Assembly: GCA_016873935.1 (NCBI GenBank)
Contig: VGVT01000021.1
Coordinates: 1 to 41,328, forward strand
Direction: 5' to 3'
Source of the DNA: Betaproteobacteria bacterium
Lineage (GTDB): Bacteria; Pseudomonadota; Gammaproteobacteria; Burkholderiales; Thiobacillaceae
DNA length: 41,328 nucleotides
In this document: in pieces, positions 1-41,328 of the stretch
Layout: the number at the start of each line of letters is the position of its first letter
Position numbering within the stretch: position 1 is the first letter of the stretch
The notes under the pieces: model-generated
What the model was told of the DNA's origin: nothing
Database searches by the model: none
Seen by the model: the letters and a program-made list of their open reading frames with translations, nothing else
Made by a program: the position numbers and the translations under genes

Positions 1-60
1 AGTACTTCATCTTCATAAAACGCCCCTATCTAGAGTGGTTGGGGAGATTTGAGGCATAAC

Positions 61-117
61 AGTTGATTAAACAGAATCTTGTATAACGGTGCTACACGGA
101 TTCTTGTTAGCACGGCC
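61..117. repeat. Inverted motif pair in the intI leader, possible attI region
   Basis: Bases 91-117 match bases 438-464 inside the integrase gene at 23 of 27 positions (shared cores TACGGATTCT/TACACGGATTCT and TTAGCACGG). Bases 61-87 carry the same motif in inverted orientation: their reverse complement shares TATAC and ATTCTGTTTA with the gene copy, with one gap. The two leader copies face each other around about 4 bases and could form a hairpin. In integrons the attI site and cassette promoter lie just upstream of intI, which is where this sits. I cannot identify a canonical GTTRRRY core site with certainty. The rest of 1-194 holds no gene that I can support. Confidence 0.4.
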
Positions 118-194
118 CTTGCCAGTGCCCCCCAAGCCCGTTCTGGCGTACCATTCTGTGAAAAATTCACCACTACCGTATCAGGGAGGTACGC

Positions 195-1604
195 ATGAGT
201 GAAGCGTCTCGTGAAGATCGTCAGCGCCGGTTTTGGGACAATTTCATCAAACTGCTGCATAAACAAGGCGTTAAGCCTCCGGCTGACCGTTGGCATGTGC
301 TGCGCGCGGAGGGCTTCATCCGTGCTTTTCCTGGGCGGAAACTGGCGGATCTGACGGCGGATGAGGTGACGGCCTACCTGGAGCGGGTGGGGCGGGAAGG
401 GGCGCTGGAGGATTGGCAGTTCCGCCAAGTGGTGGTTGCTATACGGATTCTGTTTAGCACGGTCAAACCGGCCTGGCTGGAGGGCTTTGACTGGGCCTAT
501 TGGTTGGCTTCGGCCACCGCGCTTGAACCCGGTCATCCCAGCATCGCCCGGCAGCCGGCGGGGTCCGTGTCGCCCGAGGCGGTGGAGGCGTCCTTGCTGG
601 AGCGCATGGGGGAAGGCGGGTGTGCGCGGGTGGTGCATTTGCATCGTGAAGATTTTTTGTTGTTGTCGCGGGTGATTCGCACCCGCGGCATGTCGATCCG
701 CACCGAGAAGGCCTATCTGCATTGGTTGTGCCGCCTGGTGGCGTTTCACGGCATGCGTGCGCCCGCCAGCCTGGGCGCGGCGGAGGTGGTGAACTTCCTG
801 CAGCATCTGGCCGTGGTGCGCAACGTGTCGGCCAGCACCCAGAACCAGGCCTTGAATGCCTTGGTGTTCTTTTACGACAAGGCCATGGGGCAGCCCCTGG
901 GCGACCTGGGCCCCATGGTGCGGGCCAAGCGGCCCAAGCGTCTGCCGGTGGTGCTGTCCGTCGCCGAGGTCAAGCGGCTGCTTGCGGCGATGGAGGGGGT
1001 GCATGGCCTGATTGCCGCGCTGCTTTATGGCACGGGCATGCGCCTGCTGGAATGCCTGCGCCTGCGGGTGCAGGACGTGGCGTTCGAGCGCAACCTGATC
1101 GTGGTGCGACGGGGCAAGGGGGATAAGGACCGGGTGGTGCCGCTGCCGGCGGCGGTGGTGCCGGCGCTGAAGGCGCATCTGGAAGGCGCGCGGCGGCTGC
1201 ATGAGGCGGACTTGGCCGAGGGGCTTGGCGAGGTGGTGTTGCCGGATGCGCTGGCCCGCAAGTATCCGGCGGCGGGGCGCGAGTGGGGCTGGCAGTTCGT
1301 GTTTCCCAGCGGGCGAATGTCGGTGGACCCGCGCTCAGGCGTGACGCGCCGGCATCACCTGCATGAGGACAGCGTGCAGAAGGCTCTGCGTGCGGCGGTG
1401 GCGCGGGCGGACATCGGTCGCCAGGCCAGTTGCCACAGCCTGCGCCACAGTTTCGCCACCCATCTGTTGGAGCGCGGCCACGACATCCGCACCGTGCAGG
1501 AACTGCTGGGGCACGCGGATGTGTCCACCACCATGATCTACACCCATGTGCTGAATCGCGCCGGGGTGGGGGCGTTGAGCCCGCTGGATGGCTTGATGGG
1601 GTAG
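195..1604 (+). CDS. intI: Integron-type tyrosine recombinase with N-terminal extension
   Basis: Site-specific recombinase of the integron integrase family, acting on attI/attC cassette sites. Residues 1 to about 120 form an extra N-terminal domain ([17 protein letters not shown] start), followed by a normal SAM-like core-binding domain (about 150-245) and the catalytic domain. Catalytic residues are all visible: R283 ([12 protein letters not shown]), K308 (GKGDKDR), H414 and R417 (HSLRH), H440 (LLGHADVS) and Y449 (MIYTH). The IntI-specific insertion is present as the [21 protein letters not shown] segment, which separates it from XerC/D. At 469 residues it is about 130 longer than IntI1; long forms of this kind are known in environmental proteobacteria. 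The start ATG has a strong GGGAGG ribosome site 8 bases upstream. In a standard integron the cassettes would lie upstream of base 1, outside the window; none is seen downstream. Confidence 0.9.
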
Positions 1605-1647
1605 CGAAGTAATCGGGCCGCAGCCGCAAATCGTCCCGAAGAAACAC

Positions 1648-1712
1648 GGTGGATAAGCGCAGCGCATCCACCATCACCGCCGCCATTGGTGGATGCGCTG
1701 CGCTTATCCACC
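1648..1712. repeat. Perfect 26-bp inverted repeat (REP/BIME-like double palindrome)
   Basis: Arms 1648-1673 and 1687-1712 are exact reverse complements of 26 bases separated by 13 bases. Each arm is itself almost palindromic (GGTGGAT ... ATCCACC), so each can also fold alone. An outer pair, AAGAAACAC near 1640 and GTGTTTCTT near 1737, extends the symmetry. It lies between the convergent intI and the minus-strand small exported protein. It could work as a bidirectional terminator or be a REP-type dispersed element. The remaining gap, 1605-1864, shows no gene I can support. Confidence 0.85.
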
Positions 1713-1864
1713 CTACGGAATCAATGGCTTACGATGTGTTTCTTGAGAGGCGGCTCGATGGCAGGAGCGCGGAACATGCATCGAGTGGCGTGGGCACTTC
1801 GGCAACCGCACCCCGCCCGCTGGCCGGTCATCGGGCACCCGGCCCGATACTCCCGGCAATCCGC

Positions 1865-2137
1865 TCAGTTCTCCACCCCGGAATCCCCGTGGCAGGTGCA
1901 GTTGGCGCTGATGGTGTTGTCGCAGCAGACGATCTTGCCGGCGCGGCAGCCGCATACGCCCTTGTGGCCCTTGCAGCACTCGGCCTGACTGACCTGGGCG
2001 AGCAGGGCTTCGGGCGGGCAGAGGGCGAGGGCGGCGGCGGGCTGGGCCTGGGGTGATGCTTCGGGCGGGACGGGTTGCGCGGCGCCCAGGGGGGCGATCC
2101 AGGCGAAGAGCAGGGCGGCGGCCAGCAGACGTTTCAT
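1865..2137 (-). CDS. Small exported cysteine-rich protein, function unknown
   Basis: A 90-residue protein beginning MKRLLAAALLFAWIAPLGAAQ, a clear Sec signal peptide with likely cleavage after the alanines. The mature part is Pro/Ala-rich and then has a dense cysteine region (LCPPE, ECCKGHKGVCGC, IVCCDN, NCTC), with nine cysteines. These could form disulfides or bind metal in the periplasm; neither is shown. The start at 2137 was preferred over an upstream GTG/ATG because GGAGG lies 8 bases before it and the signal peptide then begins at residue 1. It follows the flavoprotein gene on the same strand with a 120-base gap that contains an 11-bp inverted repeat. I do not recognise a named family. 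Confidence 0.75.
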   Translation of the reverse strand: MKRLLAAALLFAWIAPLGAAQPVPPEASPQAQPAAALALCPPEALLAQVSQAECCKGHKGVCGCRAGKIVCCDNTISANCTCHGDSGVEN

Positions 2138-2188
2138 GGTGGGTTCCTCCGGGTTCGTGCGGGCACTATAGCCCATGCGGAAAACAAC

Positions 2189-2236
2189 GCGGGCGGTGGC
2201 GCCGGGGATGACAGGCGGGTTCTCCCCACCGCCCGC
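2189..2236. repeat. GC-rich inverted repeat between two minus-strand genes
   Basis: GCGGGCGGTGG at 2189-2199 pairs exactly with CCACCGCCCGC at 2226-2236. There is no T-run on either side, so it is not a typical Rho-independent terminator, but it may stabilise the 3' end of the flavoprotein mRNA. Confidence 0.45.
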
Positions 2237-2257
2237 GCGCGGGGAGGGCAGGGCGGC

Positions 2258-3718
2258 TCAGCCGCGGCTGGTGCGGCGCAGGCGGGCCAGCAGCCTTCTC
2301 GCCAGGTCGCCGAACATCTCGGTCTGGGTCGGGTGCGGGAAGATGGCTTCGGCGACCTGCGCCAGGGTGAGGCGGCCGGCCACCATCATCACCGCCGCGC
2401 CGATCAGGGTGTCGGTGTGGTCGGCGAGGAAGTGGACGCCGAGGATGCGGCCGTCGGCCTTGTCCGCCACCAGCTTGATCATGCCGTGCGTTTCCAGGGC
2501 GATCATGGCCTTAGCGTCGATGCTCATGGGCATCTTGGCTTCCACCGCGTCGAGGCCGCGCGTCTTGGCCTGGGCCAGCGAGAGGCCGACGAAGCCGGCC
2601 TGCGGGCGGCTGAAGGTGACGCCGCAATCCAGGTCCGGCTGGTATGCGGCCGCTTGGCCCAGCAGGGAGCGGGCGGCGACGCGGCCCTGGGCGGCGGCGG
2701 TGTGGGCCAGCATGTAGCCGCCGATGACGTCGCCCACGGCGAAGATGTGCGGCGCGCTGGTGCGGCATTGCGGGTCGGTCTTGATGGCGGCGCCGTCGAG
2801 TTCGACGCCGGCGGCTTCCAGGTTGAGCTTGGCGGTGTTGGGGCGCTTGCCGGTGGCCATGAGCACGTAGTCGCACAGACACTCGCCCGGCTTGCCGTCG
2901 GCATCGCTGTACTTCACGCGCATGCTGTCCGGCTGGCCGGTGATCTCCTCGATGCGGGCGCCGGTGACGATGGGGAATTCGTTTTTCAGCACGTCGTGGA
3001 GATGGCGGCCGATCTCCTCTTCCAGTTCCGAGAGGATGCGCTCCCTGGCTTCCAGCATGAGCACTTCGCCGCCGAAGTCGCGCACGATCTGCGCCATTTC
3101 CACGCCGATGACGCCGCCGCCGATGATGCCCAGGCGGCGCGGCGGGCTCGGCAGGTTCCAGATGGTGTCGGAGGTGAGCACGCCGCCGGTGCGGATGCTC
3201 TCCCAGGCGCCGGGGATCGGCGGCACGAAGGGCGGCGCGCCGGTGGCGATGACCGCGGCGCCGAAGCTTAGGGTGGATTCCGAGCCGTCCGGGGCGACGA
3301 TCTTCAGGTGGTGCGGGTCCAGAAAGCTGGCGAAACCCTGGCGCACGTCGATCTTGATGCTCTTGTCGGCCTTCAGGGCCAGTTCGCCGCGGGTGCGCAG
3401 CACGTTCTTGCGGTGCGCCTCCAGGGTGGCCCAGTCCAGCCGCGGGCGATGCGTGCCGATCACGCCCTTGTCCGGGTCGCGCGCCCGGTCGCGCATGAGA
3501 TCGGCGGCATGACGCCAGGCCTTGGAAGGAATGCAGCCGCGCCAGAGGCATTCGCCGCCGGGCAAGGGGGCGTTGTTGATCATCGCCACCTTGATGCCGT
3601 GGTCGGCCAGATCCCTCGCGCAGTCCTCGCCGCCGGGGCCGCCGCCGATGATGGCGACCTGCACGTCCCAGTCTCCGACGGGAATGGGGGATACGGATTC
3701 GGCTGCGGCGTCCTGCAT
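2258..3718 (-). CDS. Pyridine nucleotide-disulfide oxidoreductase, dihydrolipoamide-dehydrogenase-like
   Basis: A 486-residue class I flavoprotein disulfide reductase. It has an N-terminal FAD motif (IIGGGPGGE, about 23-31), the redox cysteine pair C57 and C62 (GGECLWRGCIPSK), a central NAD(P) motif (IIGGGVIGVEMA) and a second FAD motif (IFAVGDVIGG). The C-terminal catalytic dyad H462 and E467 (HPTQTE) is conserved. It lacks the lipoyl domain carried by the lpdA at 5176-6960. Its cysteine motif reads GGECLWRGC instead of the usual GGTCLNVGC, so its substrate need not be dihydrolipoamide. The start at 3718 has GAGGAG upstream. The gene diverges from the thioesterase across 105 bases, and the Cys-rich exported protein follows it. 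No substrate can be deduced from the context. Confidence 0.85.
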   Translation of the reverse strand: MQDAAAESVSPIPVGDWDVQVAIIGGGPGGEDCARDLADHGIKVAMINNAPLPGGECLWRGCIPSKAWRHAADLMRDRARDPDKGVIGTHRPRLDWATLEAHRKNVLRTRGELALKADKSIKIDVRQGFASFLDPHHLKIVAPDGSESTLSFGAAVIATGAPPFVPPIPGAWESIRTGGVLTSDTIWNLPSPPRRLGIIGGGVIGVEMAQIVRDFGGEVLMLEARERILSELEEEIGRHLHDVLKNEFPIVTGARIEEITGQPDSMRVKYSDADGKPGECLCDYVLMATGKRPNTAKLNLEAAGVELDGAAIKTDPQCRTSAPHIFAVGDVIGGYMLAHTAAAQGRVAARSLLGQAAAYQPDLDCGVTFSRPQAGFVGLSLAQAKTRGLDAVEAKMPMSIDAKAMIALETHGMIKLVADKADGRILGVHFLADHTDTLIGAAVMMVAGRLTLAQVAEAIFPHPTQTEMFGDLARRLLARLRRTSRG

Positions 3719-3823
3719 GGGGGTCTCCTCATTGTGCATGGCGCGCGCATCATGGCGTTTGTCTTGTTGCGCTGCAATAGGGATACTTGCTCGGGCTTGC
3801 AAATCCGTCGCCCGGAGAAATCC

Positions 3824-4270
3824 ATGATCGAACCGACCCCCCAGGAACGCGCCTGGCTGGAGCAGGGTTTCACCCGCTGCCCCATGCCCGGCCCGTTCGT
3901 GCCGAACATGATGCCCGTGCTGTGCCGCCAGGAAGGGGAACACCTGGTATTTCGTCTGGAGGTCCGCCCAGAGCATTGCAACGGCCACGGCAGCGCGCAC
4001 GGCGGCTTCCTCGCCACCCTGGCGGACATCTGGCTGGCCTACAACCTGATCCGCCAGTTGCCGAAGACGTCAAGCGTGGTCACCGCCAGCCTCACGGTGG
4101 ATTACCTGGCTCCGGCCCAGGCCGGGGATGTCCTGGAAAGCCAGATCGACCGCCTCAGGCTGGGCGCCCGCCTGTGCCACGCCTCCGGCGCCATCCTGCG
4201 CGCCGGCAAGCCGGTGGCGGCCATGCGCGGCAGCTTCGCGGTGATCGAGGGGCGGCCGGCGGGGGATTGA
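3824..4270 (+). CDS. PaaI-type hotdog-fold thioesterase
   Basis: A 148-residue single-domain hotdog protein, probably an acyl-CoA thioesterase. The diagnostic motif is NGHGSAHGGFLATLADI (about residues 46-62), where HGG and the following helix form the catalytic and CoA-binding site. The second half has the expected strand pattern (VVTASLTVDYLAPAQAGD). Start ATG at 3824 is preceded by CGGAG 8 bases upstream; a longer reading into the divergent gene's region is not supported. It is divergent from the flavoprotein and ends 4 bases before the lpdA-derived fragment on the opposite strand. The acyl-CoA substrate is unknown. Confidence 0.85.
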   Translation: MIEPTPQERAWLEQGFTRCPMPGPFVPNMMPVLCRQEGEHLVFRLEVRPEHCNGHGSAHGGFLATLADIWLAYNLIRQLPKTSSVVTASLTVDYLAPAQAGDVLESQIDRLRLGARLCHASGAILRAGKPVAAMRGSFAVIEGRPAGD

Positions 4271-4274
4271 GCCG

Positions 4275-4353
4275 CTACTTCTTCCTTGGCGGCAACAGGT
4301 CGGTGATGGTGCCTTCCGCCATCTCGGCGGCGAAGCAGATCGTTTCCGACAGG
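4275..4353 (-). pseudogene. Fragment of a second lpdA 3' end
   Basis: Bases 4281-4353 match 5182-5254, the last codons of the intact lpdA, at 72 of 73 positions. Read on the minus strand it still encodes the C-terminus (AEMAEGTITDLLPPRKK) and keeps an in-frame stop, TAG at 4277-4275; the intact gene ends RKR-TAA. Identity stops abruptly at 4353. The next bases, 4352-4366 (GGTGAGGGAGCCCGG), match 6633-6647 in the repeat-derived linker of lpdA. This suggests a remnant of a duplicated lpdA that lost its middle by recombination between short repeats. The two copies flank the toxin-antitoxin pair as direct repeats. Confidence 0.8.
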
Positions 4354-4430
4354 TGAGGGAGCCCGGGTGCACAACCGACAAGTCCAACCGAGGAATCAGG
4401 GTTGATTTTCTTGGCGGTTAGTTTTACGAA

Positions 4431-4486
4431 CTGGATTCCAGCCGCAGCCCTTCCCCCGAATGGGGTAGTCGGGGGCGGGAATGACG
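4431..4486. repeat. dRS3-like repeat with CTGGATTCC...GGGAATGACGG ends
   Basis: Begins CTGGATTCC and ends GGGAATGACGG, the same termini as the element at 7027-7053, with an internal stem TCCCCCGA / TCGGGGGC. ATTCC...GGAAT elements of this type are widespread dispersed repeats in proteobacteria. It lies in the gene-free stretch 4354-4531, where I see nothing else. Confidence 0.55.
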
Positions 4487-4531
4487 GTCAGTTTGGCGAT
4501 CGTTCCCGAAATATTCACAGGCTCTGAAGAG

Positions 4532-4864
4532 TCATCGAATCTCGATGACGCTTTGGCCGGATTCCAGGAGTGGCCTCAGTTCCGGTAACACGATGGAGAA
4601 CGCGGCAAGCAGGGCAGTCTTGCGGCAGTTGCCCAAGCGCACCCAGACGATCTGGGGTGGGATGCTTCCCTGCCTGTCGGCCATGAGAGGGAAGTCCTCG
4701 TCCTTGGTGACGATGATCAGATGGTGAGATTTCGCGTGTTCCCAGATAACACGATCATCGGCGCTATCCAGACCCATGTCCTGAACATGCTGGCACTCGT
4801 AACCGTTGGCGGCCAGATAGCGGGCCAGGGCCAGTGGCAACTGGTTATCCACCAGCAGTTTCAT
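4532..4864 (-). CDS. DUF5615 PIN-like toxin of a VapBC-type pair
   Basis: A 110-residue protein of the DUF5615/Mut7-C PIN-like family, starting MKLLVDNQLPLALARYLAANG. The conserved acidic residues of the fold are visible: the N-terminal D (LVDNQLP), DSADD near residue 35, and TKDEDF near residue 55. Such proteins are predicted RNases paired with DUF433 antitoxins. Its ATG overlaps the stop of the DUF433 gene by ATGA (4861-4864), so translation is probably coupled. The pair sits between two 73-bp direct copies of the lpdA 3' end, pointing to acquisition or rearrangement at that point. Toxic activity is inferred from the family. Confidence 0.85.
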   Translation of the reverse strand: MKLLVDNQLPLALARYLAANGYECQHVQDMGLDSADDRVIWEHAKSHHLIIVTKDEDFPLMADRQGSIPPQIVWVRLGNCRKTALLAAFSIVLPELRPLLESGQSVIEIR

Positions 4865-5091
4865 GCCGCGATCAGGATGGGATGATCGGCTTGGATAGAG
4901 GCGTATTCAAGGGCGGCGAGGATGTCCTCTTCCACGAGGAAGGGGTAATCCATAAGAATTTCCTCATGGCTCGCGCCGGCACCCAGCAGGCTCAGGATGT
5001 CGCTTACGCGGATGCGTTGGCCCCGGATGCAGGGACGTCCACCGCATTTGCCGGGTTCCAGGGTGATGCGCTCAAGTCTTCTCGGGTTCAT
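4861..5091 (-). CDS. DUF433 antitoxin (VapB45-like)
   Basis: A 76-residue DUF433 protein with the family signature RITLEPGKCGGRPCIRGQRIRVSDILSLL split as GKCGGRPCIRG followed by a helix-turn-helix region, then EEILMDYPFLVEEDILAALEYA. DUF433 proteins resemble winged helix DNA-binding antitoxins and precede DUF5615 toxins. It is first in the two-gene operon, as expected of an antitoxin, and overlaps the toxin start by four bases. An 84-base gap separates it from the lpdA stop upstream on the same strand, so it could also receive read-through from the aceEF-lpdA operon. Autoregulation is likely from family knowledge but no operator is identified. Confidence 0.85.
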   Translation of the reverse strand: MNPRRLERITLEPGKCGGRPCIRGQRIRVSDILSLLGAGASHEEILMDYPFLVEEDILAALEYASIQADHPILIAA

Positions 5092-5175
5092 GGGAGCCTC
5101 CAGTGACTTGATTGTCTTACAGAAATTGCTTCGTGTGATGCGTGCCCGGTAGGACTTCCCATATGGGCGGGGCGG

Positions 5176-6960
5176 TTATCGCTTCCTCGGCGGCAACAGG
5201 TCGGTGATGGTGCCTTCCGCCATCTCGGCGGCGAAGCAGATCGTTTCCGACAGGGTGGGGTGGGCGTGGATGGTGAGGCCGATATCCTCCGCCGTGGCGC
5301 CCATTTCGATGGCGAGCACCGCTTCGGCGAGCAGCTCGCCGGCGTTGATGCCGACCAGGCCGGCGCCGATCACCCGCTTGCTTTCCTTGTCCAGAATGAG
5401 CTTGGTCAGGCCCTCGGTGCGGGCGATGGAGAGGGCGCGGCCGCTGGCGGCCCAAGGGAAGGCGCCTTTTTCGATGTCGATGCCCTTGGCCTTGGCTTCG
5501 GTCTCGGTGAGGCCCACCCAGGCCACTTCCGGGTCGGTGTAGGCGACGGAGGGGATGACCAGGGCCTGGAACTCCACCTTGTGGCCGGCGATGACCTCCG
5601 CCGCCACCTTGCCCTCGTGCACCGCCTTGTGGGCCAGCATGGGCTGGCCGACGATGTCGCCGATGGCGAAGATGTGCGGGACGTTGGTGCGCATCTGAGT
5701 GTCCACGGCGATGAAGCCGCGCTCGTCGACAGCGACCCCGGCGGAATCAAGACCGAGGCTCTTACCGTTGGGGCGGCGACCGATGGCTACCAGCACCCGG
5801 TCGTACTTTTCCGTGCTCAGGGTCGTTTGCGTACTCTCGCCGGCCTTCAGGGTGACGTGGATGCCGTCCTTCTTCGCTTCCATGGCGGTGACGCCGGTAT
5901 TCAGCTTGATCGCCTCGAAGCGCTTTTCCATGCGCTTGTACAGGGGCCTGACCAGATCGGCGTCGCAGCCGGGGATGAGCTGGCCGCCCAGTTCCACCAC
6001 GGTGACCTTGCTGCCCAGGGCATCGTAGACCGTGCCCATCTCCAGGCCGATGATGCCGCCGCCGATGACCAGCAGGCGCTTGGGGATGTCGGCCAGGGCG
6101 AGGGCGCCGGTGGAGCTCATGACGCGCGGGTCGTCGGGCTGGAAGGGCAGTTTGATGGCCTCGGAGCCGGCGGCGATGATGGCGTGGTCAAAGGAAATCG
6201 TTTGCGTGCCGGCATCGCCGGTCACGCTCAGGCTGTTGGGGCCGGTGAAGGTGGCCACGCCATGCACCACGCTGACCTTGCGTTGCTTGGCGAGCTGGGC
6301 GAGGCCGCCGGTGAGCTTGCCCACCACGTCCTTCGCCTTCCACTCCCGCAGCTTGTCCAGGTCCACCTTGGGCTTCGTGAAGCTGACGCCGTGTTCGGCC
6401 ATCTCTTCCGCCTCGGTGATGAGGCGGGCGGTGTGCAGCAGGGCCTTGGAGGGAATGCAGCCGACGTTGAGACAGACCCCGCCCAGGCTGGGATGGCGTT
6501 CCACCAGCACCACCCGCAAACCCAGGTCGGCGGCGCGGAAGGCGGCGGTGTAGCCGCCGGGGCCGGCGCCGAGGACCAGGACCTGGGCGTGAAGATCCGC
6601 GTTGTCTCCCTCTCCCCCCGGGAGAGGGTTGGGGTGAGGGAGCCCGGCTGGAGGAGCCGCACGCGTTGTGCCCTCACCCCCGAGCCCTGTATGCCCCTTG
6701 TGTACCCCCACTGGGGAGGAGGGGAGGGAGGCCTCCGAGCTCAGCATCAGTATCGGCGAGCCTTCCGACACCTTGTCGCCCACTTTCAGCAGCAGCTTCT
6801 CCACCACTCCGGCCTGGGGGCAGGGGATGTCCATCGCCGCCTTGTCGGATTCGACGGTGATGAGGGCGGCGTCCTGGGCGACGGTGTCGCCGGGGCTGAC
6901 CAGAATGTCGATGACCTGGACGTCCTTGAAGTTGCCGATGTCGGGGACCTTGATTTCCAT
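5176..6960 (-). CDS. lpdA: Dihydrolipoamide dehydrogenase (E3) with N-terminal lipoyl domain
   Basis: E3 of the pyruvate dehydrogenase complex, reoxidising dihydrolipoyl groups with NAD+. Residues 1-77 are a lipoyl domain with lipoyl-lysine K40 (VESDKAAMD). Residues about 121-594 are the flavoprotein: FAD motif VLGAGPGGYTAAF, redox pair C163 and C168 (GGVCLNVGCIPSK), NAD motif VIGGGIIGLEMG, and dyad H567 and E572 (HAHPTLSE). E3 with its own lipoyl domain is common in betaproteobacteria. The linker, residues 78-120, is abnormal: it is made from a palindromic repeat and contains LPHPNPLPGGEGDN. The ATG at 6960 starts the lipoyl domain exactly; a GTG at 6990 would add ten residues and cannot be excluded. 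It is the last gene of aceE-aceF-lpdA, about 100 bases after aceF. Confidence 0.93.
   Translation of the reverse strand: MEIKVPDIGNFKDVQVIDILVSPGDTVAQDAALITVESDKAAMDIPCPQAGVVEKLLLKVGDKVSEGSPILMLSSEASLPSSPVGVHKGHTGLGGEGTTRAAPPAGLPHPNPLPGGEGDNADLHAQVLVLGAGPGGYTAAFRAADLGLRVVLVERHPSLGGVCLNVGCIPSKALLHTARLITEAEEMAEHGVSFTKPKVDLDKLREWKAKDVVGKLTGGLAQLAKQRKVSVVHGVATFTGPNSLSVTGDAGTQTISFDHAIIAAGSEAIKLPFQPDDPRVMSSTGALALADIPKRLLVIGGGIIGLEMGTVYDALGSKVTVVELGGQLIPGCDADLVRPLYKRMEKRFEAIKLNTGVTAMEAKKDGIHVTLKAGESTQTTLSTEKYDRVLVAIGRRPNGKSLGLDSAGVAVDERGFIAVDTQMRTNVPHIFAIGDIVGQPMLAHKAVHEGKVAAEVIAGHKVEFQALVIPSVAYTDPEVAWVGLTETEAKAKGIDIEKGAFPWAASGRALSIARTEGLTKLILDKESKRVIGAGLVGINAGELLAEAVLAIEMGATAEDIGLTIHAHPTLSETICFAAEMAEGTITDLLPPRKR
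5182..5254. repeat. 73-bp direct repeat, copy within lpdA
   Basis: The lpdA 3' segment matching 4281-4353 with one mismatch. The copies lie in the same orientation about 830 bases apart and bracket the DUF433/DUF5615 pair, so recombination between them would remove that pair. Confidence 0.85.
6601..6729. repeat. Palindromic repeat forming the lpdA linker
   Basis: The plus strand reads CCCTCTCCC (6608-6616), three bases, GGGAGAGGG (6620-6628), then TTGGGGTGAGGG, with a counter-arm CCCTCACCCCC near 6671. The same architecture, CCCTCTCCC-N2-GGGAGAGGG-N2-GGGGTGA, occurs between napA and napG at 37651-37677. Here it lies inside an open reading frame on the minus strand, contributing PHPNPLPGGEG. 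It replaces the Ala/Pro linker usually found between the lipoyl and FAD domains. Confidence 0.8.
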
Positions 6961-6985
6961 GTGATGGCTCGTTGTGGTGTTGACC

Positions 6986-7053
6986 GTCACCCCGGCAGGC
7001 CGGGGTCCAGAGGTTTCGCGACGCTACTGGATTCCGGCCTGCGCCGGAATGAC
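6986..7053. repeat. dRS3-like paired hairpins between aceF and lpdA
   Basis: Two related palindromes face each other. The left (6986-7010) has the stem CCCCGGC-AG-GCCGGGG inside GTCA...CCAG. The right (7027-7053) has the stem ATTCCGGC-CTGC-GCCGGAAT inside CTGG...TGAC. Together they form a larger inverted repeat. The position inside an operon suggests an effect on mRNA stability or relative expression of lpdA, which is inference. Confidence 0.8.
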
Positions 7054-7061
7054 GCTGGAGG

Positions 7062-8411
7062 TTACAGCAGCAACCGGCGCACGTCGGAGAGCATGGCGCG
7101 CAGGTGGCTGGTGAAGCGGGCGCCGTCGGCGCCGTCGATGACGCGATGGTCGTAGGACAGCGACAGCGGCAGCATCAGGCGCGGCTCGAAAGTCTTCGCC
7201 GTCTTGTTCCACACCGGTTTCCAGTCGGAGCGCGAGACGCCCAGGATGGCCACCTCGGGACAGTTGATGATGGGCGTGAACTGGGTGCCGCCGATGCCGC
7301 CCAGGCTGGAGATGGTGAAGCAACCGCCCTGCATGGCGTCCACCTTGAGTTTTCTTTCCCGCGCCAGGTCCGACATTTCCGCCAGTTCACGGGCGATGTC
7401 CATGACGTCCTTCTTGTTGACGTCGCGCACCACCGGCACCACCAGGCCGTCCGGGGTGTCGCAGGCGAAGCCGACGTGGAAGTACTTCTTCAGCACCAGG
7501 TTTTCTCCGTCCGCGGCCAGCGAGGCGTTGAAGTTGGGATAGGCGCGCAGGGCGTTAACCACCGCCTTCATCAGGAAGGCCAGCAGGGTGAGCTTGACGC
7601 CGCGTTTGGCGGCCTCGTCCTGCATGGACTTGCGGAATTCCTCCAGGTCGGTGATGTCGGCCTCGTCGAATTGGGTGACGTGCGGGGCGGTCACCCAGTT
7701 GCGGTGCAGGTTGGCGCCCGACAGCTTCTTGATGCGCGACAGGGGCTGGCTTTCCACTTCGCCGAACTGGCTGAAGTCGATCACCGGCGCCGGCGTGATG
7801 CCCAGGCCGAAGGCCTCCCCGGCGGGCTTGGCGAGTTCCGCCTTGACCCAGCTCTGCACGTCCTCCTTGAGGATGCGGCCGCGCGGTCCGCTGCCCTTGA
7901 CGCGGGACAGCTCGGCGCCCAGCTCGCGCGCGAAGCGGCGCACCGAGGGGCTGGCGTGAGCCGGCTTGGCGCTGTCGAAGCCGGCATGCGCGGCCACCGG
8001 ATGCGGCCGGTTCCTGGGCGGGATGGGAGCGCGCGCCTGTGGCGCGGGGTTGGACGGCAGCGGTACGGAGGCCACCAGGGTGCCTTCCCCGCTGCCGGAG
8101 TCGGCGTCGACCAAGGGCGAGGGGGCGGTGAAGGACTTCACCACCGGCGCGGCTGATTTGGCGGCCGATTCGTCGGGGGCGTCCAGCAGCAGCACCAGGC
8201 TGCCGGCGGAGACCTTGTCGCCCACCTTGATCTTCAATTCCTTGACCGTGCCGGCGAAGGGTGCGGGGATGTCCATGGCGGCCTTGTCCGATTCCACGGT
8301 CATGATGGAATCGTCGGCGGCCAGGCTGTCGCCCGGCTTCACCATGAGTTCGATGACCTCGACGTCCTTGAAGTTGCCGATGTCGGGGACGAGGACTTCC
8401 TTGATGCTCAT
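7062..8411 (-). CDS. aceF: Pyruvate dehydrogenase E2, dihydrolipoamide acetyltransferase
   Basis: The acetyl-transfer core of the pyruvate dehydrogenase complex, 449 residues. Residues 1 to about 80 form one lipoyl domain with K43 (VESDKAAMD), followed by a Pro/Ala-rich linker. A peripheral subunit-binding domain comes next (ASPSVRRFARELG ... RGRILKEDVQSWV), then the catalytic domain ending SYDHRVIDGADGARF with H422 and D426 as catalytic residues. A single lipoyl domain is fewer than the three in E. coli; the lipoyl domain on lpdA may compensate. The ATG at 8411 gives the expected MSIKEVLVPDIGNFK start and lies 14 bases after the aceE stop, so the genes are co-transcribed. Confidence 0.95.
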   Translation of the reverse strand: MSIKEVLVPDIGNFKDVEVIELMVKPGDSLAADDSIMTVESDKAAMDIPAPFAGTVKELKIKVGDKVSAGSLVLLLDAPDESAAKSAAPVVKSFTAPSPLVDADSGSGEGTLVASVPLPSNPAPQARAPIPPRNRPHPVAAHAGFDSAKPAHASPSVRRFARELGAELSRVKGSGPRGRILKEDVQSWVKAELAKPAGEAFGLGITPAPVIDFSQFGEVESQPLSRIKKLSGANLHRNWVTAPHVTQFDEADITDLEEFRKSMQDEAAKRGVKLTLLAFLMKAVVNALRAYPNFNASLAADGENLVLKKYFHVGFACDTPDGLVVPVVRDVNKKDVMDIARELAEMSDLARERKLKVDAMQGGCFTISSLGGIGGTQFTPIINCPEVAILGVSRSDWKPVWNKTAKTFEPRLMLPLSLSYDHRVIDGADGARFTSHLRAMLSDVRRLLL

Positions 8412-8425
8412 CTTCTTGTCCCCCG

Positions 8426-11134
8426 TCACACGTTGACCGGGTTCGGCCGGTCGCTGTCGATGCCGTACTTCTTGATGGCCTCGGCGGCCTTGCCGGCGGG
8501 CAGGACGCCGTCGTCGGCGAGGGCCTTGAGGGCGGCCAGCACGACGTAATGGCGGTCCACCTCGAAGAAGCGGCGCAGCGCCTCGCGCGAATCCGAGCGG
8601 CCGAAGCCGTCGGTGCCCAGGGTCACGAAGCGGCGATGCACGTAGGGCCGGATCTGGTCGGGATAGGCGCGCATGTAGTCGGTGGCGGCGACGATGGGGC
8701 CGTCCGTGCCGTCCAGGCACTGCTCGACGAAGCTCACCTTCTGCTTCTTGTCCGGATGCAGCAGGTTCCAGCGATGGGTCTCCTGCGCCTCCCGGCGCAG
8801 CTCGTTGAAGCTGGTGGCGCTCCAGACGTCGGCGGCGACGCCCCAGTCGCGTTCCAGCAACTCGGCGGCGGCGATGACCTCGTGCAAGATGGTGCCGGAG
8901 CCCATAAGCTGGACACGGGGTTTGTTCTTACCCTTCCCCTTTATGCCCTTCAGGGTGCTTCCCCCTTCACCCTTCACCAAGAGGTAAAGCCCCTTCAGGA
9001 TGCCCTTCTCGGCGCCCTTCGGCATGGCCGGGTGGCTGTAGTTCTCGTTCATCACCGTCAGGTAATAGAACACGTCCTCCTGCTCCCGCACCATGCGGCG
9101 CAGCCCGTCCTGGATGATGACCGCCAGCTCGTAATGGAAGGTGGGGTCGTAGCTGACGCAGTTGGGGATGGTGGCCGCCATCAGATGCGAGTGGCCGTCC
9201 TCGTGTTGCAGGCCTTCGCCGTTCAGCGTCGTGCGGCCGGCGGTGGCGCCGAGCAGAAAGCCGCGCGCGCGCGAATCGCCGGCGGCCCAGGCCAGGTCGC
9301 CGATGCGCTGGAAGCCGAACATCGAGTAGTAGATGTAGAAGGGGATCATCTGCACGCCGCTGGTGCTGTATGCAGTGGCGGCGGCGAGCCAGGAGCTGAA
9401 GGCACCCGCCTCGTTGATGCCTTCTTCCAGAATCTGCCCGCCCTTGTCCTCGCGGTAGTACATGACCTGATCGGAATCCACCGGCTCGTAGAGCTGACCG
9501 ACGGAGGAGTAGATGCCCACCTGGCGGAACAGGCCTTCCATGCCGAAAGTGCGGGCCTCGTCGGGGACGATGGGCACGATGTGGCGGCCGATGGCCTTGT
9601 CGCGCAGCAGGCTGGTAAGAATGCGCACGAAGGCCATGGTGGTGGAGATCTCGCGCTCGCCGGTGGCTTCCAGCATGGCCTGGAAATTGGAGAGCGGCGG
9701 CGCCGCCAGGGGTTCGGCCTTGACGCGACGGCGCGGCATGTAGCCGCCGAGGGCGGCGCGGCGGGCCTGCAGGTACTTCATCTCCGGGCTGTCGTCGGCC
9801 GGCCGATAGAACGGCAGGTTGGGCAGGTCTTCATCGGAGATGGGGATGCGGAAGCGGTCACGGAAGGCGCGCAGGTCCTCCAGGGCCATCTTCTTGGCCT
9901 GGTGCGTCGGGTTCTGCGCCTCGCCGGAGGCACCCATGCCATAGCCCTTGATGGTCTTCGCCAGGATCACCGTGGGCTGACCGGTGTGCTTCGACGCCGC
10001 CGCGTAGGCCGCGTAGATCTTGTGCGGGTCGTGGCCGCCCCGGTTCAGGCGCCAGATGTCCTCGTCGGACATGGCGGCGACCAACTCCTTCAGTTCGGGG
10101 TACTTGCCGAAGAAGTGCTCGCGCGTGTAAGCGCCGCCCTTGGCCTTGAAGTTCTGGTACTCGCCGTCGACGCATTCCTCCATGCGCTTCTGCAGCAGAC
10201 CCTGGCTGTCCATGGCCAGCAGCGGATCCCAGTAGGAACCCCAGATGACCTTGATGACGTTCCAGCCGGCGCCGCGGAAGGCGGCTTCCAGTTCCTGGAT
10301 GATCTTGCCGTTGCCGCGCACCGGACCGTCCAGGCGCTGCAGGTTGCAGTTGACCACGAAGATCAGGTTGTCCAGCTTCTCCCGCGAGGCCAGGGTGATG
10401 GCGCCCAGGGATTCCGGCTCGTCGGTCTCGCCGTCGCCGAGGAAGGCCCAGACCTTGCGTCCGGAGGTGTCGGCGATGCCGCGGTCGTGCAGGTAGCGGA
10501 GAAAGCGGGCCTGGTAGATGGCCTGGATGGGCCCCAGGCCCATGGAGACGGTGGGGAACTGCCAGAACTCCGGCATCAGCCAGGGATGCGGGTAGGACGA
10601 CAGGCCGCCGCCGGCGGACTCCTGGCGGAAATTGGCGAACTGCTCCTCGCTGATGCGGCCTTCGAGGAAGGCGCGTGCGTAGACGCCGGGTGCGGAGTGG
10701 CCCTGGAAGTAGACCAGGTCGCCACCGCGCGAAGCGTCGATGCCATGAAAGAAGTGGTTGAAGCCGACTTCGTAGAGGGTGGCGGCGGACTGGTAGCTGG
10801 CGATGTGGCCGCCCACACCCGGCGCCTTCTCGTTCGCGCGCATGACGCAGGCCACCGCGTTCCAGCGGATCAGGCTCTTGATGCGGGTCTCGATGGCCAC
10901 GTCGCCTGGATGCTTTTCCTGTCGGTGCACCGGGATGCTGTTCACATAGGCGGTGGTGGCGTTGTAGGGCAGGTAGGCGCCGGAACGGCGCGCCTTGTCG
11001 ATGAGGCGCTCCAGCAGGAAATGGGCGCGCTCGGCGCCTTCTTCCTCGATGACGGCGGCAAGGGCGTCCAGCCATTCGCGGGTTTCCTGGGGATCGATGT
11101 CGGGCGTGCTGCCCGGCGTGTGGCTATTCGGCAT
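8426..11134 (-). CDS. aceE: Pyruvate dehydrogenase E1, homodimeric type
   Basis: Thiamine-diphosphate-dependent decarboxylation of pyruvate and reductive acetylation of E2. The 902-residue length and single-chain layout match the homodimeric AceE family. The ThDP motif is visible as FLGDGETDEPES ... VVNCNLQ (about residues 230-265), and the C-terminus ends with the family-typical VLGTDGFGRSDSRE-like segment. An unusual 12-residue segment, [12 protein letters not shown] at residues 724-735, lies between the strands GLYLLVKGE and RVQLMGSGTIL, where E. coli AceE is shorter; its DNA is a repeat also found in pepA. First gene of the operon; ATG at 11134 with CGGAG about 10 bases upstream. A 187-base divergent region separates it from pepA. 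Confidence 0.96.
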   Translation of the reverse strand: MPNSHTPGSTPDIDPQETREWLDALAAVIEEEGAERAHFLLERLIDKARRSGAYLPYNATTAYVNSIPVHRQEKHPGDVAIETRIKSLIRWNAVACVMRANEKAPGVGGHIASYQSAATLYEVGFNHFFHGIDASRGGDLVYFQGHSAPGVYARAFLEGRISEEQFANFRQESAGGGLSSYPHPWLMPEFWQFPTVSMGLGPIQAIYQARFLRYLHDRGIADTSGRKVWAFLGDGETDEPESLGAITLASREKLDNLIFVVNCNLQRLDGPVRGNGKIIQELEAAFRGAGWNVIKVIWGSYWDPLLAMDSQGLLQKRMEECVDGEYQNFKAKGGAYTREHFFGKYPELKELVAAMSDEDIWRLNRGGHDPHKIYAAYAAASKHTGQPTVILAKTIKGYGMGASGEAQNPTHQAKKMALEDLRAFRDRFRIPISDEDLPNLPFYRPADDSPEMKYLQARRAALGGYMPRRRVKAEPLAAPPLSNFQAMLEATGEREISTTMAFVRILTSLLRDKAIGRHIVPIVPDEARTFGMEGLFRQVGIYSSVGQLYEPVDSDQVMYYREDKGGQILEEGINEAGAFSSWLAAATAYSTSGVQMIPFYIYYSMFGFQRIGDLAWAAGDSRARGFLLGATAGRTTLNGEGLQHEDGHSHLMAATIPNCVSYDPTFHYELAVIIQDGLRRMVREQEDVFYYLTVMNENYSHPAMPKGAEKGILKGLYLLVKGEGGSTLKGIKGKGKNKPRVQLMGSGTILHEVIAAAELLERDWGVAADVWSATSFNELRREAQETHRWNLLHPDKKQKVSFVEQCLDGTDGPIVAATDYMRAYPDQIRPYVHRRFVTLGTDGFGRSDSREALRRFFEVDRHYVVLAALKALADDGVLPAGKAAEAIKKYGIDSDRPNPVNV
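8930..8965 (-). repeat. 36-bp in-frame repeat, copy in aceE
   Basis: Minus-strand bases 8965-8930 encode [12 protein letters not shown] (AceE residues 724-735). They match 12081-12116 in the aminopeptidase gene at 35 of 36 bases, in the same reading frame and the same orientation relative to the gene. The two proteins are unrelated. Confidence 0.93.
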
Positions 11135-11321
11135 GCAATGAGTCTCCGAACGAGTGGCGGGATCCCTATGCGCGGTGATCGCGATCCGGCGCGATCCGGC
11201 GTGGGTCCTGGTTTTCGTGGAACAATCGGGTTGATGGAAGCGGGCGCATTATCCGGATCGGGCGCTTGCCCGTCAATTCTTTAATACTGAGTATTCACGT
11301 TTTTAATATTAAGGTTGTCTA

Positions 11322-12848
11322 ATGAACAACTCCGCGAAAAAAACGGCTATCCCGGCGATCCTGGCCAGAGTGCAACAGAATAACGAAGTCCTCGTCCAGC
11401 GTAACGGCAAGCTTCGTCATCTGCTGAATATCCTGCCCGCCGGCACGGAATGGTTCGAGGTGCCGGACGCCGAGGCCGCCCGCGCCGCCCTGGCGCGCAA
11501 GGACAAGAAGCCCGGCGAGCTGTCGAAGTCTCCCTTGGTCCTGGAACTGCCCGGCGGCTGCCTGTCGGTCTGGCTGCGCCTGGACGAGGCGAAGCCGGTC
11601 TTCGACCGCCATGCCGCCCTGCGCCAGGCCCTGAAATCCTTGCTCGACGAGCACCCCGCGGAGCTCCACGTCGCCCTCTACGGCGCGGACGATTTCCGCG
11701 TCCGCGCCGCCGGTGAGGCCGCCTACGTGGCCTGGCTGAACGGTGCGCGCCTGCCCGCCTGGAAAAGCGAGAAGGCCCCGGCGGCACTGGAGCGGGTCGT
11801 GCTGCACGGTGTCTCCGGCCTGGATCTTAAGCGTGAGCAGGCATTGGCCGAGGGCAACACCCTCTGCCGGCAGCTCACCCTGCTGCCTCCGAACCTGCTG
11901 ACGCCGGCCACCTACCGCGAACGCATCCGCGTCCTGGCGCAGGAGGCGGGCTGGGGCATCGAGGAATACGACGTCAAGCGTCTGAAGAAACTCAAGGCCG
12001 GCGCCTTCCTGGCGGTGGCCCGGGGCAGTGGCCACGAGGACGCGGCCATCGTCAGATTGACCTACGCCGGCAAGGATCCAGGGGGAAGCACCCTGAAGGG
12101 CATAAAGGGAAAGGGTCAGCGCATCGCCCTGGTCGGCAAGGGCATCTGCTTCGACACCGGCGGGCACAACCTGAAGCCGGCGCGCTACATGCACAACATG
12201 CACGACGACATGAACGGTTCAGCCGTCGCCCTGGGCATCCTGCTGGCGGCGACCCGGATGAAACTGCCGGTCAATCTGGAAGTGTGGCTGGCCATCGCCG
12301 AGAACCACCTGTCTCCCGAGGCCTACACCCAGAACGAGGTGGTCACCGCACTCAACGGCACCACCATCGAGATCGTCCACACCGACGCCGAGGGCCGCAT
12401 GGTGCTGGCGGACACTCTGGCCCTGGCGGCGAAGGCGAAACCGCAAACCATCCTCGACTTCGCCACCCTCACCGGCAGCATGGCCACGGCCTTGGGCGAG
12501 CGCATGAGCGGCGTCATCAGCAACCGCGACGAGCTGGCGAAGCAGGCCGTGGCGGCAGGCCGGGCCTGCGGCGAGCGGGTGGTGGCCTTCCCCATGCCGG
12601 AGGATTACGACGAGGCCCTGGATTCGAGTGTGGCCGACGTCAAGCAATGCACGCTCGAAGGCGAGGCCGACCACATCCTCGCCGCCCGCTTCCTCAACCG
12701 TTTCGTCGGCGACACCCCCTGGCTGCACGTGGACCTGTCCGCCAGCCGCTGCAAGGGCGGGCTGGGCGCGGCGGGGTCGGACATCACCGGGTTCGGGGTG
12801 GGGCTGGGGCTGGAGCTGATTTCCCGAATGGCGGCGAAACAGGACTGA
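11322..12848 (+). CDS. pepA: Leucyl aminopeptidase family M17
   Basis: A cytoplasmic two-metal exopeptidase of 508 residues. The metal and catalytic residues fall in order: K273 and D278 ([11 protein letters not shown]), D296 (HDDMNGSA), D355, E357 and R359 (HTDAEGR). The spacing matches E. coli PepA (270/275/293/352/354/356). The usual NTDAEGR reads HTDAEGR, and the MKxDMxGAA motif is altered to MHDDMNGSA, so this may be a divergent branch. Just before the metal-binding strand, residues 254-265 are [12 protein letters not shown], encoded by the repeat also present in aceE. The ATG has AAGG 7 bases upstream. It is divergent from aceE across an AT-rich stretch around 11280-11315, and aroC follows after 41 bases. 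Confidence 0.92.
12081..12116 (+). repeat. 36-bp in-frame repeat, copy in pepA
   Basis: Encodes [12 protein letters not shown] at residues 254-265 of the aminopeptidase. One base differs from the aceE copy, a silent change in a glycine codon (GGA versus GGG). It lies in a surface-loop position before the VGKG strand, where M17 enzymes normally have a short connection. Confidence 0.93.
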
Positions 12849-12850
12849 CA

Positions 12851-12859
12851 TGCGATAAT
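12851..12859 (+). promoter_or_regulatory. Possible extended -10 promoter for aroC
   Basis: TGCGATAAT directly after the pepA stop matches the extended -10 pattern TGnTATAAT. No good -35 hexamer is seen 17 bases upstream. Transcription would start about 25 bases before the aroC ATG. Confidence 0.35.
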
Positions 12860-12889
12860 CCTTTGCAAATTCTCAGTTTTCCTCCGCAA

Positions 12890-13996
12890 ATGTCCGGCAA
12901 CACCCTCGGTTTGGCCTTTTCCGTTACCTCCTTCGGCGAATCGCATGGGCCGGCCATCGGCTGCGTGGTGGATGGCTGCCCGCCGGGCCTGACCCTGTGC
13001 GAGGCGGACATCCAGATCGACCTGGACCGGCGCAAGCCGGGCACTTCCCGGCACGTGACCCAGCGGCGCGAGTCGGACACGGTGGAGATCCTCTCCGGCG
13101 TGTTCGAGGGGCGCACCACCGGCACGCCCATCGCCCTGCTGATCCGCAACGAGGACCAGCGCAGCAAGGACTACGGCAACATAGCCAGCACCTTCCGGCC
13201 CGGCCACGCCGACTACACCTACAACCAGAAATACGGTTTTCGCGACTATCGTGGCGGCGGCCGTTCCTCGGCTCGGGAGACGGCGGTGCGGGTGGCGGCC
13301 GGGGCCGTCGCGAAGAAGTGGCTGCGCGAAAAGTTCGGCACCGTGATTCGCGGCTATCTGGCCCAGCTCGGTCCCATCATGGTGCCCTTCAAGGCCTGGA
13401 GCGAGCTGGACGTGGAGGGCAACAGCTTCTTCGCCGCGGATGCTTCCTTTCTGCCCGAGCTCGAAGCCTACATGGACGAGTTGCGCAAGGAAGGCAACTC
13501 GGTCGGCGCCCGCATCAACGTGGTCGCGGAGAACGTGCCCGTGGGCCTGGGCGAGCCGGTCTACGACCGCCTGGACGCCGACCTGGCGCATGCCCTGATG
13601 AGCATCAACGCGGTGAAGGGCGTGGAGATCGGCGACGGTTTCGCCTGCGTGGCCCAGAAGGGCACCGAACATCGCGATGAACTGACGCCCGAGGGTTTCC
13701 TCTCCAACCACGCCGGCGGCATCCTGGGCGGCATTTCCAGTGGCCAGGACATCACCGCTTCCATCGCCATCAAGCCCACTTCCAGCATCCGCATCCCCGG
13801 CCGCAGCATCGACGTCGACGGCCGGCCGACCGAGGTGGTGACGCATGGCCGCCACGATCCCTGCGTGGGCATCCGCGCCACTCCCATCGCCGAGGCCATG
13901 CTGGCCATCGTGCTCATGGATCACGCCCTGCGTCAGCGCGGCCAGAATGCCGACGCGCGCTGCCCCACCCCCGTCATTCCCGGTTCAACCCGCTAA
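12890..13996 (+). CDS. aroC: Chorismate synthase
   Basis: Converts 5-enolpyruvylshikimate-3-phosphate to chorismate with reduced FMN, the last shared step of aromatic amino acid synthesis. The 368-residue protein begins [20 protein letters not shown], the classic N-terminal signature. It also shows the RPGHADYTY and [12 protein letters not shown] motifs that bind phosphate and FMN, and the C-terminal [11 protein letters not shown] signature. The reading frame stays open upstream into pepA, but ATG 12890 gives the family start. It is 41 bases after pepA, possibly with its own promoter. The product feeds the trp genes at 25383-27988. Confidence 0.96.
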
Positions 13997-14022
13997 GCCC
14001 GATCAAGCAAAGGAGCGAAAAA

Positions 14023-14262
14023 ATGATCGAAAGCCACGATCTCTTCCACGAGTTCCCCGAGCATGCCGAGACCATCCGCAAGCTCGTCCTGTCCAGCGAC
14101 CAGTTCGTCAAGATGATGCGGGACTACGACGACATCGACCACAAAATCCTGCGCATCGAGCAGCGGGTCGAGGCGGCCTCGGATCTGTATGAGGAGGAGC
14201 TCAAGAAGATACGCGTGAACCTCAAGGACAAGCTGTACCGCATGCTGGTGTCGGCGAAGTAG
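14023..14262 (+). CDS. YdcH/DUF465 small helical protein
   Basis: A 79-residue, highly charged helical protein of the DUF465 (YdcH) family, with the family core LVLSSDQFVKMMRDYDDIDHKILRIEQ and a C-terminal KKIRVNLKDKLYRML. Such proteins are soluble coiled-coil-like, and their function is unknown. It starts 27 bases after aroC with AAAGGAG upstream, so it is probably co-transcribed, and it ends at a strong terminator. Confidence 0.88.
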   Translation: MIESHDLFHEFPEHAETIRKLVLSSDQFVKMMRDYDDIDHKILRIEQRVEAASDLYEEELKKIRVNLKDKLYRMLVSAK

Positions 14263-14280
14263 GCGTGGCCACACCGCGAG

Positions 14281-14313
14281 CGGCCCGGAGACTCCCTCCG
14301 GGCCGTTTTGTTT
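14281..14313 (+). terminator. Rho-independent terminator after the YdcH-like gene
   Basis: CGGCCCGGAG (14281-14290), loop ACTCC, CTCCGGGCCG (14296-14305), then TTTTGTTT. It closes the pepA-aroC-ydcH-like unit just before the MFS gene. Confidence 0.9.
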
Positions 14314-14323
14314 ACAGCGCCGC

Positions 14324-15484
14324 ATGTCCGCGATGAGCCCGGTTCCCTACTGGCGCCTGTCCGGCTTCTATTTCTTCTATTTCGCCTTCGTCGGCGCCAT
14401 GGCGCCGTTCTGGGGGCTATACCTGCATTCCCTGGAGTTCAACGCCTTCCAGATCGGCGTGCTCATGTCCCTGCTCCAGGTCATGCGCATCTTCGCGCCC
14501 AACATCTGGGGCCACATCGCCGACCGCAGCGGTCGGCGCGTCGCCATCGTGCGCCTGGCGGCCCTGGCTTCCCTGCTGACCTTCGTCGGCGTGTTCTGGG
14601 CCACCAGCTTCTGGCCGCTGTTCGTGGTGATGAGCCTGATCAGCTTCTTCTGGAGCGCTTCGCTGCCCCTGGTGGAGGCGACCACCCTGTCGCATCTGGG
14701 CGACAGGACCGACCGCTACGGCCGCATCCGCCTGTGGGGCTCCATCGGCTTCATCGTCGTGGTGGTGGGCCTGGGCTGGGCCCTGGACCATGCTTCCATC
14801 CGCCTGGTGCCCTGGGTGGTGCTGGGCCTGCTGGTCGGCATCGTGCTCACGTCCCGCCTGATTCCGGAGGCGGAGATCGCCACACACGCCCAGGACCAGC
14901 CTCCCTTGCGCTCGGTGTTGCGCCAGCCGGCGGTGCTCGCCCTGTTTGCGGCGGCCATGCTGATGGCGGCGGCGCACGGCCCCTATTACACCTTCTTCAC
15001 CATCCACCTGGTGGACGTGGGCTACAGCAAGTCCCTGGCCGGATGGCTGTGGGCGCTGGGCGTGGTCTGCGAGATCGGCATCTTCCTGATGATGCCGCGG
15101 GTGTTCGCCCGGGTACGCGTGGAAACGGTATTACTGGCCACCCTGGTCATCGCCGCCGTCCGCTTCCTGCTCATCGGCTGGCAGGCGGACAACCTGCCGG
15201 TGCTGCTGCTGGCCCAGCTCTTGCACGCCTTTACCTTCGGCGCCTACCACGCTTCGGCTTTGGCCCTGGTGCACCGGCACTTCACCGGCCGGCATCAGGC
15301 GCGGGGACAGGCTCTCTACAACAGCCTGGCCTTCGGCGTCGGCGGCACCCTGGGCAGCCTCTATTCCGGCGCGGCGTGGGATGGCCTGGGCTCAGGCATG
15401 ACCTTCAGCCTGGCGGCGGGCTTCGCGATCATCGCTGCCCTCGTTTTTGCCTGGAAGGGCAGGCCTGGACAGGGCATGGCCTGA
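14324..15484 (+). CDS. MFS transporter (MFS_1-like, HcaT/YcaD type)
   Basis: A 386-residue inner-membrane protein with about twelve hydrophobic helices. The MFS loop motif appears as [13 protein letters not shown] after helix 2, and a second [11 protein letters not shown] segment is typical of the HcaT/nucleoside-symporter-like branch. The C-terminal half repeats the fold ([16 protein letters not shown]). The start could be 14324 or the second ATG at 14333; neither has a clear ribosome site, and the gene begins only 10 bases after the terminator T-run. Substrate unknown. The leucine genes follow after 73 bases. Confidence 0.85.
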
Positions 15485-15557
15485 GTCCGGCCTTCGGTCT
15501 CGGCCGCGTGGGTGCTGTGTCATAATTCGCCACTTCCTAATATTGCCCGCTGAACGC

Positions 15558-16994
15558 ATGTCCGCCCGCACCCTTTTCGACAAGCTCTGGGACAGCCACG
15601 TCGTCAACGTGGAGCCCGATGGCACCGCTCTGCTCTACATCGACCGGCAACTGGTGCACGAAGTCACCAGCCCGCAGGCCTTCGAGGGCATGAAAATGAA
15701 CGGCCGCAAGCCCTGGCGCCTGGCTTCGCTGCTGGCGACGCCGGACCACAACATTCCCACCGCGGACAGGGACAAGGGCATCGCCGACCCCGTCTCCCGC
15801 ACCCAGGTGGAGACCCTGGACGCCAACTGCGCCGAATTCGGCATCACCGAGTTCGGCATGAACGATCCGCGCCAGGGCATCGTCCACGTCATCGGGCCGG
15901 AGCAGGGCTTTACCCAGCCGGGCATGACCATCGTCTGCGGCGACTCGCATACCAGCACCCACGGCGCTTTCGGCGCCCTGGCCTTCGGCATCGGCACCTC
16001 CGAGGTGGAGCACGTGCTGGCCACGCAGTGCCTGTGGCAGAAGAAGGCCAAGACCATGCAGGTGCGGGTGGAGGGCGAACTGAAGTTCGGCGTCACCGCC
16101 AAGGACATCGCCCTGGCGGTCATCGGCCGCATCGGCACCGCCGGTGGCACGGGTTACGCGGTGGAGTTCGCCGGCTCGGCCATCCGCGGCCTGTCCATGG
16201 AAGGCCGCATGACCCTGTGCAACATGGCCATCGAGGCGGGCGCTCGCGCCGGCATGGTGGCGGTGGACGAGAAGACCGTCGAATACATGCGCGGCCGGCC
16301 CTATGCGCCCAAGGGCGAACAGTTCGAGCAGGCCGCCGCCTGGTGGCGCAGCCTGGTGTCCGACGCGGGCGCGGTCTTCGACGCGGTAGAGGAACTGGAC
16401 GCGGCCGCCATCAAACCCCAGGTCACCTGGGGCACTTCGCCGGAAATGGTGGTGCCCGTCGACGGCCGCGTGCCCGATCCGGCCCATGCGCCCAATGCCG
16501 TGAAGAAATCCGACTGGGAGCGCGCCCTGGCCTACATGGGCCTGGCCGCCAATACGCCGATCGAGCAGATCAACGTCGACAAGGTCTTCATCGGTTCCTG
16601 CACCAATTCCCGCATCGAGGATCTGCGCGAGGCGGCCAAGGTGGCGAGCTGGGCGGTGGCGCAGAACCGCAAGGTGGCCGGCAACGTCAAACTGGCCATG
16701 GTGGTGCCCGGCTCCGGCCTGGTGAAGGCCCAGGCCGAGGCCGAGGGGCTGGACAAGCTGTTCACCGCCGCCGGTTTCGAGTGGCGCGATCCGGGCTGTT
16801 CCATGTGTCTGGCCATGAACGCTGATCGCCTGGAACCCGGCGAACGCTGCGCCTCCACCTCAAACCGGAACTTCGAGGGGCGCCAGGGGCAGGGCGGCCG
16901 CACGCATCTGGTCAGTCCCGCCATGGCGGCGGCGGCGGCCGTGTTCGGACATTTCGTGGATATTCGAGTATTGGCACATGAGGTGATGCAATGA
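15558..16994 (+). CDS. leuC: 3-isopropylmalate dehydratase large subunit
   Basis: The [4Fe-4S] aconitase-family subunit that isomerises 2- to 3-isopropylmalate with LeuD. It has 478 residues. Cluster ligands are C348 ([11 protein letters not shown]) and the pair C414 and C417 ([11 protein letters not shown]). The start [16 protein letters not shown] is the normal family beginning; the frame is open upstream but unneeded. The stop overlaps the ATG of the small lipoprotein gene by ATGA, so the operon leuC-entericidin-leuD-leuB is tightly coupled. Confidence 0.96.
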
Positions 16995-17149
16995 CTCCGC
17001 AGAAAATCATCGGCCTGGTGGCCATCAAGGTCCTGCTGCTTGCGGCGGCGATCGGCGTGGTGTTCATGATGGTCGGCTGCAATACCGTGCGCGGCATTGG
17101 CGAGGATGTGGAGAAAGCCGGCGAGGCGATCCAGAGGTCGACGCGATGA
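16991..17149 (+). CDS. Entericidin-like small lipoprotein within the leu operon
   Basis: A 52-residue protein starting [16 protein letters not shown], with a hydrophobic signal segment ending in a lipobox-like FMMVGC. The mature peptide after Cys30, [19 protein letters not shown], closely follows the entericidin A/B pattern of small amphipathic envelope lipoproteins. Both ends overlap neighbours by four bases: leuC stop at 16992-16994 and leuD start at 17146. Coupled translation is therefore likely. An entericidin between leuC and leuD is, to my knowledge, recurrent in betaproteobacteria, but its link to leucine synthesis is unexplained. Confidence 0.85.
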
Positions 17150-17784
17150 AGCCTTTCACCCGCCTCGACGGGCTGGTGGCACCGCTGGACCGCGCCAACG
17201 TGGACACCGACGCCATCATTCCCAAGCAATTCCTGAAGTCGATCAAGCGCAGCGGTTTCGGCCCCTATGCCTTCGACGAGTGGCGCTACCTGGACCATGG
17301 CGAGCCCGGCATGGACTGTTCCGCCCGTCCGCTGAATCCGGATTTCGTGCTCAACCAGACTCGCTACCAGGGTGCCTCCGTGCTGCTGGCGCGGGAGAAC
17401 TTCGGCTGCGGCTCGTCCCGGGAACACGCGCCCTGGGCTTTGGAGGACTACGGCTTCCGCGCCATCCTCGCCCCCAGCTTCGCCGATATATTCTTCAATA
17501 ATTGCTTCAAGAATGGCGTTCTTCCGATTGTTTTAAAAGCAGAAATTGTTGACAAGCTGTTTCGGGAAGCCGCCGGCGCCGAGGGTTACAAGCTCACCGT
17601 GGATCTGGCCGCACAGACCGTGACCACCCCGTCCGGCGAAGCCTTCGCCTTCGATGTGGACCCGGAGCGCAAGCACCGCCTGTTGAACGGCCTGGACGAC
17701 ATCAGCCTGACCCTCAAGTTCACCGACCAGATCCAAGCCTACGAAGCCCGCCGCAAAGGCGAGGCGCCCTGGCTGTTCGCCTGA
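17146..17784 (+). CDS. leuD: 3-isopropylmalate dehydratase small subunit
   Basis: The swivelling small subunit that pairs with LeuC, 212 residues. It begins [30 protein letters not shown], here given in part: the [11 protein letters not shown] motif and the substrate-binding [13 protein letters not shown] motif (about residues 86-98) are both intact. It overlaps the entericidin-like gene by ATGA and is followed by leuB after 11 bases. Confidence 0.96.
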
Positions 17785-17795
17785 AAGGAAGTTGC

Positions 17796-18857
17796 ATGAA
17801 GATCGCTGTGCTGCCGGGTGACGGCATCGGAACGGAAATCGTCGCCCAGGCCATGAAGGTGCTGGACGTGCTCAAGCGCGACGGCATGAAGATCGAGACC
17901 GAGGAGGCCGCCATCGGTGGCGCCGGCTACGACACGGCCGGTGATCCCTTGCCCGAAGCCACCCTCAAGCTGGCCAAGGCCTCCGACGCGGTGCTGCTGG
18001 GCGCAGTGGGCGGCCCCCAGTACGACAAGCTGGACCGGCCCCTGCGCCCGGAGCGGGGCCTGTTGCGCATCCGCAAGGAACTCAACCTGTTCGCCAACCT
18101 GCGTCCGGCCCTGCTGTATCCGGAACTGGCTTCGGCTTCCACCCTGAAGCCGGAAGTGGTGGCCGGCCTGGACATCATGATCGTGCGGGAGCTAACCGGC
18201 GACGTGTACTTCGGCCAGCCGCGCGGCATCGAAATGCGGGACGGCCAGCGCTGGGGCTTCAACACCATGATCTATTCCGAGGCCGAGGTGCGCCGGGTGG
18301 CCCACGTGGCCTTCGGCATCGCCATGAAGCGCGGCAAGAAGCTGTGCTCGGTGGAAAAGGCTAACGTGCTGGAATGCTCCGAACTCTGGAAGGAAGTCGT
18401 GGCCGAGGTGGCCCGGGAGTATCCGGAGGTGGAGCTCTCCACCATGTACGTGGACAACGCCGCCATGCAGCTGGTCCGCAACCCCAAGCAGTTCGACGTC
18501 ATCGTCACCGGCAACATCTTCGGCGACATCCTCTCCGACGAGGCCTCCATGCTCTCCGGCTCCATCGGCATGCTGCCCTCCGCGTCCCTGGACGAGAACA
18601 ACAAGGGTATGTACGAGCCCATCCACGGCTCCGCCCCGGACATCGCCGGCAGGAACCTGGCCAACCCGCTGGCTACCATCCTGTCCGTGTCCATGATGTT
18701 CAAATACACCTTCGGCGACCAGGCCACCGCCGACCGCATCGACAATGCGGTGAAGAAGGTCATCGCCCGGGGCTACCGCACCGGCGACATCTGGACCGAA
18801 GGCTGCCAGCGGGTATCGTGCAGCGAGATGGGTGATGCCGTCGTGGCGGCGATGTGA
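17796..18857 (+). CDS. leuB: 3-isopropylmalate dehydrogenase
   Basis: NAD-dependent oxidative decarboxylation of 3-isopropylmalate, third step of leucine synthesis. The 353-residue protein starts [16 protein letters not shown]. It has the substrate-binding [13 protein letters not shown] segment, ELTGDVYFG, the K in SVEKANVL, and the dehydrogenase signature [20 protein letters not shown] strong AAAGGAAG ribosome site precedes the ATG. It ends the leu operon before the inverted repeat at 18861. Confidence 0.96.
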
Positions 18858-18860
18858 ATC

Positions 18861-18958
18861 TAGCGGGTAGTGGGTAGTTGGTAGCAGGTAGCATAAATTT
18901 GCGCGCCGAAGGCGCGGAAACATAGAGCTACAAACTACCGACTACCCGCTACCAGCTA
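18861..18958. repeat. Long imperfect inverted repeat between leuB and asd
   Basis: The left arm 18861-18892 is built of repeated GGTAGT/GGTAGC units. The right arm, about 18926-18958, is the imperfect reverse complement (ACTACC units). A tight hairpin, CGCGCC-GAA-GGCGCG at 18902-18916, sits in the centre. There is no T-run. It could stabilise or punctuate the leuB-asd transcript, or be a dispersed repeat. Confidence 0.75.
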
Positions 18959-18972
18959 TCAAGGAGAACGCA

Positions 18973-20085
18973 ATGAAACGAGTAGGTCTGATCGGTTGGC
19001 GCGGCATGGTGGGCTCGGTGCTCATGGGCCGCATGAAGGAAGAACGGGATTTCGAGCACATCGATCCAGTGTTCTTCACTACCTCCAACCCCGGCGGCAA
19101 AGGCCCCGACATCGGCAAGGACGTGCCGCCCCTGAAGGACGCCAACAGCATCGACGAGCTGAAGGCGATGGAGGTGATCATCACCTGCCAGGGTGGCGAC
19201 TACACCAAGGAGGTGTATCCCAAGCTGCGCGCCGCCGGCTGGAACGGCTACTGGATCGACGCCGCCTCCGCCCTGCGCATGAAGGACGAGGCCATCATCA
19301 TCCTGGACCCGGTCAACAAGCACGTCATCCAGGACGGACTGAAGAACGGCGTGAAGACCTACGTGGGCGGCAACTGCACCGTCTCCCTCATGCTCATGGC
19401 CATCGGCGGCCTGTTCGACCAGGGGCTGGTGGAGTGGATCGCGCCGCAGACCTACCAGGCGGCCTCCGGCGCCGGTGCCCGCAACATGCGCGAACTGCTG
19501 CAGCAGATGGGCGCGGTGAACGCCGAGGTGAAGCCCTTGCTGGACGACCCGGCCTCCGCCATCCTGGAGATCGACCGCAAGGTCACCGACTTCCTGCATT
19601 CCGAGCGCTATCCGCTGAATGCCTGGCCCGTACCCCTGGCCGCCAGCCTGATCCCGTGGATTGACGTGCAGTTGGAGTCTGGCCAGTCCAAGGAGGAATG
19701 GAAGGCCCAGGTGGAGGCCAACAAGATCCTCGGCCGTTCGGATAATCAGATTCCCATCGACGGCCTCTGCGTGCGCGTGGGCGCCATGCGCTGCCATTCC
19801 CAGGCCCTGACCATCAAGATGACCAAGGATGTGCCGCTGGACGAGATCCACGGCATCATCGCCGAGCACAACGCATGGGTGAAGGTGGTGCCCAACGACC
19901 GCCAGATCACCATGGAGCAGCTCACCCCCGCCGCCGTCACCGGCACCCTCACCGTGCCGGTGGGGCGCATGCGCAAGCTGAACATGGGCAAGGACTACCT
20001 GTCCGCCTTCACCGTCGGCGACCAGCTTCTCTGGGGCGCCGCCGAGCCGCTGCGCCGCATGCTGCGCATCCTGCTGGAAGCCTGA
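18973..20085 (+). CDS. asd: Aspartate-semialdehyde dehydrogenase
   Basis: Reduces aspartyl phosphate to aspartate semialdehyde with NADPH, the branch point to lysine, diaminopimelate, threonine and methionine. It has 370 residues. The NADP motif is [17 protein letters not shown], the catalytic Cys is C135 ([10 protein letters not shown]), and the later active-site His lies in [11 protein letters not shown]. It is of the gram-negative type, similar in length to the E. coli enzyme. The start has AAGGAGA upstream. The catalytically altered paralogue follows after 37 bases. Confidence 0.96.
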
Positions 20086-20122
20086 TTTGGCGGCCCGTCC
20101 CCCGTCCCGGCCGGAGCCCGGC

Positions 20123-21043
20123 GTGTCTGCGTTCGATCTGGCGGTGCTCGGCGCCGACGATCCTCTCGGTGAGGCCGTCCTGCAGATTCTGGAGGAGCGG
20201 GAGGTGCCGGTCGGGCGGCTGTATGCCCTCAGCGTGGGAGAGGCCGACAGCAGCGTGACCTTCCGTGGTCAGGAGTGGCCTTGCGAGCCGGCCGAGGGCT
20301 TCGATTTCGGCCGCGCCCAGGCGTTGCTGGTGGCCAGCCGCACGCCCGTCGCCGCGCGCCTGGTCGAGGCGGCGCGCACTCGCCGTCCGGCCATGCCGAT
20401 TCGCACGGTCGACGATCTCGATCCGGCTCCCGCGCTAGCGGTGTCGCGTGTGCTGCGCACGCTCACCGCGCTCGGCGGTCCGCTGTCGGCGGACGCCTTC
20501 GTCGCCCTGCCGGTGTCCTATGCGGGACAGGACGCGGTGGAGGAATTGGCCACCCAGTCGCGCGGTCTGTTCAACATGGAAAGCCCGGATGCCGAGGTCT
20601 TTCCCCTGCGCATCGCCTTCAATCTCCTGCCGCACGATGCCGCCACCAGCCCGCAAGACATCGAGGATCGCCTGCGCGCCGCCTGTGCCCGGCTCGTGGA
20701 CGACGCGTCGGTGGAGTTCAGCGTGGTCTGGGCACCGCTGTTTTTCGGCGCGGCGGCGCAACTGCATGTACGCGTCGACGCTGCGGTGGATGCCCATGCC
20801 CTGCGTGCCGCTTTGCGTCACAGGGATGATTTGGTCCTGATGGAGGCCGATCTGCCCGCCGCCACACCCACTCCGGCGACCGACGCGCAGGGCAGCGAGG
20901 CCGTGTTTGTCGGCCGCATACGCGGTGATGCCGGGCATTTTCGCTTCTGGCTGGTGTTCGACCCCTTGCAGATGGAAGCGGGGGCGCTGGTGTCCGCCGT
21001 GGAAAATTGGATTGATAAGCCCGCGACTTCAATGCTAACGTGA
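20123..21043 (+). CDS. Aspartate-semialdehyde dehydrogenase paralogue without catalytic Cys (Usg-like)
   Basis: A 306-residue protein with the two-domain Asd layout: an N-terminal dinucleotide-like fold (FDLAVLGADDPLGEAVLQIL) and a C-terminal dimerisation-type domain (FPLRIAFNLLPHD ... AQLHVRVDAA). Where Asd has GNC, this protein has LPVSYAGQDAVEELA and no cysteine, so it is unlikely to be an active dehydrogenase. Usg-type Asd paralogues of unknown role next to asd and fimV are known in beta- and gammaproteobacteria. GTG at 20123 with GGAG upstream was chosen over TTG at 20087, which follows the asd stop and would add twelve residues. Confidence 0.75.
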   Translation: MSAFDLAVLGADDPLGEAVLQILEEREVPVGRLYALSVGEADSSVTFRGQEWPCEPAEGFDFGRAQALLVASRTPVAARLVEAARTRRPAMPIRTVDDLDPAPALAVSRVLRTLTALGGPLSADAFVALPVSYAGQDAVEELATQSRGLFNMESPDAEVFPLRIAFNLLPHDAATSPQDIEDRLRAACARLVDDASVEFSVVWAPLFFGAAAQLHVRVDAAVDAHALRAALRHRDDLVLMEADLPAATPTPATDAQGSEAVFVGRIRGDAGHFRFWLVFDPLQMEAGALVSAVENWIDKPATSMLT

Positions 21044-21163
21044 GACAACATCAGGATATGCGCCTAACCTCATGACACATTTAAGGAATTAGGCCATCTT
21101 GCCGATAAGGGACGGAGACTTTGACGTATTCCTGGGCCAGATTCAGTCGATAAAGGCGATGAG

Positions 21164-23746
21164 ATGAAAAAATCCATGAAAATTAGTGGGTTGGTGTGGG
21201 CGCTGCTGCTGGCGTCGGGGGCCGCCAATGCCGCAGGGTTGGGCAAGCTGACGGTCCAGTCGGCTCTCGGACAGCCCCTCAGGGCGGAGATCGAACTGCT
21301 CTCCGTCAGCAAGGAGGAACTGGCCGACCTGTCGGCCAAGCTGGCCGGCTTCGAGGCCTACCGGCAGGCCCGCATCGAACGCGGCGAGGTACTCAACAAC
21401 CTGCGTTTCACGGTGGATCAGCGTGCCAACGGGCAGCCCGTTGTGCGCATCACCTCTTCCGCCAACGTTGCCGATCCCTTCCTCGACCTGCTGGTTGAAC
21501 TCAATTGGAGTTCCGGGCGCATCGTCCGCGAATACACCGTCCTGCTCGATCCGCCCACCGCCGCCAAGCCCCCCCAGGCGGTCAAGGCGGCGGCCGCCGC
21601 CGAGCCTGCGCGCCCCGTCGAGGCGAAGCCGCAGCCCGCTCCCGAGGCGCCGCCGAAGCCGAAGTCCGTACCTCAGACCGAAGCCACCGCCGCGCCAGCG
21701 CCGCAGCGCTATGGCCCGGTGAAGTCCGGGGAAACCCTGCGCGCCATCGCCGGCAAGGTCAAACCGACGGAAGTCAGTCTCGAGCAGATGATGGTGGGCC
21801 TGTATCAGGCCAACAAGAGCGCGTTCAGCGGCGACAACATGAACCGCCTGAAACGCGGGCAGGTTCTCAGTGTGCCCGATGCCGGCACGCTGACGGCCAC
21901 TTCGCAACGGGACGCGGTGCGCAGCATCCGCGCCCACGTTCAGGACTGGCAGATCTATCGTCGGCAACTGGCCGAGGCAGCCGGCGCGGTCGCCCCGGCC
22001 GATGTGCCTGCCGCCACCGGCAAGATCACACCCCAGACCGAGGCACGGCCCGCGCCGCCCGCCGCTGCCCAGGACGTCCTCAGCGTTTCCAAGGGAGAGC
22101 CCGGTACCGCGACGGGCAAGGCGGACGCCAAAACCCAGGAGCGTCTGCGCGCCTTGGAGGAAGAATTGCTTTCCAAGGGCCGCGCCCTGCAGGAAGCCAA
22201 CGATCGCGTAGGACAGCTCGAGCGCAGCGTGCGCGACCTGCAGAAGATGCTGGAACTCAAGGCCCAGGAGGCGGGCAAGGCGCCGCCGCCCGTGGCAACT
22301 CCGGCTCCCGTCGAACCGCCTGCGGCCCCGGCGGAAGCGCCCGTTGCTCCCGCGGTGGCTTCACCCGCCCCCGCACCGGTCCCCGTGGTGGTGCCGCAAC
22401 CGGCGCCGGCGGATTCGCCAAGCTGGTGGTCGACCTTCCTGGGCAACCCGCTGTATGTCGGTGGATTGATCGCCGCTGTCCTGCTCTCCGGCCTGCTCTG
22501 GATGATGATGGTCGGCAGCCGCCGCAAGCAGGGACTGAACAAGTTCGAAGACAGCATCATGACCGGCGGCGAATTCAAGAACAACGTCGTCTTCAATCCT
22601 CCCGCCGCGGCGCCGCCCGCTGGTGTGGCGACGGAAGGCAGCATGCTGCTGACCGATTTCAGCAAGCTGGGCATGGGCGCGATCGACAGCCATGAAGTCG
22701 ACCCGATCGCCGAGGCCGAGGTGTACATGGCTTACGGCCGCGATGCCCAGGCCGAGGAAATCCTCAAGGAGGCGCTTGGCAAGGATCCCGGCCGCCACGA
22801 GATCGCCTTGAAACTGCTGGAGATTTACGCTGCGCGCAAGGACACGGTGCTGTTCGAGAACACCGCCAGCGAGCTGTACGCCGGTCTGGGTGGCCAGAAC
22901 ACCCCGGTCTGGCAGCGTGCCGCCGAGATGGGGCGTTCCATCGACCCGGACAACCCGCTGTACCGCGCGGGTGGCATGGCGGAGGCCCCGGCTGCTCTCG
23001 GCGCCGTCGGTCTTGCCGCCACTGAGGCGGGCATCGCGGCTGCCAGCGCCGAAGTGGCGCCGGCTCCGGCCGACCTTTCCCTGGATTTTGTCAGGGAGCC
23101 CGCCGCGAAAGCAGCCGAGCCCGACACCTCCATGCCCGATCTGGGCTGGGACTCGGAACCGCTGACTTCCCTCGCCTCCGAGCCGGAGGCCGCACCGGCG
23201 ATGGAGCCGTTCACGGAGCCGCTTGCTGACCTGGGCGCGGAGATCGAGGCCGCTTTGCCCGAGCCCATGCCAGCCCTGGAATCCGCTGAGGAGGCGTTCG
23301 CCGAGGCGCCGCTGGAAGACATGATGGAAGCCTTGACGGCCGCCCCCGTCGAGGAAGAGAGCATGCCGGAAACGGTAGCCGAGACGCCGAACGAGGAGGT
23401 GCCGGTGCTGGACCTTTCCGGCATCGATCTCGATCTGCAAACCGCCGAGGCGCCGGCCATCGAGGAACTCGCGGCCGCGCCGGAGGCGGCCATGGATTTT
23501 GAACCGGCCGCCCAGCCCGACGAAGCTCCGGCCGCCGAAGCCGAAATCGAGCCTCAGGCCGCACCCGCCGAAGGCGGCATCGACCCCGAATTGCGCGAGG
23601 AAGTGAACACCAAGCTGGATCTGGCCCGGGCCTATCTGGAAATGGGCGACCGCGAAGGCGCCCGCGAAATCCTGCAGGAAGTCCTCAACGAGGGGGATGC
23701 CGACCAGAAAGCCGAGGCTGGAAAGCTCATCGCCGAGGCGGGCTGA
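21164..23746 (+). CDS. fimV: FimV-like polar hub protein
   Basis: An inner-membrane protein of the FimV family, which in Pseudomonas organises cell-pole functions and type IV pili. The 860 residues include a signal peptide (1-24, ending AANA), the conserved periplasmic N-terminal domain (LGKLTVQSALGQPLRAEI), and a LysM-like segment (YGPVKSGETLRAIAGKV, about 183-240). Then come a coiled coil (about 320-370), a Pro/Ala linker, one transmembrane helix (about 427-447, LYVGGLIAAVLLSGLLWMMM) and a long acidic cytoplasmic region. It ends in the FimV C-terminal TPR-like domain (EVNTKLDLARAYLEMGDREGAREIL). ATG 21164 has AAAGG upstream; 21176 is an alternative. Confidence 0.93.
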   Translation: MKKSMKISGLVWALLLASGAANAAGLGKLTVQSALGQPLRAEIELLSVSKEELADLSAKLAGFEAYRQARIERGEVLNNLRFTVDQRANGQPVVRITSSANVADPFLDLLVELNWSSGRIVREYTVLLDPPTAAKPPQAVKAAAAAEPARPVEAKPQPAPEAPPKPKSVPQTEATAAPAPQRYGPVKSGETLRAIAGKVKPTEVSLEQMMVGLYQANKSAFSGDNMNRLKRGQVLSVPDAGTLTATSQRDAVRSIRAHVQDWQIYRRQLAEAAGAVAPADVPAATGKITPQTEARPAPPAAAQDVLSVSKGEPGTATGKADAKTQERLRALEEELLSKGRALQEANDRVGQLERSVRDLQKMLELKAQEAGKAPPPVATPAPVEPPAAPAEAPVAPAVASPAPAPVPVVVPQPAPADSPSWWSTFLGNPLYVGGLIAAVLLSGLLWMMMVGSRRKQGLNKFEDSIMTGGEFKNNVVFNPPAAAPPAGVATEGSMLLTDFSKLGMGAIDSHEVDPIAEAEVYMAYGRDAQAEEILKEALGKDPGRHEIALKLLEIYAARKDTVLFENTASELYAGLGGQNTPVWQRAAEMGRSIDPDNPLYRAGGMAEAPAALGAVGLAATEAGIAAASAEVAPAPADLSLDFVREPAAKAAEPDTSMPDLGWDSEPLTSLASEPEAAPAMEPFTEPLADLGAEIEAALPEPMPALESAEEAFAEAPLEDMMEALTAAPVEEESMPETVAETPNEEVPVLDLSGIDLDLQTAEAPAIEELAAAPEAAMDFEPAAQPDEAPAAEAEIEPQAAPAEGGIDPELREEVNTKLDLARAYLEMGDREGAREILQEVLNEGDADQKAEAGKLIAEAG

Positions 23747-24349
23747 TTGCACCCTGCCAGTCGCATCCTGACCTACCTCATCGCAGCCCTGGCAACCCCA
23801 GGGCTGCCTTTTTTCATGGTTGCGTTGCTGACGCTTGCCGCACTTCCCCTTCTCGCCGTCCTCCGCCGCGCTCCCGTCCGCCTGATGTGGCGCGCGCGCT
23901 GGCTTCTGCTGGTGCTGGTCCTGGGCTACGCCTATGGCCTGCCAGGAGAACCCCTGTTGCCCGCGCTCGGCGACTACTCGCCCAGCCATGCAGGCTTGCT
24001 GCATGGCAGCCAGCAAGCGCTGCGCCTGTTGCTGCTGCTGCTCTGGCTGGACATCCTGGTGCTGGCCCAGCCCAGCGACCGTTTGCTCGAAGGCCTCTAT
24101 CGGCTGGCCGCGCCATTTTCGGCGCTGGGCGTCGACAGCCAGCGCGCCGCCCTGCGGCTTGGCCTGACGCTGCAAGCCATCGAACGCCTGGAACGCGGGC
24201 GCGGCAATCTTGCCCGTCTGCTCGACACCGACGCCGGCGATGACTTGCCCGGCAGTTACTCCATCCGCATGCACCCCCTGCGCCCCCTCGACCTGCTCGT
24301 GCCGACGGCGCTGCTGGGCGCGCTCCTGGGCCTATGGCTGAACGCATAG
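23747..24349 (+). CDS. Integral membrane protein, CbiQ/EcfT-like
   Basis: A 200-residue hydrophobic protein with four or five membrane segments and a C-terminal helical, Arg-rich stretch (LRLGLTLQAIERLERGRGNLARLL) resembling the coupling region of EcfT/CbiQ transporter subunits. It is shorter than typical EcfT, and no ATPase or substrate-binding partner lies nearby, so the assignment is tentative. A TTG start at 23747 lies immediately after the fimV stop and gives MHPASRIL. The next start, ATG 23816, falls just after a terminator-like hairpin and lacks a ribosome site. The end overlaps truA by 16 bases. Confidence 0.6.
   Translation: MHPASRILTYLIAALATPGLPFFMVALLTLAALPLLAVLRRAPVRLMWRARWLLLVLVLGYAYGLPGEPLLPALGDYSPSHAGLLHGSQQALRLLLLLLWLDILVLAQPSDRLLEGLYRLAAPFSALGVDSQRAALRLGLTLQAIERLERGRGNLARLLDTDAGDDLPGSYSIRMHPLRPLDLLVPTALLGALLGLWLNA
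23783..23814 (+). terminator. Terminator-like hairpin downstream of fimV
   Basis: GCAGCCCTGG (23783-23792), loop CAACC, CCAGGGCTGC (23798-23807), C, then TTTTTT. It has all the features of a Rho-independent terminator for fimV, but it lies inside the first 23 codons of the next reading frame if that starts at 23747. Confidence 0.75.
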
Positions 24350-25131
24350 CCCTGGGCCTGGAGTACGACGGGCGCGGTTTCTGCGGCTGGCAGACACAAC
24401 CGGGTGGCTGCGCGGTGCAGGATCACCTGGAACGCGCGCTCGCCTTGATCCAGTGTGAACCCGTGCGCACGGTGACCGCCGGGCGCACCGATGCCGGCGT
24501 GCATGCCGTCGGCCAGGTCGCGCATTTCGACAGTCCACACCCGCGCCCGCCGGCTGCCTGGGTCAAGGGCGTCAATGCTCATCTGCCGGACGGCATCGCC
24601 GTGCGCTGGGCGCGTGCCGTGGCGCCGGATTTCGATGCCCGCCGCCATGCCATCGAACGCGCCTATGTCTATCTGTTGCTCAACCGGCCCGTGCGCCCGG
24701 CGCTGTTGCACGGCAGGGTAGGGTGGGTGCACGGCGCCCTGGACGAGGCGGCGATGGCGACGGCCGCCGCCAGCCTGCTCGGGGTGCGCGACTTTTCCGC
24801 TTTCCGCGCCGCCGAATGCCAGGCCAGGAGCCCCGTGCGCGAACTGCGCCAGGCCAGCGTGAGCCGCCGCGGTGAACTGCTGCGCTTCGAGTTTCGCGCC
24901 AATGCCTTCCTGCACCATCAGATCCGCAACATGGTCGGCGCCCTGGTCTGGGTGGGTTTGCGGCGCCGTCCCGTCGAGTGGGTGGCGGAGGTGCTGGAAT
25001 CGCGCGACCGCGCCCGCGGTGCCGCCACCTTCGCGGCGGATGGCCTCTACCTGACGGAAGTGGAATACGATGCGACCTGGGGCCTGCCTGTCGAGGCCGG
25101 CTCTCCTGAACTCCTCCTACCCGGATTCTGA
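24334..25131 (+). CDS. truA: tRNA pseudouridine synthase A (positions 38-40)
   Basis: Pseudouridylates U38-40 in the anticodon stem-loop. The 265-residue protein has the catalytic Asp in AGRTDAGVHA (about residues 49-58), the N-terminal LEYDGRGFCGWQ and the C-terminal FEFRANAFLHHQIRNMVG motif. It overlaps the membrane-protein gene by 16 bases. The MITE-like element begins 14 bases after its stop. Confidence 0.95.
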   Translation: MAERIALGLEYDGRGFCGWQTQPGGCAVQDHLERALALIQCEPVRTVTAGRTDAGVHAVGQVAHFDSPHPRPPAAWVKGVNAHLPDGIAVRWARAVAPDFDARRHAIERAYVYLLLNRPVRPALLHGRVGWVHGALDEAAMATAAASLLGVRDFSAFRAAECQARSPVRELRQASVSRRGELLRFEFRANAFLHHQIRNMVGALVWVGLRRRPVEWVAEVLESRDRARGAATFAADGLYLTEVEYDATWGLPVEAGSPELLLPGF

Positions 25132-25144
25132 TTTCGTCAGCATG

Positions 25145-25384
25145 ATCCTAGAAACCTCAGTTGACCGCTCCTTGGCTCTCGATAGGCCGCATGGCGGCTG
25201 GCGTTTGTGCCTCCCGGGTGGCTCATCCATTGGGTGGCCCCGCTACGCACCCGATTGCACGGTTTTTGCGTCGCCTGGCGGCGTTGCTCCTCCTCGGAAT
25301 GGAACGACCATTCCTCGTCGTCGCGCCTTGCCAGACAACCCAAAAACCGCACACTCGGGCGCGTCCAACTGAGGTTTCTAGGAT
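25145..25384. mobile_element. MITE-like element with 19-bp terminal inverted repeats
   Basis: Ends 25145-25163 (ATCCTAGAAACCTCAGTTG) and 25366-25384 are exact reverse complements, giving a 240-bp element that encodes no transposase. The inner sequence contains further partial palindromes (GGAATGG ... CCATTCC near 25300). No clear target duplication is visible. The right end overlaps the trpF start codon (25383-25385), so the element supplies the trpF ribosome-binding region. The trpF frame stays open back through most of the element, but no homologous protein is implied. Confidence 0.75.
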
Positions 25385-25989
25385 GACCCGAGCCAAGATC
25401 TGCGGCATCACCCGCATCGAGGACGGCCTGGCGGCCGCGCGCGCAGGCGCCGACGCCATCGGCCTGGTCTTCCATGCGCGCAGTCCGCGCCATGTCGACG
25501 CGGAACGCGCGGCGGCCATCGTCGCCGCGCTGCCGCCCTTCGTCGCCTGCGTTGCCCTGTTTGTGAACCCCGCCGCCGCCGAGGTGGAAGGGGTCCTGCG
25601 CCATTTCCGTCCCGACCTGCTGCAATTCCACGGCGAGGAAGACCCTGCTTTCTGCCGTGCCTTCGGCGTGCCCTACCTGAAGGCCTCGCGGGTGAGGCCG
25701 GGGGTCGATTTGCTACAATTCGCCGCCTCGTATGCCGAAGCCCGCGGCCTGCTGCTGGATGCCTGGAGCGAGGGCGCGCATGGCGGCACCGGCGAGCGCT
25801 TCGACTGGTCCCTGATCCCGCCGGTCCTGCCCAGGCCCGTGATCCTCGCCGGCGGTCTGCATGCCGGCAACGTGGCCGCGGCGATCCGCGCCACGCGGCC
25901 CTGGGCGGTGGACGTCAGCAGTGGCGTGGAGGCCGCGAAGGGAGTAAAGGACGCGGCGAAGATCGCCGCCTTCATGAAGGAAGTGCGCA

Positions 25990-26003
<14 letters not shown>
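25383..26003 (+). CDS. trpF: Phosphoribosylanthranilate isomerase
   Basis: The TIM-barrel isomerase of tryptophan synthesis, 206 residues. It begins [16 protein letters not shown] with the catalytic Cys in KICGIT, then LLQFHGEED, the catalytic Asp in LLLDAWS, and phosphate-binding GGLHAGNV and VDVSSGVE. The ATG lies inside the right terminal repeat of the MITE-like element, and the only Shine-Dalgarno-like bases (GAGG) also come from it. It overlaps trpB by 14 bases. Confidence 0.95.
25711..25719 (+). promoter_or_regulatory. Possible internal extended -10 promoter in trpF
   Basis: TGCTACAAT matches the extended -10 pattern TGnTATAAT within the trpF coding sequence. It could drive trpB-trpA independently of the upstream insertion. 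No strong -35 hexamer is seen. Confidence 0.25.
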
Positions 26004-27189
<1,186 letters not shown>

Positions 27190-27190
27190 C

Positions 27191-27988
27191 ATGTCGCGCA
27201 TCGCTGCCACCTTCGCCGCCCTCAAGGCGGCCCACCGCAAGGCCCTGATCCCCTTCATCACCGCCGGCGATCCGGACCCCGGGCAGACGGTCCCGCTGAT
27301 GCACGCCCTGGTGGCGGGCGGGGCGGACATCATCGAGCTGGGGGTGCCGTTTTCCGACCCGATGGCCGACGGTCCCACCATCCAGCGCGCCAGCGAGCGG
27401 GCGCTGAAGCACGGTGTGGGTCTGCGCGACGTGCTGGCGATGACCGCCGAATTTCGCAAGACCAATAGCGCCACGCCGGTGGTGCTGATGGGCTACGCCA
27501 ATCCGATCGAGGCCATGGGCTGGGAGGCTTTTTGCGCCGCCGCCCGCGACGCCGGAGTGGACGGCGTGCTGACCGTCGATTACCCGCCCGAGGAGGCGGC
27601 CGACTTCGCCGTCCGGTGCGCGGCGGCCGGGTTGGACAACATCTACCTGCTGGCGCCGACGACACCGCCGGCGCGCGTGGCGGCCATCACCCGGCAGGCG
27701 TGCGGCTTCGTCTATTACGTGTCGCTGAAGGGGGTGACCGGCGCGGCCAACCTGGATCTGGCGGAAGTGGCCGAGCGGGTGGGCATGATCCGCGCCGAGG
27801 CCGGCCTGCCGGTCGGCGTGGGCTTCGGTATCCGCGACGCGGAAACCGCGCGCCAGGTGGCCGCGGTGGCCGACGCCGTGGTGATCGGCTCGCGCATCGT
27901 GCAGGAAATCGAACAATCCACCGACGCAGCGCGCCTCGACAACGTCAGGCTTTTCCTGGCCGGCGTGCGTGCCGCGCTGGATGCTTAG
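27191..27988 (+). CDS. trpA: Tryptophan synthase alpha subunit
   Basis: Cleaves indole-3-glycerol phosphate to indole, passed to TrpB. It is a TIM barrel of 265 residues with catalytic Glu in [17 protein letters not shown] and Asp in VDYPPEEA, and phosphate-binding [10 protein letters not shown] and VIGSRIV. It lies one base after trpB, so the two are co-expressed; accD follows after 8 bases. Confidence 0.97.
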
Positions 27989-27996
27989 GAGTTGCC

Positions 27997-28860
27997 ATGA
28001 GCTGGTTTCAGAAAATCATCCCGCCCAAGATCAAGCGTCGAGAGTCCGCCAAGAAGGTGGTGCCGGAGGGCTTGTGGAGCAAATGCCCGAGTTGCGAGGC
28101 CGTGCTCTACGCCGCCGACCTTGAAAGCAATCATCACGTCTGTCCGCAGTGTGCCCACCATCTGCGCATCGGCGCGCGCAAGCGGCTGGACATCCTGCTC
28201 GACGAGGAAGGGCGCAACGAGATCGGCGCCAATGTGCTGCCGATCGATCCGCTCCGTTTCAAGGATAGCCGGCGCTACCCGGATCGTCTTTCCGAAGCGG
28301 TGCGCGAAACCGAGGAGCAGGATGCCCTGGTGGTCATGGAGGGCAGATTGTTCGGCCTGCCGGTGACGGCGGCGGCCTTCGAGTTCCGTTTCATGGGCGG
28401 TTCCATGGGCTCCGTCGTGGGGGAGCGTTTCGTGCGCGGCGTGGAAGCCTCGGTGCGCGGCAAGAAGCCTTTCATCTGCGTCGCCGCCAGCGGCGGCGCG
28501 CGCATGCAGGAAGGCCTCAACTCGCTCATGCAGATGGCCAAGACATCGGCCGCCCTGACCCAGTTGTCGGCCAACCGCCAGCCCTTCATCTCGATACTGA
28601 CCGATCCGACCATGGGCGGGGTTTCCGCCAGTTTCGCCATGCTGGGCGACGTCATCATCGCCGAGCCCAAGGCGCTGATTGGCTTTGCCGGCCCCCGCGT
28701 GATCGAGCAGACCGTGCGGGAAACCCTGCCGGAGGGCTTCCAGCGCGCCGAATTCCTGGTGGAGCACGGCGCCGTCGATCTCATCGTCGATCGCCGTGAA
28801 ATGAAGAAGACCCTCGCCCGCCTCTGCGCCCAGCTGAGCCGCAAGACCAGTCCGGTCTGA
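27997..28860 (+). CDS. accD: Acetyl-CoA carboxylase carboxyltransferase beta subunit
   Basis: Transfers carboxyl from biotin to acetyl-CoA with AccA, making malonyl-CoA. The 287-residue protein has an N-terminal zinc ribbon (CPSC ... CPQC, about residues 29-51) and the crotonase-fold carboxyltransferase domain with [12 protein letters not shown] and [10 protein letters not shown] motifs. AGGAG lies 6 bases before the ATG. It follows trpA in the conserved trp-accD-folC arrangement. Confidence 0.97.
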
Positions 28861-28873
28861 GGCGTCGGCGGGC

Positions 28874-30172
28874 ATGGCGCCGTGGCCTGAAGTGAACGCG
28901 CCCGACTCCCTGGCCGCCTGGCTTCGCCTCCTGGAAAGCCGCCAGGGGCAGGCCATCATGCTGGGCCTGGAGCGGGTGGCCCTGTTGCGCGACCGGCTCG
29001 GCCTCTTCCCCAGCTGTCCCATCATCACGGTCGGCGGCACCAACGGCAAGGGTTCCACCTGCGCCTACCTGGAGTCCGCGCTGGCGGCCGCCGGCTACCG
29101 CGTCGGCTGCTACACCTCGCCGCATCTGCTGCGCTACAACGAGCGCGTCCGCGTCGACGGCGCCGAGGCCACGGATGCCGAGTTGTGCGCTGCGTTCGCG
29201 GCGGTGGAGGCGGCCCGCGGCGACACGCCCCTGACTTATTTCGAGCAGGGCACGCTGGCAGCCCTCTGGCTGTTCCAGCGGGCCGGCGTCGAGGTCATGG
29301 TGCTGGAGGTGGGCCTGGGCGGACGCCTGGATGCCGTCAATGCCTGGGAGGCCGACTGCGCCGTGGTCACCAGCGTCGATCTCGACCATCAACAATTCCT
29401 CGGCGACACGCGCGAGGCCATCGGCTTCGAGAAGGCCGGCATCTACCGTGCCGGGCGCCCCGCGATCTGCGGCGACCCGGCACCGCCGCTCAGCCTGCGG
29501 CGACATGCCGAGGCGATCGGCGCGCGGTGGCTGTGCCTGAACGAATCGATCCAGGTGAAGCTGGACGATGCCGGCTGGACCTGCCGGGTGGAAGGCCGGA
29601 GCTTTCCGGCGCTGCCGCGCCCGGCCCTGCCCGGACGGCATCAGTATGCCAACGCCGCCTGCGCTGTCGCCGCCCTCGACAGCCTGCGCGCGCGCCTGCC
29701 GGTCGCCGTCAACGCGCTGCGGCAGGGCCTGGCCGTCGCCCGCCCGCCGGGCCGCTTTCACATCGTCGGCCGCCAGCCGCTGCGCATCCTCGACGTCGCG
29801 CACAATCCGCACGCCGCGCGCGCCCTCGCCGACAATCTTGCCGATCTGCCGCCGGGCGGGCACGTCCTCGCGGTGTTCGCGATGCTCGCGGACAAGGATG
29901 TGGAGGGAGTGATCGCGCCACTGCTGGGCCGCGTCGATCAATGGCACGTGGCCGGACTGGCCGGTCCGCGCGGACTCGCCGGTACCGACTTGCGCGCGCG
30001 CCTGCGGGCCATGGGAGCCGACGTCAGCCTGCATGACGACGTCGCGCAGGCATGGCATCACGCCTGCCGACAGGCGGAACCGGCTGATACAATTCTCGCC
30101 TTCGGCTCTTTCCATACCGTGGCCGAGGTACTGGCGGAAACCACAGGCGGACACTGCATCACCCATGGCTGA
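28874..30172 (+). CDS. folC: Folylpolyglutamate synthase / dihydrofolate synthase
   Basis: An ATP-dependent Mur-ligase-like enzyme adding glutamate to dihydropteroate and folates, 432 residues. The P-loop is VGGTNGKGSTCAYLES (about residues 51-66). Other marks are YTSPHLLRYNERVRV, the VGLGGRLDAVNA motif and the C-terminal LDVAHNPHAARAL. It is 13 bases after accD, and its 3' end overlaps the SPOR gene by 8 bases. Confidence 0.95.
   Translation: MAPWPEVNAPDSLAAWLRLLESRQGQAIMLGLERVALLRDRLGLFPSCPIITVGGTNGKGSTCAYLESALAAAGYRVGCYTSPHLLRYNERVRVDGAEATDAELCAAFAAVEAARGDTPLTYFEQGTLAALWLFQRAGVEVMVLEVGLGGRLDAVNAWEADCAVVTSVDLDHQQFLGDTREAIGFEKAGIYRAGRPAICGDPAPPLSLRRHAEAIGARWLCLNESIQVKLDDAGWTCRVEGRSFPALPRPALPGRHQYANAACAVAALDSLRARLPVAVNALRQGLAVARPPGRFHIVGRQPLRILDVAHNPHAARALADNLADLPPGGHVLAVFAMLADKDVEGVIAPLLGRVDQWHVAGLAGPRGLAGTDLRARLRAMGADVSLHDDVAQAWHHACRQAEPADTILAFGSFHTVAEVLAETTGGHCITHG
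30085..30093 (+). promoter_or_regulatory. Possible extended -10 promoter in the folC 3' end
   Basis: TGATACAAT matches the extended -10 pattern and lies 72 bases before the SPOR-gene ATG. A -35 element is not evident. Confidence 0.25.
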
Positions 30173-30869
30173 TTCCAAGATTCTGACCCAGCAAGAGATG
30201 GCCCTGCGACGCCGCGCGCGGCGCCAGCTGGTGGGTGCCGCGGCCCTCGCGCTGGCGGCCGTGGTGGTGTTGCCTATGCTGTTCGATGCCGAGCCCAAGC
30301 CCCTGGGGCCGGACGTGGAGGTGCGCATCCCCGCGAAAGACGCTCCGTTCGAGCCGGTGCCGACCGCACCCGCCACCGCGCCACCCGCCGCGGGCGCGGA
30401 TCCCGTCCCGCGGGAGGCTGAGCCGACCCTGCCACCGGCCGCCGCGCCAAAGCCCGCCGAGGAGCCCCCACCCGTGCAAGCGGACAAGCCCGCGCCTGCG
30501 TCCAGCCCCGAGCAGAGCGTACCCGCCAAGCCGGCAGAGCCGCGCGGCGCTCCCTCACGCGAAGCGGTCGCGCCCGCGGGCAAGCCGGCGACCAAGTCCG
30601 CGCAGCCCGAGAAACCGCCGGCGCCGCCGGCGAAGGCCGAGGACGCGCCAGCCAAAGGCTATTTCCTGCAGCTCGGGGCTTTCTCCAGCGAGGCCAACGC
30701 CCGCCAATTGCAGGCCAAGGCTCAGGCCGCCGGCTTCAAGGCGGCGGTACAGGCGGTGAACGGCCAACACCGGGTGCGCGTCGGTCCCGTCGCCGAGCAG
30801 GCGAAGGCGCTCGACTATCAGGCGCAACTCAAGGCCAAGGGCTTCAGCCCGGTGCTGGTCAGTCCCTGA
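30165..30869 (+). CDS. SPOR-domain membrane protein (DedD-like)
   Basis: A 234-residue bitopic cell-division-type protein. It has a short cytoplasmic N-terminus (MADSKILTQQEMALRRRARRQ in part), one membrane helix (about 23-42, VGAAALALAAVVVLPMLF) and a long Pro/Ala-rich periplasmic linker. A C-terminal SPOR domain (about 160-234, GYFLQLGAFSSEANARQLQ ... HRVRVGPV) binds denuded peptidoglycan glycans at the septum. The position after folC matches dedD. The frame is open further upstream inside folC, but ATG 30165 gives a standard N-terminus. The expected cvpA is absent downstream. Confidence 0.88.
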   Translation: MADSKILTQQEMALRRRARRQLVGAAALALAAVVVLPMLFDAEPKPLGPDVEVRIPAKDAPFEPVPTAPATAPPAAGADPVPREAEPTLPPAAAPKPAEEPPPVQADKPAPASSPEQSVPAKPAEPRGAPSREAVAPAGKPATKSAQPEKPPAPPAKAEDAPAKGYFLQLGAFSSEANARQLQAKAQAAGFKAAVQAVNGQHRVRVGPVAEQAKALDYQAQLKAKGFSPVLVSP

Positions 30870-31017
30870 GCACGCGTCATGCAGACACACCGCTCCAGCG
30901 TCGACGCTTTGCCCGTGCGCCACGTGACACTTCCCGGTGTGGCGGCCATCCAGGCTGTCGCCCTCCGATCCATCCACACCGACGCGCCGGAATAGGCGCC
31001 CAGCGAGGTTCGGCTAC

Positions 31018-32529
31018 ATGTGCGGCATCGTAGGCATCTTTTCCCGGCAGCCCGTCAACCAGGCGCTCTACGACGGTCTGCAGCTCCTGCAGCATCGCGG
31101 CCAGGACGCGGCGGGCATCGCCACCATGGACGGCAGCATGTTCCACATGCACAAGAACCTGGGCATGGTGCGCGACGTGTTCCGCACGCGGGACATGCGC
31201 AACCTGCTGGGTAACGTTGGCATCGCCCATTTGCGCTATCCCACGGCGGGTTCCGCCTCGAGTCCGGCCGAGGCGCAACCGTTCTACGTGAATTCGCCCT
31301 TCGGCATCGTCCTCGCCCACAACGGCAATCTCACCAATACCTACACGCTGCAGCGGGAGTTGTTTCTGGACGATCTGCGTCACGTCAACACCAACTCGGA
31401 TTCCGAGGTGCTGCTCAATATCCTGGCGCATGAACTGCAGGAAGCCGTGCAGGGGCACCGCCTGACCGCCAACGACCTCTTCGCCGCGGTCTCCGGCACC
31501 CACCGCCGTTGCCGCGGGGCCTACGCGGTGGTGGCCATGGTCGCCGGCTTCGGCCTGCTCGCTTTCCGCGATCCCAACGGCATTCGTCCTCTGGTGGTGG
31601 GCAGGATGCAGACCGAGGCCGGACCGGAATACATCATCGCCTCCGAGAGTGTCGCGGTGGAGGCCCTGGGCTTCCAGGTGTTGCGCGACGTGGAGCCGGG
31701 CGAGGCGGTGCTGGTGACCCAGAACGGCGATTTGCTCAGCCAGCACTGCGCCTCCCAGGCGCCTTTCACGCCCTGCATCTTCGAATACGTGTACTTCGCT
31801 CGCCCGGACTCGGTGCTCGATGGCACCTCGGTGTACGAAAGCCGTTTGCGCATGGGCGAATACCTGGCCGAGAAGATCCGGCGCCAGTGTGCCGACCTGC
31901 GCATCGACGTGGTCATCCCCATCCCCGACACCAGCCGCCCTTCCGCCCTGCAGCTGGCCTTCAAGCTTGGTCTGCCGTATCGCGAGGGTTTCATCAAGAA
32001 CCGCTACATCGGCCGCACCTTCATCATGCCCGGCCAGGCGGTGCGCAAGAAATCCGTGCGCCAGAAGCTCAACGCCATGCCGCTGGAATTCAAGGGCAAG
32101 AACGTGTTGCTGGTGGACGATTCCATCGTGCGCGGCACCACCAGCAGGGAGATCATCCAGATGGCGCGCGACGCCGGCGCGACCGCCGTGTATTTCGCCT
32201 CGGCCAGCCCGCCGGTGCGCTTTCCCAACGTGTATGGCATCGACATGCCGACACGCGGCGAACTCCTCGCCAACGGTCGCACCGATGCGCAGATCGCCGC
32301 CGAGATCGGTGCCGACGCGGTGGTGTACCAGGATCTCGACGATCTCATCAAGGCGGTGCGTTCGGTGAACCCCCGCATCGAACGTTTCGACGCCTCCTGC
32401 TTCGATGGCTGCTACATCACGGGCGACGTCACCGAGGACTATCTCGCCCGCCTGGAAGGCAGCCGCGACGGTTCCGCGCCGGCTGCTCCGGCCGCCCCGC
32501 AGATGGACCTGAACCTGGCTACGGCATGA
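31018..32529 (+). CDS. purF: Amidophosphoribosyltransferase
   Basis: The first committed step of purine synthesis: PRPP plus glutamine to phosphoribosylamine. It has 503 residues. The class II glutamine amidotransferase domain starts at MCGIVGIFS, where C2 becomes the N-terminal nucleophile after Met removal. The phosphoribosyltransferase domain has the PRPP motif VLLVDDSIVRGTTS (about residues 362-375). ATG 31018 is fixed by the required Cys2, with GAGG upstream. It overlaps metZ by ATGA. The 148 bases before it hold no cvpA; a 38-codon frame at 30880 is not convincing. Confidence 0.97.
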   Translation: MCGIVGIFSRQPVNQALYDGLQLLQHRGQDAAGIATMDGSMFHMHKNLGMVRDVFRTRDMRNLLGNVGIAHLRYPTAGSASSPAEAQPFYVNSPFGIVLAHNGNLTNTYTLQRELFLDDLRHVNTNSDSEVLLNILAHELQEAVQGHRLTANDLFAAVSGTHRRCRGAYAVVAMVAGFGLLAFRDPNGIRPLVVGRMQTEAGPEYIIASESVAVEALGFQVLRDVEPGEAVLVTQNGDLLSQHCASQAPFTPCIFEYVYFARPDSVLDGTSVYESRLRMGEYLAEKIRRQCADLRIDVVIPIPDTSRPSALQLAFKLGLPYREGFIKNRYIGRTFIMPGQAVRKKSVRQKLNAMPLEFKGKNVLLVDDSIVRGTTSREIIQMARDAGATAVYFASASPPVRFPNVYGIDMPTRGELLANGRTDAQIAAEIGADAVVYQDLDDLIKAVRSVNPRIERFDASCFDGCYITGDVTEDYLARLEGSRDGSAPAAPAAPQMDLNLATA

Positions 32530-33704
32530 TCGACGAAGGCCTGCATCCCGATACCCTGGCGGTGCGCGCCGGCACCGTACGCACGGCTTTCCAGGAACAT
32601 TCCGAGGCCATGTTCCTGACCTCCAGCTTCGTGTTTTCCAGCGCCGCCGAGGCCGCGGCGCGTTTCGCCGGCACCGAGGCCGGCCCCATCTATGCCCGCT
32701 TCACCAACCCGGGCGTGAGCATGTTCGAGGAACGCCTGGCGCAACTGGAGGGGGCGCAGCGTTGTGTCGCCTTCTCCAGCGGCATGGCCGCCATCCTGGC
32801 GACGGTGATGGGCCTGATGAAGGCCGGCGAGCATGTCGTGGCCTCACGCTCCATCTTTGGCTCCACGGTGCAGCTGTTGCAGAACATCCTCGGCCGCTTC
32901 GGCGTCGAAACCACCTTCGTGTCTCCCACCGACATCGCCGAATGGCGCGCGGCGACGCGGCCGAACACGCGCCTGTACTTCGTCGAGTCGCCGTCCAACC
33001 CGCTCACCGAGATCAGCGATATCCGCGCCCTCGCCGACCTCGCCCACGCGCACGGTGCCTGGCTGGCGGTGGACAACTGCTTCTGCACGCCCATCCTGCA
33101 GCGGCCGCTGGAACTGGGCGCCGACATCGTCATCCACTCCGCCACGAAGTATCTGGACGGGCAGGGCAGGGTGCTGGGCGGCGCCGTGCTCGGCGCCAGG
33201 GACCTGATGGAGGGCGTCTACACCTTCCTGCGCACGGCGGGACCGACCCTTTCCGCCTTCAACGCCTGGGTCTTGTTGAAGGGCCTGGAAACCCTGCCCG
33301 TGCGCATGCGCGCCCACTCCGCCGGCGCCCTGGAACTGGCGCGGTGGCTGCAGGAGCAACCCGGCGTCGGCCGCGTGCTTTATCCAGGGCTGGCTTCCCA
33401 CCCCCAGCACGCCCTCGCCATGTCGCAGCAGTCCAGCGGCGGCGGCATCGTCGCCTTCGAACTCACGGGTGGGCGCGAAGCCGCCTGGCGCCTCATCGAC
33501 GCCTGCCGGATCCTGTCGATCACCGCCAATCTAGGCGATACCCGCAGCACCATCACGCATCCGGCCAGCACCACGCACAGCCGCATGACGCCGGAACAGC
33601 GCGTCGCCGCAGGGATCGGCGACGGCCTGGTGCGCATTGCCGTTGGCCTGGAGGATCTGCGCGATCTGCGCGCCGACCTGGAGCGCGGACTGGCCGCCGC
33701 CTGA
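32526..33704 (+). CDS. metZ: O-succinylhomoserine sulfhydrylase
   Basis: A PLP enzyme of the Cys/Met metabolism family making homocysteine from O-succinylhomoserine and sulfide. It has 392 residues, with PLP lysine K208 (IHSATKYLDGQG), YARFTNP, and SSGMAAI near residue 80. It begins MIDEGLHPDTLAVRAGT, the usual MetZ N-terminus. The ATGA overlap with purF gives the conserved purF-metZ pair. Its stop abuts the stop of the convergent regulator with no gap, and no terminator is visible. Confidence 0.93.
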   Translation: MIDEGLHPDTLAVRAGTVRTAFQEHSEAMFLTSSFVFSSAAEAAARFAGTEAGPIYARFTNPGVSMFEERLAQLEGAQRCVAFSSGMAAILATVMGLMKAGEHVVASRSIFGSTVQLLQNILGRFGVETTFVSPTDIAEWRAATRPNTRLYFVESPSNPLTEISDIRALADLAHAHGAWLAVDNCFCTPILQRPLELGADIVIHSATKYLDGQGRVLGGAVLGARDLMEGVYTFLRTAGPTLSAFNAWVLLKGLETLPVRMRAHSAGALELARWLQEQPGVGRVLYPGLASHPQHALAMSQQSSGGGIVAFELTGGREAAWRLIDACRILSITANLGDTRSTITHPASTTHSRMTPEQRVAAGIGDGLVRIAVGLEDLRDLRADLERGLAAA

Positions 33705-34418
33705 TCAGCCGGAGAAGACGATCAGCCGCTGGCGGTCGAGTACCGCGATGCGCCGGCCGCGTACCTGGATGAGGCCGGCTTCGGAGAGCTGGCCGAGCAC
33801 GCGGGAAAAGGTTTCCGGCGCCAGGTTCAGTTGCGAGGCGATGGTCTGCTTGCTGGCGGGCAGGCTGACCTCGAAGGCGTCGCCGGATTCCGGCGCGGCT
33901 TGCACCAGGAAGCACACCACCCGCTGCACGCTGTTGCGCAGCAGACAGGTTTCCATATCGCTGATCATCTCGTGCAGACGCACCGACAGGCTGGCGATCA
34001 TCTTGCGGTACAGCGTGTTGCTGAGTTCCAGGGCATCCAGCAGGACGCGCTTGGGGATCAGCAGCAACAGGCTCTCGGCGGTGGCCTGCGCGTTCACGGG
34101 GTAGGGCTTGTCGAGAAAAACCACCGCTTCGCCGAAGGTGTTGCCCGGACCGCACACGTGCACCACCTTTTCCGCGCCCTGCGACGAGGGCAGCGACAGC
34201 TTGACCTGCCCCATCACCACCACATGCATGCCCTCCACCGTATCGCCCCGGTGGAAGATGATCTCGTTCTTCTTCGCGCGGTACTCGCGCGTGCCGTTGG
34301 CGATGTCCCGCAGTTCGTCATCGGCCAGCCCCCGGAACAGCGGCTGGCGCGAGAGGATTTCGTGGATGGAGTGTCGGGTTTCCAGGATCAAGGCTGACTC
34401 GCAAAACACAGCGGACAA
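33705..34418 (-). CDS. Crp/Fnr-family regulator divergent from nap
   Basis: A 237-residue cAMP-receptor-type fold: a beta-roll sensor domain (about 25-140, IIFHRGDTVEGMHVVVMGQVKL), dimer helix and a C-terminal winged HTH. The recognition helix has E202, S205 and R206 (PETFSR), the E-xx-SR pattern by which Fnr-type proteins read TTGAT half-sites; that matches the box at 34455-34468. The N-terminal cysteine cluster of true Fnr is missing, so oxygen sensing by [4Fe-4S] is unlikely; a Dnr/NnrR-like NO or haem sensor is possible. The start is uncertain: TTG at 34418, GTG at 34409 or TTG at 34391. It probably regulates nap and may control itself through the same box. Confidence 0.88.
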   Translation of the reverse strand: MSAVFCESALILETRHSIHEILSRQPLFRGLADDELRDIANGTREYRAKKNEIIFHRGDTVEGMHVVVMGQVKLSLPSSQGAEKVVHVCGPGNTFGEAVVFLDKPYPVNAQATAESLLLLIPKRVLLDALELSNTLYRKMIASLSVRLHEMISDMETCLLRNSVQRVVCFLVQAAPESGDAFEVSLPASKQTIASQLNLAPETFSRVLGQLSEAGLIQVRGRRIAVLDRQRLIVFSG

Positions 34419-34454
34419 AGCCCGATATTAAGTCATTTTGATGGCGCTGAAGAA

Positions 34455-34468
34455 TTGATACGGATCAA
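34455..34468. promoter_or_regulatory. Perfect Fnr box between the regulator and nap
   Basis: TTGATACGGATCAA matches the Fnr/Dnr consensus TTGAT-N4-ATCAA without mismatch. It lies 59 bases before the napD start and 37 bases from the regulator start. A -10-like ATTCTA near 34495-34500 would place the box about 40-45 bases before the transcription start, as for class II activation of nap. Confidence 0.85.
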
Positions 34469-34526
34469 GGCTTTTTGAAGACTTGGTTGTCAGGATTCTA
34501 TCGCTGTCTAACCGAGGAGGAAGACC

Positions 34527-34850
34527 GTGAATTTGTCTGGCATTTTGGTAGTGGCCAAGCCTGAATTTCAGGCCCAGGTCGTCGAGGCGCTCAATGGCCT
34601 GGAAGGCGTAGAAGTCCACCAGGTGGACGAGGCGACCGGCCGCATCGTGGCCGTGCAGGAAGCCGCCAACATTCACGCCGAGATCGACGGCGTCAAGCGC
34701 ATCAAGGCATTGCCCCACGTGATCCTGGCCGAGATGGTGTACCACTATCTCGCCGATGACGAGCGGAAGTACGAAGACATGCCGCCCGAGCTTCAGGACC
34801 AGCAGAGCGGTTTCGATGGTTGTGTGGTACCCGAATATCTGAACAGTTGA
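34527..34850 (+). CDS. napD: NapA signal-peptide chaperone
   Basis: A cytoplasmic NapD-type chaperone that binds the Tat signal of NapA. It has 107 residues, starting NLSGILVVAKPEFQAQVVEAL after a GTG start (first part shown), with the GRIVAVQE and IDGVKRIKALPHVILAEMVYHY elements of the ferredoxin-like fold in order. The GTG has GAGGAGGAAG upstream. It is the first gene of napDAGHB, whereas many nap operons begin with napE or napF. napA follows after 18 bases. Confidence 0.9.
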   Translation: MNLSGILVVAKPEFQAQVVEALNGLEGVEVHQVDEATGRIVAVQEAANIHAEIDGVKRIKALPHVILAEMVYHYLADDERKYEDMPPELQDQQSGFDGCVVPEYLNS

Positions 34851-34868
34851 TCGAGCTAGGAGGCTGAG

Positions 34869-37637
34869 ATGGGAATTTCGCGTCGTGATTTTCTGAAGAC
34901 CAGTGTTGCCGGAGCCACCGCCGCCACGGTGGGCATGCCGTTGTCCGAACAGGCCGAGGCCGCCGTCAAGCAAAGCGAGAAGGGCTGGCAGTGGGACAAG
35001 GGTGTCTGCCGCTTCTGCGGCACCGGTTGCGGCATCATGGTGGCCACCCAGGGCGGGCGCATCGTCGCCACCAAGGGCGACCCGGATGCCCCGGTGAACC
35101 GGGGCCTGAACTGCGTCAAGGGCTACTTCAACGGCAAGATTCTGTACGGTGCCGACCGCCTGACCCAGCCCCTGCTGCGCATGACCGATGGCAAGTTCGA
35201 CAAGAAGGGCAAGTTCACGCCCATCTCCTGGGAAAAGGCCATCGACATCATGGAAGAGAAGATCCGCTGGGCGCTGAAGGAAAAGGGCCCCACCGGCATC
35301 GGCGTTTTCGCTTCCGGCCAGTACACCATCCATGAAGGCTATGCCGCCGTCAAACTCTGGAAGGGCGGCTTCCGCTCCAACCACATCGACCCCAACGCCC
35401 GCCACTGCATGGCTTCCGCCGTGGTCGCCTTCATGCAGACCTTCGGCATCGACGAGCCGCAGGGCAACTATGACGATATCGAGCACACCGATACCGCCAT
35501 CCTGTGGGGCGCCAACATGGCCGAGATGCACCCCATCCTGTGGTCGCGCATCACCGACCGCCGTCTGACCCACAAGCCGATGAAGGTGGTGAACCTGTCC
35601 GTGTACGGCAACATGTCTTCCGACATCGCCGACCTGGAAATCATCTTCTCCCCCAGCGGCGATCTGGCCATCCAGAACTACATCGCCCGCGAGATCGTCA
35701 AGCGCGATGTCATCGACTGGGACTTCGTCAAGAAGCACACCCAGTTCGCCACCGGTCCCTACGACATCGGCTATGGCTTCCGTCCGGCCAATGCCGAGAA
35801 ATTCCACAGCGCCGCCGAGATGGAGATCGTCAAGAACGAGAAGGTGCGCGTCCTGGATAAGTGGGAAGCCATCGCCCAGCGCAGGAAGGAAGGCGAGGCG
35901 GTGGAGCAGAAGAACACCGCCGGCCTGCTGCCCATGCGCGACTGGGCCATCAGCTTCGAGGATTTCAAGACCGCGCTGGAGCCGTACACCCTGGACTTCG
36001 TCGCCGAAGTCTCCAAGGGCGATCCGGACGAGTCCATCGACGCCTACAAGGCCAAGCTGAAGCAGTTGGCCGATATGTACTGCGACCGCAATCGCAAGAT
36101 CGTGTCCTACTGGACCATGGGCTTCAACCAGCATCAGCGCGGCACCTGGGTCAACGAGCAGTGCTACATGAACCACCTGCTCACCGGTCGCCAGTCCAAG
36201 CCCGGCGACGGCGCCTTCTCGCTGACCGGCCAGCCCTCCGCCTGCGGCACCGCGCGTGAAGTGGGTACCTTCGCCCACCGCCTGCCCGCCGACATGGTGG
36301 TGATGAACCCGAAGCACCGGGCCCTGACCGAGAAGATCTGGAAGCTGCCGACCAAGACCCTCAACCCGGCCATCGGCTCCCACTTCGTCAAACAGATGCG
36401 TGACCTGGAAGACGGCCAGATGCTGTTCTCCTGGACCCACGTCAACAACCCCTGGCAGAACACCGCCAACGTCAACCACTGGATCAAGGGCGCGCGCGAG
36501 ATGAACAACTTCATCGTCGTGTCCGAGGCCTATCCCGGCGTCTCCGCCAAGGTGGCCGACCTGATCCTGCCCGCCGCCATGATCAACGAGAAGTGGGGCG
36601 CCTACGGAAACGCCGAGCGCCGTACCCAGGTCTGGCGTCAGCAGGTCATGCCGCCCGGCCAGGCGCGTCCCGACATCTGGATGATGATGGAGCTGTCCAA
36701 GCGCTTCAAACTCAAGGAAGTCTGGGGCGAGCAGAAGATCCCCGGCCTCAAGGCCGATGGCTTCGAGGATGGCAAGTTGCCCTCCGTGCTGGATGAGGCG
36801 GTGAAGATGGGCTACAACCCCGAGCAGACCCTGTACGAGGTGCTCTACGCCACCCCGGACAACAAGAAGGTGGCTTGGCCCGACCCCATCGCCAAGGGAC
36901 ACCCCAACATCACCGCCGATCTGTTGAAGGATGGCTGGTTCCCCGAGAAGGCCCTGTTCGAGGAATACCGCCAATTCGGTACCGGCAAGGCGCACGACCT
37001 CGCCCCCTTCGACGTTTACCACGACGACAAGCTGCGCGGTCTGAAGTGGCCGGTGCACTTCAAGGACGGCAAGTGGGTGGAAACCCAGTGGCGCAACAAC
37101 GAGAAGTACGACCCCTACTGCAAGAAGGGGTCCGGCTTCGACTTCTACGGCAACGACGGCGTCAAGATGGTCATGGGCGATCTGGACAAGCCTGGCGATC
37201 CCAAGAACACCGTGGACATCTCCGGCAAGGCCAAGATCTACTTCCGGCCCTACGCCTCTCCGGTCGAGAAGCCGGACGCGAACTACGACCTCTGGCTGTG
37301 TACCGGCCGCGTGCTGGAACACTGGCACTCCGGCACCATGACCCGGCGCGTTCCTGAACTGCACCGCGCCGTGCCCAACGCCGTGTGCTGGATCCATCCC
37401 AAGGACGCGGAAGCCAAGGGCCTCAAGCGCAACGACCTGGTCTGGGTGGAGTCCCGCCGCGGCAAGGTGAAGGTGCGCCTGGAGACCGGCGGACGCAACA
37501 AGATGCCGCGCGGCATGATCTACGTGCCCTGGTTCGACGAGGGTGTGCTGATCAACAAGGTGACCCTGGATGCCACCTGCCCGCAGTCGAAGGAAACCGA
37601 CTACAAGAAGTGCTCGGTGAAGATCTACAAGGCCTGA
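34869..37637 (+). CDS. napA: Periplasmic nitrate reductase catalytic subunit, long form
   Basis: The Mo-bisMGD and [4Fe-4S] nitrate reductase exported by Tat. Residues 4-10 give the twin-arginine motif SRRDFLK. Cluster ligands are C47, C50, C54 (CRFCGTGC) and C82 (GLNCVKG). The molybdenum ligand is C180 in [10 protein letters not shown]. At 922 residues it is about 95 longer than the E. coli enzyme, and wording such as [17 protein letters not shown] and [15 protein letters not shown] resembles the long epsilonproteobacterial NapA as I remember it. That grouping is inference. Electrons would come through NapGH and NapB. GGAGG precedes the ATG. Confidence 0.96.
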
Positions 37638-37650
37638 TGTAAGGCTCGCG

Positions 37651-37710
37651 CCCTCTCCCTCGGGAGAGGGCCGGGGTGAAGGCGTGTGTCAGCCCGCGCT
37701 TTCACCCCGG
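37651..37710. repeat. Double hairpin between napA and napG, same family as the lpdA linker repeat
   Basis: First hairpin: CCCTCTCCC (37651-37659), two bases, GGGAGAGGG (37662-37670). Second hairpin: CCGGGGTGAA (37671-37680) pairs with TTCACCCCGG (37701-37710). The first half follows the same pattern as 6608-6637 in lpdA. Here it is untranslated and may adjust expression between napA and napG. Confidence 0.85.
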
Positions 37711-37744
37711 CCCGAGTGGCCAATCATTGATACAGGTGCATTGA

Positions 37745-38536
37745 ATGTCTGACCAAGGCCCAGTTGGCCTGAACCCCAAACGCCGCGACTTTCTGGTGAA
37801 GCTTGCGCAAGGTGCCGCCCTCGCCGGCACCGGCGGTTTGCTGTGGGATTACATCCTGCACAACGAGGCGCGTGCCGCCCCGTATGCGCTGCGTCCGCCC
37901 GGCGCCCTCGACGAGAACGACTTCAACGCCGCCTGCATCAAGTGCGGTCAATGCGTGGTGGATTGCCCGCCGCTCATCCTCAAGCTGCAGCCGGCCGGCG
38001 GCAATCTGCCCATCGGCATGCCCTACTTCGAGCCGCGCACGGGTCCCTGCATCATGTGCCCGGATATCCCCTGCATGAAGGCCTGCCCCACCGGCGCGCT
38101 TTCGCCCTCGCTGAAAAAAATCGAGGACGCGCGCATGGGACTTGCGGTGATCGACATCGAGAACTGTCTGTCCTGGAAGGGCCTGCGCTGCGAGATCTGC
38201 CACCGGGAATGCCCCATCAAGGGCAAGGCCATCACCCTGGAAACCCACCCCCGGCAGATTTCCAAACACGCCATGTTCGTGCCGCTGGTGCACTCCGATG
38301 CCTGTACCGGCTGCGGCATCTGCGAGAAGGCCTGCCCGACCACGGTGGCGGCGATCCGCATCCTGCCGCACAAGCTGGTGCAGGGAAAAATCGGCGAGCA
38401 CTACCGCCTGGGCTGGACTTTCGACACCGAAGTCACGCAGGACTTCAAGGCACCCGAAGGCCAGTCGGCCGCGCCCGACGCCGCCGTGCCGAAAACCGCG
38501 CCCGGCGTGGATTACCTTAACCAGGGTGGGCTATGA
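37745..38536 (+). CDS. napG: Ferredoxin-type protein NapG
   Basis: A periplasmic electron-transfer protein with four [4Fe-4S] sites, 263 residues. A Tat-like signal (PKRRDFLVKLAQGAALAGTGG) opens it. Four cysteine clusters follow: CIKCGQCVVDCP, CIMCPDIPCMKACP, CEICHRECP (with the preceding NCLSW) and CTGCGICEKACP. NapGH passes quinol electrons toward NapA where NapC is absent, and no napC is seen here. The 3' end overlaps napH by four bases. Start ATG 37745 lies after the double hairpin. Confidence 0.94.
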   Translation: MSDQGPVGLNPKRRDFLVKLAQGAALAGTGGLLWDYILHNEARAAPYALRPPGALDENDFNAACIKCGQCVVDCPPLILKLQPAGGNLPIGMPYFEPRTGPCIMCPDIPCMKACPTGALSPSLKKIEDARMGLAVIDIENCLSWKGLRCEICHRECPIKGKAITLETHPRQISKHAMFVPLVHSDACTGCGICEKACPTTVAAIRILPHKLVQGKIGEHYRLGWTFDTEVTQDFKAPEGQSAAPDAAVPKTAPGVDYLNQGGL

Positions 38537-39447
38537 GCGACACGACCGTGCGCACCGCCCCTGCCAGCGAGGAGCATCCCGTGCCGACCGGGCCCTGGGT
38601 CTGGCGCTACATCATCCTGCGGCGCATCAGCCAGGTGGGTATCCTGCTGATGTTCTTCGGCACCCTGCATTGGGGTTGGGACGTTTCCAAGGATGTGGGC
38701 TTGCTCACGGGCAACCTGTCCGCCTCCACCTTCATTGGCCTGATCCCGCTGACCGACCCATTCGCCGCCCTGCAGATCTTCCTCACCGGCCACGTGCTGG
38801 CGCAGGAGAGCCTGATCGGCGTCGCCGTGGTCCTCGGCTTCTATCTGATCTTCGGCCGGGTGTTCTGCTCCTGGGTCTGTCCGGTCAACATGGTCACCGA
38901 CGCCGCCGGCTGGCTGCGCAACAAGCTGGGCATTCTGGCCATCTTCCATCTGCCGCGCGGTCTGCGTTATTTCATCCTGGTCGCCACCCTGGTCATCACC
39001 GTGATCAGCGGGGTTGCGGCATTCGAGTGGGTCAGTCCGGTTGGCATGATGCACCGTGAGATCATCTTTGGCCTGGGGCTGGGGTTCACCGCACTGCTGG
39101 CGATATTCCTGTTCGATCTGCTCATTCTCAAGCATGGCTGGTGCGGCCATCTTTGCCCCCTGGGCGCGTTCTACAGCTTGCTGGGACGGACCGCGCAACT
39201 GCGGGTGCGCTTCGACAAGAACACCTGCACCCACTGCGGCGAGTGCGCCAAGGTTTGCCCGGAGCCCCAGGTGCTCAATCTCAAGAAACTGGAAGAACGC
39301 GGTTATGTTTATTCCGGGGAGTGCAGCAACTGCGGGCGTTGTACGCCGATTTGTCCCGAAGGTAGCTTGATGTTCGATCTGAAACCCCTGATCCGCGGCC
39401 ACAATGCGCAGGCGGACGCCATTGCCGTTCAAAGGAGGACGAAATGA
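38533..39447 (+). CDS. napH: Quinol dehydrogenase ferredoxin subunit NapH
   Basis: An inner-membrane polyferredoxin, 304 residues, with about four membrane helices. Two CxxxCP motifs are present (FCSWVCP and WCGHLCP, after helices 2 and 4), as in NapH/NosR-type proteins. Two C-terminal [4Fe-4S] clusters follow (CTHCGECAKVCP and CSNCGRCTPICP). It likely oxidises quinol and passes electrons to NapG. ATGA overlaps couple it to napG upstream and napB downstream. Confidence 0.95.
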   Translation: MSDTTVRTAPASEEHPVPTGPWVWRYIILRRISQVGILLMFFGTLHWGWDVSKDVGLLTGNLSASTFIGLIPLTDPFAALQIFLTGHVLAQESLIGVAVVLGFYLIFGRVFCSWVCPVNMVTDAAGWLRNKLGILAIFHLPRGLRYFILVATLVITVISGVAAFEWVSPVGMMHREIIFGLGLGFTALLAIFLFDLLILKHGWCGHLCPLGAFYSLLGRTAQLRVRFDKNTCTHCGECAKVCPEPQVLNLKKLEERGYVYSGECSNCGRCTPICPEGSLMFDLKPLIRGHNAQADAIAVQRRTK

Positions 39448-39908
39448 GGAAGACCTTGCTGTTGAGTTCCGTGCTGGCCTCTCTCTTGTCCCTGTCCGCA
39501 TACGCGGTGCAGGACCAGGCCATTCCCGATGATGCCATCGGCCTGTCCAAGACCAGCGTGTATGACGTTCCCGATCCGGAGGTCGTCGTCTATGGCAGCG
39601 CAGACGCCGGCACCGTGGGCAAGCGTGCAGACCGTTCCTACTGGACCGCTCCGCCCATGATTCCGCACACCACCAAGGACATGGTTCCCATCACCCGCGA
39701 CACCAACCTGTGCAAGGACTGCCACGTGCAGCCCGCCCTGATCGGTCAGAAGATCGTGAAGGGCCTGCCGGTGCCAGCGCCGGTCAGTCATTACGCGAAC
39801 GTGAAGGAAGGCCAGCTCTATATGGGCCGCTGGAACTGCACGCAATGCCACGCGCCGCAGGCCAAGGTGAAAAACCTGGTCAACAACAACTTCAAGAAAT
39901 CCCGCTAG
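39444..39908 (+). CDS. napB: Dihaem cytochrome c subunit of nitrate reductase
   Basis: A periplasmic electron donor to NapA, 154 residues. A Sec signal (MRKTLLLSSVLASLLSLSAYA, in part) is followed by two haem sites, CKDCH at 90-94 and CTQCH at 132-136. The PPMIPHT and YMGRWNCTQCHAPQ segments are family-typical. It overlaps napH by four bases and closes the operon at a strong terminator. Confidence 0.95.
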   Translation: MRKTLLLSSVLASLLSLSAYAVQDQAIPDDAIGLSKTSVYDVPDPEVVVYGSADAGTVGKRADRSYWTAPPMIPHTTKDMVPITRDTNLCKDCHVQPALIGQKIVKGLPVPAPVSHYANVKEGQLYMGRWNCTQCHAPQAKVKNLVNNNFKKSR

Positions 39909-39960
39909 TCGGTTGATGGCGTCGCGTGCCCTTGGCACCGACGCATCCGCCGAGGCCCAA

Positions 39961-39994
39961 ACGAAAACGACCGGCTTGCCGGTCGTTTTCGTTT
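39961..39994. terminator. Bidirectional terminator between napB and the hfq-like gene
   Basis: A perfect 14-bp stem, ACGAAAACGACCGG / CCGGTCGTTTTCGT, with loop CTTG, and T-rich or A-rich flanks on both sides. It serves napB on the plus strand and the convergent hfq-like gene on the minus strand. Confidence 0.92.
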
Positions 39995-40024
39995 GCAGGG
40001 AGAGCGTTGTCCGCGCGCTGGCGC

Positions 40025-40270
40025 TTACTCGCTTTCAGCCGGCGCGCGCGGACCGATGCTTACCTGCTTGGTCGGCGACACGGTGGAAATGGCGTGCTTG
40101 AAAATCGCCTGTACGGCCTGATCGTTGCCGCGCAACAGCACCATGTACTGATCGAACGACTCGATGCGTCCCACCAGCTTGATGCCGTTCACCAGGAACA
40201 CCGAACAATGCACGTGTTCCTTGCGCAGGGTGTTGAGGAACTGGTCTTGCAGATTCAGGCGGTCGCTCAT
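40025..40270 (-). CDS. hfq: Hfq-like RNA chaperone, divergent copy
   Basis: An 81-residue Sm-fold protein. Retained Hfq residues include Q8 and D9 (LQDQF), K31 (NGIKL), F39, D40 and the K58-H59 of FKHAISTV. Differences from the usual betaproteobacterial Hfq: Y25 is F, Q33 is V, the tyrosine before KHAISTV is F57, and the loop before it is two residues longer ([11 protein letters not shown]). The proximal-face site is therefore kept while the distal A-rich-RNA face is altered. The standard Hfq gene usually lies by der and hflX, which are not here, so this may be a second, specialised Hfq; that is inference. Confidence 0.85.
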
Positions 40271-40300
40271 TGCAGTCGGTAAAGGTTCAGGGCGGCCGCC

Positions 40301-40309
40301 ATCATAGCA
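40301..40309 (-). promoter_or_regulatory. Possible extended -10 promoter for the hfq-like gene
   Basis: On the minus strand the bases read TGCTATGAT, fitting TGnTATAAT, about 30 bases before the ATG. No clear -35 hexamer is seen, and the start lacks a strong Shine-Dalgarno. The rest of 40310-40575 holds no gene I can support. Confidence 0.4.
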
Positions 40310-40575
40310 TGGCCGGCGGCAAGCAAGCGGTTGCCGGCACGCGCCCCGCGTCGACGCGGCGCATTCGTGGCGAACTCATAGTGCCGCAAGCCCGCAGCGC
40401 TGTCGTCGAATGCTTCAGTGCTCCACGCCCGGCGCGGGCCTCACTAGGCCGCCGGACCGCGTGAACAGGCGATCCGCCACACAGGTGGACGGCACGGCAA
40501 GATTTTCCACCAGGCAATCCTTGCCGCAATCGAATCGGTGATTGGGTAAAGGTTTTCCGGGATGCCCGCGACCCC

Positions 40576-41328
40576 TGAGGTTCCCCTGGTTTTTCGTCTT
40601 CCAACAGGTGGGGTTCATGCTACGAGTTTTTCCCTCTGTTGAGCGTGGGTCCAGTTCTTCAAGAACTGCGCCGGCGACTGGTAGCCGAGGGTCGAATGCA
40701 GGCGTTCGCGGTTGTAGAACACCTCGATGTATTCGAAGCTGGCGGCGGTCATCTCCGCCCGTGTTTCGAAGCGCACGCCATGTACCCGCTCGTTCTTGAA
40801 GCTGTTGAACCAGCTCTCGGTCGGGGCATTGTCCCAGCAATTTCCCTTGCGGCTCATCGAGCAAGCCATGCCGTAGTCGGCGAGCTTGTTCTGGAACGCC
40901 GCACTCGCATACTGGCTGCCCCGGTCGGAGTGGTGCAGCAACCCCGGCGCCGGCTTTCTCCTGAACCACGCCATGGTCAGCGCATCGGTAACGATCTCCG
41001 CCGTCATGCGTGGTTTCAGCGACCAGCCCACCACCTCGCGGTTGAACAGGTCCAGCACGATGGCCAGGTACAGCCAGCCCTCATCCGTCCACAGGTAGGT
41101 GATGTCGGAGGTCCAGACCTGGTTCGGCGCGGTCGGCGTGAAGTTTCGCTCCAACCGGTTCTCCGCCACCGGCAACCCATGCCTGGAATCCGTGGTGACC
41201 TTGTAGCGCCGCTTGTGCCGGGCGTGGATACCGTTCTCCCGCATCAGACGCTCGACCCGTTCCTTACCGGCCGAGAAGCCTCGGGCACGCAGTTCCAGCA
41301 CCATGCGAGGACTGCCGTAGGCGCCCTT
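40576..41328 (-). mobile_element. IS3-family insertion sequence, partial
   Basis: The transposase gene runs off the window edge. A likely right end is 40576, where the plus strand begins TGAGGTTCCCCTGGTTTTTC; IS3-family ends start with TG and end with CA. The other end and orfA are outside the window, so the boundary and any target duplication cannot be confirmed. Confidence 0.55.
40615..41328 (-). CDS. IS3-family transposase OrfB, 5'-truncated by the window edge
   Basis: The DDE transposase catalytic part of an IS3-family element, normally made as an OrfAB fusion by frameshifting. Visible order: an HTH_21-like region (SAGKERVERLMRENGIHARHK), first catalytic Asp in TSDITYLW, second in LLHHSDRGSQYAS, and Glu in CWDNAPTESWFNSFKNE. 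The end, YNRERLHSTLGYQSPAQF, is also typical. The frame continues to the last base (KGAYGSPR precedes the first in-window Met), so the N-terminus lies beyond 41328. It appears intact where visible. Confidence 0.93.
   Translation of the reverse strand, partial: KGAYGSPRMVLELRARGFSAGKERVERLMRENGIHARHKRRYKVTTDSRHGLPVAENRLERNFTPTAPNQVWTSDITYLWTDEGWLYLAIVLDLFNREVVGWSLKPRMTAEIVTDALTMAWFRRKPAPGLLHHSDRGSQYASAAFQNKLADYGMACSMSRKGNCWDNAPTESWFNSFKNERVHGVRFETRAEMTAASFEYIEVFYNRERLHSTLGYQSPAQFLKNWTHAQQREKLVA

Follow-up and report, generated by a model that had tools for sequence, protein, structure and literature searches.

The window, meaning the whole stretch of 41,328 nucleotides analysed here, contains aceE (8426..11134, minus strand), which encodes a pyruvate dehydrogenase E1 of 902 aa matching NCBIfam TIGR00759, and a pepA-like gene (11322..12848, plus strand), which encodes an M17 aminopeptidase of 508 aa matching Pfam Peptidase_M17. 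The two genes are unrelated, as the original prediction had held, and direct reading bears out its claim that they share a 36-bp sequence: in aceE (8965-8930, minus strand) this is GGGGGAAGCACCCTGAAGGGCATAAAGGGGAAGGGT, and the copy in pepA (12081-12116, plus strand) is equal to it at 35 of 36 bases, the sole change (GGG/GGA) being silent (Gly). Both copies are in frame and give the same 12 residues (AceE 724-735, PepA 254-265). Direct reading and pattern searches locate within each an 18-bp core, CACCCTGAAGGGCATAAA (8940..8957, minus strand, in aceE; 12089..12106, plus strand, in pepA), reading ..S-TLKGIK, whereas the 8 bp before it and the 10 bp after it represent a shared G-rich context. A 21-mer of the core (<=3 mismatches) occurs in the window at the aceE and pepA sites only and at none in 100 dinucleotide shuffles of the window, and an Rfam scan of the window detected no family.

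In both proteins the match falls in a hypervariable Lys/Gly loop, namely AceE residues 718-740 (8915..8983, minus strand), with loops of 12-23 aa read in 20 genomes of the genus, and PepA residues 247-268 (12060..12125, plus strand), with loops of 10-22 aa read in 17. The 18 bp of the 36-mer outside the core belong to these variable Gly/Lys loops, which are partly built of heptamers; in several species of the genus the AceE loop is partly written in 7-bp repeats (GGGNAAN). The E. coli homologues had been described as about 12 residues shorter, which holds for AceE (1l8a lacks 12 residues in the alignment, as two 6-residue gaps); the PepA relative 3h8e aligns with about 10 residues fewer (gaps of 4 and 6). 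A low-confidence model of PepA (mean pLDDT 69, with residues 253-264 below 50) would place the loop between two strands, while the AceE model was unusable (mean pLDDT 43). Comparison of homologues, proposed in the original prediction as a check, revealed that the core varies in presence within the genus: among the 20 aceE loops it is present only in the genome of the window (G000), and among the 17 pepA loops in G000 and its sister species G015 (as ALKGIK), the other 15 being devoid of it.

The dispersed unit is the central 18 bp, YACCCTGAAGGGCATAAA, rather than the 36-mer, which was rejected as such a unit, given that elsewhere in the genome only the core recurs. It can be written [C/T]ACCCTGAAGGGCATAAA, and ..CATGAA is among its variants; it has no terminal repeats and, as read from the sequence, can form a stem of at most 3 bp (CCC-TGAA-GGG). 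The genome was searched with 28-mer, 20-mer and 17-mer queries instead of the full 36-mer. The 28-mer, which spans the core plus some flanking sequence, was found at 4 places (<=3 mismatches), those outside the window being G000:C1:48691 and G000:C58:4396, with 2 mismatches each. The 20-mer (<=3 mismatches) matched 15 places and its reversed pattern 0, and the 17-mer (<=2 mismatches) matched 25 and its reversed pattern 2; since these counts include native coding sequences (TLKGMN/TLKGIM), set aside by eye, the true number of elements is lower. Many copies lie inside REP-like palindromes that, by eye and without an annotation check, are apparently intergenic, and one such palindrome with the 18-mer is situated within polA. 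Copies at the starts of rnhA and purE and in uup, aceE and pepA have no palindromic host obvious to the eye. Tandem 18-bp dimers also exist, and the dimer or monomer state differs between G000 and G015.

Extending the nucleotide search to relatives, as had also been suggested, showed that the core recurs there as well. At <=1 mismatch, 6 of 61 genomes have 5-29 matches (G000 14, G015 19, G024 14, G027 5, G031 29 and G035 11) and the other 55 have 0-3 each, with 0 for the reversed control. Among 369 genomes of the class, 8 have the exact 17-mer, one of them in 10 copies, and among 399 of the order 11 have it, all within three families; the reversed control was again 0 in both sets. A scan of named genomes with the sequence held fixed retrieved at least 120 stretches from Pseudomonadota and other phyla, some single matches among which may be due to chance; none of the 80 titles listed was cyanobacterial. 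Diverged copies were counted in 120 named loci, where the pattern exceeded its reversed form at one (7 vs 0), two (4 vs 0), three (5 vs 1), four (25 vs 10) and five mismatches (179 vs 94). Copies in isolate records and in the one-contig genome G024 rule out an assembly artefact. Seven viral stretches, four of them near-identical, contain the exact 17-mer, and a plasmid or phage origin was rejected after a 36-nt dimer query, which reached only 7 plasmid and 3 phage records, all of them weak and short of 80% coverage.

The sites themselves point to precise insertion. One host repeat of G031 lacks the insert at 9 places, 7 of them perfect matches, and contains it in nine copies that were read. 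In the cases open to comparison, the insert lengthens a host repeat by exactly 18 bp and leaves no target duplication. Within the DNA stretches collected for the comparison, exact joined-flank (11+11) matches were found for six non-tandem copies among 162 exact ones, that is, few empty sites, and for four more that are tandem junctions; all ten are at zero offset (offsets -4 to +4 tested). The host repeat at G000:C1 has an empty, possibly non-orthologous copy in G021; the orthologous site in the sister species holds a different, longer sequence, so this is not a clean empty/occupied pair. The insertion site is purine^pyrimidine, the pyrimidine being the first base of the element, in 53 of 55 copies. 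A perfect stem of at least 8 spans it in 25 of the 55, a strong enrichment over the 15 of 437 random positions, and is absent at the remaining 30. For joined flanks and random positions, the predicted DNA folding energies showed no significant difference (p 0.14). The first base of the element varies with the base preceding it (after A, T 30 and C 2; after G, C 69 and T 30); a single Thermomicrobiales MAG contributes at least six of the G^T copies. Unrelated host repeats of different groups contain the same 18-mer, and composites of 18-mer and host repeat recur inside G031 and HTCC5015; not all copies are independent events, since such composites could duplicate with the insert inside.

Judged from these sequence comparisons, the repeat is rather probably an 18-bp dispersed mobile element, a reading favoured by copies at many unrelated sites and by the presence or absence of the core between species in aceE and pepA. 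It would insert as a short single-stranded unit, of DNA or derived from RNA, through machinery acting in trans, probably wherever single-stranded sequence is exposed, as in hairpins or G-rich heptamer tracts. The core would have landed in, or been copied between, the already G-rich loops of aceE and pepA, where a length that is a multiple of three and five open frames would add six residues that both enzymes tolerate.

The proposal of a mobile micro-element that adds a fixed peptide to enzymes is thus retained in part: the repeat is dispersed, apparently mobile and in frame within coding sequences, but its unit is 18 bp, not 36, and its many copies in apparently intergenic REP-like palindromes speak against a specifically peptide-adding element. 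Nor is selection for a single reading needed. Being a multiple of three, 18 bp leave the host frame unshifted, the 18-mer has no stop in five of its six frames, and this genome uses three or more of them: TLKGIK-type (aceE, pepA, rnhA, purE, uup and others), HPEGHK-type (polA) and FMPFRV-type (a signal-peptide-like start). With two genes, aceE and pepA, sharing both frame and strand, the evidence for a selected reading is weak. By sequence, moreover, these two copies may not be independent, since over 55 compared bases the G000 aceE tract resembles the G015 pepA tract (47 equal) on a par with the likeness between the pepA orthologues of G000 and G015 (44).

The core of G000 aceE may therefore be a new insertion or a copy from pepA. 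According to the latter account, which we regard as slightly less likely than not, the insertion occurred in pepA only, and short gene conversion or template switching carried it to aceE, 3 kb away, through the similar G-rich loops. This agrees with the 47 equal bases, compared with 45 between the aceE and pepA tracts of G000 itself, and with a pepA insert common to G000 and G015 while the aceE insert is not; it would also account for a match of 36 rather than 18 bp. Against it, the aceE loops of G002 and G007 (L207 and L203) already have GTGAAGGGGGAAGGG without the 18-mer, and because similar flanks can pre-exist in this way, an independent insertion in aceE does equally well. Such copying is compatible with a mobile 18-bp element as the source of the pepA copy and of those elsewhere in the genome.

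The remaining alternatives concern how, or whether, the 18-mer moves. Movement through an RNA intermediate and reverse transcription, which we consider unlikely, would fit the pairing-like dependence of the first base on the preceding one, and repeated copying could yield the tandem copies; the first-base pattern is, however, partly confounded by organism, and an RVT_1 profile search gave no match in the carriers G000, G027 and G035. Slightly less likely still is that the 18-mer is passive cargo of REP-like palindromes moved by REP-associated transposases (Y1/HUH, RAYT-type): many copies do lie in such palindromes and composites recur, but the same 18-mer occupies unrelated host repeats of different groups, the rnhA, purE, uup, aceE and pepA copies stand apart from any evident palindrome, and a Y1_Tnp search gave no match in the carriers G000 (a draft) and G035, as opposed to G015, G024, G027 and G031. 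Neither Y1_Tnp nor RVT_1 gave matches in all carriers, which weakens both as candidate movers. Lastly, an immobile motif (a binding site or the peptide TLKGI) recurring by selection or chance is very improbable, for while TLKGMN is native coding in a gene of many family genomes (e.g. L024, L026, L027 and L050) and chance may explain some single matches of the named-genome scan, the empty sites, with exact 18-bp presence or absence in host repeats, disfavour it, as do unrelated contexts and reversed-pattern counts of zero in 61, 369 and 399 genomes.

Returning to the mobile element, a fuller version can be put forward tentatively, in which the 18-nt sequence is itself mobile, inserting exactly and without target duplication after purines, preferably in hairpins, by undescribed trans-acting machinery scattered sporadically across phyla, and sometimes leaving six-residue inserts in essential enzymes. 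If mobile, it would offer a searchable system for its mover (an exact sequence, a site rule, empty sites, and carrier and non-carrier relatives), would be a direct route to six-residue gains in protein loops without frame damage, and would connect heptamer tracts and REP palindromes with variation in protein loops.

When considered beside known systems, the 18-mer differs from IS elements and MITEs, which have target-site duplications or terminal inverted repeats, in lacking terminal repeats and in its 10/10 exact joined-flank matches at zero offset. Rickettsia palindromic elements, to which the original prediction had likened it in concept, are elements of about 100-150 bp with long palindromes; the likeness stands for in-frame insertion in unrelated coding genes and fails for size, the present unit being 18 bp with a stem of <=3 bp and ten joined-flank matches at zero offset. 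In the REP/RAYT system, a Y1 transposase is present in the carrier. REPs themselves are GTAG/CGTC-tagged palindromes of 20-40 bp, reported as inserted in palindromes and coding genes (PMC3733652); the 18-mer is likewise a short dispersed repeat, although here the palindrome is the host rather than the element, and the draft G000 gave no Y1_Tnp match. In Xanthomonas and Nostoc, G-rich heptamers of the form GGGNATC make up tandem 7-bp tracts, some of them intragenic (PMC4692102), which resemble the G-rich GGGNAAN tracts of the AceE and PepA loops; the heptamer differs, and the likeness concerns the host tract, not the 18-mer. Exact 13-letter strings of the repeat, on both strands, had no match in the literature text searched. 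The closest precedent, likened by description and not by sequence, is that of the cyanobacterial small dispersed repeats (SDR), to our knowledge the smallest mobile elements claimed and ones for which we know of no mover. As reportedly described by Elhai et al. 2008, they measure 21-27 nt, are confined to a coherent cyanobacterial group and are often found within tandem heptamers or nested in other repeats. Two further sources describe SDRs of some 20 bp that might be mobile (PMC2884548) and an SDR5 that splits the palindrome HIP1 precisely between the third and fourth bases (PMC4390886). Like them, the 18-mer is very short, dispersed, apparently mobile and inserted in varied surroundings, heptamer tracts and other repeats among them; unlike them, it extends to Pseudomonadota and other phyla, and at the empty sites found its unit is 18 bp, a multiple of three, so that, if mobile at this length, it would be smaller than the cyanobacterial repeats.

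The two 36-mers, in aceE (8930-8965, minus strand) and pepA (12081-12116, plus strand), lie at the positions and in the frames first described, and direct reading of the sequence confirmed that their single difference is silent. They are not a chance pair, since a core 21-mer, allowed up to three mismatches, matches the window at these two places only and in none of 100 shuffles. The extra length of both enzymes was likewise recovered against solved relatives, with 12 more residues in AceE than in 1l8a and about 10 more in PepA than in 3h8e. The original prediction also held that the dispersed unit is 36 bp long; the genome of the window (G000) does contain further copies, but what the clear ones have in common is 18 bp, YACCCTGAAGGGCATRAA (Y = C/T; R = A/G), outside which they diverge. 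With up to three mismatches, a 28-mer of the repeat is found at 4 places in G000 and a 20-mer at 15, the reversed pattern giving none in either case, and a 17-mer with up to two mismatches is found at 25 places, against 2 for the reversed pattern. As some of these matches are native coding, for example ABC transporter or UbiE-like TLKGIM/TLKGMM (named by eye), the true number of elements lies below these counts. Tandem dimers with an 18-bp period occur at two places in G000, on contigs C49 and C16.

The proposal of one fixed peptide had to be given up, because the apparent coding copies of G000 have several readings, of TLKGIK, HPEGHK and FMPFRV types. Candidate coding copies include polA (HPEGHK), uup (SLKGMK), a LonC-like protease (TLRGIK), the starts of rnhA (MNTLKGIN) and purE (MTTLKGVN), a DUF2069 protein (MHTLKGIN) and, in the orientation opposite to that of the others, two FMPFRV units at a signal-peptide-like start; the sister species G015 has one of these two units. 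In polA (L057:1-2760, minus strand), the 18-mer is nested inside a REP-like tract, PPPQPLPLRGGGAP..APSPSRGEHPEGHKGGGGGGG, at protein residues ~370-430, in the stretch that separates the 5'-exonuclease domain from the 3'-5' exonuclease domain. An apparent short REP-like translated insert, PPSPIEGEGLKRR, is seen in uup (L061:1-1752, plus strand) near residues 255-275, at the start of the second ABC domain. In several genera, genes that we take to be trpF-like (loci L267, L298, L121 and L148) read NTLKGI or DTLKGI preceding KDAAKI or KDAARI, and here too the 18-bp insert may lie within a protein loop.

When read across the genus (20 aceE and 17 pepA sequences), both host loops are Lys/Gly-rich, ranging from 12 to 23 residues in AceE and from 10 to 22 in PepA, and in several species they are partly composed of 7-bp repeats, such as the GGGGCAA repeats of locus L200. 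Among lags 1-15, self-matching of the aceE loop is highest at lags 7 and 14 (0.42 and 0.41; lag 1, 0.39), and that of the pepA loop at lag 14 (0.39), followed by lags 7 and 1 (0.36 each). The 18-mer amounts to six residues gained by such a loop. The pepA loop carries the 18-mer in G000 and G015 but in none of the other 15 sequences, while that of aceE has it in G000 alone, the 18-mer being missing from G015 AceE despite 97% overall identity. The G000 aceE tract agrees with the G015 pepA tract at 47 of the 55 bases compared, so that a copying event from one gene to the other would be about as likely as two separate insertions. As to loop exposure, PepA residues 253-264 are modelled as a low-confidence link between two strands, which would fit an exposed loop; the model of AceE was too poor to use.

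With up to one mismatch, the repeat is matched in 26 of 61 genomes, 20 of which have one to three matches each, many of them native coding, and six of which have 5-29 (G000 14, G015 19, G024 14, G027 5, G031 29, G035 11). Of 369 genomes in the class, 8 contain the exact 17-mer, one of them in 10 copies, as do 11 of 399 genomes of the order, the 11 belonging to only three families; G000 is included in all three counts, and the reversed pattern had no match in any of these searches. In named genomes, the query YACCCTGAAGGGCATAAA gave at least 120 matching stretches, and among the matches listed (80 titles) are Thiobacillus, Hydrogenophilus, Sulfuricellaceae, Methylomonas, Methylobacter, Desulfobulbaceae, other deltaproteobacteria, a Thermomicrobiales MAG and others; that single MAG accounts for six rows, and one deltaproteobacterial MAG for another six. 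Only weak matches to the 36-nt dimer were found in plasmid and phage collections.

Wherever empty sites exist, the insertion is exactly 18 bp. In G031 the host sequence TTCAAGGGGAG^GGNNNGGGTGGGGATGGG (^, insertion point) is empty at nine places, seven of them without mismatch, and nine copies read TTCAAGGGGAG followed by the insert. Within the retrieved loci, joined 11+11 flanks were matched for 10 of 162 unique exact copies, four of them tandem junctions, with an offset of zero in all ten (offsets -4 to +4 tried). The G000:C1 host repeat has an empty, not necessarily orthologous, copy in genome G021 (L350). No target duplication was seen at the empty/occupied comparisons made, and tandem copies differ in number.

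Insertion also follows a site rule. In an unrestricted set of 55 distinct-flank copies, comprising exact 17-mer places with enough flank from the 61- and 369-genome searches and leaving out those new in the 399-genome search, the first base is C or T in 55/55 and a purine precedes it in 53/55 (G^C 33, A^T 12, G^T 8; the remaining two C^T and T^C). In a larger set (n = 144), which includes named-genome loci from a scan with Y fixed in the query, the first base is T in 30 and C in 2 cases after A, C in 69 and T in 30 after G, T in 5 after C, and C in 5 and T in 3 after T. This pattern is partly one of lineage, since a single Thermomicrobiales MAG supplies at least six of the G^T cases. Perfect inverted repeats of at least 8 bp span the site in 25/55 copies versus 15/437 random positions of the same loci, and such repeats do so in 31/144 of the larger set versus 23/720 random positions; in the larger-set analysis, predicted folding energies showed no significant difference (p 0.14).

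Short palindromic repeats are frequent hosts in G000 and related genomes, including GAGAG^GGG arms, CGCGCA^GGCGGG loops and others, and the copies in HTCC5015 are usually housed in GTCGGAC-TGAA-G^TCCGAC or a variant of it. Different groups have the same 18-mer inside different host repeats. At L345 (G015:C63), the orthologue of the G000:C1:48691 copy, a different insert of ~70 bp with its own inverted repeats occupies the same host-repeat position, which suggests an insertion hot spot. The window itself has, at 1648-1712, perfect inverted repeats of 26 bp separated by a 13-bp loop (GGTGGATAAGCGCAGCGCATCCACCA), resembled by sequence elsewhere in G000 (L016), and a 73-bp direct repeat (4281-4353 / 5182-5254, 99% identity, ~900 bp apart); other repeats listed for it are more diverged than the latter.

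The unit may enter as a single strand, its targets would be hairpins or other exposed strands, and a trans-acting machine would perform the insertion. Neither the Y1 transposase family (Y1_Tnp) nor the reverse transcriptase family RVT_1 is an obvious driver, because each went unmatched in some carriers: Y1_Tnp had no match in G000 and G035, and RVT_1 none in G000, G027 and G035, G000 being a draft of 121 contigs. Either may nevertheless have been active in carriers in the past. In the literature text searched, 13-letter strings of the core had no match. By analogy, the nearest precedent is the cyanobacterial set of small dispersed repeats (SDRs), on which two citing passages were also read. 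Compared by description rather than by sequence, the 18-mer departs from SDRs in two defining features, length and host range, yet it behaves like one.
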